A stretch of DNA of 64,000 bases from assembly GCA_020353535.1 (NCBI GenBank), contig CP070696.1:3018368-3082367 (forward strand), given 5' to 3'. Source of the stretch: Spirochaetaceae bacterium. Its GTDB lineage: Bacteria > Spirochaetota > Spirochaetia > SZUA-6 > DRHE01. This document shows positions 1 to 64,000 of the stretch, piece by piece (the stretch's first letter is position 1; every line of letters starts with the position of its first letter). The translations under genes and the position numbers were made by a program. Under the pieces are notes generated by a model that saw only the letters and a list, made by a program, of their open reading frames with translations, was not told the origin of the DNA and did not search any database.

Positions 1-192
1 CACGTCGAACACGGTGAGGAAGTTCTCATCACACGCCGAAACCGGGTTGTCGCGAAAATCGTTCCGGCAGAATCGCAGATTGAGCGTTTAGACTGGCCGG
101 ATTTTGTAGGTCGGGCAAAAGCGATTGTCAAAAAACCTAAAGGTGAGCCGGCCAGTCAGGTTGTAATCGAAGATCGGGAGGAGAGAAACTGA
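1..192 (+). CDS. Phd/YefM-type antitoxin, 5' end outside window
   Basis: The open frame enters from the left edge and ends in TGA at 190-192, giving 63 residues. It begins HVEHGEEVLITRRNRVVAKI, the second half of a Phd/YefM antitoxin core (GE-x-hhITRR-x-x-x-hA-hhP), followed by a polar C-terminal tail. Antitoxins of this family bind their own promoter with the N-terminal part and cap the toxin with the C-terminal tail. The stop codon overlaps the start of a PIN-domain reading frame, the usual vapBC layout, but that toxin is cut short. The N-terminal DNA-binding part lies outside the window, so completeness cannot be judged. Confidence 0.7.
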   Translation, partial: HVEHGEEVLITRRNRVVAKIVPAESQIERLDWPDFVGRAKAIVKKPKGEPASQVVIEDREERN

Positions 193-252
193 GCGTTTAT
201 ATCGACACAAGTGCACTGATAATGCGATATTGGGCCCACAAGGAGAAATTGG
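189..252 (+). pseudogene. VapC-type PIN-domain toxin remnant (N-terminus only)
   Basis: Translating from the codon overlapping the antitoxin stop gives SVYIDTSALIMRYW, the typical first strand and helix of a VapC PIN nuclease, including the first metal-binding Asp of YIDTSAL. The frame stays open for about 75 more codons, but that part is only the shadow of the dehydrogenase gene starting at 253 and shows no further PIN motifs (no later acidic residues in context). The toxin is therefore reduced to roughly 20 recognisable residues. The remaining antitoxin is probably an orphan. The break falls immediately before the Shine-Dalgarno sequence of the next gene. Confidence 0.6.
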
Positions 253-1107
253 ATGCGGATACAGAACATTGGAGTGCTTCATCCGGGAGCCATGGGCTCT
301 TCAATCGGCGTCGCGATAAAAGCAGGCGGCAGAGAGGTTTACTGGGTCTCGAAAGACCGCAGCGTGTCAACGTTCCAGCGGGCGAAGGATGCGGGATTTC
401 GAGATCTTTCCCAGCTTGGGGAGCTCGTGGATCGCTGCGACCTGATCATCAGCGTATGTCCGCCGGTTTTTGCCACTGAGGTGGCCAAAGCGGTCTGCGA
501 TGCATCGTTCAACGGTTTGTTCCTCGATGCCAATGCAGTGTGCCCCGACACCAGCCGCAGCATCGCCGCCATCATGGAATCCGGCGCTGCCGCGTTTGTG
601 GACGGCGGCATCATCGGCCCGCCTGCCTGGGAGAGGGGGACTACCCGGCTCTACCTGTCCGGTTCGCAGGCCGCATCGGTCGCTGAGATCTTCACGGATA
701 GCACGATTGATGCGGTTGTTATCGAGGGTCCAGCCGGAAGGGCTTCAGCCCTCAAGATGACCTACGCTGCCTACACCAAGGGCACGACGGCCCTTGTCGG
801 TGCGATTCTCGCCGTGGCAGAACATGAAGGAGTTCGGGATATGCTGCAACGGGAGTGGTCCGCTTCGCAGCCGCAGCTAGCGGATAACGCGGTCATGAAG
901 GTGCGAAGAACAACAGCCAAAGCATGGAGATTCGAAGGTGAAATGCGGGAGATTGCGCAAACCTTCAAAGCCGCCGGTCTACCTGATGGTTTCCATCAGG
1001 CCGCGGCAACGGTATACGCCCGCCAGTCTGGCTTCAAGGATTCCGGCGAGCTGCCCTCCTTTCAGGATGTACTGGATGCCCTCCTAGATTATAAAAGCGA
1101 GAGTTAA
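253..1107 (+). CDS. NAD(P)-dependent oxidoreductase, 6-phosphogluconate dehydrogenase-like with DUF1932 domain
   Basis: The protein has 284 residues. An N-terminal Rossmann fold begins at about residue 5 with GVLHPGAMGSS, the dinucleotide-binding GxxGxxG pattern. A helical C-terminal half from about residue 180 matches the DUF1932 domain of beta-hydroxyacid dehydrogenase relatives (ALKMTYAAYTKG is the catalytic-lysine helix). These enzymes oxidise small hydroxy-acids in the cytoplasm; the substrate cannot be read from sequence. The start is supported by an AGGAG at 241-245, eight bases upstream. It stands alone on the plus strand, convergent with the TIM-barrel gene at 1137-1979, and its start abuts a broken toxin gene. 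Confidence 0.8.
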   Translation: MRIQNIGVLHPGAMGSSIGVAIKAGGREVYWVSKDRSVSTFQRAKDAGFRDLSQLGELVDRCDLIISVCPPVFATEVAKAVCDASFNGLFLDANAVCPDTSRSIAAIMESGAAAFVDGGIIGPPAWERGTTRLYLSGSQAASVAEIFTDSTIDAVVIEGPAGRASALKMTYAAYTKGTTALVGAILAVAEHEGVRDMLQREWSASQPQLADNAVMKVRRTTAKAWRFEGEMREIAQTFKAAGLPDGFHQAAATVYARQSGFKDSGELPSFQDVLDALLDYKSES

Positions 1108-1136
1108 GGGTGGTGATGGGAGTGTCACGCCTGTTG

Positions 1137-1979
1137 TCACAACCCGCCGATCAAATGATCAAGGCTGCGTTCCATTTCTGTTTTAAATTGTACTTTTGAC
1201 AACTTCTGCACCAAAGTCGAAAATGGTTCTAGAGAAACGGTACCCGAGAATCCTCGTTTGAGCAGCGATTCGATCTGTTCCAGGTTCTCAAATCGATCCT
1301 CCGGTGTTATGAAACCACGGTGCTCGTCCCGGTACTGAGATCTTGGAAGATCCGCAGTGACGCCGGATGCATGGATTAGTCCGATGAGACCGATATCAAG
1401 CTTTGTTCCGAGCTGCTCTGCACTTTCCGGTCCGATGAAATGATGAAAGGTGTCATACACAATCCGGTAGCAGGAAGCCCCTGATTCCCGTATAGCCGTT
1501 TGAGCGCTGATAAGGGAGGACAGGGAGGATTCGCTAAATCCGAGCGGTTCTACATACCCCATCAAGGAGGTATCTGCAAACATCGGCTGGAAAGCTTGCA
1601 GACATCGTACTGTTTCCTCGTACCGCTGCTGAGCGTCTCTTGTGTCCGCGCTATCATTCAGGGGACAGAGCACGATCGCCGGACAGCGGATGGCCACAGC
1701 CAGATCGAGCAGCACTTCGAGCTCCCGGAGAGCCGCCGGTAAATGGTCGAGCAGGTTGAATTTCTGGAGTGCATTTATGGTAACTATGGATAGTTCAAAT
1801 CGAGCGGCTAGCTCAAGGACCTCTTCCGGTTCCATGTCATCGATAATCCCTCCTCCAGGAAGATCGTTCCGAAGCTCGACCATACGGAGATCGAGCTCGT
1901 GGGCTAGCGCGAGAAATTCTTTGAGATCGATGTTTGGATAAGCAATCCGATTCAAGGATATTTGCGCCCGCTGCAGCAT
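1137..1979 (-). CDS. Sugar phosphate isomerase/epimerase family TIM-barrel protein
   Basis: The protein has 280 residues of the AP-endonuclease-2-like (xylose isomerase-type) TIM barrel. Conserved metal-site elements are in order: an EPLGF strand near residue 152, a YDTFHH strand near 187, a LIHASG strand and a final SLEPF near 255. Members isomerise or epimerise sugars, keto-sugars and inosoles (IolE, IolO, IolH relatives) with a divalent metal. The specific substrate is unknown. It is transcribed away from importer A (2211 onwards) and shares the 1980-2210 intergenic region with it, so divergent co-regulation is plausible. The inositol-type genes nearby make a role in cyclitol breakdown reasonable but unproven. 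Confidence 0.72.
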   Translation of the reverse strand: MLQRAQISLNRIAYPNIDLKEFLALAHELDLRMVELRNDLPGGGIIDDMEPEEVLELAARFELSIVTINALQKFNLLDHLPAALRELEVLLDLAVAIRCPAIVLCPLNDSADTRDAQQRYEETVRCLQAFQPMFADTSLMGYVEPLGFSESSLSSLISAQTAIRESGASCYRIVYDTFHHFIGPESAEQLGTKLDIGLIGLIHASGVTADLPRSQYRDEHRGFITPEDRFENLEQIESLLKRGFSGTVSLEPFSTLVQKLSKVQFKTEMERSLDHLIGGL

Positions 1980-2100
1980 CAGATGCCCCCACTACTATCG
2001 ATCATTTCGGCTATCCGGTATAATAGCAAAGCCTATCGGCAAATCAATTCAGGAGTCAAGGCGAATCAGAATGCCGTCAAAAGAATCTGTAGAAATATCC

Positions 2101-2128
2101 TTGACAGCGCTCTACGGTAGCATAACAT
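2101..2128 (+). promoter_or_regulatory. Sigma70-type promoter of importer A
   Basis: TTGACA (2101-2106), a 16-base spacer and TAACAT (2123-2128) lie 83 bases upstream of the binding-protein start. Just downstream are related half-sites, GTGTTAAACAAAC (2130-2142) and, inverted, GGTTTGTCTAAACC (2168-2181), which could be operators. The regulator is not identified. Confidence 0.6.
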
Positions 2129-2192
2129 TAGTGTTAAACAAACGAAATGCCGGCGGCTGATGTTCAGGTTTGTCTAAACCACCGGTAAATGA

Positions 2193-2210
2193 ACAACAAG
2201 GAGGTGTTGT
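2193..2210 (+). promoter_or_regulatory. Hairpin presenting the Shine-Dalgarno sequence of importer A
   Basis: ACAACA (2193-2198) and TGTTGT (2205-2210) are perfectly complementary. The six bases between them are exactly AGGAGG, so the ribosome binding site would form the loop of a small hairpin directly against the ATG at 2211. Confidence 0.5.
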
Positions 2211-3212
2211 ATGAAACGTTTGTTTCTGGTATTGCTGCTCGTGGCCGTAGCCACCGTGGGGTTCAGCACACCCCAGAAAGAAGAGCGGGTTCTTCACATC
2301 TACACCGCGTTTGACACCGAAGAAGCCCAATACTATATAGAGGCTTTCGAGGCGGAGACCGGGATCGACGTGGAGTGGGTACGCATGTCCTCAGGAGAGG
2401 TCTTGGCTCGCGTCGAGGCAGAAGCGAGCAATCCCCAGGCCAGTGTCTGGCACGCGGGGTCCAACACATCCCATATCAATGCGGCCAGCAAGGGACTGTT
2501 GGCTCCGTATCGTCCCAAAACCGATTTCACCCTGGCTCCGCAACTCCACGCCAACGACTGGGCCTGGACCGGTTTTTACACAGGTGCCATCGGTTTCATA
2601 AGCAACAAGGATTTCCTCAGCAAAAAGGGTGTAAAAGCTCCGACTTCATGGACGGATTTGCTGAACCCGGCGTTTGCCAAAAACGTAGCCATGGCCTATC
2701 CCTACACGTCCGGAACGGCCTATACGACCTACGCCACCTTGGTACAGATGTATGGTGAGAAGGAAACCCTCGACTGGTGGGCCAAGTTTGACCAGCAGAG
2801 CGTCTTCCAGTACACGAAATCCGGTACCGCCTGCATTTCCATGGCGGGCTTGGGCGAGGTAGGTGTGGGGATCGCCTTTTCCCACGACATCGTTGCCAAG
2901 GGGATCAACGCGGGCTATCCGGTCGTGATGACCTTTCCGAAGGAAGGAACGGGATTCGAGGTGGGTGGTCTGTCCCTGATCAAAGGGGGACCGGAACCGG
3001 AATTGGGGAAACAGTTCATCGACTGGTGCTACACCACGAAAGCGCAGGATCTGTTCCAACAGTACAGCCGTCTGCCGGTCAATCCCAAAGCCACCGTAGC
3101 TCCGGGAGCGGTAACCATGGATCAGGTTAAGCTCATCGATTACGACGCCATCTGGGCCGGGCAGAACAAGGACCGTTTGATCGAAGCCTGGCGGGATCGT
3201 ATCGGTAAATAA
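2211..3212 (+). CDS. Periplasmic substrate-binding protein of importer A (AfuA/FbpA class)
   Basis: The protein has 333 residues. A Sec signal peptide (hydrophobic residues 4-18, cut near FST-PQ) is followed by a class-2 two-lobe binding protein of the family-1 iron/sugar-phosphate group. The hinge region ...GFEVGGLSLIKGGPEPE is typical. There is no tandem-tyrosine iron site like FbpA in the usual place. Instead it carries His225-Asp226 in IAFSHDIV and Glu245, an arrangement I recall from the sugar-phosphate binder AfuA; that comparison is from memory. It is the first gene of an operon with a fused permease, an ATPase and an IolK-like kinase, which argues for a phosphorylated sugar or cyclitol rather than iron. 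Confidence 0.8.
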   Translation: MKRLFLVLLLVAVATVGFSTPQKEERVLHIYTAFDTEEAQYYIEAFEAETGIDVEWVRMSSGEVLARVEAEASNPQASVWHAGSNTSHINAASKGLLAPYRPKTDFTLAPQLHANDWAWTGFYTGAIGFISNKDFLSKKGVKAPTSWTDLLNPAFAKNVAMAYPYTSGTAYTTYATLVQMYGEKETLDWWAKFDQQSVFQYTKSGTACISMAGLGEVGVGIAFSHDIVAKGINAGYPVVMTFPKEGTGFEVGGLSLIKGGPEPELGKQFIDWCYTTKAQDLFQQYSRLPVNPKATVAPGAVTMDQVKLIDYDAIWAGQNKDRLIEAWRDRIGK

Positions 3213-3239
3213 TCACCGCCGCTACCATATAAACAGATG

Positions 3240-3275
3240 TCCCTGCTCCTCGCTCTTTGAGGGGCAGGGATTTTT
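3240..3275 (+). terminator. Intrinsic terminator/attenuator between binding protein and permease of importer A
   Basis: TCCCTGCTCCTC (3240-3251) pairs with GAGGGGCAGGGA (3259-3270) across a 7-base loop with a single G-U pair, followed by TTTTTC. It sits after the binding-protein stop and before the permease gene of the same operon, so it probably lets only part of the transcripts continue. That would give the usual excess of binding protein over membrane subunits. Confidence 0.8.
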
Positions 3276-3323
3276 CTCTATACTCACGGTGGGGAGCTCA
3301 CGGTGGAGGTGTAAAAAGCGTAG

Positions 3324-5033
3324 ATGAAAGCGTCAACTCGTCGCACCAGAGAGATCATCGCCAATATGAGGATCATTTGGAAGGAGCCTCTGCTTCTGAT
3401 CGCGATCCTGGCGATCTTCTATTTCCTCATTTTGTTTGTCGCTTTTCCCATATTTCAGGTTTTTCGCTACAGTCTGGTGATTGACAAGAAGTTCGATCCC
3501 TCCAACTACACGGCCGTTTTTTCGGCTCGCTACTACTATCAGCCATTCCTGAACTCGATTCTCCTCGGGACGGTTACCGCTACCACCGGAACGATCATCG
3601 GCTTCATATTCGCCTATGCTCTCACGCGGACACCCCTGCCCCTCAAAGGCTTTTTCCGACAGACCGTCACCTTCCCCATCATCTCCCCGCCCTTCGTGGT
3701 GGCGTTATCTGCGATCCTGCTCTTCGGCAGGGCCGGGAGCCTCACTCCCCTTCTGCAGAAGATCTTCGGGGAGTATTCGATCTACGGACTGGGCGGTTTG
3801 GTTTTCGTGGAGACCGTGGCCTACGGACCGACGGCCTTCCTCGTACTGTACGGTGTACTTCAGGCGATTGATCCCGCCCTTGAGGAAGCCTCCATGGACT
3901 TGGGCGCCTCCCGAGCGAGGGTCTTCACCACCGTCACCTTTCCTCTGGCCATACCCGGGATAGCGAGTGCCTGGCTGCTGGTATTCATTCAAAGCATGGC
4001 GGACTTCGGCAACCCTATGATCATCTCGGGGGACTTCAGGGTGCTCTCGGTCCAGGCTTTTCTGCAAATCACGGGGATGTACGACCTGTCCCGCGGTGCA
4101 ACCCTGGCGGTACTGCTGTTCATTCCAACCACCGTAGCCTTCTTTCTTCAGAAGTATTGGGTATCCCGTAAAAGTTACGTTACGGTATCGGGTAAACCAA
4201 CTGCGGCTACGATCAAACGCCTCGAGTGGTATATAAAACTGCCGGTCTATTTTATTTGTATCCTGTTCACCGCAATGGTGTTTCTCCTCTACGGAACGAT
4301 CATCTATGGATCCTTCCAAAGGCTCTGGGGGGTGGATCGTACCCTGACGCTCAATAACTACATTCAGATGTACCGGGTGGGAAAGGACTACATCATCGAT
4401 TCTCTGAGTCTGTCTACATTGGCTACGCCCCTGACCGGTCTCTTGGGGATGTTCATAGCCTTTTTGGTGATCCGCAAACGCTTCATCGGTCGTGGAGCCA
4501 TGGATTTCATCTCCATGCTGACCTTCGCGGTGCCTGGAACGGTCGTGGGCATCGGCTATATCCTGGCTTTCAACCAGCGATCCGTCCTGTTTCCCTTCAT
4601 CCTCACCGGAACAGCCTGGATCATCGTTCTTCTGTTGATCTTCAGGAACATGCCGGTAGGCATTCGCTCGGGGATAGCGGCGCTGCAGCAGATCGATCCG
4701 GCGATCGAGGAGGCTTCCACCGATCTGGGAGCGGACAGCAATACCACCTTTCGAAAGGTTACCCTGCCGATGATCGCACCGGCCTTCTTCTCCGGTCTGG
4801 CTTTCGGATTTGTAAAGGCTATGACCGCCATCAGTGCGGTCATCTTCGTGGTTTCCGGGAAATGGAATCTGATCACCGTTGCTATTCTGGGCTTTGTGGA
4901 CAACAGCCGCTATGCCCCGGCGGCGGCCATGAGTCTGCTGTTGATCGTGATTGTGATGGTCTCTTTGGGTATTATTCAAATGCTGGTGAACAGAATCGGG
5001 CGGGGCGTACGCACGACCACCATAATCGGCTAA
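3324..5033 (+). CDS. ABC transporter permease of importer A, two fused membrane modules
   Basis: The protein has 569 residues and is an FbpB/AfuB-type permease in which both transmembrane modules are joined in one chain. Each module carries the cytoplasmic EAA loop that docks on the ATPase: EEASMDLGASRARVF from about residue 187 and EEASTDLGADSNTTF from about residue 462. About twelve hydrophobic helices are visible, the first at residues 25-47. It forms the inner-membrane channel for the binding protein at 2211-3212 with the ATPase at 5043-6140, ten bases downstream. No strong Shine-Dalgarno is seen before the first ATG (GGAGGTG lies about 12 bases upstream). Confidence 0.87.
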   Translation: MKASTRRTREIIANMRIIWKEPLLLIAILAIFYFLILFVAFPIFQVFRYSLVIDKKFDPSNYTAVFSARYYYQPFLNSILLGTVTATTGTIIGFIFAYALTRTPLPLKGFFRQTVTFPIISPPFVVALSAILLFGRAGSLTPLLQKIFGEYSIYGLGGLVFVETVAYGPTAFLVLYGVLQAIDPALEEASMDLGASRARVFTTVTFPLAIPGIASAWLLVFIQSMADFGNPMIISGDFRVLSVQAFLQITGMYDLSRGATLAVLLFIPTTVAFFLQKYWVSRKSYVTVSGKPTAATIKRLEWYIKLPVYFICILFTAMVFLLYGTIIYGSFQRLWGVDRTLTLNNYIQMYRVGKDYIIDSLSLSTLATPLTGLLGMFIAFLVIRKRFIGRGAMDFISMLTFAVPGTVVGIGYILAFNQRSVLFPFILTGTAWIIVLLLIFRNMPVGIRSGIAALQQIDPAIEEASTDLGADSNTTFRKVTLPMIAPAFFSGLAFGFVKAMTAISAVIFVVSGKWNLITVAILGFVDNSRYAPAAAMSLLLIVIVMVSLGIIQMLVNRIGRGVRTTTIIG

Positions 5034-5042
5034 GGAGTCCGT

Positions 5043-6140
5043 ATGAGGGAAGACTATCTGGTCTTGAAAAATCTGGTGAAGGAATTCGGCGGTGCCAAGG
5101 AAGCGGTGGTTGCCGTTGATCATGTCAGCCTCCAGGTGCGCGAAGGAGAGCTGGTTACGCTGCTGGGACCTTCAGGCTGTGGAAAGACCACCACCCTGCG
5201 CATGATCGCGGGCTTTGAGTTTCCCACCTCGGGGGATATCTATCTGGAGGGGGAACGAATCAACGATATGCCTCCCAACCGCCGGCCTACAACCATGGTA
5301 TTTCAGAACTACGCTCTGTTTCCCCACATGAGCGTAGCCCAGAACATCGAGTACGGTCTGAAGATCCATCGGATTCCCGGTAGAGAAATCAGGGAACGGG
5401 TGGAAGAGGTGATGCGTCTGGTGGGTTTGGCGAAGATGGGCGGGCGTTCACCGGCTCAGTTGTCAGGAGGCCAGCAGCAGCGGGTCAGCCTGGCCCGTTC
5501 GCTCATCATGGAGCCGAAGGTTCTGCTCCTGGACGAGCCTCTCTCCAACCTCGACGCCAAGCTGCGGGAATCTACCCGCATCGAAATACGCAAGCTCCAG
5601 CGTCGCCTTGGCATCACTTCGGTGTACGTAACCCACGACCAGGAGGAAGCCATGACCCTGTCCGACCGGGTGGTGATCATGCACGAGGGGAAAATTCAGC
5701 AGATCGGCACTCCTTCAGATATATACGCCCATCCTGCTAACCGCTTCGTTGCGGACTTCATCGGCAAGGCCAACTTCCTCGAGGCGCAGGTTGTCGGAAT
5801 CAGCTCGGCGAATACCGCCGAGGTGGAGATCCAGGGAGTGAATCTGCAGATACCCATCGGAACACGAAAGCTAGCTAAAGGAGCAAAAGTGGTACTCGTA
5901 ATCCGACCCGAATCTGTCGCGATAGAACCGAAAAAGCCCGGAGCATTGATTGGAACGATCCGGGAGTCGGTGTACCTAGGCTCGGAGATCGTCTATGAAG
6001 TTCAGTTACAAGACAAGCTCATCACCGTCAAAGTTCCAAATCCGCGGGAACATACCCTCTTTTCGACTGACCAGGAGGTGAGCGTCCATATAAAGGAAAA
6101 GAGTCTGCACATCCTTCCCGCCGAGGAGCATTCCCTCTGA
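5043..6140 (+). CDS. ABC transporter ATP-binding protein of importer A (FbpC/PotA class, with TOBE domain)
   Basis: The protein has 365 residues. Walker A GPSGCGKT is at 42-49, the Q-loop is in MVFQNYALFPHMS, the signature LSGGQQQR is near 140, and Walker B LLLDEPLSNLDA with the H-loop THDQEEA follows. The C-terminal third (from about 240) is a TOBE-type regulatory domain. It energises the fused permease encoded ten bases upstream. The order binding protein, permease, ATPase and then an IolK-like kinase 41 bases downstream suggests one operon for uptake and phosphorylation of a carbohydrate-like ligand. Confidence 0.9.
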   Translation: MREDYLVLKNLVKEFGGAKEAVVAVDHVSLQVREGELVTLLGPSGCGKTTTLRMIAGFEFPTSGDIYLEGERINDMPPNRRPTTMVFQNYALFPHMSVAQNIEYGLKIHRIPGREIRERVEEVMRLVGLAKMGGRSPAQLSGGQQQRVSLARSLIMEPKVLLLDEPLSNLDAKLRESTRIEIRKLQRRLGITSVYVTHDQEEAMTLSDRVVIMHEGKIQQIGTPSDIYAHPANRFVADFIGKANFLEAQVVGISSANTAEVEIQGVNLQIPIGTRKLAKGAKVVLVIRPESVAIEPKKPGALIGTIRESVYLGSEIVYEVQLQDKLITVKVPNPREHTLFSTDQEVSVHIKEKSLHILPAEEHSL

Positions 6141-6181
6141 AACCGGCGATCCGCTTTGCCGATTCCTGAGCGACTGCGTGT

Positions 6182-7069
6182 ATGAAGAGCTACGAAATAG
6201 CCTTTATCGGCAACTACACCAAGGACACCATCATCGACAGCCGTGGCCGGCGAGTGGTGGACGGCGGAGCCTTCAACTACGGCGCCAATGTCGCTGCTCG
6301 ACTCGGCCTGCGCTGCTGCGCCGTTACCCGCCTGGCCGGCGCGGACATCCAGGTGGTGAGGCGCCTGGAAGAACTCGGCGTCGACGTGTTTCCCGAGTAC
6401 ACCCCAGATTCGACGGAACTGCGCCTCGTATATCCCACCGATAATCCGGACGAACGCCAAATTTATGTGGATTCCTCGGCCGGCACCTTCCGGCCGGAGC
6501 AGGTGGCGAATCTGGATACCCAGACAGCAGTGGTCGGAGCCTCTTTTCGGGGAGAGGTCGGATTGGAGGTATTGCAGACCCTGAGGGACAGAAAGGCGGG
6601 CATCGCCCTGGATGTCCAGGGATTCGTACGTTCCGTTCGAGACGGACTGCTGGTCGCGGAATCCTGGCCGGATAAAGAGGAGATCCTGCCACTCGTGCGC
6701 TTCTTGAAGGCAGACATCGTAGAAGCGGAGATCCTGACCGGCACCCGAGATCTGGAGAAGGCCGCTAGGATTTTGTTCGCTATGGGGTGCAAAGAGATCC
6801 TGCTGACCCATAGAGACGGAGTTCTGGTCTATGACGGGCAGCGTGTTTATGAAGCAGGCTTCTACCCGGACAGTCTGATCGGCCGAAGCGGCCGCGGCGA
6901 CACCTGCATCGCCGCCTATGCCTGCCGCCGTATAGTATCAGAGCCGGCGGAGGCTACGATCTGGGCCGCGGCCGTCACCAGCCTGAAAATGGACGTGAAC
7001 GGTCCGTTCAGCGGATCTCCCGAAGATGTCGAGCGCCTGATCGATCAACGATACACCCGCATATCCTGA
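6182..7069 (+). CDS. PfkB-family kinase resembling myo-inositol kinase IolK (copy A)
   Basis: The protein has 295 residues of the ribokinase/PfkB fold. It shows the N-terminal substrate patch DGGAFNYGANVAARLG (28-43), the glycine-rich GRSGRGDTC near 234-242 with catalytic base Asp240, and AAAVTSLKM just after. The closest pattern I can recall is Thermotoga maritima IolK, which shares RTGRGDTC and the AAAVTSxKM...GP ending. Its likely job is ATP-dependent phosphorylation of a cyclitol or related polyol released by importer A. It is the last gene of that operon. Copy B at 26958-27833 has the same length to the catalytic Asp (also residue 240). Substrate is inferred; other PfkB sugar kinases cannot be excluded. 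Confidence 0.75.
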   Translation: MKSYEIAFIGNYTKDTIIDSRGRRVVDGGAFNYGANVAARLGLRCCAVTRLAGADIQVVRRLEELGVDVFPEYTPDSTELRLVYPTDNPDERQIYVDSSAGTFRPEQVANLDTQTAVVGASFRGEVGLEVLQTLRDRKAGIALDVQGFVRSVRDGLLVAESWPDKEEILPLVRFLKADIVEAEILTGTRDLEKAARILFAMGCKEILLTHRDGVLVYDGQRVYEAGFYPDSLIGRSGRGDTCIAAYACRRIVSEPAEATIWAAAVTSLKMDVNGPFSGSPEDVERLIDQRYTRIS

Positions 7070-7112
7070 ATACCTGTTCATATCAGATTTGAGGTTTCCC
7101 GCCGGTATAGAT

Positions 7113-8039
7113 TTAGAGAAACAGGAAGCGATAGAGCAGATAGGCGAAAGCCAAGGCGATCGACGGGGTTCCGATCCAGCCGAAGAAAATCAGCAGGAGC
7201 GTGCGCAGTTTGATGGTCTGAACCCCCTTGAAGATGCCTATGCCGAGAACCGAGCCTATGATCGCCTGGGAGGTGGAGACCGGCACTCCGATGATGGCAA
7301 AGGTGTGAACAACTACGGCCATGGAGAATACGGCGATGAAGGCGCCGTAGGGATCGAGCCGGACCAGCTTCTTGCCGACGGTGATCATTACATTCCTGCT
7401 GTATGTCAGAGCCCCCAGGGCGATGCTCCCGCCCCCTAAAACAGCGGCCTGGAATACGGTCAGTTGGCCGGTTTGGATGTACACCCCGGTCACATTGGCG
7501 ACATTGTTGGCCCCCAAGGCGTAGGCGCCATAGCAGCCGGCGATGATCAAACCCCATTTGAGAATCAGATCCCGTGTAAAGATATTGAGGTCTAATACCC
7601 GTAAAAGCGCGCCAATAAGCGGGTAGAAAATCAATGTGGTCACGATAGTACCAAGCGGCGTTGCTACCCAGGCTGTCACAACTTTGGTAAGACCGGAAAA
7701 ATTTACCTCTCCGCGCAGGATTCCGACGCCGATGATCGCCCCGACCATGGCCTGGGAGGTGGAGACCGGGAGCTTCAGTACACTCATCAGGGTCACGGTC
7801 AGGGCGGCCGCCAGCGTGGCTGCAAAGGCGCTGTTGGCCGTTTGATCGACCAGGTCGCTCAGGGTATGCATTCCCGCCTGCCCTTCCAGCATGGCCCCTG
7901 CGAGAACAAAAATCGCGCACAAAATGACCGCCGTCCGGTAGCGGATCTTTTTCGAAAATACAGCGGTCCCGAAGATGTTAGCTGAATCGTTGGAGCCTAG
8001 GGACCAGCCCATGAAGATCCCGCTTAGCAGGCGGTACAT
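7113..8039 (-). CDS. Low-affinity inorganic phosphate permease, PiT family
   Basis: The protein has 308 residues and about eight to ten membrane helices. It has the duplicated PiT signature: LGSNDSANIFGTAVFS in the N-terminal half (residues 15-30) and ALGANNVANVTGVY in the C-terminal half, plus two copies of PVSTSQAMVG/PVSTSQAIIG. PiT proteins move phosphate, often as a metal-phosphate complex, with protons or sodium, and can run in either direction. The DUF47 partner gene ends three bases upstream. Further upstream on the same strand are IolG- and IolM-like dehydrogenases and a LacI regulator, an unusual setting for a phosphate carrier that suggests a phosphorylated substrate. Confidence 0.88.
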   Translation of the reverse strand: MYRLLSGIFMGWSLGSNDSANIFGTAVFSKKIRYRTAVILCAIFVLAGAMLEGQAGMHTLSDLVDQTANSAFAATLAAALTVTLMSVLKLPVSTSQAMVGAIIGVGILRGEVNFSGLTKVVTAWVATPLGTIVTTLIFYPLIGALLRVLDLNIFTRDLILKWGLIIAGCYGAYALGANNVANVTGVYIQTGQLTVFQAAVLGGGSIALGALTYSRNVMITVGKKLVRLDPYGAFIAVFSMAVVVHTFAIIGVPVSTSQAIIGSVLGIGIFKGVQTIKLRTLLLIFFGWIGTPSIALAFAYLLYRFLFL

Positions 8040-8042
8040 CGG

Positions 8043-8681
8043 CTAGATCTTCCGCTTGATGATGGCCAGAATCAGTCTATCCTTGACGGTCTCCGCCTGA
8101 TCGGAGATATCCCCCGTATTTATAACGATCTCCTTCAATAATATCTTGTCCGCCTTGTCCAGCTTGCTGCTGAAGATGTCCCGGATCAGATCCCGCTCGA
8201 GATGATCGGAATCGCTTTCGGTCGCATCCACCAGGTCCGTCAGATCTTTGACGTCCTTGCTGTAGAACAAGCCCAGCACCGCCTGGCGAATGTAATCGTA
8301 GGATTTGAGGTTGACATCTACCAGGTGTAGGTATCGCTCCCGGAACTGCTTGGGGAACACGATCTTTTCCAATAAAAACTGGTAGCAGAGGGATTGCAGC
8401 ATACCGGGAATCATGTCCATGGTTTCGAGGAGACCAAGGACATCCCCCCTGGATTCGGGAATCAGAGCCCGCTCGTAGAGCTGCAGCTCGATATGCCTGC
8501 GCAGGTCGTCGGCTTTAGATTCGGAGCGATGCACCTCTTCGAGAATAGCCTCATTCTCCTCATTGCTCGGTTCCAGCAGCAGCTTTTCGATGCACAGGCG
8601 AAAGCGATTTCGGCAGGTGTCAACCTGATCCAGGTAGGCTTTGATTTTGTCAATAATCGCTTTTTCTTTATTCCACAGCAT
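8043..8681 (-). CDS. DUF47 family PhoU-like protein, PiT partner
   Basis: The protein has 212 residues and is nearly all helix with PhoU-like heptads (SKADDLRRHIELQLYER, ESDSDHLERDLIRDIFSS), matching the DUF47/TIGR00153 family that accompanies PiT permeases and is thought to control their activity. The acidic E/D-x3-D pairs of each bundle are kept, as in metal-binding PhoU relatives. The stop is three bases before the PiT start, so the two are translationally linked. A second, separate PhoU-like/PiT/DUF47 set lies at 15713-17967. Confidence 0.85.
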   Translation of the reverse strand: MLWNKEKAIIDKIKAYLDQVDTCRNRFRLCIEKLLLEPSNEENEAILEEVHRSESKADDLRRHIELQLYERALIPESRGDVLGLLETMDMIPGMLQSLCYQFLLEKIVFPKQFRERYLHLVDVNLKSYDYIRQAVLGLFYSKDVKDLTDLVDATESDSDHLERDLIRDIFSSKLDKADKILLKEIVINTGDISDQAETVKDRLILAIIKRKI

Positions 8682-8696
8682 ACCCTTACACGCTCC

Positions 8697-9713
8697 TTAC
8701 GATATCTCAGACAAGGCTACGGGCCGGTTCTGTTCATATGACAACCGGGCGGCCTTTCCCATCACCACGGGCACCTTGCCATCTAGTCCCGTCACCGGCG
8801 GAGGCTTGTCTTCCCTGATGCATTCAATGAAGGCGTTCATCTCCTTCAGGTAGGACTCAGTGTAGCGCTCCATGAAGAAGTACTGGGGGAGATCCTCCCG
8901 AACGGTTTGACCCGTGCTCAATCGGATTCGATTTGGCGTATTGTTCTCCGTGGTGACCATACCTTTGGCCCCGAACACTTCGGCTCTTTGATCGTATCCG
9001 TAGACAGCCCGACGGCTGTTGTCGATCGTAGCAAAGCAGCCGCCGACAAACTTCAGGGTTACAACCGCCGTATCGATGTCTCCGGCTTTTCCGATCTGCG
9101 GATCGATTCGCACCCCCCCTACAGCATACAACTCTGCGACCTCGTCGTCCACGAGATAGCGAGCCATGTCGAAATCATGAATCATCATGTCCAGGAAAAT
9201 TCCGCCGGATACTCTTACATACTCGATCGGCGGAGGAGCAGGATCACGGCTGGCGATGCGCAACAGGTGTGGCTCGCCGATCGCTCCTTCCCGGACCAGC
9301 TCTCGCATACGGCTGAAGTTGGCATCAAAACGGCGGTTGAATCCAACCTGGAGTTTAACGCCCGCGGACGACGCCGCAGCCAGAGCATCGTCGATCTGTT
9401 TCAAATCCAAGGCAATGGGCTTCTCACAGAAGATGTGCTTCCCCGCGGCCGCAGCTTCCGCTATCAGCGATGCGTGGGTGTCGGTGCTGGAGCAGATCAC
9501 CACGGCCTGCACCTCCGGGTCCTCGAGAATCCCGCGATGTTCCTTCAAGGCTTTGGGTACACCGATAGCGGCGGCGCACTCCACAGCGGCCTGCTTGTTT
9601 ACGTCAGCAATTGCCGACAGCCGCACTCCAGGAATCCTGTGCGCCAGGTGTTCGGCGTGGAGCCGGCCGATTCGGCCGGCTCCAATGACGGCGATATTCA
9701 CTGTTTGCTTCAT
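8697..9713 (-). CDS. iolG: Inositol 2-dehydrogenase-like Gfo/Idh/MocA oxidoreductase
   Basis: I place the start at the ATG at 9713 (338 residues), ten bases after GGAGG; an in-frame TTG at 9731 would overlap that ribosome site. A Rossmann fold begins with VIGAGRIGRLHAEHL, the catalytic lysine is in FCEKPIAL, and GGIFLDMMIHDFDMARYL is the active-site signature typical of inositol 2-dehydrogenases (Lys, Asp and His of the triad visible). It would oxidise myo-inositol to scyllo-inosose with NAD. The IolM-like enzyme for the next step is encoded immediately upstream at 9814-11010, which strengthens the assignment. Related substrates such as scyllo-inositol or glucose remain possible. Confidence 0.75.
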   Translation of the reverse strand: MKQTVNIAVIGAGRIGRLHAEHLAHRIPGVRLSAIADVNKQAAVECAAAIGVPKALKEHRGILEDPEVQAVVICSSTDTHASLIAEAAAAGKHIFCEKPIALDLKQIDDALAAASSAGVKLQVGFNRRFDANFSRMRELVREGAIGEPHLLRIASRDPAPPPIEYVRVSGGIFLDMMIHDFDMARYLVDDEVAELYAVGGVRIDPQIGKAGDIDTAVVTLKFVGGCFATIDNSRRAVYGYDQRAEVFGAKGMVTTENNTPNRIRLSTGQTVREDLPQYFFMERYTESYLKEMNAFIECIREDKPPPVTGLDGKVPVVMGKAARLSYEQNRPVALSEIS

Positions 9714-9813
9714 CGTTTCAGCTCCCTCCAAATTTACGGCTGTGCTGCTCCCGTGGTTTTCCCGAAGACTTACCTTGCCCGCCGGCGGAAACTCTCCCGC
9801 CGCATCAGCTCTG

Positions 9814-11010
9814 CTAATCCATCAGGCAGGTGATCTTGGCCTCATGCCTGTCGGTTCGCAGCATCTCGATGTGTCTGGGCACCTCATCCAGCTTGACCGT
9901 CTTGGTCATCATGGGCAGCATGTTCATGCCCGCGGCCATGGAGGCAATGACCCGGGGAAATGTCCCGTGGCCCGAATGCCCCTGGGAGCCAACGATGCGG
10001 GCCCGACGAACTTGAAGCACCTCGCCGGTGACCGGAATCTTGGCGTCCGCTCTGGCCACGACCACGACGGTGCTGTTCAAGGTTCGCCCTTCCCAGATAC
10101 AACGTTCGATCTCAGGATAGACCACGGTCGGCAGACCCGTGGCCTCGAGGTAAAGAGAGGCTCCCATTCCGTGGGTGATCTCCAGCACCCGGTCGGCCAT
10201 GCTCGCTTTCTTCGGATTGATCACGAAGTCGGCACCGAGCTGGCGGGCGATTTCCGCCCTCCCCTCCTCCGGTTCGGACATGATGACGTTGGCCGCTCCG
10301 TTACGCTTCAACACCGCACAGGCCGCCAGCCCCACCGGACCGCCGCCCAGGATCACGACGTTGTCCCCGGGCCTGACACCGCCCCCGCGCTCGATCACGG
10401 CATTATAGGCCACGCTGGTCGGTTCCACCATGCTGCCGAGCTTGAACACATCCTGATCGCTGTATTTCTCCCGAAGGGGATCGAGACTCCACAAAACCCG
10501 GGCCGGAAGCACGATGTACCTTGTAAATGCACCATCTACATTGAAGCCTATTTCGTCGAGCCTCTCACAATGGTTCGGCCAGCCGTCGGCGCAGGGCTGG
10601 CAGGATCCGCACCATAGCATCTCTTCGACGCAAACCCATTCACCGCCTTTAAAGGGTTTGTTCGTCATTTTATCCAGAGCGCCGGGACCTCCCTCCACGA
10701 CCACGCCGGACATCTCATGACCGAGGGTGCAGGGAAAACCGGTCAGACCGGGGTACCAGATATAGCCGTCATCGTCCGCCTGGGCCATGTGCACATCGCT
10801 GCCGCAGATACCGCAGGCTTTGACCTCGATCATCACCTGTCCCGGGCCGGGTTTGGGCACGGGAACATCCTCGATTTTCATGCTGGGATTACGCCAGACC
10901 TTGCTCCCCAGATAGGTCTGCCTCTTGTCAATGTCCTTGGCCCCCAGCTTGAAATCCGGTTTGGGATCCCAATCCGCGTAGAGGCGGACAGCCTTCATCT
11001 TGTCACTCAT
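9814..11010 (-). CDS. iolM: Zinc-dependent alcohol dehydrogenase resembling scyllo-inosose 3-dehydrogenase IolM
   Basis: The protein has 398 residues of the medium-chain dehydrogenase family. It has the catalytic zinc site KACGICGSDVHMAQ and GHEMSGVV, a structural zinc patch ...CGSCQPCADGWPNHC, and a nucleotide-binding GGGPVGLAA. The unusual N-terminus (MKAVRLYADWDPKPDFKLG then LGSKVWRNP) and QIVGSQGHSGHGTFPRV-like C-terminus match what I recall of Thermotoga maritima IolM almost throughout. IolM oxidises scyllo-inosose to a diketo-inositol in the Thermotoga inositol pathway. A strong AGGAGG stands seven bases before the ATG. The lacI gene is 30 bases upstream and the iolG-like gene about 100 bases downstream on the same strand. 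Confidence 0.8.
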   Translation of the reverse strand: MSDKMKAVRLYADWDPKPDFKLGAKDIDKRQTYLGSKVWRNPSMKIEDVPVPKPGPGQVMIEVKACGICGSDVHMAQADDDGYIWYPGLTGFPCTLGHEMSGVVVEGGPGALDKMTNKPFKGGEWVCVEEMLWCGSCQPCADGWPNHCERLDEIGFNVDGAFTRYIVLPARVLWSLDPLREKYSDQDVFKLGSMVEPTSVAYNAVIERGGGVRPGDNVVILGGGPVGLAACAVLKRNGAANVIMSEPEEGRAEIARQLGADFVINPKKASMADRVLEITHGMGASLYLEATGLPTVVYPEIERCIWEGRTLNSTVVVVARADAKIPVTGEVLQVRRARIVGSQGHSGHGTFPRVIASMAAGMNMLPMMTKTVKLDEVPRHIEMLRTDRHEAKITCLMD

Positions 11011-11031
11011 AGAAACCTCCTAAAGGTAATC

Positions 11032-11045
11032 TGTAAACGATTAAT
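11032..11045. promoter_or_regulatory. Second LacI-type operator candidate before the iolM-like gene
   Basis: TGTAAACGATTAAT keeps 11 of 14 positions of the TGTAAACGTTTACA-type LacI-family site. It spans the lacI stop, 22 bases above the iolM-like start. It is weaker than the site at 12129-12144 and is offered as a candidate only. Confidence 0.4.
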
Positions 11046-12114
11046 GATTTGATACTCGTATTGACGGACCACTGCTCTGCCTGACAATCAGCCTGGGCTT
11101 GAGATAGATTTGTTGGGATTGGGCAGCCAGGTTTCCGTCGCTGCCCTGGATTTGCCCCAACAGGATATTCACGGCTTTCCTCCCCATTTCGTAGGTCGGC
11201 TGATTGATGGTGGTCAACTGGACTCCCGGGAAGCTGGCGAAGGGGATATCGTCAAAACCCACCACCGCGACATCTTCTGGAACCGACAAACCGCCGGCCT
11301 TAACTCCCTGGAGAATTCCCAGGGCCAAGAGATCATTCTCCGCAAAAATGGCCCGGGGATAGTCCCCATCACTTATCATTTTTCGCATGATCCTGTACCC
11401 GGATTCCTGCTTGAACTCACCCAGTTGAATGTGCCTCTCGTCTATCGTAATACCGTACTTTTCCAGTGCCTTCCGGTAGCCTTTCAGCCGTTCCGCGATC
11501 GTGAGGGAATCTTCCGTGGAACCGACGAAGCCGATCTTCCTGTAGCCGGAGCGTATAAGATGCTCTGTAGCCAGGAACCCGCCCAAGACATTGTCGATTA
11601 CAACGAAGCTATGCAGAGTTCCGACCGGAGCATTGCTGACGTATACGATGGGCATCTTTCCCGTCAAACGGCTCTCGGCCGTCTCAACCTCGTTGTCGAT
11701 CGGGGCCAGGATGATCCCGTCCGCCCGCTTTTCCGCCAGCAGTTTTAGATATTCAAGCTCCCTCTCCCGTTCCCAATTGGTATTGCAGAGAAAAATGCTG
11801 AATCCTTCCTCCGCCGCTCCGTCCTCGATCCCCCGCGCTACCTCCGGATAAAACGGATTGGTGATGTCCGGGATGATCAAACCCAACGTATGGGTCTGCT
11901 TCTTCACCAAACCCCGCGCGATGGCGTTGGGGGTGTAGGACATTTCCGTCGCCAGCTTCAGTACCTTTTGGCGGGTGGCCTCTCTTACTCCCCTCTTGTT
12001 GTTCAAGGCCCGGGACACGGTTGCGTAGGAAACATTCGCCTCCCTGGCTATGTCCTTGATGGTCACCGCCGCGATGTTATGGACTTCAGCGATCTGTCCC
12101 ACAACTTTGGTCAC
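11041..12114 (-). CDS. LacI family transcriptional regulator, likely local repressor of the inositol genes
   Basis: The protein has 357 residues. The N-terminal DNA-binding part VTIKDIAREANVSYATVSRA (residues 17-36) with hinge-helix region to about 75 is followed by a periplasmic-binding-type effector domain (TLGLIIPDITNPFYPEV, DDIPFASFPGVQLTTI). The GTG at 12114 gives 16 extra residues before the usual LacI start; an in-frame GTG at 12066 would give the canonical M-TIKDIA beginning, but neither has a strong ribosome site. A promoter and an ideal LacI operator lie directly upstream, so it is probably autoregulated together with the downstream genes. The effector is likely a cyclitol or its derivative (inference). 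Confidence 0.88.
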   Translation of the reverse strand: MTKVVGQIAEVHNIAAVTIKDIAREANVSYATVSRALNNKRGVREATRQKVLKLATEMSYTPNAIARGLVKKQTHTLGLIIPDITNPFYPEVARGIEDGAAEEGFSIFLCNTNWERERELEYLKLLAEKRADGIILAPIDNEVETAESRLTGKMPIVYVSNAPVGTLHSFVVIDNVLGGFLATEHLIRSGYRKIGFVGSTEDSLTIAERLKGYRKALEKYGITIDERHIQLGEFKQESGYRIMRKMISDGDYPRAIFAENDLLALGILQGVKAGGLSVPEDVAVVGFDDIPFASFPGVQLTTINQPTYEMGRKAVNILLGQIQGSDGNLAAQSQQIYLKPRLIVRQSSGPSIRVSNH

Positions 12115-12128
12115 TCACTTCAAAGATA

Positions 12129-12179
12129 TTGCAAACGTTTACAACAATACTTTATATTTCTGCGGAGACCCATTGTCAA
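12129..12179 (-). promoter_or_regulatory. Promoter with LacI operator over the transcription start of the lacI-iolM-iolG-DUF47-pit operon
   Basis: Read on the minus strand: TTGACA (12174-12179), a 17-base spacer and TATAAA (12151-12156) form a near-consensus promoter. Six bases on is TTGTAAACGTTTGCAA (12129-12144), a 16-base near-perfect palindrome with the central CG of LacI-family operators. The operator covers the expected start site, so binding would block initiation. Confidence 0.8.
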
Positions 12180-12348
12180 GGTTGTTGTAGAGATTCCCAC
12201 CTAATCGGCAGTTTGAATTATTGTCGAAATCCCTGAATAGATCTCTTCTCGATCCCGGTGGAATTGCAGCAAAAGTAATTTCTTTGTGCTTCTATGAAAT
12301 CAGTTTCACGCATATACTTTTATATGAGGACGGACAGACGGGCTGAAA

Positions 12349-14115
12349 ATGCTGCATTTCTTTCGATACCGACTGAACTTCAAGATCTTCTCCTCCTTTA
12401 TGTTGATAATCTTCATCACGACGATAAGCGCACTTTTGATCGGGTACCTGATCATTCGCAGCACCATCGACCGAGAGGTCCGCATCCGCCTTGCAGACAG
12501 CATCACGGCATATTTCCAGGAGGTACAATTCATCGAAGATCAGTGTCTAAAGATCGCGCAAGAACTGTCTTCGGATAGTGAGCTCGCCATGCTTCTATCC
12601 CGGGGAGAGTTCGAAGTGCTGGAAAATAAGCTGGTGCATTACCACCAGCTCGGCATCTTCGACATTATCGAGATCGAGGACACAGCCGGAAGAGTAATTT
12701 TAAGAGGCCACCAACCCGAGATTACAGGAGACGTGAAGATCAACCAGGTGATCGTCAAAGAAGGCCTGGCCGGCAGGAGCGCGGTCACCTACGAGCAAGG
12801 CCAGTCCGGAATGGCCATACGGGCTGTTTCCCCGATTGAAAGGGAGGAGGAAATTGTCGGAGTTCTGATGATCGGATCGTTGTTCTCGGCGGACTTCGCA
12901 GAACACATCAAGCTCCTGACAGGAATGGAGAACGGGATTTACCAGGGCGACGGAAAGGTTGTCTCCACCTATCAGGGCTACGACCGTCTCCCTGAGGAAG
13001 TCGTATCTCGTTTACTCTCCGCGAAAACGGTTTTTCTCAAGAACGTCCAACTCAACCAGGAATACTCCTACTTCATGCTCAAGCCGCTGTTTCTAAAAGG
13101 AGACTCCTTCTGGGGTGCTCTCAGTCTCGGAGTATCCCAGCGAGAGGAAAACCGCTATCTGCGTTATTCGCAAAACCTGCTGTTTCTGATGATAGGAATT
13201 GGAGTGCTTCTTGCTTTCGTGATCTATGTGTTTCTGGCTAGGAACATCAACACCTCACTTGTGAAGATCCTGTCGGGAATGGACGGCCTGAACATCGACA
13301 AATTCGACACCCGTATCGAGTTGACCAGTAAGGACGAGTTTGGGCTGATTTCCGAAAGTTTCAACCGCCTTGTACGAAAATTGAGTTTGTATAATAAACG
13401 TATCCAGAAGCTGCAGGATGACATGATCAAATCGGCCAAACTGGCTACTGCGGGTCAGTTGGCCGCCGGTTTGGCCCACGAGATTCGAAATCCTTTGAGT
13501 TCGATCAAGATGATGGCTCAGATTCTTCGCGACCGCTACCTTGAACGAGCAGAGGGTGAAAGCGAGATACTCACAATTCTTGCAGAAAGTGAAAGGCTGA
13601 ATGACCTGATCAAGGACATGCTGGAATTTGCCCGTCCCAGCCCCATGCGCTTCGGTCGTCACAATGCCGGCGAGATCGTGGAAGAGATTCTAAACTTATT
13701 TCGCTACAACACGGAGCATCAGTGCATCAAAGTCATCACCCGATTGGACAGTTCGATTCCTCCCCTGTTCCTGGATCGGGAGAAACTCAGGCTCGCAGTC
13801 ATGAACCTGGTACTGAATGCCATCCAGGCGATGCCTCAGGGCGGCACACTCGAAGTGACAACTCAGCAGCACCGCAACGGCGGGATTGCACTTAATTTCT
13901 GCAATGACGGGCAAAAAATCGCTCCGGAAAATCTCGGTATGATTTTCGAGCCCTTCTTCACTACCAAAAAGGAAGGCACCGGTCTGGGGCTGGCTATCGT
14001 AAAAATGATCGTAGAGAGGCATTTCGGTACGGTGGAAGTGAACAGCAGTGACAGGCGAACCTGTTTTTCCATAATCGTTCCGGAAGATCTCGAACAAAAA
14101 ATACAACTGTTGTAG
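12349..14115 (+). CDS. Membrane sensor histidine kinase with periplasmic Cache-like domain
   Basis: The protein has 588 residues. A first membrane helix (about 14-38) is followed by an extracytoplasmic sensor of about 240 residues resembling a single/double Cache domain (IEDTAGRVILRGH, GQSGMAIRAVSPI). Then come a second helix (about 280-303), HAMP, HisKA with His377 in GLAHEIRNPLSS, and HATPase_c with the N-box VLNAIQAM and GTGLGLAIVKMI. It would autophosphorylate on sensing an external ligand and pass phosphate to the sigma54 activator encoded 25 bases downstream. The ligand is unknown. Gene order and the downstream phosphate permease operon suggest phosphate esters, carboxylates or sugars. 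The ATG has only a weak ribosome site. Confidence 0.88.
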   Translation: MLHFFRYRLNFKIFSSFMLIIFITTISALLIGYLIIRSTIDREVRIRLADSITAYFQEVQFIEDQCLKIAQELSSDSELAMLLSRGEFEVLENKLVHYHQLGIFDIIEIEDTAGRVILRGHQPEITGDVKINQVIVKEGLAGRSAVTYEQGQSGMAIRAVSPIEREEEIVGVLMIGSLFSADFAEHIKLLTGMENGIYQGDGKVVSTYQGYDRLPEEVVSRLLSAKTVFLKNVQLNQEYSYFMLKPLFLKGDSFWGALSLGVSQREENRYLRYSQNLLFLMIGIGVLLAFVIYVFLARNINTSLVKILSGMDGLNIDKFDTRIELTSKDEFGLISESFNRLVRKLSLYNKRIQKLQDDMIKSAKLATAGQLAAGLAHEIRNPLSSIKMMAQILRDRYLERAEGESEILTILAESERLNDLIKDMLEFARPSPMRFGRHNAGEIVEEILNLFRYNTEHQCIKVITRLDSSIPPLFLDREKLRLAVMNLVLNAIQAMPQGGTLEVTTQQHRNGGIALNFCNDGQKIAPENLGMIFEPFFTTKKEGTGLGLAIVKMIVERHFGTVEVNSSDRRTCFSIIVPEDLEQKIQLL

Positions 14116-14140
14116 AGCAGACAGCTTAGAGGAGATCGCT

Positions 14141-15526
14141 TTGGCGACGATTCTTGTCGTAGACGACGACCGCGGTGTTTTTAAAAGTTTTTCAGCTCTG
14201 TTCAGAGGTGAACACACCATTCTGGGGGCGTACAACGGAAAGGAAGCGGAGAAGCTGCTGCAGGAAAACGAGGTAGAGCTCGTTTTCCTCGACTACCGGC
14301 TTCCGGGTGAAGACGGCCTCGCCGTGCTGAAGACAATCAGATCCAAAACCCATGACGCAGATATTGTAATGATTACGGCCTACGGGAGCCTGGAAACCAT
14401 TGTACACTCCATCGCCTTGGGAGCGTGTGACTATCTCGAAAAGCCCCTCGATATCGGGAAGATCAAAATTATCACACAAAGAGTGCTGGAGTCGCGGAAG
14501 ATGCGCCACTACGTGCGGGTGATTCAGGATGAACAACAGCGGGCGTACAATCTAACCCGGGTCGTCGGTAAATCCCAAGTCATGCAGAACGTATTTAAAG
14601 CCATCGGAAGGCTCGTAAACAACGACGTAATTGTACTTATAACCGGAGAAAGCGGCACCGGAAAAGAGCTCATCGCCAGAGCGCTGCACTTCAACGGCAA
14701 CCGGTACAATGAGCCGTTCATAGCCGTGAATTGCTCTGCTCTCCCGGACACGCTTCTGGAAAACGAACTTTTCGGACACGAAGCTCAGGCCTACACCGGG
14801 GCCACATCGAGGCAAGCAGGTAAATTCGAAGCAGCTGCGGAGGGAACAATCTTTCTGGACGAGATCGGCGATCTGCCGTTTGCCATTCAGACAAAGCTGC
14901 TTCGAGTTTTGCAGGAACGGGAGTTTCAAAGACTCGGGGGAACACGCAATATCACCCTCAAGGCCAGAGTCATCGCGGCCACTAACAGAAATCTGCTGAC
15001 CCTTATCAAGGACGGTAGATTTCGGGAAGATCTCTACTACCGCATCAATGTCGCTTCCATTGAGGTCCCTCCATTGCGGGAGCGCAGGGAGGACATCCCC
15101 CTGCTCGTGGAGCACTTCATCAAGGTTGCCGCCAGCAAGCTGAATAAGAACCTGCACGGCATTACCGACGAGGCACGAACTATTCTGGAGCGTTACCCGT
15201 GGCCCGGAAACGTCAGGGAACTGGAAAATGTAATCTTGAGCCTGGGGATCAATTGCCAGAGTGGAATCATACAGACTATAGAGATACCCCGGTATTTGAG
15301 CGGAAATGCTGAAGAGATTGATTTGTTCTCGGTTTTCACTGACGAGTTCTTGAAAAAATACCACGATCACGCAGGCCTCCTCGAGCTGCTATACAAGGGA
15401 ATCGAACCAGCTTTGATTCGGAAACTCCTGGTGCGGCTTGGAAACAATAAGACCGCGGTTGCCGATCGATTAGGCATCAGCCGGGTCACTCTCCAGCACA
15501 AAATATCGCAGATGAATCAGCCGTAA
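14141..15526 (+). CDS. Sigma54-dependent response regulator, NtrC family
   Basis: The protein has 461 residues. A receiver domain (phospho-acceptor Asp51, Thr79 and Lys101) is joined to an AAA+ domain (Walker A GESGTGKE at 169-176) and a Fis-type helix-turn-helix at the end (NNKTAVADRLGISRVTLQHK). The sigma54-contacting loop reads QAYTGA (216-221) instead of the usual GAFTGA: the essential Thr-Gly-Ala is kept, but the first Gly is Gln. Translation starts at TTG 14141 behind GAGGAG. It is partnered with the kinase 25 bases upstream. A -24/-12 promoter and an inverted repeat lie just downstream, so the PhoU/PiT/DUF47 operon is its likely target. Confidence 0.92.
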   Translation: MATILVVDDDRGVFKSFSALFRGEHTILGAYNGKEAEKLLQENEVELVFLDYRLPGEDGLAVLKTIRSKTHDADIVMITAYGSLETIVHSIALGACDYLEKPLDIGKIKIITQRVLESRKMRHYVRVIQDEQQRAYNLTRVVGKSQVMQNVFKAIGRLVNNDVIVLITGESGTGKELIARALHFNGNRYNEPFIAVNCSALPDTLLENELFGHEAQAYTGATSRQAGKFEAAAEGTIFLDEIGDLPFAIQTKLLRVLQEREFQRLGGTRNITLKARVIAATNRNLLTLIKDGRFREDLYYRINVASIEVPPLRERREDIPLLVEHFIKVAASKLNKNLHGITDEARTILERYPWPGNVRELENVILSLGINCQSGIIQTIEIPRYLSGNAEEIDLFSVFTDEFLKKYHDHAGLLELLYKGIEPALIRKLLVRLGNNKTAVADRLGISRVTLQHKISQMNQP

Positions 15527-15560
15527 AGTTTCTGTACGAGGACCGTACAAAACCTTTACG
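15522..15560. promoter_or_regulatory. Inverted repeat, candidate upstream activator site for the sigma54 regulator
   Basis: The left arm is CGTAAAG (15522-15528) plus TGTACG (15533-15538). The right arm is CGTACA (15544-15549) plus CTTTACG (15554-15560). Each 17-base arm matches the other at 15 positions around a 5-base centre. It overlaps the regulator stop codon and lies 103-141 bases above the -24 box, the normal place for an NtrC-type enhancer. No T-run follows, so it is unlikely to be a terminator. Confidence 0.65.
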
Positions 15561-15628
15561 CTTCGACCGCTCTCATCACCCGTGCATCTGCTATCCAATT
15601 TTTTATCAATTCCTTACAAAGAAAGGAG

Positions 15629-15642
15629 TTGGCATCTGCCAA
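15629..15642. promoter_or_regulatory. Short palindrome between activator site and sigma54 promoter
   Basis: TTGGCA-TC-TGCCAA is a perfect 6-base inverted repeat 21 bases above the -24 box. It could be a second operator or an accidental palindrome. Confidence 0.35.
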
Positions 15643-15662
15643 ATATTCCTGCCGCCGTGATC

Positions 15663-15678
15663 TGGCACATATTTTGCT
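15663..15678 (+). promoter_or_regulatory. Sigma54 (-24/-12) promoter of the PhoU-like/PiT/DUF47 operon
   Basis: TGGCAC-ATATT-TTGCT matches the consensus TGGCAC-N5-TTGCW at every fixed position, with GG at 15664-15665 and GC at 15676-15677 separated by ten bases. The start codon of the first gene is 35 bases downstream. Confidence 0.85.
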
Positions 15679-15712
15679 TAAATTTGTTCACCCCTGAGAG
15701 GAGAGAAAAGAA

Positions 15713-16324
15713 ATGAAAAACCTGGTAAAGGTTTGGTTTCGACAAAGAATCAAGCTCGACGAATATCTGATCGCTGGAATCGACGTTTTACAGAAATTCG
15801 TCCACCTGCTGTTGACCAACGAGCAAGAGGGCACATATTGCGAGCAGGCGGAAGGAATACTCGATCTGGAATTGATGATGGAGGATGGCTATGAACTTTT
15901 TCTTCAGAGCCTGGATAAGAGGTACTATTTGCCTTTTTACTGGGAAGACATGTTCGAGATTTACTCGAATCTGAAGAAGATCTTCGCCATCCTGCAAGCC
16001 TACTCCACGGAAAAGAGGATCTATAAGCCGCATTTTTCTTTTTCTCACTTCTTCGAGCTGGAATACCGTGTGTTGGAGAATATGAGATCTTTCTTTCAGG
16101 AGTATCTGACAAACCGGAAGTACGCCGAAGAATTGCTGAAGAACAACCTACATGAGCTGAAGAACTTTGCTCGACTCTACTACCACGGGATCGCTTCGAT
16201 CGGCCGGGAACAGGGACAGTCCCACATCACCTCGAGACTCCTTGAGGTCTTGTTGGAGATCAACACGGTTAACAATACAATCCAGGACCTTCTGCAGAAA
16301 ATCCTCATCGGGACCAACCTGTGA
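15713..16324 (+). CDS. PhoU/DUF47-like all-helical protein, first gene of sigma54 phosphate operon
   Basis: The protein has 203 residues with no signal peptide or membrane segment, and is predicted all-helical from its heptad pattern. It is only loosely similar to DUF47, and I assign it by context: it overlaps the PiT permease gene by four bases (ATGA-type overlap with a GTG start) and that gene is followed by a clear DUF47 gene. It is rich in aromatic residues (many Tyr and Phe), unlike typical DUF47. It may be an accessory regulator of PiT activity. A good GAGAGGAGAG ribosome site precedes the ATG, and the operon is read from the sigma54 promoter at 15663. Confidence 0.6.
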   Translation: MKNLVKVWFRQRIKLDEYLIAGIDVLQKFVHLLLTNEQEGTYCEQAEGILDLELMMEDGYELFLQSLDKRYYLPFYWEDMFEIYSNLKKIFAILQAYSTEKRIYKPHFSFSHFFELEYRVLENMRSFFQEYLTNRKYAEELLKNNLHELKNFARLYYHGIASIGREQGQSHITSRLLEVLLEINTVNNTIQDLLQKILIGTNL

Positions 16325-17334
16325 CGGACCCGCTGTTGGTCGGTTCAGTCGTGCTCAGCCTGTTGTTTGCCTTTACCAATGGCATGAAGGACGGAGCGAA
16401 CGTTCTAGCCACGGCCGTCTCCTCCCGCTCTCTGGCATTCCGCCAGGCTTTGTGGCTGGTTGCCCTGGCAGAGTTCTGCGGACCTTTTCTTTTCGGGATT
16501 CCCGTAGCCCTGACCGTGGCTCGCGGCATTATCCGGGTTGAACTGCTTCCAAGGGATGTCAACTCTCTGCTCCTCGTTCTAAGCGGTATAACCGGTGCGT
16601 TTCTTTGGAACGGCTTCTGCTGGTTCCTCCGGCTACCGACCAGTTCCTCCTTCGCGATGGTAGGCGGTTTGATCGGTCCGGTTCTTTTCCGCTACGGACT
16701 TGCCGGTATTCCATGGGCCGTCTTTCTGTTAAAAGTGGTGGGAGCACTCCTGCTTTCGCCTTTCCTCGGATTTTTCTTCGGCGGCCTAGTTCACCAGCTT
16801 CTGGTCAGGATTCTCGAAAACGCCCCATGGAAAACAGTCAAGTACCTGAAAATACTGCAGGCAGGCAGCCTGGTCGTCCTGGGCATGAATCACGGGACCA
16901 ACGATTCCCAGAAAACCATGGGACTCATTGCCTTGGCGCTTTTTTTGAGCGGACAAACTCCACGCATGGGTGTTCCTCTCTGGGTTATGGCGGCGAGTGT
17001 CGCCAGCTTGTCCCTCGGCGTTACCATGGGAGGCACAAAGATCATCCGCACTGTCGGCTACGACATATTCAGGATTCGTCCCTATCACTCGTTCAGCGCC
17101 CAACTGGCTGCGTCTATCGTCCTGCTGTCATGCAATCTCAGCGGCGCACCGGTGAGTACGACACAGATTATCAGCTCTTCCGTAACAGGGGTCGGCAGCG
17201 CCCACCGGCGCAGAGCGGTGCGTTGGCAGGTGATCCGGTCGATCCTGCTTGCCTGGATCTTCACGATCCCCCTTGCCGGCGTGCTTTCGGTGTTGCTGTA
17301 CCTGATTTTTCGACAAATCAACCAAATAATATAG
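16321..17334 (+). CDS. Inorganic phosphate permease, PiT family (second copy)
   Basis: The protein has 337 residues and about ten membrane helices. PiT signatures are FTNGMKDGANVLATAV (residues 18-33) and, in the second half, GMNHGTNDSQKTMGLIAL, with LPTSSSFAMVGG and APVSTTQIISSS repeats. The HGTNDSQKTMG form differs from the copy at 7113-8039 (GANNVANVTG), so the two permeases belong to different PiT subtypes and are not a recent duplication. The GTG start overlaps the upstream gene stop. Placement under sigma54 and two-component control points to inducible phosphate movement rather than constitutive supply. Confidence 0.88.
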   Translation: MTDPLLVGSVVLSLLFAFTNGMKDGANVLATAVSSRSLAFRQALWLVALAEFCGPFLFGIPVALTVARGIIRVELLPRDVNSLLLVLSGITGAFLWNGFCWFLRLPTSSSFAMVGGLIGPVLFRYGLAGIPWAVFLLKVVGALLLSPFLGFFFGGLVHQLLVRILENAPWKTVKYLKILQAGSLVVLGMNHGTNDSQKTMGLIALALFLSGQTPRMGVPLWVMAASVASLSLGVTMGGTKIIRTVGYDIFRIRPYHSFSAQLAASIVLLSCNLSGAPVSTTQIISSSVTGVGSAHRRRAVRWQVIRSILLAWIFTIPLAGVLSVLLYLIFRQINQII

Positions 17335-17346
17335 GAGGATGATGTA

Positions 17347-17967
17347 ATGAAATTATCTCTGTTCCACAGAGAAAAGAAAACCGATTTTTATAAACTTCTC
17401 GTTGATCATGCCAGGACGGTTTACGAAGCCTACACCATCCTGGTTCGCGGCCTAGAATCAGGAGACAGCGGCGCGGCGGATCGCGTCTACTTTCTTGAAC
17501 GAGACGCGGATGACCTGAGAAGAATCCTGATAGATCGCCTGAACCGCACCCTGATAACACCGTTCGATCGAGAGGACATTTACGCCCTTTCCAGAGCCGT
17601 GGATGAGATCATCGATGCCGCTCAGAGGACGGTAGAGGAACTGCATATCTTCAACGTACAGCCCGACGATGATCTGATTGCCATGGCAAAGGTTCTCGAA
17701 AAAGGCACGCTGGAAATCTATGATGCTCTGAAGAATATGAAACAGTACTCTACAGTCGCTTTGGAGCACGCCAAGCTGGCCAAGGCCACAGAAAACCAGA
17801 TCCATCACATCTACCTTAAGGCTCTGGCGGACCTATTCGAAAACCCTCAGCACACGCCCGGCTATATGCTGAAGATGCGGGAGATCTATCGCCACCTCAA
17901 TAGATCGGCTGACAACTGCGACGAGGCAGCGAATATTATCTCTGACATTATCATAAAAACGAGCTAG
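17347..17967 (+). CDS. DUF47 family PhoU-like protein, partner of the second PiT permease
   Basis: The protein has 206 residues, all helical: LERDADDLRRILIDRLNRTL and DREDIYALSRAVDEIIDAAQ are the hallmark PhoU/DUF47 helices with conserved acidic pairs. An AGGAGGATG ribosome site precedes the ATG, 12 bases after the permease stop. It is the last gene of the operon and ends 44 bases before the convergent TIM-barrel gene. By analogy with other DUF47-PiT pairs it should modulate phosphate transport. Confidence 0.85.
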   Translation: MKLSLFHREKKTDFYKLLVDHARTVYEAYTILVRGLESGDSGAADRVYFLERDADDLRRILIDRLNRTLITPFDREDIYALSRAVDEIIDAAQRTVEELHIFNVQPDDDLIAMAKVLEKGTLEIYDALKNMKQYSTVALEHAKLAKATENQIHHIYLKALADLFENPQHTPGYMLKMREIYRHLNRSADNCDEAANIISDIIIKTS

Positions 17968-18010
17968 ACCGTTGCCAGCATTACCCTGTTTCCAAGAGCA
18001 ACTAAAAGTT

Positions 18011-18883
18011 CTAACCGAGATTTACCTCGTTCAGACGCTGGATACTCGCCAAAACAACCTCTCGTACGGGACTTACTTGAAAAAACTTGGTCGGATTCAG
18101 CTCCAATACGTAACATCCGGAGTAGCCGACACTCTTTAAATCCTCCATATTTTTCTCGACTGGCACTACACCGCTGTCGAGCGGCCAGTGCGTGCTGCCG
18201 CCTGGTCCGAGATCGTGAATATGGGTGTGGATAACGTTTCGAAGGAACTCCGCGGGGGGATTGGTACAGGAGGCGTTTTTCAGGATATTTGCCTGAGCAT
18301 GACCCCAATCCCAGCAAATGCCAACGGTTAAATCGCCGACTTCACGGCAGATATCGAGAACGCCTGTAAAGGAAGTGCAGGGATCGATTTTCCCTTTGGC
18401 GCGATTCAACTCCAGGGCGAAGCGGATCGGAAGGTTTTCCTTCCTGACGGCACAGGCAATCCTCTTCAGCGCCTCCACCGTTCGATTCCGATAGTCAATC
18501 GCTTCTCCCCGATCAGCGGAAAGGGAATGAACGGTTAGAATAATCGTCTCCTGGAAATCAGGCATTCGCCGCAGCAGCGATTCGAGCCACTGGTATCGAG
18601 ATGCAAGTTTTCCCCCGTCCAGAGAAGGGGGTAGGAAGGGATGAAGGGATGCACGCAATCCCGCGTTCCATACGCGCCGAACGGCTTCCGTGATCCGGTT
18701 TCCGGGAGCGTTTTCGCTGAAAAGACTGAGCTCAACACACTCGACGTTGTGCTCGCGCAGAGCCTTCAAGCCCTCCTCGACAGGTCCAAAAGCCGTTGAG
18801 AACAATCGTGCGACCTTCGAGTCATTTGTACCACACAGGTACTCGTATGGCAGCGAAACCCCTATCCCGGAAGTGAAAGCCAT
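18011..18883 (-). CDS. Sugar phosphate isomerase/epimerase family TIM-barrel protein
   Basis: The protein has 290 residues with AP-endonuclease-2-like barrel strands carrying metal ligands: RFALELNRA near 150, GICWDWGHAQAN near 200, VIHTHIHDLGPGGSTHWPL and CYVLELNP near 265. Members rearrange keto-sugars or inososes. It is the last gene of the importer B operon; the regulator stop is only two bases before this ATG. It therefore likely acts on the importer B ligand or its product, but the precise reaction is not readable. Confidence 0.72.
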   Translation of the reverse strand: MAFTSGIGVSLPYEYLCGTNDSKVARLFSTAFGPVEEGLKALREHNVECVELSLFSENAPGNRITEAVRRVWNAGLRASLHPFLPPSLDGGKLASRYQWLESLLRRMPDFQETIILTVHSLSADRGEAIDYRNRTVEALKRIACAVRKENLPIRFALELNRAKGKIDPCTSFTGVLDICREVGDLTVGICWDWGHAQANILKNASCTNPPAEFLRNVIHTHIHDLGPGGSTHWPLDSGVVPVEKNMEDLKSVGYSGCYVLELNPTKFFQVSPVREVVLASIQRLNEVNLG

Positions 18884-18885
18884 AT

Positions 18886-19773
18886 TTATTTGTATTTCTC
18901 CGAGTAGAAGAAACGGTCGCGAAGATCCCCAAGCTCTTTCAGGGCGTCCACAGCTTTGTTCTCCAGTTCTTCCGCGACTCCAAGAATCAAGGCGTTGGTT
19001 ATAGCCATCGGCACGAGTGGTGAGGGGAAGGTTCCGGCGGGCCCGCGTTCGGCGTAGAGAATATGGTCAGCTATTCTGGTCAGCGCAGGATTTTTGATGT
19101 CGGTAATCAGGATAACGGGAACATGCCTGTCAGCGAGAACGCCCGTGAGCCGTTTGAAGTCTATTGATGGCTTGGAGAAGCTGTATACCACCGCTAGATC
19201 GCGAGAGCTCAAAACGAGCAAGTGCTCAAATAGGTCTCGTCCGGAGACAGACACCTGGTGACAATGGAGCTTGAGCCGGCGCAGGCGGAAGTGGAGGTGG
19301 CAGGCCAAAGGCTCATCCGGTCCGATGCCGAAGATGTAGATACTCTCCGCGTCAGAAATCGCCTCGATGCTGTCCTTGAAAACAGAGTTGTCAACTGTCG
19401 AAATAGAACGTTCCAGGTACAGGATCTCCTTTCTGGAAAGCTGCTCGTAGGACAGGGAGTCCTGCTCGAGAACTTCGATGGAATGCTTCATCCTGCCGTC
19501 CGGAGATAGATAATCCCGGTAGTACTCGAACAGAGCGTGCCGGAACTCATTGAATCCCTGGTATCCGAGGGCTTGGGCGAAGCGCACAATCGTTGCCTGA
19601 CTAGCGCCTATTGCCGAAACCAGCTTGGACAACGGAAAGTAGATTACCTCGTTGATATTGGCCATAACGTAATCCGCGACCTGTTTCTGCCGAGCCGAGA
19701 AACTCGCGTACCTATCGAAAATAAGCTGGTTTATATTTCTGTTTTGAACCGGCAAATTCCCCCCGCCTTTCAT
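18886..19773 (-). CDS. RpiR family transcriptional regulator with SIS domain
   Basis: The protein has 295 residues. The N-terminal HTH_6 domain (FSARQKQVADYVMANINEV, then GASQATIVRFAQALGYQGF) is followed by a SIS sugar-phosphate-binding domain (IYIFGIGPDEPLACHLHFRL, LAVVYSFSKPS, PVILITDI). RpiR proteins sense phosphosugars. A TTG at 19755 preceded by GGGGGG is an alternative start giving 289 residues. It lies 53 bases downstream of the importer B ATPase on the same strand, fitting a phosphorylated ligand for importer B. A repeated TTTATTTCAT element upstream of the operon is its candidate operator. Confidence 0.88.
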   Translation of the reverse strand: MKGGGNLPVQNRNINQLIFDRYASFSARQKQVADYVMANINEVIYFPLSKLVSAIGASQATIVRFAQALGYQGFNEFRHALFEYYRDYLSPDGRMKHSIEVLEQDSLSYEQLSRKEILYLERSISTVDNSVFKDSIEAISDAESIYIFGIGPDEPLACHLHFRLRRLKLHCHQVSVSGRDLFEHLLVLSSRDLAVVYSFSKPSIDFKRLTGVLADRHVPVILITDIKNPALTRIADHILYAERGPAGTFPSPLVPMAITNALILGVAEELENKAVDALKELGDLRDRFFYSEKYK

Positions 19774-19825
19774 AGGCCAGGATATCCCAGCTCTGTTAAT
19801 GTCAGTATACGTGACATTTGATTTT

Positions 19826-20953
19826 TCAGCGGTCGAAGCCGAAAGAACATATCAGTTTTCCTGATTCTCCATGAAAAATATTTCCCCGCTTCATGCGAAC
19901 GCCCACCTGCATCTCCGGTTTTAGATCCCGGCACTGGTCTTCAGGACCTTTGACCATGATCTCCAGGTCGGTCTGTACGGCTTTCAAATGGACCAGCACC
20001 TCCGAACCCATGGGCTGTGTTGTATATACCAGGCAGAACAGTTCAGCGCTGCGTTTGCTCAACATGAGCTCAATGTCCTCGGGTCGGATATTCACGGTCA
20101 CCGGCAGTCCGTCAGAAAGTCCGGAACATTCCTCGAGCTCAACATTCAATGCGGGACAATCCCTAAAGATCAAGCCGATCTTGCCGTTCCGTCGGCTGAT
20201 CTGACCTTTGAACATATTGGTTTGGGGATTTCCCATAAAGTCGGCGACGAACAGATTGGCCGGAAAGTGGTATACCTCATAGGGGGCTCCTACCTGCTGG
20301 ATGATGCCGTCTTTCATCACGACGATCCTGTCGGATAGAGCCATAGCCTCAACCTGGTCATGGGTCACGTACACGGTAGTGGCCCCCAGATCCAGATGAA
20401 GGCGCTTCAACTCGGAGCGCAGTCTCATCCTCAACTTGGCGTCCAGGTTGGACAGGGGCTCATCGAACAGAAAGATCGCCGGCTCGGTAACCACCATCCT
20501 GGCGACGGCCACCCTCTGCTGCTGCCCACCGCTGAGCTCATGGGGATAGCGCTCTTCGAATCCTTCAAGCCCGACGATGCGAAGAATCTCAGCGATCCTC
20601 TGCTCCAAGACAGTCCTACCCAGCTTTGACCGTCTCAGCCCAAAGGCTATGTTCTGGCTCACCTTCATGTGAGGCCAGAGCGCATAATTCTGAAAAACCA
20701 ATCCCAACCGCCGTTGCCCTGCGGGAACATTGATTTTGCGAGAAGCTGAGAACACGCACTGATCGCCGATGTAGATCTCCCCGCGGTCGGGCTCCTCCAG
20801 ACCGGAGAGACAGCGCAGGGTAGTGGTCTTACCGCAGCCGGAAGGTCCGAGCAGGGTTACGAAATCCCCTTCGTCGATCGTCAGGCTCAAGCCGTCAACG
20901 GCCTTTACTTCGCCAAACCGTTTTCCCAAATCTCTGAATACAATTTTGCTCAA
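19826..20953 (-). CDS. ABC transporter ATP-binding protein of importer B
   Basis: The protein has 375 residues, starting at TTG 20953. Walker A GPSGCGKT is near 37-44, the Q-loop is in VFQNYALWPHM, the signature LSGGQQQR and Walker B FLFDEPLSNLDA follow, and the H-loop is THDQVEA. It ends in a TOBE domain (VTVNIRPEDIELM). It belongs to the FbpC/PotA/MalK class and pairs with the fused permease 18 bases upstream. FbpC-like ATPases of iron systems and sugar-phosphate systems are alike, so context rather than sequence decides the substrate. Confidence 0.9.
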   Translation of the reverse strand: MSKIVFRDLGKRFGEVKAVDGLSLTIDEGDFVTLLGPSGCGKTTTLRCLSGLEEPDRGEIYIGDQCVFSASRKINVPAGQRRLGLVFQNYALWPHMKVSQNIAFGLRRSKLGRTVLEQRIAEILRIVGLEGFEERYPHELSGGQQQRVAVARMVVTEPAIFLFDEPLSNLDAKLRMRLRSELKRLHLDLGATTVYVTHDQVEAMALSDRIVVMKDGIIQQVGAPYEVYHFPANLFVADFMGNPQTNMFKGQISRRNGKIGLIFRDCPALNVELEECSGLSDGLPVTVNIRPEDIELMLSKRSAELFCLVYTTQPMGSEVLVHLKAVQTDLEIMVKGPEDQCRDLKPEMQVGVRMKRGNIFHGESGKLICSFGFDR

Positions 20954-20971
20954 ATCGAAAGGCCTTTAAAT

Positions 20972-22765
20972 CTACAATTCGATCCGGCCGCCAAGACGGT
21001 TCAGGACCACATGCCCGCCTATAACGATCAACACGATCACCAGCATGATCGCATAGGCGTGTTGGATAAAATCCTGACTCTGGTACCGGAAAATGATCGA
21101 GGTCATCAGTGTGGTTTTCGGTGTCACTAGCAGCACCACCACGTCTAACACGCGCATCGTGGTGATAAAGGTGAGCAGCATGGCCGATAGGATACCCGAC
21201 TTGGTCAGGGGCATCACGATGCGGGTGAAGCGTGTTCCCCAGCGAATACCATGGACCACACCGGCCTCCTCCAGCGAAGGGTCGATCTGGTGCATGGCTG
21301 CGATGCCGGAGCTCGATGAATACGGCAGATACTTCACGATGCAGGTCAGGGCCAAAAGAGCAAATGTGCCGTACAGCGCCGGTATGGGTCCCCAGCGGCG
21401 GGCAAACATGGTTAAAAAGATTCCGCCGAAAGCGATGCCCGGAATCATATACGGCACGAAGGACAGATTTTCCAGTAACCTGGAGTAGATCTGGCCCCGG
21501 TTTCGAACCACCGAATACCCGATAAGAATCCCGATCAACCCGCTGAAACAAGCCGTGGTACCGGCCAGCAGCACCGAGTTCTTGATCGCTTTTAATATAA
21601 ATGGATTGCGAAAGATACCGGCTTGACCGTCGGCAAGCTTGAGATCGGCCTTGCCGATCCAGTAGTGCAGAGTCAAATTGTCCAGTCCATATTGCCCGGT
21701 ATAGCGCATCAGGGTCTGCCATCCGAGCAGTAAAAGTGGTCCGAACACGAATATGATCACGAACAACAGAACAAGGGTAGTCATGGGCCAGCGGAGCCTG
21801 CCGAGAGATACCGGTTTTTTCCGAGTTCCTTTGCCCTCCACGGTTACAAAGCGTTTGCGCGTTCCTAGAATAGCCTGGTTCATCCAGACCATGAGGGCCG
21901 TGGTGATGATCAGGATCAGGGACAGGACGTAGCCTTCTCCGTACAGACGGTTGTGCAGAGCGGAGTACACTCTGGTGGAAAGGGTGTAGTAGCGAATGGG
22001 GAGTCCAAGGAATGCCTGGGTGGCGAACTCGCCCAGTCCTTTGCTGAAGGTCAGAACAAATGCCGATCCAAGGGCTGGCAAGGCGATGGGGAAGGTGATG
22101 CGCCGCAGCACCTCGAAGCGCCCGGCTCCGAGCAGCTCGGCGCTCTCTTCCAGACGGGAGTCGATGTTGGCCAGGACACCCCGCATCAAAATAAAGGTAT
22201 ACGGGATGTAGTGCACGCCCAGAGCCACGATGATCGGCAAATATCCATAGGCGATCCACTCGGGAACATCTATGCCGAAAAGATAGTTTAAGAGTCCCGG
22301 AACTCCCCCGAAGCGTTTGCTCTTGAAGACCATGATCCAGGCCAGGGCCACGGTCCATGACGGGACGATGTAGGGGATTATCAGAACCACTGCAAAAAAC
22401 CGCTTCCAGGGGAGATTGGTACGTACAACCAGATAGGCGAGCAGCGATCCCAAACTGAGGGATATCGCCGTCATACCCACCGCGATGAGCAGGCTGTGCA
22501 GAGCCGGTCCGTAGAATATCGATTTGGCAATGGAGCCGAAAAGCACTCGGGTCCAATAGAAAACCGTCAACTGACCCTCTCGGGCACCTCGTACCAGGCG
22601 AGGTCCCGCCGCATCGAATATCACGGAGTTGACCACAATGTACACGAGTGGAATCAGCACCAGCACAATCAACACCGCAAGGAGCAGGAAGCCCCAGATT
22701 TTTTCCGGGCGCCTGAAAAATTGCCTGACTCGATACAATCGATCCGGCTCCGCGAGCTCTGCCAT
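20972..22765 (-). CDS. ABC transporter permease of importer B, two fused membrane modules
   Basis: The protein has 597 residues and about twelve membrane helices, the first near 20-45. EAA loops ESAELLGAGRFEVLRRI (near 190) and EEAGVVHGIRWGTRFTRI (near 495) mark two permease modules in a single chain, the same architecture as importers A and C. It shares low obvious identity with those two, so the three systems are paralogous families rather than fresh duplicates. It lies 47 bases downstream of its binding-protein gene. Confidence 0.87.
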   Translation of the reverse strand: MAELAEPDRLYRVRQFFRRPEKIWGFLLLAVLIVLVLIPLVYIVVNSVIFDAAGPRLVRGAREGQLTVFYWTRVLFGSIAKSIFYGPALHSLLIAVGMTAISLSLGSLLAYLVVRTNLPWKRFFAVVLIIPYIVPSWTVALAWIMVFKSKRFGGVPGLLNYLFGIDVPEWIAYGYLPIIVALGVHYIPYTFILMRGVLANIDSRLEESAELLGAGRFEVLRRITFPIALPALGSAFVLTFSKGLGEFATQAFLGLPIRYYTLSTRVYSALHNRLYGEGYVLSLILIITTALMVWMNQAILGTRKRFVTVEGKGTRKKPVSLGRLRWPMTTLVLLFVIIFVFGPLLLLGWQTLMRYTGQYGLDNLTLHYWIGKADLKLADGQAGIFRNPFILKAIKNSVLLAGTTACFSGLIGILIGYSVVRNRGQIYSRLLENLSFVPYMIPGIAFGGIFLTMFARRWGPIPALYGTFALLALTCIVKYLPYSSSSGIAAMHQIDPSLEEAGVVHGIRWGTRFTRIVMPLTKSGILSAMLLTFITTMRVLDVVVLLVTPKTTLMTSIIFRYQSQDFIQHAYAIMLVIVLIVIGGHVVLNRLGGRIEL

Positions 22766-22812
22766 TGATTCGTTTCCCGTGAGTTTTAAACTATGTGGCT
22801 GCTAAAGTACTG

Positions 22813-23988
22813 CTACAGTCCGAGCCAGAAATCCCGGACCTGCAATCCCTCCGCGTACACGTACTTGGGATCTATATACCAGCTGTACTTCTGCAGATCA
22901 TCGAGGCTGATGTCGAGCAGCGGTTTTACGTCGCGGCGGCTGGCCCATTGCCCCGGCACGAACCAGGGCTTCATGCCTGCTCCGCCCTCAGCATCCCCTA
23001 TCATCCAGCGGATCATCAACTTTCCCGCATTAGGGTGAGGCGCCTTGTTGGCCATGGTCAGATAGTTCTCCTTTGTAATACCGACTCTGGGCGTGAGCTT
23101 CCAGGCTATGGCCAGCTTCTGTCCCTTTGCATTGTCGCGCATCTTTGAGGATGCTACGCTCAAAGTAAGGGGCGGATCACTCTGATCCGGCGTGCCGACC
23201 GCTGTAGAGGCCGTTCCGTCCGATGTGGTCAGCACCAGATCGTTCTTCACTACCCGATAGATGAACTCGTAGCCCGCGTTTTGGATACCGCTGCTCAGCT
23301 TGATCGGCTGGCCGAACTCCTGCTGATAGGCTTTGGCCATCTCGTCTGCATGCTGAACCACGGTCTGTAGGAAATTCATGTTTTCCTCTGTCAGCATCGG
23401 ATCTTTCATCTGCACCTTTCCGCGCCATTCAGGGCGGGTCAGGTCCCAGAGGCTGTCTACGGGAGGCTCCGGATAGGTCTGGAAGTTGTAGAATACGACC
23501 TTCGACTCCACTGTGTGAACAAGAACGGGCGCCTGGAAATAGTCGGGGATTACATCCTTGGCGGCTTTGCCGTCGACCAGGGTCTGAGGAACGTAGTTCA
23601 CGATCAGACCTTGGGGGAGGAGCTCGTTGACCAGGGTGGGACCGCTTGACAGATTAAGAACATCGACGTTGAATACCCCGGCCGCCTGCTCGCGAGTGAG
23701 CTTCTCCACCTGTTCGACATCCGTCATGTCAAAGGCCTCCACTTCGATCTCCGGGTATTGAGCCGTAAATGTCTCCACGGCGTCGAAGATCCGGGAGGAC
23801 AGGCAGTAGACCACGACCTTGCCTTCCTTTTTTGCCGCTGCGTAGATGGCATCCCAGTCCTCTACTTCGCTCTGAGCAGCTGGGGTCGCAGCCGGAGCTG
23901 GTTGGGCTTCCTGGGTCCCTCCTGCCCATAATCCGAACAGAGGAACCAACGCTACGAGCACGACCAAACACAAAATTCTCTTAGCCAT
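22813..23988 (-). CDS. Periplasmic substrate-binding protein of importer B
   Basis: The protein has 391 residues. A Sec signal peptide (hydrophobic 5-21) has no lipobox Cys and is followed by an Ala/Pro-rich linker (QEAQPAPAATPAAQSE), then a class-2 periplasmic binding fold (GKVVVYCLSSRIFDAVETF at the first strand). It is longer than the binding proteins of A and C and diverges in the ligand region. It is the first gene of a five-gene minus-strand operon: binding protein, permease, ATPase, RpiR regulator, TIM-barrel enzyme. Divergent from it is a HAD-HAD protein, so control of both directions may be shared. Confidence 0.82.
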   Translation of the reverse strand: MAKRILCLVVLVALVPLFGLWAGGTQEAQPAPAATPAAQSEVEDWDAIYAAAKKEGKVVVYCLSSRIFDAVETFTAQYPEIEVEAFDMTDVEQVEKLTREQAAGVFNVDVLNLSSGPTLVNELLPQGLIVNYVPQTLVDGKAAKDVIPDYFQAPVLVHTVESKVVFYNFQTYPEPPVDSLWDLTRPEWRGKVQMKDPMLTEENMNFLQTVVQHADEMAKAYQQEFGQPIKLSSGIQNAGYEFIYRVVKNDLVLTTSDGTASTAVGTPDQSDPPLTLSVASSKMRDNAKGQKLAIAWKLTPRVGITKENYLTMANKAPHPNAGKLMIRWMIGDAEGGAGMKPWFVPGQWASRRDVKPLLDISLDDLQKYSWYIDPKYVYAEGLQVRDFWLGL

Positions 23989-24039
23989 GTTTTTCTCCTT
24001 TCCGCATTGGATTCTTTGGCTAAATTCAATTATGAACGA

Positions 24040-24079
24040 TTTATTTCATTTGTCAAGTAAAATGTATTGTTTATTTCAT
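24040..24079. promoter_or_regulatory. Direct repeat TTTATTTCAT in the importer B/HAD divergent promoter
   Basis: TTTATTTCAT occurs at 24040-24049 and again at 24070-24079, 30 bases apart (about three helical turns). On the minus strand a TTGACA between them (24050-24055) starts a promoter with an ATAATT or TAATTG -10 about 17-18 bases on, within or beside the first repeat. This is a good place for the RpiR regulator of the operon to bind; the protein-site match is inferred. Confidence 0.5.
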
Positions 24080-24118
24080 AGGTTTTGGGGTAGTCTGGTG
24101 GTGATTGGAGAGTGTTGG

Positions 24119-25555
24119 ATGCAGCAAAGGTATATTTTCTTCGACATGGGCGGCACCATCGACACCCACACCTATGATCGCGATTGCGGAGTTCAGGCGA
24201 CTCAGCGAATAAGGGAACTTCTAGTCAGTGTGGGGATCGAGATCCCGATGAATGATGATGATCTCTACGATCTTGTCACCCGGGGGCAGACGGAGTACAG
24301 GGAATGGCGCGAGCAGACCTACATCGAGCTTCCCCCTGAACGCGTCTGGGCCCAGTTCATCCTCAAATCCCAAGACCTGCGCCCCGATCAGCTAGGCGCG
24401 ATCGCAGAACAGCTGGCCTACATCGTCGATACACAATACTATCGAAGGATTTTACGTCCCGAGGTCCCCCGGGTCCTGGAAAAACTCAAGGCTAGGGGAT
24501 TCGGTTTGGGGATCATCAGCAACATACAGTCCAAACGCCAGGTCCCGGACGACCTGGAGCGCTACGGCATCAAAGAACTTTTTGATCCCGTCGTCCTGTC
24601 GTGTGAACACGGCCGGCGCAAGCCCGATCCGACGATATTCCATTACGCAGCCCGTCTGGCGGGGGTACCCACCAGCAGCTGTGTTCATGTCGGCGATCGG
24701 ATCTCCCGGGATATACTGGGGGCGAAGCGGGCTGGATTTGCTCTGGCTGTTCAAATACGGCACGATTTCACCGAATCGGATGAACCCAACGAGCCCAAGC
24801 CCGATGCAGTCATCGACAACATGAAGGAGCTGCCTTCTCTGCTCAAGGAGCGAACGACGGCAAGGATCGGGAATCATACGACCACCTGCAGATCGGATGC
24901 AATTCGGGCTTTTCTCTTCGATGCCGCCGATACGTTGTACTACCGGCCGGATCCTGGTCGTCGCTTCAGGGATTTTCTTCTACATCTTGGTCTTGAAGAT
25001 CACCTCCCGGATCCGGGTGATTTGCGGACACTGCAAGAAGAGGCGCAGTACGGCAAAATCTCAATAGAAGAATATCGCATCGCTGTCCTTTCACTACACG
25101 GAGTACAGAATCCGGAGGATCTGGCACAGGGGCTGGAGGTGCTCGGAGAGGAAAATCGCGATATTCGTTTTTTTTCAGGAGTCACCGAGACACTCAGACA
25201 TTTGAAGAATACGGGATATCTATTGGGTATCGTGACTAATACGGCGGTTCCACTCCACGAGAAATTGCTGTGGTTCGAGAGTGCCGATATCGGTTCAGTA
25301 TGGGATTGCTTGATCTCCTCCAAGGAAGTAGGCTTCCGCAAACCGGAAAAAGAAATCTATGAAGCCGCCCTGGAACAGCTCGGGGTGGAACCGGGACAAG
25401 CGGTATTTGTCGGTCACGAGGCTGCAGAACTCGAGGGAGCAAAAAAGACAGGATTGTACACCGTAGCTTTCAACTATGAAGAAGGAGTTGATGCGGATGT
25501 TTACATTCATAAAATAGATGAGTTGCTACATTGCACCAGTGCTCTAAGACCCTGA
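24119..25555 (+). CDS. Tandem fusion of two HAD-superfamily domains
   Basis: I place the start at ATG 24119 with GGAG eight bases upstream (478 residues); upstream in-frame codons have no ribosome site. Domain 1 (1-245) begins IFFDMGGTID with nucleophile Asp9, KPDP and GDRISRDILGA motifs. Domain 2 (262-478) begins AFLFDAADTLYY with Asp268 and RKPE, but its final motif reads VGHEAAELEGA instead of VGDxxxxD. In both halves the residue two after the nucleophile is Gly or Ala, not the general-acid Asp of standard phosphatases. The second half may be regulatory or perform different chemistry. It is divergent from importer B and followed by an MFS carrier and an IolK-like kinase. Confidence 0.8.
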   Translation: MQQRYIFFDMGGTIDTHTYDRDCGVQATQRIRELLVSVGIEIPMNDDDLYDLVTRGQTEYREWREQTYIELPPERVWAQFILKSQDLRPDQLGAIAEQLAYIVDTQYYRRILRPEVPRVLEKLKARGFGLGIISNIQSKRQVPDDLERYGIKELFDPVVLSCEHGRRKPDPTIFHYAARLAGVPTSSCVHVGDRISRDILGAKRAGFALAVQIRHDFTESDEPNEPKPDAVIDNMKELPSLLKERTTARIGNHTTTCRSDAIRAFLFDAADTLYYRPDPGRRFRDFLLHLGLEDHLPDPGDLRTLQEEAQYGKISIEEYRIAVLSLHGVQNPEDLAQGLEVLGEENRDIRFFSGVTETLRHLKNTGYLLGIVTNTAVPLHEKLLWFESADIGSVWDCLISSKEVGFRKPEKEIYEAALEQLGVEPGQAVFVGHEAAELEGAKKTGLYTVAFNYEEGVDADVYIHKIDELLHCTSALRP

Positions 25556-25601
25556 GCGTGATTCGTCACGGGACATTTGCTAGCCCTGGTAGTGCACGAA
25601 T

Positions 25602-26891
25602 ATGCCAAAGAAGCAGTCAAATCGGGAACTGGACAACCGTAGACGCTTTGTGCTGACCGCTGTGATCGTCGCGCTTTCCCTGCTGGGGGATGCTCTGCTG
25701 TACGCGTTGCTCCCCTCCCGACCGGAAGCCTTCGGCCTCAGGATCTGGCAAATCGGAATTCTGCTCGGAGCGAATCGCTTCGTGCGCCTGCTGACAAACG
25801 AACTGGCCGGACGCCTGGTCCAGCGCAGCCACAGCAACCGGCCTCTGTATGGGGCAATTGTCCTCGGCAGCCTGATTACAGCCAGTTACGCCCTGCCGAT
25901 CGGTTTCTGGGGCCTCCTTGCAGCCCGCCTGGCCTGGGGTGCCTGCTGGTCGCTCCTTCGCGTAGAGGGGTACCTGGCTGCTTTGAACGTTTCCACGAAG
26001 CGTACCCGGGGCAGGATTTTCGCCGTCTATCAGGCTATCACTCGGATCGGACAGGGCGGCGGCGTTTTGATCGGCGGGTTTCTCACCGACACAATAGGGA
26101 TCGTGCCCACCTTTTTTATTTTCGGATTGGGAACTTTGTCGGGGGTCATCCTGCTATCAAAAACTCCAAAAAGACCGCAGCCGTCTCCCTTTGCTTCCTC
26201 CAGGCACAGCGAGGAGCAAAGCCCCATCTCCCCGGTCTATGTGCCGGATACGGTAACGGACCCGCCGGAACCGGTCCTGAAAAAGGTCAGATCATCCCTG
26301 CCTATCCTGTTCGCCTCTCTGGCACCTCTCTGGGGGTGCGCTCTGACCCTACCCCTGACCGAGCAGATGGTGGCAAATCTCACCGGACGCCTCGTAGCCG
26401 AACGCATAGCTCCGATTCTTCCGACTTCCTTGGGCATAACCAGTTTGACAGGGCTGCTGCTCGGCTTTCGCTTCTTTGGGGCTCTTATCCTCAGCCCCCT
26501 GACTGGCCTAGCCGGTGATCGCATCGGGAGAAGGTCCCTGCTGGGGATATTAATCCTCCTGCAGGCTTGTTTCATCGCCGGAATCGCCTTTTTCCGCACC
26601 TGGCCACTTCTTGTTGTTTGCCTGCTCCTGCAGTTTGCCGCCGGGAATGCGGTCTACCTCCTGATCTACACGCTGGCCGGAGATCTCGCCCTGCACTCCG
26701 ATCGGGCGCTGCATATGAGCCGATTTTCGACATTCCTCGATCTCGGCACCTCCCTTGGCCCGATCATAGGCTTCGCAATATATTCGCGCCACGGATTCGT
26801 CTGGGTTGCGGTGCTCGCCTGGCTTCTGATCGCCACGGCCTTCATCCTGTTGCGAAGACTTTCGGCTCTCAGCCATGAAGAGGTATATTGA
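25602..26891 (+). CDS. MFS transporter
   Basis: The protein has 429 residues with about twelve membrane helices in two halves of six. The loop between helices 2 and 3 (FVRLLTNELAGRLVQR) and its repeat in the second half (ALILSPLTGLAGDRIGRRSL) carry the MFS G-x-x-x-D/N-x-x-G-x-R pattern. A charged cytoplasmic loop (about 190-225) separates the halves. The substrate is unknown. It sits between the double-HAD gene and the IolK-like kinase on the same strand, so export of a dephosphorylated product or uptake of a free cyclitol are both possible. The ribosome site is weak. Confidence 0.8.
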   Translation: MPKKQSNRELDNRRRFVLTAVIVALSLLGDALLYALLPSRPEAFGLRIWQIGILLGANRFVRLLTNELAGRLVQRSHSNRPLYGAIVLGSLITASYALPIGFWGLLAARLAWGACWSLLRVEGYLAALNVSTKRTRGRIFAVYQAITRIGQGGGVLIGGFLTDTIGIVPTFFIFGLGTLSGVILLSKTPKRPQPSPFASSRHSEEQSPISPVYVPDTVTDPPEPVLKKVRSSLPILFASLAPLWGCALTLPLTEQMVANLTGRLVAERIAPILPTSLGITSLTGLLLGFRFFGALILSPLTGLAGDRIGRRSLLGILILLQACFIAGIAFFRTWPLLVVCLLLQFAAGNAVYLLIYTLAGDLALHSDRALHMSRFSTFLDLGTSLGPIIGFAIYSRHGFVWVAVLAWLLIATAFILLRRLSALSHEEVY

Positions 26892-26957
26892 GCGAAGTCG
26901 CATATCCAAAGGATGGTTTGTGCTGCCCTTGCGAATTTCATCTATCAAGGAGGATTC

Positions 26958-27833
26958 ATGAAAACCGGATATGATTTTTTGACGATCGGTCACATCACCC
27001 ACGACATATTGAATGACAGAGGAAGGGTATCCCGCTTTATCGGCGGGGCGGCTTTTTTTTCCTCGTTTGCGGTTAAACGCTCGGGAGCCAGCCTGATGGT
27101 GCTTAGCAAGTTGGCGAAGAAGGATTTCGGGCTGCTGTCTCAAATGAGAGAAGAGGGAATTGAGGTGATCGCCCTGCCCAGCACCCACACCACCTCCATA
27201 GAAAACATCTTCGAATCCGAGGATGTAGATCGACGCAAGGTGAATCTACTCTCTCAGGCCGAACCTTTTCGGCTGGAGGAGATCCCCAATGTAGAGACCA
27301 AGATCTTCAATTTGGCCGGTCTTTTCTATGGCGATATCCCCCCCGACATGATCGGATCTCTGGCGCGAAAAGCCGCGGTGGGCTTGGACCTGCAATGCAT
27401 GCTTCGCAGCAGTATAGGCGGCAGCTTCTCGTGGTCGGATTGGCCGGAGAAACGGGACTACCTTCCCCATATTACCTATTTGAAAGCCGATTCCCTGGAG
27501 TCCCGAATCATCACCGGGAACGACGACCGCAGGGAAGCCGCGAAGATGCTCCAAGACTGGGGTGCCGGGGAGGTGCTTATCACCCATTCCAGCGAGGTGA
27601 TTGTTTACGACGGTACCAGGGTTTACTCCGCTCCCTTCAATCCCTCGAATCTTTCGGGCAGGACGGGGCGGGGGGACACCTGCTTCGCCTCCTACATGAC
27701 CCGCCGTCTAACCCACGGAATCGAAGAATCCCTAAGCTACGCCGCGGCCCTGACCAGCATCAAGATGGAGAAACCCGGTCCGTTTCTGGGGACAATGGAA
27801 GACGTATTTCGGAGAATGGAGAGCCTGGGGTGA
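26958..27833 (+). CDS. PfkB-family kinase resembling myo-inositol kinase IolK (copy B)
   Basis: I place the start at ATG 26958 behind a perfect AAGGAGG (26947-26953); it encodes 291 residues. The PfkB fold carries RFIGGAAFFSSFAVKRSG (26-43), THTTSIENIFE (76-86), GRTGRGDTC with catalytic Asp240, and AAALTSIKMEKPGPF. The TTSIEN and S/E-GRTGRGDTC...TSxKM-x-x-PGP segments match Thermotoga IolK as I remember it, more closely than copy A does. It should phosphorylate myo-inositol or a near relative with ATP. It follows the MFS and double-HAD genes, probably in one operon. Confidence 0.8.
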   Translation: MKTGYDFLTIGHITHDILNDRGRVSRFIGGAAFFSSFAVKRSGASLMVLSKLAKKDFGLLSQMREEGIEVIALPSTHTTSIENIFESEDVDRRKVNLLSQAEPFRLEEIPNVETKIFNLAGLFYGDIPPDMIGSLARKAAVGLDLQCMLRSSIGGSFSWSDWPEKRDYLPHITYLKADSLESRIITGNDDRREAAKMLQDWGAGEVLITHSSEVIVYDGTRVYSAPFNPSNLSGRTGRGDTCFASYMTRRLTHGIEESLSYAAALTSIKMEKPGPFLGTMEDVFRRMESLG

Positions 27834-27857
27834 AGCATTAACCAGACGACGGAGGTA

Positions 27858-27880
27858 ACCGGACGGCGGCAGCCGCCGGT
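27858..27880. other. GC-rich hairpin between convergent kinase and PHP genes
   Basis: ACCGGACGGC and GCCGCCGGT pair with one bulged base around a 4-base loop. It lies in the 74-base gap between two convergent genes. There is no T-run, so it is at best a weak or Rho-assisted bidirectional end. Confidence 0.4.
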
Positions 27881-27907
27881 GCGGATGGACGAATGATGGG
27901 GAGGGAA

Positions 27908-28714
27908 TCATCCCAGATTTCTAGCAGAAATGAATGTCGGCGATCGCTGTCGATATCGGGCGATCCGGCAATCAGGAAGGCTCTTGAGCAGGGCGAGCAG
28001 ATCCGGAAAGGCATGAGCCACAGATTGGGGATCGTGGGCATCGGAGGAGGTCACCAGGGGCAGGTCCCGCGCTACGACCAGATCCAGAATGTCTCGAGCG
28101 GGATAGATTTCAGCGACCCGCTTGCGCAGCCCGGATGTATTTATCTCGACACTCATATTGATAGCCTGGCATAGGTCGAGGATCTCTATGATATCTGCGC
28201 TGTTGCTCTGCAGAACCGGGGATCCGGGCTGCTTTATTACATCGAGATGGGCCACGCAGTCAAACAGACCGGTCTTGAGAGCCTTCTTGATTTCAGCAAA
28301 GTATTCCGAATAGATCTGGGATATGCTCTTATCGGGGAAGTCAAATCCGAACAGCCAGTTGTCGCCCGGCCAGCTGTGGACAAAATGCACAGAGAGGAGT
28401 ACCAGATCAAAGGGGTAACGGGACAATATTTTCTCTAAATAACCTTCGTATCCATCATAGTAGTCCGCCTCGATGCCGCAGAGAATCGGGAAATCGGGAA
28501 ATCGCGCCCGAAGTCTGTGCACGTCAGCGACATAGCGGTCCAGATCCTCGCGATCCATACGCAGATCGCGACCCCCTCGCGGAAAATCAGGCAACGGGAG
28601 ATGAGGTGTAAAACAGATCTCCTCGACTGCACGCTCCATTGCTTTTAACACGTACTCATCCATACTTCCGGAGGCGTGTCGGCAGTACGGCGTGTGAAGA
28701 TGGTAGTCAAACAT
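27908..28714 (-). CDS. PHP-domain phosphoesterase, histidinol-phosphatase-like
   Basis: The protein has 268 residues. The first PHP motif YHLHTPYCRHA (4-14), a Glu-containing LCGIEADYY strand, a LLSVHFVH motif, CVAHLDVIK and the final TSSDAH give the full set of His/Asp/Glu metal ligands of the HisK-type (TIGR01856-like) histidinol-phosphatase family. Members hydrolyse small phosphate monoesters. No other histidine genes are nearby; it lies convergent with an IolK-like kinase and divergent from importer C, so hydrolysis of a sugar or cyclitol phosphate is an attractive alternative to histidine synthesis. Confidence 0.78.
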   Translation of the reverse strand: MFDYHLHTPYCRHASGSMDEYVLKAMERAVEEICFTPHLPLPDFPRGGRDLRMDREDLDRYVADVHRLRARFPDFPILCGIEADYYDGYEGYLEKILSRYPFDLVLLSVHFVHSWPGDNWLFGFDFPDKSISQIYSEYFAEIKKALKTGLFDCVAHLDVIKQPGSPVLQSNSADIIEILDLCQAINMSVEINTSGLRKRVAEIYPARDILDLVVARDLPLVTSSDAHDPQSVAHAFPDLLALLKSLPDCRIARYRQRSPTFISARNLG

Positions 28715-28840
28715 GATTCTTCAGGCTTGTACACGAACATGACTGCCTCTGTCAACAAGAGTACACCGATGCCCGATGGATAGCATTGGGGACCTATTGC
28801 ACAAAAGCTGAATGAAGATCTCACTTCGTTAGCGGGAAAC

Positions 28841-28861
28841 ATAAACTGACAGTCGGTTTAT
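28841..28861. promoter_or_regulatory. Palindromic operator candidate upstream of importer C
   Basis: ATAAACTGAC-A-GTCGGTTTAT is a 21-base palindrome with one mismatch per arm. It lies 13 bases above the -35 box of importer C, in the region shared with the divergent PHP gene. The cognate regulator is not obvious among the window's regulators. Confidence 0.6.
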
Positions 28862-28873
28862 CTGTTCGTTCAT

Positions 28874-28902
28874 TTGAAGGTTTCAGCTTTATAAAGTAAT
28901 AT
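28874..28902 (+). promoter_or_regulatory. Sigma70-type promoter of importer C
   Basis: TTGAAG (28874-28879), a 17-base spacer and TAATAT (28897-28902) lie 36 bases above the binding-protein start. Confidence 0.6.
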
Positions 28903-28937
28903 TTAGCAGGCAACTTAAATTTTTTAAGGGGGTGCGT

Positions 28938-29918
28938 ATGAAAAAAGGATTGGTAGCATTGCTGATCGGGGTGTGTCTCCTCCTCAGCGCGGTGCTCGTC
29001 TCGGCGGACGGAAAGCTGGTGATCTACAACGCCGGCCCACCCGAGATGGGGGATGCTCTTGCTCAGGCCTTCAAGGCCAAGTATCGTGACATCGATGTAG
29101 CTGTGATCCGTCAGGGCTCTGGGGAGCTCATCACCCGCATTCAGGCGGAGGCCAGAAGACCCCAGGGCGACATCATCTTGGCCGTGGCCAAGGAGAACCT
29201 GGACGTGATCTACGACCTTTTGGACTCCTACAGGGTGAAGGAGGCATCCGCCTTTCCCAATGACATGAAGGATGCTAAAGGGAACAAATACTTCGGCTTC
29301 AGCTTCAACATCCAGGCCTTCATGATCAACACCGACAGGGTTCCTCTACGGGACGCCCCGAAGAGCTGGAAGGACCTGGGGGACAGCAAGTATCGCGGTG
29401 AAGTCGTAATGGCCAACCCGGCTCTCTCCGGTTCCGCCTACGCCCAGCTTTTCCAGATGGTCGGCCTTTACGGATGGGACCATATCAACGCCGTGCGCAG
29501 AGTCACCACCTTCGTCCCGAGCTCGACCCTGGTCTACACCTTCGTGGGCCGCGGTGAGTTCGGCATCGGCGTGACCGGCGAAGGGAACGTGTTCACCGAG
29601 AAGGCCAAGGGCAATCCCGTGGAAGCGGTGTATCCCAGCGAAGGAACGGGACTTCGTTTCGACGCCTCGGGGATCATCAAAGGAGGACCGAATCCTCAGA
29701 ACGCCCGGATCTTCATGGACTGGCTGACCACTAAGGAGGTCATGACCATCATCTCCCAGGCTCCCTTTTTCCGCAGGATGACCCGCCCGGATGTGCCGCC
29801 GCCTCCGGGACTCACACCAACTTCGGAGGTTAAGTTCTTCGAATATGACGCCAATAAGGCTTCGGACAGCAGGGACGAGTACCTGCAGAAATTCGGAGAA
29901 ATCTTCGCCACGCGTTAA
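28938..29918 (+). CDS. Periplasmic substrate-binding protein of importer C
   Basis: The ATG at 28938 follows AAGGGGG by five bases; a GTG two codons earlier would overlap the ribosome site. It encodes 326 residues. A signal peptide (cut near VSA-DG) precedes a class-2 binding protein beginning KLVIYNAGPPEMGDALAQAF. The hinge segment YPSEGTGLRFDASGIIKGG aligns with importer A (FPKEGTGFEVGGLSLIKGG), but the His-Asp pair of A is replaced by TGEGN here, so the ligand pocket differs. It leads an operon with an ATPase and a fused permease, in that order, unlike A and B. Confidence 0.83.
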   Translation: MKKGLVALLIGVCLLLSAVLVSADGKLVIYNAGPPEMGDALAQAFKAKYRDIDVAVIRQGSGELITRIQAEARRPQGDIILAVAKENLDVIYDLLDSYRVKEASAFPNDMKDAKGNKYFGFSFNIQAFMINTDRVPLRDAPKSWKDLGDSKYRGEVVMANPALSGSAYAQLFQMVGLYGWDHINAVRRVTTFVPSSTLVYTFVGRGEFGIGVTGEGNVFTEKAKGNPVEAVYPSEGTGLRFDASGIIKGGPNPQNARIFMDWLTTKEVMTIISQAPFFRRMTRPDVPPPPGLTPTSEVKFFEYDANKASDSRDEYLQKFGEIFATR

Positions 29919-29929
29919 CAGTCTGTCGA

Positions 29930-29957
29930 GCATGGACGGCCGTCAGGCCGTCCATGC
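29930..29957 (+). terminator. Perfect 12-bp hairpin between binding protein and ATPase of importer C
   Basis: GCATGGACGGCC and GGCCGTCCATGC pair perfectly around the loop GTCA, 12 bases after the binding-protein stop. There is no T-run, so it more likely protects the upstream mRNA 3' end or causes partial termination, matching the role of the terminator at 3240-3275 in importer A. Confidence 0.6.
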
Positions 29958-29993
29958 CGCTATTACGTGTAATCGCAAAACGAGGTTTACCCA

Positions 29994-31130
29994 ATGACGG
30001 AACACGATAACAACCGGATTACTCTATCCATCAGGAATCTCAGCAAGATCTTCAGGGGCAAACACGACCAGGTGCAGGCTCTCGATGATGTCTCACTGGA
30101 TATCCGGGAGGGGGAGCTGTTCACCCTTCTCGGCCCCAGCGGCTGCGGGAAGACTACCACGCTGCGCTGCATCGCCGGATTCGAGAAACCGAGCAGCGGG
30201 ACTATTGATTTCCTCGGCCGGGACTTCACCTCCATCCCTCCTTTTCGGCGAAACATCGGCATGGTATTCCAGAGCTATGCCTTGTTCCCGCATCTGTCGA
30301 TCTACGAAAACGTGGCCTACGGATTGAAGATCCGCAAGCTCTCGAGGAGGGATATCGAAGATAAGGTCAACCGCATCATCCAACTGGTGGGATTGGAGGC
30401 CACCCAGAAGCGTAAACCCAGCGAGCTTTCCGGCGGCCAGCAGCAGAGGATCGCCCTGGCCCGGGCTTTAGTCTACGATCCCCAGCTTCTGCTGCTGGAC
30501 GAACCCCTGAGCAATCTGGATGCCAAGCTGAGAGTCTACATGCGGGAGGAGATCCGACGGATTCAACAGCAGGCGAAAGTGACAACAATCTACGTAACCC
30601 ACGATCAGGAAGAAGCCCTGTCCATCTCCGACCGGATTGCCGTGATGCATGCGGGTAAGATCAGTCAGATCGGCTCTCCCGACGAGATCTACGAGAATCC
30701 GATCTCGATCCGGGTGGCGGATTTCATAGGCCAGGCGAATTTTCTTGCCTGCAGCGTGCAGACAGACGGAGATCCGGTTTTGTGGTTTCGATCCACGGAA
30801 CAGATCACCCTGGAAAACAGCTCCGTTAGTATCCGAAATTTCCCGGACAGGGAGGGAATCCTCTTCGTCCGTCCCGAACAGATGGAGATCTCCGCGGATG
30901 CGAATCATCCCAACAGTCTACGGGGAGAGGTCAAGGTCATCCTCTACCTGGGCTCGGTGGTTCGCTACTACATCGAAATCTTTCAGGACCACGATCCCCA
31001 GGAGATTTTGGTCGACCAGGATCGCCGTGTACGAGGTGTCGAACTAGGAGATCCGGTGGCTGTGCTCGTTCATGGACAGGATGCTAAGCTCTTTCCGGCA
31101 GAGCAGAAACGACAGTTGGAGCAGGTATAG
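29994..31130 (+). CDS. ABC transporter ATP-binding protein of importer C
   Basis: The protein has 378 residues. Walker A GPSGCGKT is near 43-50, the Q-loop is in MVFQSYALFPHLS, the signature LSGGQQQR, Walker B LLLDEPLSNLDA and H-loop THDQEEA follow, and a TOBE-like tail (VRPEQMEISADA) ends it. It is close in pattern to the ATPases of importers A and B. It is encoded between the binding protein (75 bases upstream) and the permease (eight bases downstream), an order swapped relative to the other two systems. Confidence 0.9.
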   Translation: MTEHDNNRITLSIRNLSKIFRGKHDQVQALDDVSLDIREGELFTLLGPSGCGKTTTLRCIAGFEKPSSGTIDFLGRDFTSIPPFRRNIGMVFQSYALFPHLSIYENVAYGLKIRKLSRRDIEDKVNRIIQLVGLEATQKRKPSELSGGQQQRIALARALVYDPQLLLLDEPLSNLDAKLRVYMREEIRRIQQQAKVTTIYVTHDQEEALSISDRIAVMHAGKISQIGSPDEIYENPISIRVADFIGQANFLACSVQTDGDPVLWFRSTEQITLENSSVSIRNFPDREGILFVRPEQMEISADANHPNSLRGEVKVILYLGSVVRYYIEIFQDHDPQEILVDQDRRVRGVELGDPVAVLVHGQDAKLFPAEQKRQLEQV

Positions 31131-31138
31131 GAGATCCC

Positions 31139-32833
31139 ATGGCTCGAGAAATTAAACAAAGACTGAAGGCTTTCGAGTTTACCCCCTACCTGATTCTGGG
31201 GCTGGCACTGATCATTCTGGTCGTGTTCATCGTCTATCCCCTCTCCAAAGTCGTGTTCAACAGCTTCATCGTAAAAGGCGATGCACCGGCCTTGAGCAAT
31301 CTCACCCTGGCCAACTTCGCTCAATTTTCCACCTCCACCCTCTACAGGAGCGCCTTCTTCAACACGCTTACGGTCGGACTGTCCTGCGTCCTCTTTTCCT
31401 GCCTTCTTGGCATTCCCATGGCCTACTTCGTGGCCAAGACTCAGACTCCGCTGAAGACCTTCTTCCTAACCCTGGGCACCCTGCCCCTGATCCTTCCGCC
31501 CTTCGTAGGCGCCTATTCCTGGATCCTTCTGTTCGGCCGCCAGGGGGTGGTCAACTACTTTCTGGAAGCAGCCTTCAGCTTCAAGCTGCCCGACATCTAC
31601 GGAGCACCGGGGGTCATCATCGCCATCACCATGAGCACCTACCCCTTCATCTTCCTGCTGACCTACGGCGCCTTGATTTCGGCGGATCCGTACATCGAGG
31701 AGAGCGCCGAGATCATGGGCGCCTCCCGGTGGCGGGTCATCCGCACCGTAACCCTGCCTCTGGTCATACCGGCCATCGCGGCCGGCGCGTTGATCGTGTT
31801 CATGCGTTCGGTGGGGAATTTCGGTGTTCCTGCAATCCTAGGTGGAAATTTCTACGTACTCCCAACCCTTATTCACTTTCAGGTCACCGGTTTGTTCAAC
31901 CTCAACACCGCAGGGGCCATTGCCATGGTCAATGTAGTGCTGGTCGCCTTCGCCATCCTGCTGTCCCAGTATGTGACCTCCAGACGCTCCTACGTCACCA
32001 TTACCAGCACAACCCAGGCAGCCCGGATATCCTCCAGCAAGGTGCTGAAGTGGATCGGAACCATATTCTGCCTGGGAGTGATCTTCTTCTCCCTGCTCCC
32101 GCACCTGACCGTCATATTTACCTCCTTCACCGAGGGTTGGGCCGGGACACGTTATCCGAACAAATTCTCGCTTCAAAACTACCGCAGGATATTCGAGATC
32201 GCCCTGGTTCCGATCAGGAACAGCCTCTTTCTGGCTACCGCAGCCACCGTGATCGCCTCTGTGATAGGGACTCTTCTCTCCTATATCAACGTGCGGAAGA
32301 ATCTGAGAGCCCGGTGGATCCTGGATCTGACGGTCATGCTGCCCTTCATCCTCCCCGGTATCGTCGTTGGGGTAGCCATCCTGATCGGCTTCTCCTCCGG
32401 TCTGCTGATCCTCAGCGGCACCTGGATGATCCTGGTGGTCGGCTTCTTCATCCGGCGTATGCCCTACATATTCAGATCCACCACCGCGTCCCTGAGCCAG
32501 ATCGATGTGGCGGTAGAGGAGGCTTCTTCCATCACCGGGGCTTCCTGGCTGATCACCTTCAGGAAGATCACTCTCCCGCTGATGGCTCCCGGCATCCTCG
32601 CAGGAGCGGTGATCTCCTTTTCCACGCTGATGGGGGAGCTTTCCACCACGGTGATCCTCTACTCGGCCCGCTGGAAGACGATCTCCGTGGCCATCGTGGA
32701 GTATCTGTTCTCCGCCACCATTGGTCCTGCCTACGCCTTGGGAACGATCCTCATCGTTCTGGTGCTGACTGCCATATTCCTGGCCAACAGGATTCTGGGG
32801 CGACGGATGTCCCAGATGTTCAGGATGGTCTAA
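31139..32833 (+). CDS. ABC transporter permease of importer C, two fused membrane modules
   Basis: The protein has 564 residues and about twelve membrane helices. The EAA loops are EESAEIMGASRWRVIRTV (near 185) and EEASSITGASWLITFRKI (near 460), one per module, in a single chain as in FbpB/AfuB-type permeases. It overlaps no neighbour and ends 64 bases before the convergent Cof-type HAD gene, with no clear terminator seen in that gap. Confidence 0.87.
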   Translation: MAREIKQRLKAFEFTPYLILGLALIILVVFIVYPLSKVVFNSFIVKGDAPALSNLTLANFAQFSTSTLYRSAFFNTLTVGLSCVLFSCLLGIPMAYFVAKTQTPLKTFFLTLGTLPLILPPFVGAYSWILLFGRQGVVNYFLEAAFSFKLPDIYGAPGVIIAITMSTYPFIFLLTYGALISADPYIEESAEIMGASRWRVIRTVTLPLVIPAIAAGALIVFMRSVGNFGVPAILGGNFYVLPTLIHFQVTGLFNLNTAGAIAMVNVVLVAFAILLSQYVTSRRSYVTITSTTQAARISSSKVLKWIGTIFCLGVIFFSLLPHLTVIFTSFTEGWAGTRYPNKFSLQNYRRIFEIALVPIRNSLFLATAATVIASVIGTLLSYINVRKNLRARWILDLTVMLPFILPGIVVGVAILIGFSSGLLILSGTWMILVVGFFIRRMPYIFRSTTASLSQIDVAVEEASSITGASWLITFRKITLPLMAPGILAGAVISFSTLMGELSTTVILYSARWKTISVAIVEYLFSATIGPAYALGTILIVLVLTAIFLANRILGRRMSQMFRMV

Positions 32834-32897
32834 ACGGCCAGTTCACAATGCAAAGCTTATGAGGAGAGCGTAAAAATCTTCAAAGGTAGCCATTGCC

Positions 32898-33725
32898 TCA
32901 GAGTTCGAAACTCCAGCTCAACAGTTCCTTCAACCCTGCGGCGACACTCGGCACCGTCATATCTGCCTCTTCCTTCAACTCCTCGGGAGCATCCGCCAAG
33001 GCAATCCCTATACCGGCCGACGAAAGCAGCTCCAAATCATTCAGACTATCACCAAAGGCCACGATGTGAGAAAGCGGGATCTTTAAGAGCTTACCGAGTC
33101 TTTCGAGAGCGCTCCCTTTGGATACCGTTACAGGCATGACTTCTAGGTAATCACCTTGGGTCATCACAATGGAAATCTCGGGAACTCGGATGGCAACATC
33201 TCGTTGCAACCGGATCAGGGTGTCTTCTTCATAACCGACAACTTGAACTTTTATGGGGGGATCAGTCGCGACTATCTCGATAAGATCATTGATTTCCACC
33301 CACCGCAGTCCTTCTATACGGATGAAATCCGAAAGTAGCGGGGTTAAACAGGAGACGACGGGGCAATCCGAAAGGGGATCTGTGTACAGGAGACAGTCCA
33401 GATTAGTCGTCAGAGTCTTTTCCACAACGAGTATTGCCGCTTCGGGATGCAGCTTCTCCTGGTACATAATATTACCGGTCTTCGGATTTACTATCGCAGC
33501 ACCGTTGCAGAGGATCACTGGAAGATCAATGTCCAATTTATGAATGTACGGTACAGCGGAGCGGAATGTCCTGCCGGTGGCTAAAGTGACCTCGATGCCC
33601 CCTCGCCTCACCTGCTTGATGTATTTAAGATCTTCCGCTGTCATCTGAAGATTCTCGTCTACCAGGGTCCCATCGAGATCAAAGACAACCAACCTGTATG
33701 GATACTTTCTCGCGATGCTTATCAA
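32898..33725 (-). CDS. Cof-type HAD phosphatase (subfamily IIB)
   Basis: The protein has 275 residues. The nucleophile motif VVFDLDGTLVDEN (full DxD), the conserved Thr in VTLATGRTF, the cap-domain insertion, then KGSALERLGK with the motif-III Lys and AFGDSLNDLELL are all intact. Cof-type enzymes dephosphorylate sugar phosphates, flavin or pyridoxal phosphates. It is the last gene of the minus-strand carbohydrate ABC operon (33795-36919), 69 bases after the second permease, suggesting it acts on the imported sugar's phosphate. Confidence 0.85.
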   Translation of the reverse strand: MISIARKYPYRLVVFDLDGTLVDENLQMTAEDLKYIKQVRRGGIEVTLATGRTFRSAVPYIHKLDIDLPVILCNGAAIVNPKTGNIMYQEKLHPEAAILVVEKTLTTNLDCLLYTDPLSDCPVVSCLTPLLSDFIRIEGLRWVEINDLIEIVATDPPIKVQVVGYEEDTLIRLQRDVAIRVPEISIVMTQGDYLEVMPVTVSKGSALERLGKLLKIPLSHIVAFGDSLNDLELLSSAGIGIALADAPEELKEEADMTVPSVAAGLKELLSWSFEL

Positions 33726-33794
33726 CTTTTTATTTTCCGCCGGTGCAGTTATTTCGCGGAGTAAAGAGTCATCTGGGTATCTGACAACATACGC

Positions 33795-34625
33795 CTACTC
33801 CTTCAGAGCTCCCCCAGCCAGGCCGATCACGAAATACTTTTGAAAAAAGGAGAATAAAACCAAAACCGGAACGATGGCGATGAAGGAAGCCGTACCCAGG
33901 AGGCTCCAGTCAACCTCTCCGTGCTCCCCGATAAAACGGTACAGCTCGACCGTGTACGGCCGAACCGTGGAGGTCAAAGTCATGGCGATCATAAATTCGT
34001 TCCAGGAGCGAAAGAAGGCGAATATCGAGGCGGCGGCCACTCCCGGTGCGGCGATGGGGAAGGATACCCTGAAAAAAGCCTGGAGCCGGGAACAGCCGTC
34101 GATCAGGGCGGCCTCCTCGATCTCTACGGGAATGGTGTCGAAATACCCCTTCAGCAGCCAGGTGTTCATCGAGACGGTCCGCACCGCATACACGATCATC
34201 AGCCCGATCCGCGTATCATAGAGTCCGTAGAGGGAGTAGAGCCGGTAGAGGGGGATGATCACCGCCAGCAGGGGAATCATTTGGATGAGCAGTATCAAAA
34301 CGAGAATTTGATTCCGCAGGGGAAAGCGGAATCGGGAGAAGCCGAATCCCGCCAGCATGGCGCTTCCCGTGCTGATCAGGGTAGCACCCACGGCGATGAT
34401 GATGCTATTCAGATAAGAGGTGAAACCGAATTTTGATCGAAACAGCAGTTCACCAAAATTCCCCAGTGTTGGATGTCGTGGTATCAACGTTGGCGGATAT
34501 CCGATCGCCTCTCCGGGCAGCTTGAAGGTCGCGCTAAGCAGCCAGTAGAGCGGCAGGACCGTGAACAGCGCCCAAAGCACGAGGAGAGTATAGGTCAATA
34601 TTTTCCAGACGGGTTTGGGATTCAT
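33795..34625 (-). CDS. Carbohydrate ABC transporter permease, MalG type
   Basis: The protein has 276 residues and six membrane helices, with the EAA loop EEAALIDGCSRLQAFFRV near 165. The typical CUT1 MalG beginning (helix at 10-32) and C-terminus (KYFVIGLAGGALKE) are present. Its start overlaps the stop of the MalF-type gene by four bases (ATGA), so the two are translated as a coupled pair. There is no ATPase gene in the operon. Confidence 0.9.
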   Translation of the reverse strand: MNPKPVWKILTYTLLVLWALFTVLPLYWLLSATFKLPGEAIGYPPTLIPRHPTLGNFGELLFRSKFGFTSYLNSIIIAVGATLISTGSAMLAGFGFSRFRFPLRNQILVLILLIQMIPLLAVIIPLYRLYSLYGLYDTRIGLMIVYAVRTVSMNTWLLKGYFDTIPVEIEEAALIDGCSRLQAFFRVSFPIAAPGVAAASIFAFFRSWNEFMIAMTLTSTVRPYTVELYRFIGEHGEVDWSLLGTASFIAIVPVLVLFSFFQKYFVIGLAGGALKE

Positions 34626-35524
34626 CGCTTCTGCTCCGCAACCCGCTCTCGGTTCAACCGCATATACAACAGCGTGAGCAGCAGGTTGATCAAAAGAATC
34701 AGCACGGCCACGGCGGCACCCCTGCCCATGTAGCCGTACTCAAAGGCTTGATGATACAGAAACACTGCGATGACCTCGGTCCTGTACAGAGGTCCTCCGC
34801 CGGTCATGGCATAGATCAGATCGAAGAAGTTGACCGTATACATCGAGATCAAAACCAGGTTGATCATAATGAAAGGCCGGATCAGGGGAAGGGTCACATA
34901 GCGGAATTTCTGTCCGGCTCCGGCCCCGTCCACGGTAGCCGCCTCGTACAGCTCGTAGGGGATGCTCTGGAGTCCTGCCGTCTGCAGGGTGAAGCTGAAG
35001 GCGGTGCCGTGCCACACATTAGCGATGACCAGGCAGGGCATGACCAAATTCAGGTCGTTGAGCCAGCTGGGGAGATTTACAGCGCCGAACAATACGAGCA
35101 GGTAGTTGAGTACGCCGAGACGGGGCTCGTACATGAAACGCCAGGAAATGGCGATCACGATGGCGCTGGTTACCCAGGGCAAAATGAATATCGCCCGGAA
35201 GATGTCTTTTCCTCGCACCCACTTCTGGTTCACCAGCAGGGCTATGGCCAGACCGAAGCCCAGCTGGCCCGCAATGCTCCCGCCGACGAAGTAAAAGGTA
35301 GCGGGCAGCACCTGAGTGAAGAAGCCCGGCCCCTGGAAAGTGAAGATAGTCAGGTAGTTCTTCAAACCGACGAAGGTCTGGCGGCTGAGCGAGGCCAGCT
35401 TGACCTCCTGGAGACTCAAAAGTACGGTCTGGATGAGAGGGTAGACGAGAATGAGAAATATCAACAGCAGGGCTGGAAGAATGAGGAGGTAGCCGCTGAT
35501 GATGTTCCTGGTCTGTTTTCTCAT
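34622..35524 (-). CDS. Carbohydrate ABC transporter permease, MalF type
   Basis: The protein has 300 residues from ATG 35524 (a TTG two codons earlier is also open). Six membrane helices are seen. The EAA loop YEAATVDGAGAGQKFRYV is near 215, with TLPLIRPF following, typical of CUT1 MalF-like permeases. It forms the heterodimeric channel with the MalG-type protein encoded downstream. The binding-protein gene lies about 70 bases upstream in the same orientation. Confidence 0.88.
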   Translation of the reverse strand: MRKQTRNIISGYLLILPALLLIFLILVYPLIQTVLLSLQEVKLASLSRQTFVGLKNYLTIFTFQGPGFFTQVLPATFYFVGGSIAGQLGFGLAIALLVNQKWVRGKDIFRAIFILPWVTSAIVIAISWRFMYEPRLGVLNYLLVLFGAVNLPSWLNDLNLVMPCLVIANVWHGTAFSFTLQTAGLQSIPYELYEAATVDGAGAGQKFRYVTLPLIRPFIMINLVLISMYTVNFFDLIYAMTGGGPLYRTEVIAVFLYHQAFEYGYMGRGAAVAVLILLINLLLTLLYMRLNRERVAEQKR

Positions 35525-35596
35525 TCTCAAGTCACTGTCAGAGATCAGGTTTGAAATGCTGGAGGAGACTCATCGTCTCCTCCAGCCTGTTCATAA

Positions 35597-36919
35597 TTAT
35601 TGGGCGAGCAGCTGGTCGACCTTCACCGCAGCGGCATCGAGGGCCGCTTTGGGGCTGGCCTGTCCGAGCACAGCCGCCTGGATTGCGTCCTGGATGGCTG
35701 CCGAAATCTCCGTGTATTGAGGAATTCCCGGCCTGAAGTGGGCATAGGGAAGCGAGTTCAGGATCACGTTAAAAAACGGATCGACGGAGTAGTAATCCTC
35801 CGGCCGCTTCATCAGGGAGTAAAAGGTCGGGACATAACCCCTTGCAGAGGTGTACATGAACTGGGCATCGGGAGCGGCGCCGATCGAGATCAGCTCCCAG
35901 GCCAGATCCGGGTGTTTGGCACCTTTTGGTACGGACAGCAGATACCCGCCGGACATTGTAGAGTACTCTCCGCCGGGAGCCTTGGGAATCAGAGCCGCAC
36001 CGAAATTTTCCTGGAATTTTTCAGGCGTTAGATCCGGTAACACCGACTTGGCCAATCCCAGGGTCTTCGTCATATAGGATATGGCGAACTTATCCTGGAA
36101 TACGGCGGTGTCGATGTCCATGTAGTTGCCGCTTACAATACTGTTCGGAGTGATTCCGTCTTTCACCATTTTTACATGGAACTCCAGGGCTTTGACACCC
36201 GCATCGCTGTTGAACGCAGCCTTCTTCATGTCGTTTGTCAATATTTGTCCGCCCGCGGAGAACAGCATTCCGAAGAAGCGCATCGCCGTTTCTTCCTCTT
36301 TCATGGCCGGAAAACCGTACCCGTAGTAGGCAGGTGCCGAGGTTATCCTCTTCGCCATTGTGTACAGTTGGTTCCAATCCTCTGGCGGCTTGTTAGGATC
36401 CAAACCCGCGTTCCGGAACAATTTCTTGTTGTAGGCCATGATTCGGACATCGGTGTTCAGCCAAGTACCGTAGCTGCGGCCGTTCCACTTCGTTCCCTCT
36501 TTGAAGCTGTCGACCACGTCGGGCCATTCCTTCCAACCGTTGAGCTTGTCGGTAAGGTCAGTGAGAAGCCCTCCTTCCACGTACTCACCGACCCAGATGA
36601 TGTCTACCTGAGCCACATCGGGAGGATTCCCTCCAGCGGCAGCGGTCAGGAATTTGGCCCTCAGATCTGCCCAGCCGAATCCTTCCTCTACGAAGGTAAA
36701 TTTCGTCTCTGGGTGCCGCTTCTGGATCTCCGCCTTGGCGACCTCCCAGGGTGCCTCCTGGTCCCACGTGTAAGCCCGGGCGAAAATTCTAAGGGTTACC
36801 TCCTTTGCTTCCATGCCCGACTCCTCCTGCACAGGTGTCGCGAAGGCCATGCCAGCGCACAGAGCAGCTAGGAAGACCGAAATGATGACCGCTGCCAGCC
36901 CGTTTCTAGTTGAGTGCAT
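35597..36919 (-). CDS. Carbohydrate ABC transporter substrate-binding protein, CUT1 family
   Basis: The protein has 440 residues. A signal peptide (hydrophobic 9-27, cut near AFA-TP) is followed by an extracellular solute-binding family 1 fold: TLRIFARAYTWDQEAPWEV at the first strand, DVAQVDIIWVGEYVEGGLLTDL for the ligand-cleft entry, and MSGGYLLSVPKGAKHPDLAWELI near 325. Likely ligands are oligosaccharides or glycerol-phosphate-like compounds; the exact one is unknown. It is first in the operon with MalF- and MalG-type permeases and a HAD phosphatase. It has a 5' leader of about 180 bases from the promoter at 37107-37135. Confidence 0.88.
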   Translation of the reverse strand: MHSTRNGLAAVIISVFLAALCAGMAFATPVQEESGMEAKEVTLRIFARAYTWDQEAPWEVAKAEIQKRHPETKFTFVEEGFGWADLRAKFLTAAAGGNPPDVAQVDIIWVGEYVEGGLLTDLTDKLNGWKEWPDVVDSFKEGTKWNGRSYGTWLNTDVRIMAYNKKLFRNAGLDPNKPPEDWNQLYTMAKRITSAPAYYGYGFPAMKEEETAMRFFGMLFSAGGQILTNDMKKAAFNSDAGVKALEFHVKMVKDGITPNSIVSGNYMDIDTAVFQDKFAISYMTKTLGLAKSVLPDLTPEKFQENFGAALIPKAPGGEYSTMSGGYLLSVPKGAKHPDLAWELISIGAAPDAQFMYTSARGYVPTFYSLMKRPEDYYSVDPFFNVILNSLPYAHFRPGIPQYTEISAAIQDAIQAAVLGQASPKAALDAAAVKVDQLLAQ

Positions 36920-37106
36920 TTTCGTTCTCCTTGGTGTTTATATCTGAGATAAGCCCGAAATCCTCCTTTACGCGTTGATGCAGTCTGCTGCTCTTCACCT
37001 CCTTTCCGACCCATTCATGTATACGATTAGGAAGTTTTCCGGTCGAACCTCTCGACGTGATTTCATGATAGACAGTCATATAACTCGAATCCTGAGATAT
37101 ATGAGC

Positions 37107-37135
37107 ATTATAGCGTGTCTGATCTGAGGATGCAA
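37107..37135 (-). promoter_or_regulatory. Sigma70 promoter of the carbohydrate ABC operon
   Basis: On the minus strand TTGCAT (37130-37135), a 17-base spacer and a perfect TATAAT (37107-37112) are present. Shortly below the -10, CATATA and TATATG form a spaced inverted repeat. The leader to the start codon at 36919 is about 180 bases and contains two extra Shine-Dalgarno-like AAAGGAGG stretches without a convincing start codon. Confidence 0.75.
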
Positions 37136-37136
37136 C

Positions 37137-37175
37137 AAAAAAAGGGCTTTCCGCCGTGGACGACAGAAAGCCCCT
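37137..37175 (-). terminator. Intrinsic terminator of the beta-barrel-like gene
   Basis: On the minus strand GGGCTTTC (37166-37173) pairs with GAAAGCCC (37144-37151) around a 14-base loop and is followed by seven T. It lies 25 bases after the stop of the gene at 37200-37700 and directly abuts the -35 of the next promoter. Confidence 0.88.
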
Positions 37176-37199
37176 TGAACTGCTAAAGGGATAGGGCTG

Positions 37200-37700
37200 T
37201 TAGAACCAGAACAGAAGGTTGGCTCCCAGCATACCGGTGCTCTTGTCCAGTGCAACTCCCCCGTCCACAGTCAGGCCCATGATGTAGCTCAGGCCGAAGG
37301 ACAGGCGTCCCAGCTTGATGTCCGCATTAGCCTTGGCATTAAAACCGATCAGGGACGACTCACTCGCGTTGCCCAGCAGGATGGAAAAGTTTGGTCCGAC
37401 ACCGGCGGACAGGCGCAGGATCGCTAAATCCAGAGCCAGACCCGCGTCCGCGTACAGATCGATCGAATTAACCTCACCAAGAGTGACCAAGCCGAGTGCT
37501 TCGAGCTGAAGGAACCTCAACAGTATCAGGCGCGCATCCGCACCGAAGGTGAAGCCCTCCTCCCGCAGGGTCGATCCGTCCACGGATTGCCCGATGAGCA
37601 CCGGTGAGTTGAAGAATGCTGACGGTCCCAAACCGAACTCCGCAAAACAGAGCAGGGGGATGAAGGCCAGCACCAGCACAAGAATCAGCGTCTTTTTCAT
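37200..37700 (-). CDS. Small exported protein, probable outer-membrane beta-barrel
   Basis: The protein has 166 residues. A signal peptide (KKTLILVLVLAFIPLLCFA, residues 2-20) is followed by alternating hydrophobic strands rich in Gly, Ala and Leu (ADARLILLRFLQLEALGLVT, LALDLAILRLSAGVGPNFSI, ADIKLGRLSFGLSYIMGLT), ending in a terminal aromatic (LLFWF), the pattern of outer-membrane barrels. I do not recognise a named family. It is monocistronic, with its own terminator and a GGGAGG ribosome site. Confidence 0.65.
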   Translation of the reverse strand: MKKTLILVLVLAFIPLLCFAEFGLGPSAFFNSPVLIGQSVDGSTLREEGFTFGADARLILLRFLQLEALGLVTLGEVNSIDLYADAGLALDLAILRLSAGVGPNFSILLGNASESSLIGFNAKANADIKLGRLSFGLSYIMGLTVDGGVALDKSTGMLGANLLFWF

Positions 37701-37820
37701 ATTGACCTCCCTCTGACAGGAACGCTACTCCCGTCTAGTTTCGTCACATCAACAATATACACCTTTGAAACGCCGTTTCCACAGATTTCTGTTACCGAAA
37801 TCAACGCTTTTTTCCATGAG

Positions 37821-38819
37821 CTACAGCTTCAACCTCGCTCTCCCGGAGGCGGTGGCCAGGGTGATCCGAGGCAAGGCTTCGCCCCGGACCAAGCTCTTCA
37901 GATCGTAGATCTGACCCGAGTGGGCAAAGACCTCCTGACGGTCGAACTCGAAGGGGGATTCGATACGCCCCGCGTGCCGCAGTGCAGAGAACTCGATCGT
38001 TCCCGCCACCCGGTTGTCATTGAAGTCCAGCTCCACCGAACCTGCTGCGGAGGTGAGGGTAAGATCAAAGGTCGGGGTCGCCGCCAATCCTACCTCGATA
38101 TCTCCGGCGGTACTGCTGAAGCTGCACTCGCCGCTCAGCCGCAGCTCGGACACAGCGATGCTTCCGGCCACCGTGGTCGCCTCGATCTCCGCGACAACAT
38201 CGCGGAGCTCCAATGCACCGGCGGCGGTATGAAGGCTGAGGCGCCCCTGGCAGTCGGCAACCTCCACATCGCCGCTGGCTGTCGCTACAGACATATCTCC
38301 GGACAAATCTTCCAGCCGCACCGCCCCGCTGGCCGTGTTGATTAATATCCGCCCGCTGAGATCCCGAACGAAGATCCCCCCGGAGGCGCTGCGGGCCTCA
38401 AGCGCACGGTAGTCGCCCGTGGACTCAAAATCGCCGGAGGAGGAGGAAAACAAGATCCCCGTCGAATCCGGTACGGTGAGATACCAGGTAGCAAATCCTT
38501 TCGGCCGTTGCAGCAGCCGTTCCCGCAGATACAGCTCACCGCTCCGTTCCCGGATATCCACCTGGTAGCGATCCTCCGGGTAGCTGGAAACGACCCGGAG
38601 GAGGATCCGCCCGTCCGAGCCGGACTCTACAGTACAAGCGGCGCTGAGAAGCTCGATGACCAGCTCCGCTTTCGCGGGCAGCTCCCGGATGATTTCCAGC
38701 CGCTTGTCCGGTTCTGCGCCTCCCACCGCATGCAACGCGGATGCTACCAGCAATGCGCTGGTTGCCAGGATTACCAGCCGGAATTTTGGCAGGGTTCTCA
38801 GAAAACAGCGCATACCCAT
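37821..38819 (-). CDS. DUF4097 beta-repeat protein, exported
   Basis: I place the start at ATG 38819 (332 residues); a TTG at 38846 would overlap the GTPase stop. A signal-anchor-like segment (RLVILATSALLVASALHAV) precedes repeated short strands with the motif ASGxVxLxDLSGxhxhxTASG (for example RILINTASGAVRLEDLSG), the right-handed beta solenoid of DUF4097. Its function is unknown; members are putative surface or envelope-stress proteins. It follows the TGS GTPase by about ten bases and lies near another beta-repeat protein, DUF2807, and a two-component pair. Confidence 0.75.
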   Translation of the reverse strand: MGMRCFLRTLPKFRLVILATSALLVASALHAVGGAEPDKRLEIIRELPAKAELVIELLSAACTVESGSDGRILLRVVSSYPEDRYQVDIRERSGELYLRERLLQRPKGFATWYLTVPDSTGILFSSSSGDFESTGDYRALEARSASGGIFVRDLSGRILINTASGAVRLEDLSGDMSVATASGDVEVADCQGRLSLHTAAGALELRDVVAEIEATTVAGSIAVSELRLSGECSFSSTAGDIEVGLAATPTFDLTLTSAAGSVELDFNDNRVAGTIEFSALRHAGRIESPFEFDRQEVFAHSGQIYDLKSLVRGEALPRITLATASGRARLKL

Positions 38820-38829
38820 TTCCGCTGGT

Positions 38830-39801
38830 TTAGATGTGCAGCTCAAGAATATCCCTGTCCCGGACAGGCTCGTGCTTGGATACGGTGAGCGGATTCTCCG
38901 AACCCCTCCACATACGGGCGAAGCGGAGATTCTGGAGGAAATCCTTGTGGATCAGGGAGCAGATATCCCCCACGGTCTGACCGGCGAATACGGTGTACGG
39001 TTTTTCCAGCTCCGGTTTTTTTCCGGGTGCCTTTGTGTATACCCGCACGATGCCGAGCCATTCGAACAGCATCCGGGGCAGCATGCCGAGCGTCGTGGGC
39101 TCATTACTCGACATGGGCAGAATTTCGAACCGATCGGCGATCATCTCCCGCAGCAGCTCCAGCCGTGCTACTGCTCCGGGGGCGTCTTTCTTGTTGGCGA
39201 TCAACCGGCAGCGAACCCGGTCCCGATCCCCGCTGGCTTGCTTTACAAAGGCCACGTGCCGCAGCTCGAAGGCCTGGAATACCGCGTCGAGATCGTCGAG
39301 CAGAGAATCAACGGACAGATCCGCCACCAGCAGAGCCGCCTCGGCGCCGCGCAGCACGCTAAGCAGATGGGTAGGCATGAACTCTGCGGTAACAGGGGGC
39401 GTGTCCACCAGCTGAATCTGTATGTCCTCATACTGAACCATCCCCGGCTGCATCGCGTGGGTGCTGAAGGGGTACTCCCCGATATCCGGACTGGCGTTGG
39501 TAATGGCCCGGAGTATGGAGGATTTCCCGCTGTTCGGTGGTCCCACGAGAATCACCTGAGCCGCCCCTTCCTTTTCGAATCCAAGGGTAGGTCCTCCGCC
39601 GCTTTTGCGGCCGGAGCTCTCCTGCTGCTTGAGCAGCTTGGACATCCTTCGTTTGAGATCCGCGAACAGATGGTCGGTACCTTTGTGTTTGGGAAGCACG
39701 GCCATCATGTCCTCGAGTCGCGTGATCTTCTCATCGATGGTCTTGGCGGCGCGGAAGGCCTCTTCTGCCTTCTTATACTCCGGACCTGTATTCGTCGGCA
39801 T
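38830..39801 (-). CDS. GTPase with C-terminal TGS domain (Obg/DRG-like)
   Basis: I place the start at ATG 39801 (323 residues). An N-terminal helical hairpin (EYKKAEEAFRAAKTIDEKIT) with DRG/Obg character is followed by the G domain: P-loop VGPPNSGKSS near 94, YPFSTHAMQPG (switch I with Thr), LVDTPPV (DxxG position) and ANKKDAPG (NKxD). A TGS domain (VYTKAPGKKPELEKPYTVFA) from about 245 binds RNA or nucleotide ligands. The architecture resembles eukaryotic/archaeal DRG GTPases linked to ribosomes. It is read from the minus strand between a terminator and the DUF4097 gene. Confidence 0.82.
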   Translation of the reverse strand: MPTNTGPEYKKAEEAFRAAKTIDEKITRLEDMMAVLPKHKGTDHLFADLKRRMSKLLKQQESSGRKSGGGPTLGFEKEGAAQVILVGPPNSGKSSILRAITNASPDIGEYPFSTHAMQPGMVQYEDIQIQLVDTPPVTAEFMPTHLLSVLRGAEAALLVADLSVDSLLDDLDAVFQAFELRHVAFVKQASGDRDRVRCRLIANKKDAPGAVARLELLREMIADRFEILPMSSNEPTTLGMLPRMLFEWLGIVRVYTKAPGKKPELEKPYTVFAGQTVGDICSLIHKDFLQNLRFARMWRGSENPLTVSKHEPVRDRDILELHI

Positions 39802-39817
39802 AAGCTCAAGTATACGC

Positions 39818-39872
39818 AAAAAGGGCGTTTTCCTCCAACCGATCAAGCAGACCGGAGGTGGGAAAAACGCCC
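39818..39872 (-). terminator. Intrinsic terminator after the DUF2807 gene
   Basis: On the minus strand GGGCGTTTTT pairs with AAAACGCCC, extended by GGAGG/CCTCC with a small bulge and an 18-base loop, then TTTTT (39818-39822). It lies about 95 bases past the DUF2807 stop and just before the GTPase start. Confidence 0.75.
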
Positions 39873-39965
39873 GGATAACCGCGCTTCACGAACTTCCTCA
39901 TGCAGCAACGGACATCCCCAGCCAGTCGCTGGGACAGCGCCGACCATTCCCCCGAGAGCGCAGGT

Positions 39966-40781
39966 CTAGCGACGTTTGATCGACGATGCCCCGGACAGAT
40001 CGATCCGCCCCATCGTAGGATTTCCTCCGAAATACAGCCGGGAAGCTCCACTGGCATCGATGTCGAGGGTTCCGTTCAATACCACCTCGACTTCGCTTGC
40101 CCCGCTGAGCTCGATGTCTGCATCCTCGGCGGGAAAGTCCCCCAGGTCCAGATTGCTGGCACCGGAGAGGTCGAGCCGCAGATCCCTGGCCCGGCCCTGC
40201 AGGCGAATCTTGCTGGCACCGGAGGCTTCAATGTCCACATCCCGAGCAGTAATGTCTCCCTCCAGAAAGCTGGCGCCGGAAAGGTCCGCCTCGAAATCAC
40301 CGGCGGAGGAAAAACCGCTGATACGCAGGTCACTGGCCCCGCTGGCCTGGATCCCCCGTAAATCCGGCATGCGCACCTTCGCCTCCATAGTGACATTACG
40401 GGTGTTGAGGCTTATCGCGGGTTTGAGTCCGATCACCAGCGTATCTCCCCTCCTCTCCACACGGAGATGGGGCTGTAGATTTTCGTCCACCCGGACCTCG
40501 ATCTCGTAAGAACCGCCTTGAACAATCTCCACCTGGAAGGCGTGGCTCACGTCCACTCGGTTAAAACCGCGGATATCGAAGTTCTCCGTGACGATCCGCC
40601 CGGAGCCGCTTACTCGCTCACCGCCACCACTCAGCCTGTCCAGCACGACACGGGGATTTCGGGGTCCAACTTTGGTACCTAAGGGAAACCGTGTCCCGGT
40701 GCTCTGGGCGCTCAGAGTGCAGCCCAGCAGCAGAGTCGACAATACCAGCAAAGCAACTGCAGTCAATACCTTGATATTCAT
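39966..40781 (-). CDS. DUF2807 (head GIN domain) lipoprotein
   Basis: I place the start at ATG 40781 behind GAGGAGGG (271 residues). The first 21 residues end in LLLGC, a lipobox with lipidation at Cys21. The rest is the DUF2807 beta-solenoid, with repeated I/L-x-h-S-GAS elements (RGIQASGASDLRISGFSSAG, DIEASGASKIRLQG, DLSGASNLDLGDF). Members are putative adhesins or envelope polymers of unknown role. It has its own terminator, and the LuxR-type two-component pair upstream on the same strand may control it. Confidence 0.82.
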   Translation of the reverse strand: MNIKVLTAVALLVLSTLLLGCTLSAQSTGTRFPLGTKVGPRNPRVVLDRLSGGGERVSGSGRIVTENFDIRGFNRVDVSHAFQVEIVQGGSYEIEVRVDENLQPHLRVERRGDTLVIGLKPAISLNTRNVTMEAKVRMPDLRGIQASGASDLRISGFSSAGDFEADLSGASFLEGDITARDVDIEASGASKIRLQGRARDLRLDLSGASNLDLGDFPAEDADIELSGASEVEVVLNGTLDIDASGASRLYFGGNPTMGRIDLSGASSIKRR

Positions 40782-40955
40782 AGAATACCCTCCTCGTATG
40801 GTGTTAATGAAATCGCTTTCAAGATAATCTCGGAGCCGAGGGAAAAACATCGGAATAATAGTTGGAATTTGGCGGTACAAAAGCGGGAATTATTTGTGCT
40901 CCGGGTATCCTCCAAAGCACGGAGGGACTCATCAGAATGTTGTAGATCCCGCGCA

Positions 40956-41609
40956 CTAGCCTTCGGAGGAAACCAATCCCTCCCGAACCGCAAACAGGGC
41001 GGCCTGGGTTCTGTTGGGCAGCTCGAGCTTCATGAGGATATTGCTGACGTGGGTCCGTACCGTGGGCTCGCTGATGAACAGCTCCTCCCCGATCTGCCTG
41101 TTGGACAAACCTCGGCCAATGCAGCGAAGCACCTCCACTTCCCTGGAGGTTAGCTCCCCGAGGGATTGTTTCTCCCCTCCCTTCCTCATTCTTTGGATCA
41201 CTTTTCGGGCGATCTCTGGATTCAAGGCGGATTGGCCCTGATGTACATCCCGGATAGCTCGCAGCAATTCCTCCGGAGTGGCATCCTTGAGCAGGCAGCC
41301 CATGGCGCCGACTTCGATGGCGGTCAGCACTTTATCGTCTTCCGAAAAACTGGTCAGAACCAGGATACGGGCCTCCGGATCGTGTTCTCGAATCCCCTGG
41401 ATCGCCCCGATCCCGTCCATGCGGGGCATAACCAGGTCCAGCAGAATGACGTCGGGACGGAGGGATGCCGCCATCTCCACAGCTTCGGTTCCATCAGCGG
41501 CCTCCCCGACCACCTCCATGCCGGTCTCCGTCTCGATCAGCGCAAGCAGGCCTTTTCGAACCACCGCGTGATCGTCGGCAATCAAGATCCGGATCGTATC
41601 TTCACTCAT
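40956..41609 (-). CDS. NarL/FixJ-family response regulator
   Basis: The protein has 217 residues. A receiver domain (IRILIADDHAVVRKGLLALI; phospho-acceptor Asp58, Thr/Ser and Lys108 conserved) is joined to a LuxR-type helix-turn-helix (LTSREVEVLRCIGRGLSNRQ, EPTVRTHVSNILMKL). Its start overlaps the upstream kinase by eight bases. It controls transcription in response to that kinase. The DUF2807 and DUF4097 envelope genes downstream are candidate targets, by LiaSR-like analogy only. Confidence 0.92.
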   Translation of the reverse strand: MSEDTIRILIADDHAVVRKGLLALIETETGMEVVGEAADGTEAVEMAASLRPDVILLDLVMPRMDGIGAIQGIREHDPEARILVLTSFSEDDKVLTAIEVGAMGCLLKDATPEELLRAIRDVHQGQSALNPEIARKVIQRMRKGGEKQSLGELTSREVEVLRCIGRGLSNRQIGEELFISEPTVRTHVSNILMKLELPNRTQAALFAVREGLVSSEG

Positions 41610-43332
41610 TTTCCATCTCCACCTTTACCTGGACGCTCACCAGCGTACCCCGGCTGGGAGCCGACTCGAACTCCAGCCGCCCCCCGAGCTTCTCCACCCG
41701 TTCCTTCATCCCCCTGATACCCACCCCGCCGCTGCTCTGAAGCACACTCGGATCAAAACCGACGCCGTCGTCCTGTACTTCAAGGGTGACAGTGTCACCT
41801 CGGCTGTGCACTCTCAAACGCAGCGAAGCGGCCTTTGCGTGTTTGAGGGCGTTGTTCAAGGCCTCCTGAGCAAGGCTGTACAGTTCCTGCTCGAGGAGCT
41901 TCGGCAGCCGCATCGAGGCAGGCGCGTCGATTTCCACCTCGATTCCGGCTCGCTTCTCGACTGTGTCGAGCCTGTGCTTCAAGGCACCTATCAAGCCCTT
42001 CTGTTCCAATTCAGATGACCGCAGCTCATAGACCATCAGACGCATCTCTTTCAAGGCCTGACGGGAGGCGCCGATCAGCTGATCCAGGGATTGCGCTGCT
42101 CGCCTGGCCTCCGCACCAGCCAGGTGTCTGCGAGCCGCCTCGGCAAAAAGGGTCACGCTGTACAGGGATTGGCTCACCGAGTCGTGCAGGTCCCTGGCGA
42201 CCCGGCTTCGCTCCTCCATGATCGCGAGCTGCCTCTGCTGCTGCAGCACTTCCCGAGTCCGCGACTCGACCTTCTGCTCTAGACTGCGGTACAAAATCTT
42301 CAGGGAATCCGCCATCGTATTGAACCGTCGAGCCAGAACCTCAATTTCGTCACCGGTGAGGGCGACGATGGGATGGTCGAACTTTCCGGCCGCGACCCGG
42401 GCAGCTCCTTCTGTCAGGTCCCGTATCGGTTTGAGTATTCTCCCCACGGAGAACAATACCATCATAGTCGAGGCTGCTCCACCGACCACGAGGACCGCCA
42501 GAAGTACCAGACTATAGAGTCGAACCGGACCGACGATCACCTGCCAGCGTTCTCTGGTGATCAACGCCCAGCGCGTACCCGCAAGCGGGGCATAGCCTGC
42601 GATTATCCGTTCGCCGGAGACATCCTTGATTACGGTCGCACCGCTCAGTCCGTAGGTGGCTCCCATCATCGGTACCGTTCCCGCCAATGCGGTTCCCAAG
42701 AGTTTGCGATCTCGATGGTAGATGAACTTTCCCCGACCGTCCACAAGGTAGGCGTAGCCGCTGCGGTTTCTCGCGAACTCCAAAAAGGTAGCAATATCCT
42801 CGATCAACGGCGATGCCGCCAGGGTCGCCACGCCGGCCACGATCGCTTTCACCTCGCCCTGATCCGTGAGAATCGGAACGGCGCAGACGACGGCGGGCTG
42901 TTTTTTCAAAGGATCACGAAGAATGTCCGAGTAGGCGGGGCGTCGCTCCCGGGCTATGCTCGCAAACTCCCATGAGATCAGTCCATCCCACCCTTCTGCG
43001 CCCGGCACAGAGAGAAGCAGACCACCTTTCGGATCGTACAGGGCGATTCCCCCGTCGAACAGATCGAAATCCTCATCACGGAGATCCTCCTGCCGATCAA
43101 TCAAGATCCGCCCCAAGCTCAACAGATTCGACGCGGCTGCCGCCATTCTACGTTCCACCTGGCCGGCCACGACCCGGGCCAACTCGGTTTCCCGCTGCCT
43201 GGCGATGCGCTGAGGGACCCTTTCGAAAACCTGGATCCCGACGATCACGATAATGACAATCACCAGCACGAAGGGGAGCAGGGAGTAGAAAAGGACCTTG
43301 GCTTGTATACTGCTGAACTGCGGTCGTTTCAA
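41602..43332 (-). CDS. Sensor histidine kinase, HisKA_3 (NarX/LiaS-like) with Cache sensor
   Basis: The protein has 576 residues. The first helix (VLFYSLLPFVLVIVIIVIVG, 13-32) is followed by a periplasmic double-Cache-type sensor (FDGGIALYDPKGGLLLSVPG, YAYLVDGRGKFIYHRD), a second helix near 270-295 and HAMP. A coiled linker leads to the HisKA_3 dimerisation domain with the phosphorylatable His in VARDLHDSVSQSLYS and an HATPase_c domain (EALNNALKHAKA, GVGIRGMKERV). It pairs with the NarL-type regulator that it overlaps by eight bases. The stimulus is not readable. Confidence 0.9.
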   Translation of the reverse strand: MKRPQFSSIQAKVLFYSLLPFVLVIVIIVIVGIQVFERVPQRIARQRETELARVVAGQVERRMAAAASNLLSLGRILIDRQEDLRDEDFDLFDGGIALYDPKGGLLLSVPGAEGWDGLISWEFASIARERRPAYSDILRDPLKKQPAVVCAVPILTDQGEVKAIVAGVATLAASPLIEDIATFLEFARNRSGYAYLVDGRGKFIYHRDRKLLGTALAGTVPMMGATYGLSGATVIKDVSGERIIAGYAPLAGTRWALITRERWQVIVGPVRLYSLVLLAVLVVGGAASTMMVLFSVGRILKPIRDLTEGAARVAAGKFDHPIVALTGDEIEVLARRFNTMADSLKILYRSLEQKVESRTREVLQQQRQLAIMEERSRVARDLHDSVSQSLYSVTLFAEAARRHLAGAEARRAAQSLDQLIGASRQALKEMRLMVYELRSSELEQKGLIGALKHRLDTVEKRAGIEVEIDAPASMRLPKLLEQELYSLAQEALNNALKHAKAASLRLRVHSRGDTVTLEVQDDGVGFDPSVLQSSGGVGIRGMKERVEKLGGRLEFESAPSRGTLVSVQVKVEMENE

Positions 43333-43410
43333 TATGAGCCTGCGATTGCCGCTGGTAGAATGCTGCCATTATAGAGGGGGAGAATGAAAAAAGGAATGAC
43401 CTTACCCGCG

Positions 43411-45375
43411 CTAGGTCAGCGCCTTCCAAAGGATCTCGCTCAGCTTCTCAGCGGTGAAGGGTTTGCCGATCACTTCCTTGAAACCATAGTCCCTATAGTT
43501 GGCCATGACCGGGTCATTCGAATAGCCGCTGGAAATGATGGCTACGGCTTTGGGATCGATTTCCAGCAATCGATGAATTGCTTCTTTTCCCCCCATGGCG
43601 CCGGGCACAGTCAGGTCCATGATCACGGCGGAAAAGGGAGTCCCTGTTTGCTTTGCCTGGCTGTAACGGGACAAAGCCTCCTCACCGGTAGCTACCACCG
43701 TAGGCGCATATCCCAGGTGTGTCAGGAGACGGGCGTAGACATCCCGCAAACTGTTGTCATCATCCATAACCAGGATCCTGCCCTTCCCGCTATACAGTTT
43801 GGAGCCGGTTTTTTCGCCCTTTTTGACGCGTTTGCGATCCGTAGCGGGCAGAAACAGGAAAAAACGGGTACCCTTGCCAAGCTCGGATTCGGCGTACAGA
43901 TAACCGCCATGATTCTTGAGTATTGAGTAGGCCGTGGCCAGACCAAAGCCGGTGCCGTTGTTCTTGGTCGTAAAGAAGGGGTCGAAGATCTTGCTCAAAT
44001 GCTCCTTCGGAATTCCGCAGCCCGAATCTTCGATCACGATCCGCACGTAGCGACCCGCTTTCAACGGAATTCGGTAAGAGGGAGTGACCGTGACGTTTTC
44101 CGCCTCCACGTTTATCACACCGCCTTCGGACATTGCCTGATCAGCGTTGATGATCAGGTTCTGGATCACCTGGATGATCTGTCCCTGGTCAAACTCAGCC
44201 CACCAAAGATCATCGGGGAACTGATACTTGCAGCGCACGTTGGACCCTCTCAAGACGAAGGCGGAAGCGTCCCTGATCAGGTCGGGAAGTGTCCCTGGTA
44301 TGCGCACCGGCGCGCCGCCCTGGGCAAAAGTGATCAACTGCTGGGTGAGGGCACGGGCTCGCAGTGCTGCTCTCTCCATCTCCTCAAGGCGGGTATAGAT
44401 CTCCTCACCCGGCTGGGTGTGTATCTTGGCCAGTGCCGCATTGCCGACCACTGCGGCCAGGAAATTGTTGAAATCGTGAGCGATTCCCCCTGCCAGCCGC
44501 CCCACAGCCTCCATCTTCTCCACCTGCTGCAGGTGCTCCTCGAGAAGTTTGCGGTCCCGAATGTCCCTGGCTACTCCATAGGTCCCGAGGAAATTTTTTT
44601 CCCTGTCCTGGGGTTCCCTGTCGTAGATCCCCTGGGATTTGATCTCCACCGGTACCTCGGGTTTTGTCCCCGATCCGTTGTTCTTCTCCTTCGTCTGCGG
44701 CTGGCGCAGGTGCAGCTCCACCCCGGAAGAAGCTCGGCTCCCGGTTCTCCGCTCGTTGAACACGTGTTCCGATTTTTCGAGATCATTGGCACTAATGACC
44801 TGCGAGTAATGTTTGCCGATGACCTGCTCCCGCTTCACGCCAAGCAGCCGTTCGAATGCATCGTTGACAAAGGAGAAACGTCCCTGCTCATCCAGGGTGT
44901 AGATGATGTCCGGTGAGTTTTCGACGAGGTATTTATATCTCTTCTGGGCTTGCTCCAAAGCCCAGTGGATGGCCTCTTTTTCCCGTATCAGCCGCTTCTG
45001 TTCCAGAGCGTTGTCCACCCTTTTTATCAGCTCTTCGTACTCCATGGGCTTGCGGATATAGTCGAAAGCACCGTTTTTTAGGGCGCTGACTGCAGATTCG
45101 ATGGAGGCGAAGCCGGAAAACATGATCACAAGGAGCTGCGGGTATCTGCCGTGTACGAACTCCAGCACTTCCAGACCATTCATGTCGGGAAGCACGATGT
45201 CCAGGAGCAGGAGGTCATAGGCTGCCTGGGAAAGACGGGTCAAACCCTCTCTTGCCGTGTTGGAGCTTTCCACCTGGTAACCCCGGTCACTTAGTAGTTT
45301 ACTCAGGCTTTCACACATGCGGGGTTCGTCATCGATGATAAAGATACGATAGCTATCGGGCATGGATTGTCTCAC
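43411..45375 (-). CDS. Hybrid histidine kinase: REC-PAS-HisKA-HATPase-REC
   Basis: I place the start at GTG 45375, five bases after AGGAG (654 residues); ATG 45363 is the alternative. Soluble. Receiver 1 (FIIDDEPRMCESL, acceptor in LLLDIVLPDMNG), a PAS domain (YKYLVENSPDIIYTLDEQG) with a glycine-poor insertion, HisKA with GGIAHDFNNFLAAV, HATPase_c (NLIINADQAM, GTGFGLATAYSILKNHGG), and receiver 2 (ILVMDDDNSLRDVYARLL, acceptor Asp in VIMDLTVPG) follow in order. Such proteins relay phosphate within the chain; no output domain is attached. It is divergent from the MinD-like gene at 45471 with 95 bases between. Confidence 0.9.
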   Translation of the reverse strand: MRQSMPDSYRIFIIDDEPRMCESLSKLLSDRGYQVESSNTAREGLTRLSQAAYDLLLLDIVLPDMNGLEVLEFVHGRYPQLLVIMFSGFASIESAVSALKNGAFDYIRKPMEYEELIKRVDNALEQKRLIREKEAIHWALEQAQKRYKYLVENSPDIIYTLDEQGRFSFVNDAFERLLGVKREQVIGKHYSQVISANDLEKSEHVFNERRTGSRASSGVELHLRQPQTKEKNNGSGTKPEVPVEIKSQGIYDREPQDREKNFLGTYGVARDIRDRKLLEEHLQQVEKMEAVGRLAGGIAHDFNNFLAAVVGNAALAKIHTQPGEEIYTRLEEMERAALRARALTQQLITFAQGGAPVRIPGTLPDLIRDASAFVLRGSNVRCKYQFPDDLWWAEFDQGQIIQVIQNLIINADQAMSEGGVINVEAENVTVTPSYRIPLKAGRYVRIVIEDSGCGIPKEHLSKIFDPFFTTKNNGTGFGLATAYSILKNHGGYLYAESELGKGTRFFLFLPATDRKRVKKGEKTGSKLYSGKGRILVMDDDNSLRDVYARLLTHLGYAPTVVATGEEALSRYSQAKQTGTPFSAVIMDLTVPGAMGGKEAIHRLLEIDPKAVAIISSGYSNDPVMANYRDYGFKEVIGKPFTAEKLSEILWKALT

Positions 45376-45470
45376 TTTCTCTCCTATTCTTATTTTTCGG
45401 AATCGAGCCGCACAAGGATGAACTCCAACTTGAGAAAAGTAGCGATACATACGATAATGCCGGCAAAAGA

Positions 45471-47231
45471 ATGAGCAAGATCTTCAAACGCGGAGCTCCG
45501 CAGATTCCGGCAAAACTCAAAGGTGCGGTGGATCGACTGCTGCACAGAGGAGGGAGCCGGGAGATCCAGGCGGTGCGGAACAAGTCCATCGCCATCACCT
45601 CCGGGAAGGGGGGTGTAGGCAAAACCATCACGGCTGTGAATCTTTCGATCTACTACGCCCGTAAAGGATTTTCCACCGCTCTTATCGATCTGGATCCTCT
45701 CTCCGATGTGGCCACGCTTCTGGACCTGGTAGAAGCCGAATCGGCGGTGGAGCAGCGGAATAACGATAATGCCAAAGCAGGATTGGAAAGCTTTACAATC
45801 CCGGTGTTCAAGCATCTGGATCTGATTTTTCCCTCACAGAAGCTCAAGGATGTGGAACGCAGTGCACTGCTGGAGAAGATCTACCGGGAGAATCTAAGTG
45901 AATTGAACCGTGGTTATGAGCTGCTCGTGTTCGACCTGCCCGCGGGAAGCGAGTTCGAAGAGAATCTGGTATTTCTGCCCTTCATGGGAATGGTTCTGCT
46001 GGTTACAAATCCGGAACCTACCGCACACGCAGCCGCCGGAGCGTATATCAAGCGCGCCTACGAGGTGTACCAGAACCTGACCATCCATATCTGGCACAAC
46101 CGATTTTCGCCCAACACGCAGCACCACTTCAATCCGAAAGACATCGTGGGAAACTACAACCGCAACGTGTCCAGGGAGCTGCGCATCGACGCGAAGACCG
46201 CAGCCCGGCTCAGAGATTTCGCAACCGTGCCGGAAGACCCTGCCTTGAACCTGCTTCGGGGCAGTCCGGCGGCGGATGAAAACGTGCTTCGTTTTCTCCT
46301 CGACACCCTGATGTACATCCACGAAGAGCGCATAGCCACCCTGGCGGCCGCCACCATCTCCAACCGATCCTTCGAATTGATCAAGCACTTCCTCACGCAT
46401 CATAAGACGATCGAAAATATAGACGAATACCTGGAGGACATCGGACGCTACCTCCGTATCCTGCTGGAACTGCAGCTTCGAACCCAGGACAGTCCGAGCG
46501 CAGCACCTGCGGTGGATTCCGCCGAGCCTGGGGCGGGGCTTCAGGTTTTCACCTCAGATGAGAAAAGCGGTTTTCGCAGTTTCCTCGAGAAACTTAACGC
46601 GGATCCACTACGGCAGCGGATAGTTCGAACCATGGAGCTGCTGGAGACAAAACTTCACGAGTTGGGGGAGAAGGCCAATCCCTTTGCCGCAGGTACCGCG
46701 GTCGTTCCCGACAAATCTGTTGATAGAGAGCTTTCCGCACTCCTGGTCGCCATCCAGCGGACGGACAGCCAAAACCGACTGATGATGAACCAGGGAGGGC
46801 TTCTCCTTTTCTATTTCTCCCTCTACAAACTTTTTCAATCCGAGACCGTAACAGAGCTGATTCGTTCCCTCGTTCCCGCCAAAAAGAATAAAAAAGGCAC
46901 GCTGGTGCGCGACCGGCATCGTCAGATCCAAAATCTTGTGGAAGGAGACGCGGAGTACAAACAGCGCTATCTAAAACTTCTGAAGACACTTCACCCCGTG
47001 GTCAGCAAACAGATTGCCACCATCGTGAAAACTTTTGACCTGTCCGGATTGCTGTTCCGAGAGGAAGGGGGAGCGGTACTCCGCAGCGCGTATGTAAAAC
47101 TGCTGACCAACTTCCTGCACGACACCTTGTACAGCGGTCTGAGCGTCGTCGTCGGTTTTCCCTTCCGTTCCGCTGCCAGCGCGTTCCAGGAAGGCGCAGA
47201 AAAGGCACTCCACAGTCTGCGAAACGACTGA
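45471..47231 (+). CDS. MinD/ParA-like ATPase with long helical C-terminal extension
   Basis: The protein has 586 residues. The deviant Walker A GKGGVGKT is at 45-52, followed by TALIDLDPLSDVATLL, FDLPAGSEFEENLVFLPF (switch II/Walker B) and LLVTNPEPTAHAA: a MinD/FlhG-type fold in residues 35-270. The last 300 residues are helical with no recognised family (EFKKSGFRS..., LVPAKKNKKGTLVRDRHRQI). Most MinD/ParA proteins are under 300 residues, so the extension is unusual. A gene with PAP2-type motifs starts six bases downstream, and the pair looks like one operon. Its role could be positioning at the membrane (inference). Confidence 0.78.
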   Translation: MSKIFKRGAPQIPAKLKGAVDRLLHRGGSREIQAVRNKSIAITSGKGGVGKTITAVNLSIYYARKGFSTALIDLDPLSDVATLLDLVEAESAVEQRNNDNAKAGLESFTIPVFKHLDLIFPSQKLKDVERSALLEKIYRENLSELNRGYELLVFDLPAGSEFEENLVFLPFMGMVLLVTNPEPTAHAAAGAYIKRAYEVYQNLTIHIWHNRFSPNTQHHFNPKDIVGNYNRNVSRELRIDAKTAARLRDFATVPEDPALNLLRGSPAADENVLRFLLDTLMYIHEERIATLAAATISNRSFELIKHFLTHHKTIENIDEYLEDIGRYLRILLELQLRTQDSPSAAPAVDSAEPGAGLQVFTSDEKSGFRSFLEKLNADPLRQRIVRTMELLETKLHELGEKANPFAAGTAVVPDKSVDRELSALLVAIQRTDSQNRLMMNQGGLLLFYFSLYKLFQSETVTELIRSLVPAKKNKKGTLVRDRHRQIQNLVEGDAEYKQRYLKLLKTLHPVVSKQIATIVKTFDLSGLLFREEGGAVLRSAYVKLLTNFLHDTLYSGLSVVVGFPFRSAASAFQEGAEKALHSLRND

Positions 47232-47236
47232 CCGCC

Positions 47237-48118
47237 ATGGCCGCAACGGACATCACGGGGCAGAGTCTCGGCCGGAGCATCTGCCTGATCCTTCGGAAAG
47301 GCCGGCTGCTGGCCAGAGGTATAGACATATTCAAGGCATCCCTGAGGGAGTTCTTCCTCCCCCAGTTTCAGTCCAGTCTGCGTCTGCACAACCGACCGGT
47401 AGCGGTCCTGTCTCACCCCCTGGATGGCTCGCTGCCCTTTGTGCCGAGCCTGGTGCGCAGGTATCTCGGTTATTTATCTATTTGGTTGAAAACGCTGCTG
47501 TTCCTGTACCGGACATACGGAGAGGCCGCGCTGCGGGATATCGAGCGGATGATGACGGATCTGGTACTGCTCTATAACACTTCCGGCAGGGTGTATCAGC
47601 GCTGCCAGTCCACGACCCCTTCCCGGCGCACCCCCCTGGGGAATCCCTACTTTTTCCTGATTCTGCTCTTCGATCCTCATCTGCACTGCATTCCCAGTCT
47701 GCACGTTCTCACAGTTTGTTATAACTACCGCCAGATCCGGAAGATGGTGATGAAATTCGATCCGCAGGGCGCGAACAACAGCGAGGCAGTTGAGCAAGCC
47801 TACCGTCTGGCCGTGGAGATTACCGAGACGATCCTGCTGGTCAAGCAGCACAGCCTATTGGATATCGGGCCCTCTCTCTATCTGCTCTCCCGTCTGTTTC
47901 CCGATTACGACGACGCCGAGGTCTATCGCTTCGTGGCGGATCTGTTTGCTGACAATCCGATGGTCGGGCCGGAAAGGGCGCTTCCAATCCGCGAGCTGAT
48001 TCTGGAAGAATACGAAAAGATCAAGGTTGATGAAAGTCGGCGCCAGGAGCAGGAGCCTATCCACGCCCTTCTGCGCTATTTGGAGGGGTATTTAAAGATC
48101 AGCCTGAGCATCGGCTGA
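47237..48118 (+). CDS. Uncharacterised protein with PAP2/inositolphosphotransferase-type catalytic motifs
   Basis: The protein has 293 residues with no clear signal peptide. Two segments match the lipid-phosphatase core: CIPSLHVLTV (Cys151-His156; motif C2, P-S-x-H) and ETILLVKQHSLLDI (His205 and Asp209; motif C3, H-x3-D), with RTPLGNPYF as a possible C1. Spacing between C2 and C3 His (49 residues) suits PAP2_3/IPC-synthase-like enzymes, which act on phospholipid headgroups. Membrane helices are weakly defined (around 74-92, 137-158). It is coupled to the MinD-like gene (five bases) and near plsY. If it is not PAP2, I cannot name a family. Confidence 0.5.
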   Translation: MAATDITGQSLGRSICLILRKGRLLARGIDIFKASLREFFLPQFQSSLRLHNRPVAVLSHPLDGSLPFVPSLVRRYLGYLSIWLKTLLFLYRTYGEAALRDIERMMTDLVLLYNTSGRVYQRCQSTTPSRRTPLGNPYFFLILLFDPHLHCIPSLHVLTVCYNYRQIRKMVMKFDPQGANNSEAVEQAYRLAVEITETILLVKQHSLLDIGPSLYLLSRLFPDYDDAEVYRFVADLFADNPMVGPERALPIRELILEEYEKIKVDESRRQEQEPIHALLRYLEGYLKISLSIG

Positions 48119-48164
48119 AAGCAGGTCGCTGGTTTTGACTACGCGACCGCAGAGCTCAGCGAGC

Positions 48165-48449
48165 CTAGCACGAACCGCCGTAGGCCGGCCGGATCGTGAA
48201 GCCTTTGCCCCACATACTGTCTATATAATCTACGGTGCTCTCAACAGCGTAGGGCAATGCCCGTTTGTCGACGAGAATGTCTATTCCCTCTACTTTGTAG
48301 GCCTCATCACCGTCTTGTGGCTCATCCAGAGCCAAACCCAAACGGGGCCCGCCTCAGCCAAAGCCCTTGAACACCACCCGCAGGCTTTTGCCCTGGTTCT
48401 CTTTCAGGACATCGTGCAGCTCTGCGAGGGCTGTCTCTGTTATTTGCAT
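48165..48449 (-). CDS. HesB/IscA-like selenoprotein (in-frame UGA read as selenocysteine)
   Basis: ATG 48449 to TAG 48165 is a 94-residue frame with one internal TGA (codon 32, 48354-48356). Translated through, it reads LRVVFKGFG-Sec-GGPRLGLALDEP... and ends TIRPAYGGSC. The segment V-F-x-G-F-G-[Cys/Sec]-GGP-x-LGLALDE is the first metal/cluster-binding Cys region of HesB-like A-type iron-sulfur proteins, a family in which bacterial selenoproteins are known. A hairpin 20 bases past the UGA (48319-48333) fits a bacterial SECIS. The gene has AGAGGT before the start, its own promoter and an inverted repeat over the -10. Standard gene finding would break it in two. Confidence 0.82.
48319..48333 (-). 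promoter_or_regulatory. Candidate bacterial SECIS hairpin
   Basis: On the minus-strand mRNA GGCUC-UGGAU-GAGCC forms a 5-bp stem with a 5-base loop containing G near its start, beginning 20 bases after the UGA. That lies within the 16-37-base window that SelB recognises in known bacterial SECIS elements. Confidence 0.6.
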
Positions 48450-48463
48450 TTTTGCATTACCTC

Positions 48464-48501
48464 TATATAGAATTATTACTATATATCACTATTTTTGTCA
48501 A
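48464..48501 (-). promoter_or_regulatory. Promoter and overlapping inverted repeat of the selenoprotein gene
   Basis: On the minus strand TTGACA (48496-48501), a 17-base spacer and TAATAA (48473-48478). The -10 lies inside TATATAG-N8-CTATATA (48464-48485), a perfect 7-base inverted repeat in otherwise GC-rich DNA. The -35 overlaps the plsY stop codon. Confidence 0.65.
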
Positions 48502-49187
48502 GCCTTTTCGGCATTCTCCTCTCCAGAGCTGTCGGCCCCCTTTAGCAGACGACCTACAAAGGAGGAGTTCATCCCGATAATGAAGAAAGACAACACGAAG
48601 GCGATCACAAGGATATACCAGGGATGTCCGCCTAGGCTGCGTCCGGCGAACAGGGGCAGATCCACGAAGAAGTTCAGAACCAGGGTTGCGAACGGCGTGA
48701 TGGAGACGAACAGGATCGGAACCCCTTGGCCGACGCGGAAACGAACCCCCCTGATGAAAAGCAGCGCGATCACAAAGGCGACAATCAAACAGAGCAGCAG
48801 TTCCGCAGGTATGAAAAAGGCGTACACTCCGATCGAGGTGGCGATTCCGCCTCCTCCGCGAAACTGAAAGAACAGGGGTTTGCAATGACCTGTGATAGCG
48901 GCGATCCCCACTGCGGCGACAATGAAAAAGTCCCAATAGTTATCCCCTGGGAAAAACAGCGACCGGGAAAGGATCATCGGCCCCAGTCCTTTCGCGACAT
49001 CGAGGAAAAAAACCAATCCTGCCCAACCTTTACCAACGCTACGGCCCACGTTCGCCGTCCCCGGATTCTTGTTCCCCATTGTCCGAATATCCCTACCCGT
49101 AACCAGACGGGTCACGATGATCGCATAGTTCACCGATCCTGAAAGATAGGCGAGAATGAGCAGCAGCGGGACGAAGAGGTAAATCAT
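48498..49187 (-). CDS. plsY: Acyl-phosphate:glycerol-3-phosphate acyltransferase PlsY
   Basis: The protein has 229 residues and about six membrane helices. Signatures YLSGSVNYAIIVTRLVTG (first active-site loop with Ser), IRTMGNKNPGTANVGRSVGK (glycerol-phosphate loop) and GHCKPLFFQFRGGGGIATSIG (acyl-phosphate loop with the conserved GGKG/GGGG) identify PlsY. It transfers an acyl group from acyl-phosphate to glycerol-3-phosphate, the first step of phospholipid synthesis. The third loop reads RGGGGIAT where many homologues have KGGKGVAT. It is the third gene in a minus-strand run with acyl-CoA synthetase and a receiver protein; the receiver stop is eight bases upstream. Confidence 0.9.
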   Translation of the reverse strand: MIYLFVPLLLILAYLSGSVNYAIIVTRLVTGRDIRTMGNKNPGTANVGRSVGKGWAGLVFFLDVAKGLGPMILSRSLFFPGDNYWDFFIVAAVGIAAITGHCKPLFFQFRGGGGIATSIGVYAFFIPAELLLCLIVAFVIALLFIRGVRFRVGQGVPILFVSITPFATLVLNFFVDLPLFAGRSLGGHPWYILVIAFVLSFFIIGMNSSFVGRLLKGADSSGEENAEKA

Positions 49188-49194
49188 ATTCCCC

Positions 49195-49584
49195 TTAGAT
49201 CAACTCGAGATTTCTCAACTCCGCCACGATTTTATCGGCATCGATCGGCTTGGTAATGTAGCTGGTACACTGGGAGGAGAACGCCTCGCTGACGCTCTCG
49301 AAGTCCCCCAGAGCCGAAATCATGAGGATCTTCACTGCATCGGGACCCAGAATTCCCTTGTCCGCCTCGATTTTTCGGATCCCCTTCAGTACCTGCTGCC
49401 CGTCCATCTTGGGCAGCATGATATCCAGACAGATGAGGTCGTAGGGTTTCTCGGCCAGGGCCAGGTTGAAGGCCTTCAGAGCCTCGATACCGTCGGCTAC
49501 CGTTTGAATGGATCCGTAGGGTTCGAGAATGACCTTTAAAAGCTCCCTGCTCGTCAGCTCGTCTTCAACAATGAGTATGTTCAC
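49195..49584 (-). CDS. Single-domain response regulator (CheY-like)
   Basis: The protein has 129 residues, a receiver domain only: MNILIVEDELTSRELLKVIL with acidic pocket, acceptor Asp54 in LICLDIMLPKMDG, and Lys near 115 in YITKPIDADKIV. There is no output domain, so it acts through protein contact or as a phosphorelay intermediate, perhaps with the output-less hybrid kinase at 43411. It is encoded between the acyl-CoA synthetase and plsY on the same strand. Confidence 0.88.
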   Translation of the reverse strand: MNILIVEDELTSRELLKVILEPYGSIQTVADGIEALKAFNLALAEKPYDLICLDIMLPKMDGQQVLKGIRKIEADKGILGPDAVKILMISALGDFESVSEAFSSQCTSYITKPIDADKIVAELRNLELI

Positions 49585-49659
49585 TTCTTCTCCTTACGGA
49601 TCGATCTAGATTGATCCACAAGCGAATTGACGGAATACCGTTAAAATCCGCAGCGCCGC

Positions 49660-51591
49660 CTAGCGGCGCTCCTTGAACAGTTCCTTGATTTCCTTGTCGT
49701 ACGCATCGTAGATGACATCGCGTTTGAGTTTCAAGGTGTGGGTCATTTCTTTTCCCTTCTCGAAGGGTTTGGCGAGCAGTTTCACCTTGCTGATACGCTC
49801 GAATAGTTTGAAGCCCCGTTTCGGACCGACCCGGGAGTCGATTTCATCCATGATCAATTTGTAGACATCCGCGTTGTCGAGCAGATCCTCGGGCTTTTCA
49901 AAGGGGATGCCGTTTTCCTCGGCAAATGCCTTGAGGGCTTCGGAATTGGGAACCACCAGGGCCGCCAGGTACTTCTGGTCCTGGCCCACGACCATAACCT
50001 GGTCCACATAGTCGGATTCCGTAATCGTATCCTCGATCGGACTGGGTTCGACGTTTTCTCCACCCATCAGCACAACTGTTTCCTTGGCCCGTCCCATGAT
50101 CTTGATCTCCCCGTCATGGGTCAGCATGGCCAGATCACCCGTGTTCAGCCAGCCGTCATTGCTGATAGTTTGAGCGGTCAGCTCCGGCTTCTTGTAGTAA
50201 CCCTTCATCACATTGGGACCTCGGACGCACAGCACGCCCTTCTGCCCCGGAGGAAGCTCGCTTCCGTCCTCGGCAAGCACCTTGACTTCCACCTGTTCCA
50301 GGGGCGGGCCGATCGTACCGGGCACGGGACCATCGCTCCTGCGCACCGACACGATAGGAGAGGTTTCCGTCAGCCCGTAGCCCTCGAGCAGCAGAATACC
50401 CGCGGCGGCGAAGAAATCATCCACATGGGGTGGCAGGGCACCGGCCCCGGATACGCCGAACTTGAACTTACCTCCCAGACGGTGTTTGATCTTCTTGAAC
50501 ACCAACAACTGCCCAAGTGCGTTGAACGGCGTGAGCAACAGGAAGGGCAGGAAGCTGATCAGGGCATCCAGGAAACGGCTGGACTTCTTGAATCGCGGTT
50601 TCAGGCCACGCAGCCGTACCTTGAGCTTGGAGTGGGCCGTGCCGACTCCGATGAAGAAGTAGGCCAGGGCTTTTTTCACGGAGCTTCCCGATTCGATGTT
50701 GCGGATAATCCCCTTCTTGACCGCTTCCCAGATCCGGGGAACCGAGGGAAAGATCTGCGGCTTGATCTTGCCCATGTCCTCAACCATGATCTGAGCAACC
50801 GGTTTGGAGTAGGCAACGGAACAGCCGGCGAATAGGGCGACGTAGCCGATGGCCCTTTCGTAAGAATGCCAGACCGGCAGAACCGAGATAAAAATGTCAC
50901 CCTTCTCGATGTTGATCTGCTTCAAGGGCGTGGGAATCTGGTGCATGTAGTTACTGTGGGTCAGCATGACCCCCTTGGGCTCTCCTGTTGTTCCGGAGGT
51001 ATAAATCAAAGTGGCAAGGTCTTCGTTTTTTCCCTCGGCAATCTCCCGCTCGAAAAAACCGGGATGTTTTTTCAGATACTCCCGGCCCTGCTCCTGGATT
51101 TCGGCAAATGAGTAAACCTTGACACCAGCGCTTCTACCCATCTTTTCTACACTCGTTCTGTCGACAGTGGAGAAGCCTGGATCCAAAACGATGAGGATTT
51201 TCAACTGTTTGAGGTTTTTCTTTGTCGAAAGGATTTTCTCAAGTTGGGCCAGGTTCTCCGCAATGCACACGGCGCATTCGGCGTGATCCAGGATGTATTG
51301 AATTTCAGGAACCGTCGAATCAGAACCCCTGGGTACATCAGCGGCGCCGATAGACTGAATTGCCAGATCCGCCCACAACCACTCCTTCATGTTCTCAGAG
51401 ACCATGCCGACATGATCGCCCCGCTTCACGCCGAGATCCAGTAAACCTGCGGCGAAAGCCTCAACCTCGCTGTACAACCGCTTCCAGTGGATCGGCTGGA
51501 ACGCACCCGAGGCATCCTTGGACCATTGAACCGTGGTTTCGGATTCCCTGCGAACAAATTCCAGCATCAATTTCGGTATTGTATCACCCAT
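49660..51591 (-). CDS. Long-chain fatty acid-CoA ligase (AMP-binding)
   Basis: I place the start at ATG 51591 behind GGGGGGAG (643 residues). The AMP-binding enzyme motifs are present: LIYTSGTTGEPKGVMLTHSN (P-loop, near 190), YGLTETSPIV (near 405), WLNTGDLAMLTHDGEIKIMG (motif with Asp), and GGENVEPSPIEDTI. It is close to the FadD/Acsl type of long-chain synthetase. It activates fatty acids to acyl-CoA via acyl-AMP, for beta-oxidation or lipid remodelling. A receiver gene and plsY lie downstream on the same strand. In-frame codons upstream of 51591 have no ribosome site. Confidence 0.9.
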   Translation of the reverse strand: MGDTIPKLMLEFVRRESETTVQWSKDASGAFQPIHWKRLYSEVEAFAAGLLDLGVKRGDHVGMVSENMKEWLWADLAIQSIGAADVPRGSDSTVPEIQYILDHAECAVCIAENLAQLEKILSTKKNLKQLKILIVLDPGFSTVDRTSVEKMGRSAGVKVYSFAEIQEQGREYLKKHPGFFEREIAEGKNEDLATLIYTSGTTGEPKGVMLTHSNYMHQIPTPLKQINIEKGDIFISVLPVWHSYERAIGYVALFAGCSVAYSKPVAQIMVEDMGKIKPQIFPSVPRIWEAVKKGIIRNIESGSSVKKALAYFFIGVGTAHSKLKVRLRGLKPRFKKSSRFLDALISFLPFLLLTPFNALGQLLVFKKIKHRLGGKFKFGVSGAGALPPHVDDFFAAAGILLLEGYGLTETSPIVSVRRSDGPVPGTIGPPLEQVEVKVLAEDGSELPPGQKGVLCVRGPNVMKGYYKKPELTAQTISNDGWLNTGDLAMLTHDGEIKIMGRAKETVVLMGGENVEPSPIEDTITESDYVDQVMVVGQDQKYLAALVVPNSEALKAFAEENGIPFEKPEDLLDNADVYKLIMDEIDSRVGPKRGFKLFERISKVKLLAKPFEKGKEMTHTLKLKRDVIYDAYDKEIKELFKERR

Positions 51592-51710
51592 GTCCACTCC
51601 CCCCTTACAGGTGAAAATATAGCCCCCGGGAATCGTACCGAGAGCGGCAGGCCGACGGAAAAAGCGTAACATCGGCCGATTCCGTTGTCAATCATGAAAA
51701 GGAGGATCAC

Positions 51711-51760
51711 CCCAGGGGGGGCCCCCCTGGGCGGCCCCCCCTGGGCGGGCCCCCCTGGAC
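51711..51760. repeat. GC-only 14-bp tandem repeat (three copies)
   Basis: Three contiguous 14-base units of the form GGGCCCCCCTGGGC lie at 51719-51732, 51733-51746 (one G to C shift) and 51747-51760 (one C to A change). CCCAGGGG just before the first makes a self-complementary block. It lies in the 246-base divergent region between the acyl-CoA synthetase and the small gene at 51838. Confidence 0.85.
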
Positions 51761-51837
51761 TAGGCGTCCCCGCCGGGCTCCGTCTTGTTTTTCGTTCCCC
51801 CTTTCAATATATTTATGTATGTACGAGGAGGGGTCAT

Positions 51838-52173
51838 ATGAAAAGCACAGATATCGACAGAATAGATAGAGAGTTCAAACGAGCCCGTAAAAAGGAAGAG
51901 CTCATTGAAAAACGCATCGAAAATCGAGCAGAGAGGAGCGTCGGGGATTATATCAAGAAGCTCTATTCCCTCTTCTACCACGACGACAAGAAGATCTATA
52001 ACCTGAAAGACAACGCCGACATCCTTACGTTGTTGGCTGAAATGAAAGAAGACCTTCCCGACAGCAAGTGGGACAACGTTTTACGAAAGGCGATCAAAGA
52101 GACGAAGATCGAAGTCAATCAGCGGGAAAAAGCCTACCAAGAGTTGAAAGGCTACCTGTCGTTGGCGGACTGA
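51838..52173 (+). CDS. Small hypothetical charged helical protein
   Basis: I place the start at ATG 51838 behind GAGGAGGGG (111 residues). It is highly charged, with Lys/Glu/Arg-rich helices (RIDREFKRARKKEELIEKRI, SKWDNVLRKAIKETKIEVNQ) and no signal or membrane segment. I do not recognise the family. Its 5' region contains the GC-rich tandem repeat. Its stop is 20 bases before the convergent DHODH-like gene. Confidence 0.7.
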   Translation: MKSTDIDRIDREFKRARKKEELIEKRIENRAERSVGDYIKKLYSLFYHDDKKIYNLKDNADILTLLAEMKEDLPDSKWDNVLRKAIKETKIEVNQREKAYQELKGYLSLAD

Positions 52174-52192
52174 GCGGCCTCCATCAATAACC

Positions 52193-53188
52193 TTAGCTCG
52201 TGTAATCCGCCTTGATGAGGTTCTTAACATACTGGGCTCGCCTATAAAATCCCGGATCCTGGTTGTTCGTGGCACTCAACTTTCCCTTGAAGGCGCTCAG
52301 CTCTTTGTAACCTTTACCGTCCATCCAGGACGCAGCCTCTTTGATCAGGTTTGCCAGGCTACTGATCTTGTTCTTGTACAACGTGCTCACGACCTGGACG
52401 CAAGAGGCCCCTGCCAATACCAGCTTGATCGCATCCTTTCCGGACAGAATACCGCTATTCGCGCAGACGTCCCCCTTGATGTTGCCGTGCAGCAGACCGG
52501 CGTAGCGAAGAGACGCCTCATACTCCGTTCCGGTACTGAGGTTGTGGCGATAGAGGTTGGTCTGCTCCTCGACGTTGATATCCGGTTGGAACAAGCGGTT
52601 GAACAACACGAACCCGCGAACTCCGATCTCATCGAGCTGTTTGATAAAGTAGAGCGGATTCGAATAGAAGGCGCTCAGCTTCACGCTTAGGGGGATCTTG
52701 ACCTTATTTTTAATCTCTCCCAGGATCTCGATCTGTTCGCTCTCCACATCCATGGAACTCTTTTCGAAGCTGTTGGGCGTAGCGTAGAAATTGAGCTCCA
52801 GGGCATCGGCGCCGGTGTCCTCCAGCTGTAGTGCCCATTCGCTCCAGATCCCCCGATTCACCGCATTGAGACTGGCGATTACGGGGATCCCCACGGCCTC
52901 TTTGGCCTTCCTCACCCAGCCCAGGTGGTCCTTGGGCCCGGCATGCTTTACCTGTGGAAAGAAATTTGTCATCTCCGCGTACAGATTGTCGAACTGGTGG
53001 AGATCCTCCTCCAACCGGAAGCGTTCGTACTGGATTTGTTCTTCGAAGAGGGACGCGGTCACGATAGCGGCTGCTCCTGCTTCTTCCAGCTGCTTGATTT
53101 TGTCGAGATTGGCCGTGTAGCCGGAGGCACCGGCTATAAAGGGATTCTTCAACTCCAAGCCCATATAGGTCGTCTTCAGATCTGCCAT
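52193..53188 (-). CDS. Dihydroorotate dehydrogenase-like flavoprotein with altered active site
   Basis: I place the start at ATG 53188 behind AGGAG (331 residues). The FMN TIM-barrel of the PyrD family is present: MGLELKNPFIAGASGYTANL, IPVIASLNAV, and FVLFNRLFQPDI and SGILSGKDAIKLVLAGASCV (phosphate-binding loop). The catalytic segment reads ELNFYATPNSFE where true enzymes have LN-x-SCPN, so the base Cys/Ser is missing. The family annotated as DHODH-like is usually like this, so pyrimidine synthesis is not assured. It is divergent from the CysRS-like gene, with an 11-base inverted repeat in its promoter region. Confidence 0.78.
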   Translation of the reverse strand: MADLKTTYMGLELKNPFIAGASGYTANLDKIKQLEEAGAAAIVTASLFEEQIQYERFRLEEDLHQFDNLYAEMTNFFPQVKHAGPKDHLGWVRKAKEAVGIPVIASLNAVNRGIWSEWALQLEDTGADALELNFYATPNSFEKSSMDVESEQIEILGEIKNKVKIPLSVKLSAFYSNPLYFIKQLDEIGVRGFVLFNRLFQPDINVEEQTNLYRHNLSTGTEYEASLRYAGLLHGNIKGDVCANSGILSGKDAIKLVLAGASCVQVVSTLYKNKISSLANLIKEAASWMDGKGYKELSAFKGKLSATNNQDPGFYRRAQYVKNLIKADYTS

Positions 53189-53221
53189 CGAGGTTACTCC
53201 TGGTTTTGTGGTGTTTCCAAG

Positions 53222-53262
53222 ATCGCAATCTTCAATTATAAATGCAAACAAAAGATTGCGAT
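53222..53262. promoter_or_regulatory. 11-bp perfect inverted repeat around the DHODH-like promoter
   Basis: ATCGCAATCTT (53222-53232) and AAGATTGCGAT (53252-53262) are perfect complements separated by 19 bases. The spacer holds a minus-strand TATAAT (53235-53240) that is the best -10 for the DHODH-like gene. Confidence 0.65.
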
Positions 53263-53349
53263 GCGCTCTGGCGGCACGACCTTCCGCGCCGTCATCACAA
53301 TACCATATTCGAAATAGCCAGGATGGGCAAGGTTTTTCTCTATGACTCT

Positions 53350-53378
53350 TTGACTCGATCCTGCTATCTGGGTATTTT
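53350..53378 (+). promoter_or_regulatory. Sigma70 promoter of the CysRS-like gene
   Basis: TTGACT (53350-53355), a 17-base spacer and TATTTT (53373-53378) lie 22 bases above the start codon at 53401. Confidence 0.6.
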
Positions 53379-53400
53379 AGGCCAGGGGGAGAGGGGAAGC

Positions 53401-54648
53401 ATGCTAAAACTGTACAACACGATGAGCCGCAGCAAGGAGGCTTTTCACCCCCTGAACGAAGGAGTGGTGAAGATCTTCACCTGCGGGCCTTCCACGTACC
53501 GCCGTCCCCACGTAGGCAACTATCGTACCTTCCTCTACGAGGACATTCTGGTACGCTATCTGGAGTATCTTGGCTATGATGTTCGGCGAATCATAAACTT
53601 CACGGACGTGGAGGACAAAATGCTGGAGGAGGCGGTGGCCTTGGGCAGGAAACCTGAGCAGATCGCCAAAAAGGTCGCCGACCACTTCTTCGCGGAAACT
53701 GAGATCCTCAATATCAAGCTTCCCCCGAAAATACCCAGGGCTTCGACGAGCATCGCCCAGGCCGTACGATTGATCAAGGAACTGTTGAAAAAGGGATTGG
53801 CCTACTGGCATGAGGGCAAGGTATTTTTCGATCCGCTTAAGTTCAAAGATTTCGGCAAGCTGTTCCGTCTGGACATGAGCAAATGGCCGAAGAAAAAGGT
53901 TCGTTTCAAGAAGGACACCTACAACGGTCGACGTTGGAATCGCGGAGATTTCGTACTTTGGCACGGCTACAACGACGGCGACCTGAGCTCATGGGAAACG
54001 GAGATCGGCAGAGGCAGACCCTCCTGGAATATTCAAGATCCGGCCATGGTTACGGAGAATCTCGGATTCCAGATCGACATCAACTGCGGCGGGATCGACA
54101 ATATCTACAGACATCATGACTACAACATCGCAATCATTGAATCACTCTCCGGAAAACAGTACGCGCGCTTCTACCTGCACGGGGAGCACCTCATTATCGA
54201 CGGCAAGACCATGTCTAAAAGCCGTGGCAACATCCTCTACCCCGGAGACATTCTGAACAGACACTTTCAACCCCATCACCTCCGTTTCTTTTTGATCCAA
54301 ACCCATTACCGCAAAAAGCTGAATCTGACAGATAAGAAGTTCAAACAAACCGCGGAGTATATCGATTCAATCCGCAGCCTTGCACGCAAGCTGGTGGGTC
54401 AAACCCGCCCGGGGGCGGCCGGGGATGCCGTAGACGGAAAAGCCGGGAAGATCGTTGATGCTGTCACCGCTAAATTCGAAAAATATATGAACGATGATCT
54501 GTCGGTCGGCCGGGCCGTGGAGGGAATACGCACGATACTCCTCGAGATGGAAAAATGCTGTTTTCCCCTTGACCCTGAGTCCGCTAGGCGACTGGCCGCG
54601 GCTTTGGGCAGAATAGATACGGTCCTGCAGGTACTGCTCGACAGGTAG
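53401..54648 (+). CDS. Cysteinyl-tRNA synthetase paralogue lacking two zinc ligands
   Basis: I place the start at ATG 53401 behind GGGAGAGGGG (415 residues, versus about 460 for standard CysRS). The class I core is present: FTCGPSTYRRPHVGNYRTF carries Cys28 (zinc ligand) and the HIGH-motif variant HVGN (37-40); KTMSKSRGN is the KMSKS loop. Of the E. coli zinc ligands Cys28, Cys209, His234 and Glu238, Cys28 and the His pair (238-239) remain, but Cys209 is Asp213 (NIQDPAM) and Glu238 is Asn242 (HHDYN). The C-terminal anticodon-binding part is shortened. It may be a CysRS of altered site or a ligase with another substrate. Confidence 0.75.
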   Translation: MLKLYNTMSRSKEAFHPLNEGVVKIFTCGPSTYRRPHVGNYRTFLYEDILVRYLEYLGYDVRRIINFTDVEDKMLEEAVALGRKPEQIAKKVADHFFAETEILNIKLPPKIPRASTSIAQAVRLIKELLKKGLAYWHEGKVFFDPLKFKDFGKLFRLDMSKWPKKKVRFKKDTYNGRRWNRGDFVLWHGYNDGDLSSWETEIGRGRPSWNIQDPAMVTENLGFQIDINCGGIDNIYRHHDYNIAIIESLSGKQYARFYLHGEHLIIDGKTMSKSRGNILYPGDILNRHFQPHHLRFFLIQTHYRKKLNLTDKKFKQTAEYIDSIRSLARKLVGQTRPGAAGDAVDGKAGKIVDAVTAKFEKYMNDDLSVGRAVEGIRTILLEMEKCCFPLDPESARRLAAALGRIDTVLQVLLDR

Positions 54649-54693
54649 AGCCCCGGCTAAGAGGGTATTAAGGATTCGCTTTCAAGGATAGCG

Positions 54694-54909
54694 TCAGCTC
54701 GCCCCTTGATTGAGGATGTCCTCGATCGTTTGGGCGTCGACGAAGCGCAGCTCCACGGCGATCTCGCCGAACAGCTTGTCTACACCGCTTTGCTCACGCT
54801 GCTTTAAAAGGACCTGTCTGACCTGCTCTTCCGTCATGGCCCCGCGTTGCACCAGGGCTTCCCCGAGGCGCAGTTTTGATCCACTGATTCCGCTCATTTT
54901 CATCCCCAT
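54694..54909 (-). CDS. Small stand-alone GspE/PilB N-terminal-like (MshEN) domain protein
   Basis: The protein has 71 residues. KLRLGEALVQRGAMTEEQVR followed by VLLKQRE...LFGEIAVELRFVDAQTIEDIL has the pattern of the N-terminal cyclic-di-GMP/docking domain of type II/IV secretion ATPases (LGEhLhx-x-G-h-h-s-x-x-Q-h-x-x-AL). Here it stands alone without the ATPase. Two further ATG codons (54903, 54897) are possible starts. It lies 45 bases past the CysRS-like gene and downstream of the Gfo/Idh gene on the same strand. Its role is unknown. Confidence 0.6.
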   Translation of the reverse strand: MGMKMSGISGSKLRLGEALVQRGAMTEEQVRQVLLKQREQSGVDKLFGEIAVELRFVDAQTIEDILNQGAS

Positions 54910-54945
54910 TGTTGTTCAGGGGACCAGAAAATGCAAGGACAAATA

Positions 54946-55983
54946 TCAATTTGATGGAGCAAGCCTGGATGCGCGGCGGTCCGCGTCCGCTTGAGCTTTG
55001 AGGCAGAGCCGGGTGGCCGTGAATAGCTCCGAGTTGGGGTGGCTCTGTTTTCCCCGAATCGACTGCACCAGGTCCTCAAGGTAGCCACCGGGACGGTCCG
55101 CTGCGGGTTCCATCTCTTCAACTTGTTCCGACTCAGCCCGGTAAAGCCGGATCGTCGGCTCGTTCAATCCCATTTCGATCATGCCGCGATCTCCCCAGAA
55201 ATTGAAGCGCCAATACTGCGGCAGGGTATAGCGAAATCCGTCCGGAGCAATGTAGGAAACATCTCCGATCACACCGCAGCCTCCATCCATGACCATCATC
55301 AGCTGGGCGGCGTTTCGAAACTGAGGGTACGCCTGCAGTCCGGCGTTCCAACAGCGGGCTGCCAGAACTTCGTCGATCCCGAGTCCCGTGATCCAGCGAA
55401 TGATATCCACGGCATGGATGGCGAGGTCATTGATCGTACCACCGTGATTATTCCCTTGGAAGTACCACTTCGGCCGACTGTCCAGAAGCAGCGGATGCTG
55501 GCCGCTGAAACTGACCGTGTGGACCGCGCCGATGGTTCCGGCCTGCACCAGCTCCCGGGTACGCAGGAAAGCCCCGGAATCCCGTAGATCCAACACCGCG
55601 GCCGCGACCAGCGACTGCCGCCCGGCCGCCGCCTCGATCTCCGTCAACTCCTCCCCATCCGTACAGATCGGTTTGTCGCTCAGCACGTGCTTTCCTGCCT
55701 CCAGTCCGGCAATGATCCGCCTCCCCCTCTTGGCAAAGATATCCCCAACCACCAGGAGATCGAACTGGACCGTGCTCAGCATGTCAGGGAAGCTCCCATG
55801 CGTTGGAGCTATCCAGCCTTCGGCATCCAGTCTGTTCCGGATTTGGGGATCTTCCTCGCAGATGGCGACGATCTCCACGTCCCTTCTTCTCTCCATATGA
55901 GCGTAGATATCGAACATATGCATATGCCGAAAACCCACGAAGGCTGCTTTCAGTATGTCCGCCACCGGCTCCTCCTCGGCCAT
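54946..55983 (-). CDS. Gfo/Idh/MocA family oxidoreductase
   Basis: The protein has 345 residues. The Rossmann fold starts with AAFVGFRHMHMFDIYAHM, the usual GxGxxG being altered to GFRHMH. The catalytic Lys is in HVLSDKPICT near 96, and the C-terminal domain has GGTINDLAIHAVDIIRWITG with the conserved Asp/His. A GTG at 55965 preceded by GAGGAG is an alternative start. The substrate is unknown; this glycine-loop variant is common among enzymes of sugar-acid catabolism. It is divergent from the DUF3786 gene. Confidence 0.8.
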   Translation of the reverse strand: MAEEEPVADILKAAFVGFRHMHMFDIYAHMERRRDVEIVAICEEDPQIRNRLDAEGWIAPTHGSFPDMLSTVQFDLLVVGDIFAKRGRRIIAGLEAGKHVLSDKPICTDGEELTEIEAAAGRQSLVAAAVLDLRDSGAFLRTRELVQAGTIGAVHTVSFSGQHPLLLDSRPKWYFQGNNHGGTINDLAIHAVDIIRWITGLGIDEVLAARCWNAGLQAYPQFRNAAQLMMVMDGGCGVIGDVSYIAPDGFRYTLPQYWRFNFWGDRGMIEMGLNEPTIRLYRAESEQVEEMEPAADRPGGYLEDLVQSIRGKQSHPNSELFTATRLCLKAQADADRRASRLAPSN

Positions 55984-56020
55984 TTATTTGCTGACTGTCC
56001 GTACCCGATTCTCGACTTTC

Positions 56021-56704
56021 ATGAGAATACGAGAAAACCACGGTTTTCTCCAGGGAGATTTGACCTTTTCCCGGCCGGCGGTCTACACTCGGGGTGCTGT
56101 GGAAGAGCTTCAATTCGACTCGGGCCGACAAAAACACTGGCAGGATCTGGCCGTTCGGGATCCGGAGGAGGTTGGCCGGCGCACCGGCGTGCCTTGGCAG
56201 GATGGATTCTATCACCTGTCCTTTCTGGGTACCGCCTATCGCCTCGAGCCGCAACCTGCTCGGATCCACTGTCCTGCCGGCGATCCTCTGGCCGGCGATG
56301 CAGAGTTCGAGCTGCTGATGCTGATCTATCTGCTTGGAGTCACGGAGATCGAGCCTTCGGGGAGATGGATCAATGAAAAGCAGCTGCCCGGAGGCAGTAA
56401 TTTCTTCACAGGACCTCATCATCTGCCCAATGATGTACTAGAACAGCGCTATGGCTCGGAAGTACAGATGTTTCACCGCCACTGCACGCAGTTGGGCGGC
56501 CGGCCGCTGGATTTCGGTGACGCCTCTTTTGCATTTGAGCCCCTTCCCCGCATTCCCCTGGCCTGCGTTCTCTTTGCCGCCGATGAGGAGTTCCCGGCTC
56601 GGGTGACCTTTTTATTCGACTCGACGATCGAGTATCAGCTGCCTATGGAAATAATCCTGGCCCTGGGTCACTGTTTCAGCGTCGTAATGCTTGAGCTACC
56701 CTGA
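56021..56704 (+). CDS. DUF3786 protein
   Basis: The protein has 227 residues from ATG 56021; ATG 55955 is also open but would overlap the neighbouring gene. It shows the DUF3786 pattern: YLLGVTEIEPSGRWINEKQL with a FFTGPHHLP element and FAFEPLPRIPLACVLFAADE then FDSTIEYQLPMEIILALGH. The fold resembles a small alpha/beta domain with no known enzymatic role; related proteins are often near corrinoid or one-carbon genes. No such genes are seen here. Confidence 0.7.
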   Translation: MRIRENHGFLQGDLTFSRPAVYTRGAVEELQFDSGRQKHWQDLAVRDPEEVGRRTGVPWQDGFYHLSFLGTAYRLEPQPARIHCPAGDPLAGDAEFELLMLIYLLGVTEIEPSGRWINEKQLPGGSNFFTGPHHLPNDVLEQRYGSEVQMFHRHCTQLGGRPLDFGDASFAFEPLPRIPLACVLFAADEEFPARVTFLFDSTIEYQLPMEIILALGHCFSVVMLELP

Positions 56705-56776
56705 GTCAGCCCGCTGCTGCCCCGTCCAGCCCATCCGCTTGACGCGGGATCCTGGCAAGGATAATTTGAAAGATCC

Positions 56777-57460
56777 ATGAGTCTTCGATTTCGGTGCCTG
56801 ATCCTGGATCACGATGACACGGCGGTCAACAGTACAGCCCTGATCCACCACCCTTCCCATGTGGAGGCCATGCGGGTGCTTCGCCCGCAGGCCAGGGCGA
56901 TCGACCTGCAGGGTTGGTTTCTGAAGAACTTCGACCCGGGCATCATGCGCTATCTTACCGAAGAACTAACCTTGAGCGCGGAAGAGCTGCAGATCGAATA
57001 CAAGATCTGGAGGGAATTCAACACCAGCACCGTACCGCCGTTCTTTCCCGGCTTTCTTGAAGCCTTGGAGGCTTTCCGTGCGCTGGGGGGCACCGTCACG
57101 GTGGTCTCCCATTCGGAGAAAGATGTGATCCTGAATACCTATCGGGCGGCACAGGGCGGAGACGGCTTGCTGCCGGATCTCGTGTTCGGGTGGGATTATG
57201 ACGAGACTCGCCGCAAACCCCACCCCTGGCCCGTTCAGCAGATTCTGCAGCATTTCAATCTGTCCCCCGGTCAGGCCTTGATCGTGGATGATTTAAAACC
57301 TGGAGTGCTGATGTCTCGGGCTACGGGGGTACCCATCGCCGCTGCGGGCTGGGCGCATCAGATCCCGCAAATTCGCAGCTATATGAGAGAACATTGCAAT
57401 GCCTACTTCGATACGGTTGCAAAATTCAGGAACTTCATCTGTAGCGGGAACGGGGACTAG
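56777..57460 (+). CDS. HAD hydrolase, beta-phosphoglucomutase/phosphoglycolate-phosphatase type
   Basis: The protein has 227 residues. The DxD nucleophile motif is ILDHDDTAVNS (Asp9, Asp11), followed by a helical cap (about 15-85), motif II Ser in VTVVSHSEKD, the Lys in RRKPHPWPVQQIL and acidic VDDLKPGV. The catalytic set is intact, unlike the double-HAD protein at 24119. The physiological substrate is unknown. Its stop codon shares four bases with the stop of the convergent cyclase-like gene. Confidence 0.82.
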   Translation: MSLRFRCLILDHDDTAVNSTALIHHPSHVEAMRVLRPQARAIDLQGWFLKNFDPGIMRYLTEELTLSAEELQIEYKIWREFNTSTVPPFFPGFLEALEAFRALGGTVTVVSHSEKDVILNTYRAAQGGDGLLPDLVFGWDYDETRRKPHPWPVQQILQHFNLSPGQALIVDDLKPGVLMSRATGVPIAAAGWAHQIPQIRSYMREHCNAYFDTVAKFRNFICSGNGD

Positions 57461-58938
57461 CGTTTGCCCGAATAGAGCTCCAGCTTTAGATCCTCTTTCT
57501 TGTCCTCGACAAGGGAATACCAGGTGCTCTTCTTGTTTCCAAGAGCATTGCTCTTCATGGCAAAGGCCTTCAGCTTCTCGTAGGTATCGATGTATTCCTG
57601 GGCCTTTTCATACACCGTTTTGTAACGGGGCTCGAAGATGACATCGATTTTTGATAGAATTTCTCTCTCCAGCCTCTGCGCCAACTCCGCCGCCAAGAGC
57701 TCAAAACGCCGCGACACCTCTGTGACGTAGCGCACGATCAACCTGTCGAACTCCGGGACGCTATCGACATGCTCCGCAAGTCGGGAAAGATCAGCCACGG
57801 CGGCGGGATAATTTTCCCCGTTGTAGTGATTCCGCGCCTGTTCGGCCAGTCGGGTGATGCTATCGTTGGTAACTTTCTGCCGATCCCCGCCTCTTACCAA
57901 GTCCACCGCGAAGGCGGGCATGGCTCCGCAGACCTGGAGTACTAAATCGAGCAGATCCGGAAACACCCTGCCCTTCCACAGCTTCTGCCGCAGGGACTCC
58001 TGCAGGGTCGTCAGGGCGGGATTATAATTCAACCGATACTGTTCCCTCGGATTGAATATGATTTCGTAACAGTTGACTTTTGTTCCCTTGAAGCTGACCG
58101 GCCCCATGTTGAAAAATTTGAGCAGCTTGCTGGCAAACAAATCGCTCTTCACCACCTTGTTTTCTTTGACGAAGCTGGAGTACACGCTGTTGGTGGTTAT
58201 GATCTTCGAGTCTTTCGGGGAGAGCTCATTGGCCAAGGTTTGCAGTCTGGCTGCGGTATTCAGAAGAAAGCCGGACAGCAGACCGCTTTCGGTGATAATC
58301 AGCGGAGTAGTTAGATTACCCCCGGCGATACCCGCTGTTACTTTGAAATCGGGCAGGATGATACTGTAGTCACTGCGCGTCGTACCGACCGCACGGTCTT
58401 TAACAACTGCATGCTTGGAAAAGGTACTGATGATCTCAAAGGTAGTTTTTATACAGTCCGTCGCCGAAGAGGCGACCACCACGATTTCATCGCCCCGCTC
58501 CCGATTAGCCAGGGCATGATTCCCCCGGGCGATCTTGCGGATGCCCTCATGGAGGAAATCATCAAGTTTTCGCAGGCGCGAGAGATTGCCCTTGCTCTCC
58601 TGGCAGAATCTCGTATAACCATGGATATCGAGCATGGCGATGTAGATATTTGAAATAGACATGTTACGCTTCAAATCACCTGCGCTCGGGAAATCCGGGT
58701 GGAGAAGAATCAACTCCTTCCACAACTTTCCGTACTCGGACCTGCTCAGCTCCTTCAGGAAACCCCATCGGAGGTCCTTGAAGAGGAGAAAACTTCGCTC
58801 GATCACCGCCTCTGGTTTGAAGGTTAGCTTCAGCGCAACAACGTAATCGATCAAGGCCGAAAACGTCTGGAACTCCCCTGCCATCATTTTTTCACTGAGA
58901 TGGTAAAAGAGTTTCAACTCCGCTGCCGAGGATAGCAT
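57457..58938 (-). CDS. Class III nucleotide cyclase-like protein with helical C-terminus
   Basis: The protein has 493 residues. After an N-terminal helical region (1-100) a cyclase homology domain (about 100-290) begins IYIAMLDIHGYTRFCQES, giving the first metal Asp; the second acidic site is in RERGDEIVVVASS. The usual adenine-selecting Lys and later Asp/Thr are not evident, and MGPVSFKGTKVNCYEIIF is the typical end strand. About 200 helical residues follow (LRQKLWKGRVF to SGKR). It may make or only sense a cyclic nucleotide. It is soluble. Confidence 0.6.
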   Translation of the reverse strand: MLSSAAELKLFYHLSEKMMAGEFQTFSALIDYVVALKLTFKPEAVIERSFLLFKDLRWGFLKELSRSEYGKLWKELILLHPDFPSAGDLKRNMSISNIYIAMLDIHGYTRFCQESKGNLSRLRKLDDFLHEGIRKIARGNHALANRERGDEIVVVASSATDCIKTTFEIISTFSKHAVVKDRAVGTTRSDYSIILPDFKVTAGIAGGNLTTPLIITESGLLSGFLLNTAARLQTLANELSPKDSKIITTNSVYSSFVKENKVVKSDLFASKLLKFFNMGPVSFKGTKVNCYEIIFNPREQYRLNYNPALTTLQESLRQKLWKGRVFPDLLDLVLQVCGAMPAFAVDLVRGGDRQKVTNDSITRLAEQARNHYNGENYPAAVADLSRLAEHVDSVPEFDRLIVRYVTEVSRRFELLAAELAQRLEREILSKIDVIFEPRYKTVYEKAQEYIDTYEKLKAFAMKSNALGNKKSTWYSLVEDKKEDLKLELYSGKR

Positions 58939-58985
58939 AATGTATTGTAACTCCTTTTACTGCGTACCTGCAATCTCGAACTTGC

Positions 58986-59651
58986 TTAGCGGTGAATTCG
59001 CAAGATCCGCCATCCCCTGGTGGAAGCGATTCGTCGCAGCCGCCTGTCGGGATTAACCACAACCGGATCGGCTACCGATTCCAGGAGGGCTAGGTCATTG
59101 ACACTGTCGGTGTAGAAGGAGCAGTTCTTCCACCCCACTCCCCGGCTGCGGATAAAATCGTACACCTTTTCCCTCTTCTTTTCTCTGAGCAACGGACCTT
59201 CTACGAAACGGCCAGTGCAGCGCTGCCCCGCAAACTCCAGTGTAGTAGCGATCACCTCCTGGATTCCCAGATCCTCCGCCAGGGGCCGAACGATCAGGTC
59301 CAGGGAAGAGGTGGCCAGAACCACCTGCCGGCCCTGCTCCTGGAGCTGCTCGATCAATGTGCGGACCTGCGGATAGATCCGGTTCTTCATGGTTTGGAAA
59401 TTAGCCCTGGATACCTCCTCCAGCTCCCGGCGGGATCGTCCGGAGAGGACGGGGAAATGCCAATCCCGCGAATCGGCGTTCAAACGACCGGCGTAGTACT
59501 GCAGGAAAAAGAAGGGGATGTAGGCCAGGGTGTGAACTGGAAATACCCCCCGCCGCACGCCTTTGACCACGAACAGAGGCCCCGAGGATCCGCGGATGAT
59601 CGTGTGATCCACGTCAAAGAAGTCGTATTTCCCTTTCCCCATATCACCCAT
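58986..59651 (-). CDS. HAD-IB family phosphatase, SerB-like
   Basis: The protein has 221 residues. The nucleophile motif FFDVDHTIIRGSS (full DxD), a long helical cap (GVFPVHTLAYIPFFFLQYYA, possibly membrane-associated), VVLATSSLD (motif II) and YTDSVNDLALLESVADPVVV (motif IV) give an intact phosphoserine-phosphatase-like active site as in the HAD-IB (TIGR01490) group. Substrates in this group include phosphoserine and lysophosphatidic or glycerophosphate esters. ATG 59642 is a possible internal start. Confidence 0.8.
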   Translation of the reverse strand: MGDMGKGKYDFFDVDHTIIRGSSGPLFVVKGVRRGVFPVHTLAYIPFFFLQYYAGRLNADSRDWHFPVLSGRSRRELEEVSRANFQTMKNRIYPQVRTLIEQLQEQGRQVVLATSSLDLIVRPLAEDLGIQEVIATTLEFAGQRCTGRFVEGPLLREKKREKVYDFIRSRGVGWKNCSFYTDSVNDLALLESVADPVVVNPDRRLRRIASTRGWRILRIHR

Positions 59652-59754
59652 CAGCTCGCCGAATTTCAGTATTTGTCCTTGGTGCTTGTGTGTTCAAGAT
59701 TTCGTGGTGGGGCAACGATACCAAGTTTCGCCGAGCCGATCAAGCGACTAATGA

Positions 59755-60567
59755 TCACAACCGGCGCAGGTGGAAACCTCCATCCACGTCGATGATCGAT
59801 CCGGTTGTGAAGGGCAGATCGCCTCGGATCACCGCTGCTGCGGCCGCTCCGACATCGGCGGGAGTTCCCCACCTTCCCTCGGGTACCAATCCTTCCGCGA
59901 TCAAACGGTCGTACTTCTCCTTGACCGCGCTCGTCATGTCGGTAGCCATGATTCCCGGTCGCAGTTCCACGACCTGGATGCCCTCGGCGGCCAGGCGGAC
60001 AGACCACAGCTGAGCCGCCATGGAAAGCCCTGCCTTGGTGATGCAATAATCGCCGCGGCTGATCGATGCGGTGTTCGCCGATACTGAGGTGACGAACACG
60101 ATCTTGAATCCGCCGGGAAGCAGGCTCTGAGGTCGCTCCTTCAGCCAATATCTGACAATCCGTTGGGTAAGGAAGTAGGGACCTTTCAAGTTGGTGCGAA
60201 TCAGCTCTTCGAAAGACTGTTCACTGGCCTCGGTAATATCGGCACGGATCTTTGGGGCGATCCCGGCGTTGTTCACCAGGGCATCGATGCGGCCGAGCTC
60301 CCGCAGCGTGTCCACTACCAATGCCTCCCGCTGGCTCGAATCTCCGATATCTCCCTGCACCGGGACAAATCTCTGCCCCGGGGTCGAGCCAACCGATCGG
60401 CAGCGGTTCACCGTTTCCGCCGCCTCGGTTTTGTTCCGGGCAAAGTTCACCGCCACCGAGCAGCCCTCTTCAGCCAGGCGCAGAGCAATCCCACGACCCA
60501 AGCCCCGGCTTGCACCGGTCACCAGCACAACCGGGACCTCATGTGAATCTTTCATGGAGGTAAGCAT
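59755..60567 (-). CDS. Short-chain dehydrogenase/reductase (FabG-like)
   Basis: The protein has 270 residues (ATG 60567; ATG 60555 equally plausible). The NAD(P)-binding motif is VTGASRGLGRGIAL, with NNAG in ALVNNAGIAPKI, the catalytic Ser-Tyr-Lys in VTSVSANTAS and DYCITKAG, and the C-terminal GSIIDVDGGFHLRRL. It reduces or oxidises a ketone or alcohol. Its divergent position next to a GH88 gene and a Gfo/Idh gene suggests a part in uronate/ketodeoxyuronate breakdown rather than fatty-acid synthesis. Confidence 0.85.
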   Translation of the reverse strand: MLTSMKDSHEVPVVLVTGASRGLGRGIALRLAEEGCSVAVNFARNKTEAAETVNRCRSVGSTPGQRFVPVQGDIGDSSQREALVVDTLRELGRIDALVNNAGIAPKIRADITEASEQSFEELIRTNLKGPYFLTQRIVRYWLKERPQSLLPGGFKIVFVTSVSANTASISRGDYCITKAGLSMAAQLWSVRLAAEGIQVVELRPGIMATDMTSAVKEKYDRLIAEGLVPEGRWGTPADVGAAAAAVIRGDLPFTTGSIIDVDGGFHLRRL

Positions 60568-60763
60568 AGTTCATCTGCCCGGGAAGCGTCAAACACCCAC
60601 GCTGAAAAGGTAGAGCTGCAACGGCTGCATCCGGAAATCACACCCTCTCTTGACTTCTCAACCCGGGGCTCGACCCGAGGCTTTGACATTTTGCCGCGAA
60701 ACAACCAAGATGGAATTCTCTAGCCTGGTCCGAATTATTAAAGAGCAAAGGAGGGGCGGTGTG

Positions 60764-62158
60764 ATGAAGATCAATACTTCGCTAACGCCGAAGTCGCTCT
60801 TGCCCCAGATCAGTGAGTTATTTAAAATTTCCGGTACTAAGATCCTGGCGATCCACAAGAGGTGGAAGCCCGAATCGGGCACTCCGGTTTTCACCGTGAA
60901 AGGCAAGTACACCACTCGCGGCTGGACCGAATGGACTCAAGGATTTCAGTTTGGATCTTCCCTGCTGCAATTCGACGCAGAGGGGGACCGGAGTTTCCTC
61001 GACAATGGGATCCAGGGCACTCTTTCCACGATGGCCAGTCATGTCAGTCATATCGGCGTACACGACCATGGCTTCAACAACATCAGCACCTACGGCAATC
61101 TTCTACGGCTGTACCGGGAGGAAAAGGTTCCCAGGGACAGCTGGGCAGAGGCCTACTGTGAGCTGGCCCTCAAGGTCTCCGGAGCGGTTCAGGCAGCTCG
61201 CTGGACCTCCCTGCCGGATAATCTTGGCTACATCTACTCCTTCAACGGACCCCATTCCCTATTCGTGGATACGATCCGCTCGCTGAGGGTATTGAGCGCG
61301 GCCCACACCTTGGGGCATGTGCTGATGGGCGAACAGGACCGCAAGATCTCCCTGCTCGAACGTATGCTGCAGCACGCCGAGGCAACGGCCCGATACAACG
61401 TCTACTTCGGGGAAGGACGGGATATCTACGACATTCGCGGCCGGGCGGTGCATGAAGCCATCTTCAACGTGACCAATGGAGCGTTCCGCTGTCCGAGCAC
61501 GCAGCAGGGCTATTCCCCCTTTACCACCTGGACCCGGGGACAAGCCTGGGCTCTGGCCGGGTATCCGGAGCAGCTGGAGTATCTGGATGCGCTGCCGGAG
61601 CAGTCGTTCAAGGATCTTCATGTTGCCGACCTGAAGAACAAAACGGCCTTCGTCAGCCGCTTTCTGCAGACCTCCATAGCCCTGGCGGATTTCTACATCG
61701 AGCAGACCCCCGTGGACGGTATTCCCTACTGGGACACGGGAGCCCCGGGCCTGGTCAATCTGCCCGACTGGCGAGACAGGCCTGCGGACCCGTTCAACGA
61801 CTACGAGCCGGTGGACAGCTCGGCAGCCGCCATTGCCGCCCAGGGACTGCTGCGCCTTGGCAATCACCTACAGAAGAAGGGAAAGGCAAGCGAGGGAAAG
61901 CGCTATTTCCAGGCGGGGTTGACCGTGGCCTCCGCTCTGTTTGCGGAACCGTACCTGTCCACCGATTCCGAGGCCGAGGGATTGATTCTTCACTCGGTCT
62001 ACCACCGTCCCAACGGCTGGGATCATATCCCCAAAGGGAAAAAAGTCCCCTGCGGGGAAGCGACCATGTGGGGAGACTACCACGCCCGGGAACTGGCCCT
62101 GTACATCAAGAAGATTGCCGAAAGGCAACCCTACTACGACTTCTGGAGCACTTTATAG
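60764..62158 (+). CDS. Glycoside hydrolase family 88, unsaturated glycuronyl hydrolase
   Basis: I place the start at ATG 60764 behind GGAGG (464 residues); no signal peptide, so it is cytoplasmic. The alpha6/alpha6-barrel motifs HDHGFNNISTYGNLLRLY (near 103), IYDIRGRAVHEAIFN (near 225) and TTWTRGQAWALAGYPEQ (near 258) with a late DSSAAAIAAQGLLRLG (near 350) carry the conserved Asp residues of GH88. These enzymes hydrate the 4,5-double bond left by polysaccharide lyases on glucuronyl or rhamnogalacturonyl oligosaccharides. Isomerase and dehydrogenase genes follow 12 bases later. Confidence 0.87.
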   Translation: MKINTSLTPKSLLPQISELFKISGTKILAIHKRWKPESGTPVFTVKGKYTTRGWTEWTQGFQFGSSLLQFDAEGDRSFLDNGIQGTLSTMASHVSHIGVHDHGFNNISTYGNLLRLYREEKVPRDSWAEAYCELALKVSGAVQAARWTSLPDNLGYIYSFNGPHSLFVDTIRSLRVLSAAHTLGHVLMGEQDRKISLLERMLQHAEATARYNVYFGEGRDIYDIRGRAVHEAIFNVTNGAFRCPSTQQGYSPFTTWTRGQAWALAGYPEQLEYLDALPEQSFKDLHVADLKNKTAFVSRFLQTSIALADFYIEQTPVDGIPYWDTGAPGLVNLPDWRDRPADPFNDYEPVDSSAAAIAAQGLLRLGNHLQKKGKASEGKRYFQAGLTVASALFAEPYLSTDSEAEGLILHSVYHRPNGWDHIPKGKKVPCGEATMWGDYHARELALYIKKIAERQPYYDFWSTL

Positions 62159-62170
62159 GAGGGGGCGAGC

Positions 62171-63004
62171 ATGGAAGCACAACCGCTGAAAGACCTGAGC
62201 AAACTCTGCATTCACACCATCACCACCCGCCCCTGGTCGCTGGAGGATGCGATCCGCCACTACAGCGCCGCCGGAGTAGCGGGCATTTCCGTGTGGCGCC
62301 AGGCCATCGAGGGGCAGGATCCGGCAGAGGCGGGCAGACACATCCGGGAAGCGGGCTTGAGCGTCGTCTCCCTGGTCCGGGGCGGCTTTTACCCGGCCCG
62401 GGAGAAGAAGGACAGGCGGAAGGCTATTGATGAAAATCTGCGCATCATAGATGAGGCCGCCGCTCTGCAAGCGCCCCACGTGGTGCTGGTTTGCGGTGCG
62501 GTGCCCGGACAGCCGCTGGCCGAATCCCGCAAGCAGATCCGGGAGGGGATCGAGGCCACCCTACCTCACTGCGCCGAAACCGGAGTCAAGCTTGCCATTG
62601 AGCCGCTTCACCCGATGTACGCGGACAGTCGCTCTGCAATAAACACCCTGGCCCAGGCCAACGATCTGGCCGAGGCGATCGACTCACCGCTGGTGGGTGT
62701 GGCGGTGGATGTGTATCATCTGTGGTGGGATCCGGATCTGGAGCAACAGATCAGGCGCTGCGGCCGGATGAAGAAGATCCTGGCCTTCCATATCTGCGAC
62801 TGGAAAACCCCGACCGAGGACCTGCTGTACGACCGGGGTCTGATGGGGGAGGGCTGCATTCCGATCCGTCAGATACGGGGCTGGGTCGAAGCGTCCGGTT
62901 TTTCGGGATTCAATGAGGTGGAGATCTTCTCCACTCTGCGTTGGACCCAAAACCAGGATCAGTGGCTGCAGGAGATTATCCGGGCTTACCGGGAAGCTTC
63001 CTGA
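62171..63004 (+). CDS. Sugar phosphate isomerase/epimerase family TIM-barrel protein
   Basis: The protein has 277 residues, starting at ATG 62171 behind AGGAGGGGG. The xylose-isomerase-like barrel carries ligands KLAIEPLHPMYA (near 142), VAVDVYHLWWDP (near 180), AFHICDWKTP with His/Asp (near 208) and FNEVEIFST (near 255). A likely role is isomerising a keto-uronate or related sugar in the GH88 pathway. It lies 12 bases after the GH88 stop and 90 bases before the Gfo/Idh gene. Confidence 0.75.
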   Translation: MEAQPLKDLSKLCIHTITTRPWSLEDAIRHYSAAGVAGISVWRQAIEGQDPAEAGRHIREAGLSVVSLVRGGFYPAREKKDRRKAIDENLRIIDEAAALQAPHVVLVCGAVPGQPLAESRKQIREGIEATLPHCAETGVKLAIEPLHPMYADSRSAINTLAQANDLAEAIDSPLVGVAVDVYHLWWDPDLEQQIRRCGRMKKILAFHICDWKTPTEDLLYDRGLMGEGCIPIRQIRGWVEASGFSGFNEVEIFSTLRWTQNQDQWLQEIIRAYREAS

Positions 63005-63094
63005 GGATTTCCTGGCGGGGAGAGGTAAAAAGCACGTTTTTATAAGAGGCGGAGCCAAAGAGAGCCCAATAATGCAGAGAGAGAGGAACGGACC

Positions 63095-64000
63095 ATGAAA
63101 GAGCGCAAGATCGGGGTGATCATGAACGGGGTAACCGGCCGCATGGGCACCAATCAACATCTGATTCGCAGCATCCTGGCGATCCGTGACCAGGGGGGCG
63201 TGCCCCTGTCCAATGGAGACAGGATCGTGCCGGAGCCGATCCTGGTGGGACGTAATGCGGACAAACTCAGGGCCCTTGCCCGGGCTAACGGCCTGGAGCG
63301 CACCTCTACGGACCTGGATGCCTGTCTTTCCGATTCCGACTATCAGATATACTTCGACGCTCAACGAACCGATCTGAGAAAGGGTCCGGTACTCAAAGCC
63401 ATCGCAGCGGGCAAACACATCTACACGGAGAAGCCCCCCGCCTTGAACACCGAAGAGGCCATGGAGATGTACCGGGCGGCGCTCCAGGCTGGAGTGAAGA
63501 ACGGGGTGGTACAGGACAAGCTCTGGCTGCCCGGGCTGCTCAAGCTCAAATACCTCAAGGACAACGGTTTTTTCGGAAGAATGTTGTCGGTTCGCTGCGA
63601 GTTCGGCTACTGGGTGTTCGACGGCTTCGACCAGCCGGCCCAGCGCCCCTCCTGGAACTACCGAAAGGAGGACGGCGGCGGCATCCTTCTGGATATGCTC
63701 TGCCACTGGCGCTATGTCATCGACAACCTCTTCGCGCCGGTCAAGGCGGTGTCCTGCATCGCCACCACCCACCTCGACAGGCGGGTGGACGAAAACGGAC
63801 GGGAGTACCCGTGCACCGCTGAAGACGCGGCCTACGCCACCTTTCTCTGCCAGAGTAAGGAGGGAGATTTGATCTGCCACTTCAACTCCTCCTGGGTGGT
63901 GCGGGTGCGCCGGGACGACCTGGTGGTGTTCCAGGTGGAGGGCACCAAAGGAACCGCGGTGGCGGGCTTGAGGGACTGCTGGATCCAGCCTTCCTCCCTG
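63095..64000 (+). CDS. Gfo/Idh/MocA family oxidoreductase, 3' end outside window
   Basis: 302 codons from ATG 63095 stay open to the window edge. The start has GAGAGGAACGG upstream. The Rossmann fold reads [20 protein letters not shown], the catalytic Lys is in [10 protein letters not shown], and the C-terminal domain has [20 protein letters not shown], with Asp and His in the expected active-site places. It is co-directional with GH88 and a TIM-barrel isomerase, so an NAD(P)-dependent step on a uronate-derived sugar is likely. The C-terminus and following genes cannot be seen. Confidence 0.85.

Follow-up and report, generated by a model that had tools for sequence, protein, structure and literature searches.

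The question raised by the 64,000-nucleotide stretch of spirochaete DNA analyzed here (the window) is whether a small gene on its minus strand, running from 48449 to 48165 and interrupted by an in-frame TGA, is a broken gene or a whole one. The window covers 3,018,368-3,082,367 of one 4.84 Mb contig. Because the genome holds a full selenocysteine (Sec) machinery, and more than 30 relatives share both the "stop" and the RNA hairpin, we conclude that this broken-looking gene almost certainly encodes a complete selenium-containing protein of the iron-sulfur type. For the gene at 48449-48165 itself, the assignment as a selenoprotein is, on the comparative sequence evidence set out below, very highly probable.

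The coding sequence (48165-48449, minus strand, TAG included) starts with ATG at 48449-48447, spans 94 codons and ends with TAG at 48167-48165. Its sole internal stop is the TGA at codon 32 (48354-48356, minus strand). Translated with TGA as U, the predicted HesB/IscA-like selenoprotein of 94 amino acids reads MQITETALAELHDVLKENQGKSLRVVFKGFG-U-GGPRLGLALDEPQDGDEAYKVEGIDILVDKRALPYAVESTVDYIDSMWGKGFTIRPAYGGSC, with Sec32 in the context G-F-G-U-G-G-P. The 31 residues on the N-terminal side of the TGA and the 62 on the C-terminal side can be aligned with one and the same A-type family. Translated with Cys at the UGA, the protein matches PF01521 at 26.8 bits against a gathering cut-off of 26.3, which supports homology to the A-type/HesB domain; the same gene scored 24.0 bits, slightly below the cut-off, in a genome-wide scan. 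Its best match among the NCBI models is NF038090 (IscA_HesB_Se), at 71.9 bits against a curated cut-off of 85, and it scores 45.4 against 66.35 for TIGR01911 (HesB_rel_seleno); both values fall short of cut-offs that are model thresholds rather than biological features, and both were obtained with Cys substituted for Sec. The gene is absent from the standard table-11 list of ORFs of 60 amino acids or more, and is confirmed here from the raw sequence. A sequence-only reading of this DNA had proposed an A-type frame broken once, by TGA, at the position of the first cluster-binding Cys and closed by TAG. Its coordinates were exact and the single internal stop, the homology of both halves and the TAG all bear it out; the minus strand was absent from that account. 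A plus-strand reading of the same coordinates gives an unrelated frame and was rejected. The gene is overlapped by a frame on the opposite strand.

That reading had also given the gene its own promoter and ribosome site, and both were recovered. Immediately downstream of plsY, the minus strand carries a sigma-70-like promoter, TTGACA-18-AATAAT (48501-48472). It matches the consensus at 11 of 12 positions, with 0.4 promoter-like sites expected in shuffled sequences. By direct reading of the sequence, a Shine-Dalgarno-like AGAGGT (48459-48464, minus strand) stands 9 nt 5' of the ATG. Most homologues have a similar -35/-10 region 5' of the gene (TTGAC followed by TTTAGTATATT). When 110 bases upstream were compared across the phylum, most Sec-HesB genes were seen to share TTGAC, about 17-20 nt, and then TTTAGTATATTnTAAATAA. 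The information content of this conserved region is 11.7 bits, versus about 8 in shuffled sequences, and the region may include a regulator site. Over the -10 region lies an exact 22 bp palindrome, TATATAG-N8-CTATATA (48464-48485), a possible operator to judge by its sequence; the genome has three further copies with one mismatch each, and none of a reversed control pattern. These three copies (loci L063, L064 and L065, near position 1501) fall between genes that appear redox-related by eye, encoding a flavin/PNPOx-like protein, a fumarate reductase flavoprotein and a glutaredoxin-like disulfide oxidoreductase. The copies may mark a redox regulon.

Homologues were sought in 26 genomes of the order and in a sample of 393 genomes of the phylum. 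The order yielded one further UGA homologue, in Spirochaetes bacterium RBG_16_67_19 (G010), and the phylum sample contains A-type relatives in 40 genomes. We translated all 46 matches of the phylum search, the window gene among them, together with the G010 gene. UGA occupies the first cluster-ligand position in 33 of these sequences and Cys in the rest. The 33 UGA genes span 32 genomes, namely 31 of the 393 sampled plus one relative outside the sample, so that UGA-containing HesB proteins are widespread among the selenium-using Spirochaetota. The codon stands at the same residue in all 33 members, down to 33% protein identity with the window copy, in the context G-x-G-U-G-G-P (A-G-G-U-G-G-P in one member). 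Residues A7, G31, U32, G33, G34, P35, L41, E43, G83 and C94 are invariant in this group. All 33 members match both NF038090 and TIGR01911 at E <= 0.001, yet the group lies outside the present NF038090 cut-off, which a single match in the phylum scan passes. That match (genome G112, locus L032, 1501-1815) is a divergent A-type protein with Sec and a tail rich in Cys (GCGSCGTHGSCCS), encoded in addition to an ordinary Sec-HesB copy in the same genome.

The RBG_16_67_19 homologue (loci L024/L030) is 62-64% identical to the window protein and shares its UGA and hairpin. Its neighbours match those in the window on both sides: plsY, a response regulator and an acyl-CoA ligase, and a ParA-like NTPase and a 293-aa protein. 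It differs in its own C-terminus, which ends Cys-Cys, and in its upstream region. The adjoining opposite-strand genes in the window (45471-48118) and in G010 (L024) encode a 586-aa ParA/NUBPL-like P-loop NTPase and the 293-aa protein, which has no Pfam match. Relatives lacking the C-terminal half or carrying frameshifts had been named as what would speak against a functional gene; the close homologues instead retain the UGA as well as the C-terminal half. A SelB match is present in G006-G009, relatives from the same genus and the same family, and no homologue was found in them; the gene is therefore not universal even among the Sec users of its order. A scan of viral contigs found no relative, and a scan of named genomes found only one close named relative plus one distant archaeal match. 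The close one is RBG_16_67_19, which puts the window's genome among the spirochaetes of the same GTDB family.

A search of the genome for selA, selB, selD and tRNA-Sec had been suggested, with their absence as a ground for rejection, and all four are present. On the same 4.84 Mb contig as the gene, selC, selA and selB lie in a row at 3.8137-3.8171 Mb: a tRNA-Sec with anticodon TCA by ARAGORN at 3,813,701 (71.8 bits), SelA at 3,813,843 (487 bits) and SelB at 3,815,251 (294 bits; cut-off 242). SelD (372 bits) lies apart from the cluster, at 3.530 Mb. One in-frame TGA also interrupts the SelD gene, close to the N-terminal end of the protein (SSAAG-U-AAKMGP; locus L026, about 1342-2397; G000:C1:3530368-3531297), and the product is predicted to be a selenoprotein too.

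A SECIS-like hairpin about 20 bases past the UGA was a further element of the sequence-only reading. The element, UGGCUC-UGGAU-GAGCCA (48318-48334, minus strand), starts 19 nt past the UGA and has a 6 bp stem and a loop of 5 nt that begins 25 nt past the UGA, with G at position 2 followed by another G. Its predicted energy is -9.2 kcal/mol. These values lie within the published rules for bacterial SECIS elements, which ask for a loop of 3-9 nt with a G in its first two positions, a stem of 4-16 bp, a distance of 16-37 nt from the UGA and an energy of -7.5 or lower (PMC13188914). The stability of the window hairpin taken singly, however, shows no excess over shuffled sequences (z about -0.5 to -1.3), and for this reason the case for the hairpin was rebuilt on its relatives. 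Across the 33 sequences, 96.5% of cells form standard pairs, against 92.8% in shuffles, and three pairs are doubly changed, in 10 cells against 1.8 in shuffles; in both comparisons none of 500 shuffles reached the observed value. The shuffles do not control for the relatedness of the 33 sequences. A slide control does, and the pairing score collapses when the partner strand is slid. The loop reads UGGAU/C/A throughout the 33 UGA-aligned genes.

Codon choice within the hairpin is similarly constrained. All 33 Sec-group genes close the loop with CTG for Leu, all 26 Ala codons are GCT and 30 of the 33 Glu codons are GAG, whereas beyond the hairpin CTG makes up 32% of the Leu codons of these genes, GAG 29% of the Glu codons and GCT 21% of the Ala codons; since the 33 sequences are related, probabilities calculated from these codons overstate their independence. 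GTT stands opposite in the three genomes with GAA and in no others, a compensatory change from GCT..GAG to GTT..GAA. A small CCC...GGG pairing (48337-48347, minus strand) lies past the UGA and ahead of the main hairpin. Its C-G pairs are kept in 30-32 of the 33 sequences and CCC encodes the Pro in 30 of 33, a near-invariance that leaves little covariation by which to judge it. The hairpin thus stands on the bacterial rules and on covariation among relatives, and not on the folding energy of the single copy.

The distribution of the UGA form follows that of the machinery. With presence scored at E <= 1e-60, selA was found in 29 of 31 UGA-form genomes versus 62 of 362 others in the phylum sample of 393 (Fisher p about 2e-18). 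The two UGA genomes that lack selA have SelB and tRNA-Sec, and their completeness is 81% and 83%. One genome nested within the Sec clade (G057, support 100/96) has TGT (Cys) in place of TGA at this codon (locus L081). A search of G057 at the same threshold found no selA. No selB scored above the cut-off, the only candidate being a 405-aa frame of 191 bits that resembles an ordinary elongation factor. No tRNA-Sec was found either; the best covariance match, at 47.5 bits, was rejected as a tRNA-Ser by ARAGORN. In its hairpin the Leu CTG has become ATA, and the energy is -4.8 versus -9.1 kcal/mol. These observations point to an apparent reversion from Sec to Cys, with loss of the Sec machinery and relaxation of the hairpin. 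The C-terminus of this copy is also altered, so the copy may be decaying.

The machinery, the conserved UGA and the covarying SECIS-type hairpin support the functional selenoprotein first suggested by the sequence-only reading. The proposal as a whole, a functional 94-residue A-type selenoprotein of HesB/IscA fold with SelB-dependent insertion of Sec at codon 32, is one we hold with strong confidence. SerRS and SelA would turn the selC product into Sec-tRNA(Sec), using selenophosphate that SelD supplies. SelB carrying this tRNA would recognise the hairpin whose loop follows the UGA, codon 32 would be read as selenocysteine and translation would run on to the TAG. In the folded protein Sec32 would take the place of the first cluster Cys of IscA/HesB, and Cys94 would be the other ligand. 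From the genomic evidence we infer that Sec is inserted in the cell; binding of iron or an Fe-S cluster by this Sec and Cys, by analogy with A-type carriers, is more weakly suggested.

An AlphaFold2 model built from the 33-sequence alignment (pLDDT 87) was matched by Foldseek to IscA with [2Fe-2S] (1x0g), IscA (1r94, 1s98), SufA (2d2a), HI1723 and AQ_1857, with E of 3e-6 to 3e-5 for IscA (1x0g, 1r94), HI1723, AQ_1857 and SufA. In the predicted structure, Sec32 occupies the place of the first cluster-binding Cys of IscA/HesB. Besides Sec32, the C-terminal Cys94 is the sole conserved chalcogen ligand. A single C-terminal Cys of this kind takes the place of the CxC motif in 29 of 33 members; the window protein has Sec32 and one Cys where canonical A-type carriers have a three-Cys cluster site. 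Because the C-terminal cluster-binding CxC is reduced to one Cys, the role as Fe-S carrier is putative. On the specific function, we lean slightly towards a carrier of Fe-S or iron.

The strongest competing explanation accepts the selenoprotein and makes it something other than an Fe-S carrier, with Sec32 and Cys94 forming a selenol-thiol redox center or a metal- or oxidant-sensing site on an IscA-like fold. We consider this a serious possibility, though the less probable one. The single C-terminal Cys favors it, as does the fact that most selenoproteins are redox proteins (PMC13188914). The window gene also lies away from isc and suf genes, its neighbours being plsY, a response regulator and an acyl-CoA ligase. 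In several other spirochaetes (loci L035, L047, L051, L054, L058 and L080) Sec-HesB is found near rubrerythrin and/or a pyridine-nucleotide disulfide oxidoreductase, a proximity that would suit a redox role; in other relatives the gene follows a Lon-like AAA gene (Lon by eye). However, rubrerythrin and such oxidoreductases are iron or oxidative-stress genes as well and are compatible with Fe-S repair, and the first cluster ligand of IscA is matched in fold, in the G-U-G-G-P context and in where Sec lies. These observations are compatible with the handling of iron or Fe-S in oxidative stress and also with redox chemistry by the selenol.

A second alternative, that the UGA yields something other than Sec, whether as a codon for an ordinary amino acid or through leaky read-through or suppression, draws on the fact that the inserted residue cannot be named from sequence alone. 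It is very improbable, since TGA is an ordinary stop elsewhere in this organism (in plsY, 48498-49187, for example), a dedicated tRNA-Sec with anticodon TCA is encoded and the UGA form tracks the Sec machinery across the phylum; on the same three grounds a reassigned code was rejected. Still less probable is an A-type carrier gene with a nonsense mutation or a sequencing error, for although a stop interrupts the frame and the genome has an estimated 8% contamination, that reading is contradicted by the same UGA in 33 genes of 32 genomes, the hairpin, an otherwise intact frame, a conserved promoter region and constrained synonymous sites around the UGA.

HesB-like selenoproteins in bacteria, whose existence the sequence-only reading took as known, were described by 2006 (Zhang et al. 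2006, PMC1794560), and 90 of them in 86 organisms had been counted by 2016 (PMC5029168). The window protein is a well-supported new member of this family and not a new kind, and the comparative evidence is unusually clean. With the known members (PMC1794560; TIGR01911; NF038090; the "UxGP" row of PMC13188914) it shares the A-type fold family, Sec at the first cluster Cys in the pattern U-x-G-P (here U-G-G-P), a bacterial SECIS directly downstream and occurrence in anaerobe-rich groups. It differs in scoring below both curated models, in its one C-terminal Cys, and in its own gene context and spirochaete group. With the Fe-S carriers IscA, SufA and ErpA it shares the fold, an alignment over almost the whole length and the first ligand position, kept as Sec; unlike them it lacks the C-terminal Cys-x-Cys, has Sec for Cys and lies outside an isc/suf operon. 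The 2006 table of selenoprotein-rich organisms does not enter Spirochaetes with HesB-like proteins (PMC1794560), and we found no description of Sec-HesB in Spirochaetes in the searchable literature, though this does not prove that none exists. Less ordinary is the combination, read from the sequences, of Sec with one C-terminal Cys in most spirochaete members, versus the three cluster Cys of IscA.

Tentatively, the spirochaete Sec-HesB proteins may form a distinct A-type subfamily in which Sec and a terminal Cys replace the three-Cys site, possibly for something other than classical Fe-S transfer; we think this rather unlikely, and if true it would bring roles such as selenol-based cluster repair or redox sensing into view. 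A genome-wide scan found no other PF01521 protein, so the window protein appears to be the sole A-type homologue of its genome, and any A-type function there would depend on selenium. As the only conserved ligands of the group are Sec and one Cys, the role of HesB selenoproteins becomes easier to test. The G057 lineage, in which the Sec machinery was apparently lost, the UGA became a Cys codon and the hairpin relaxed, offers a clean natural experiment.
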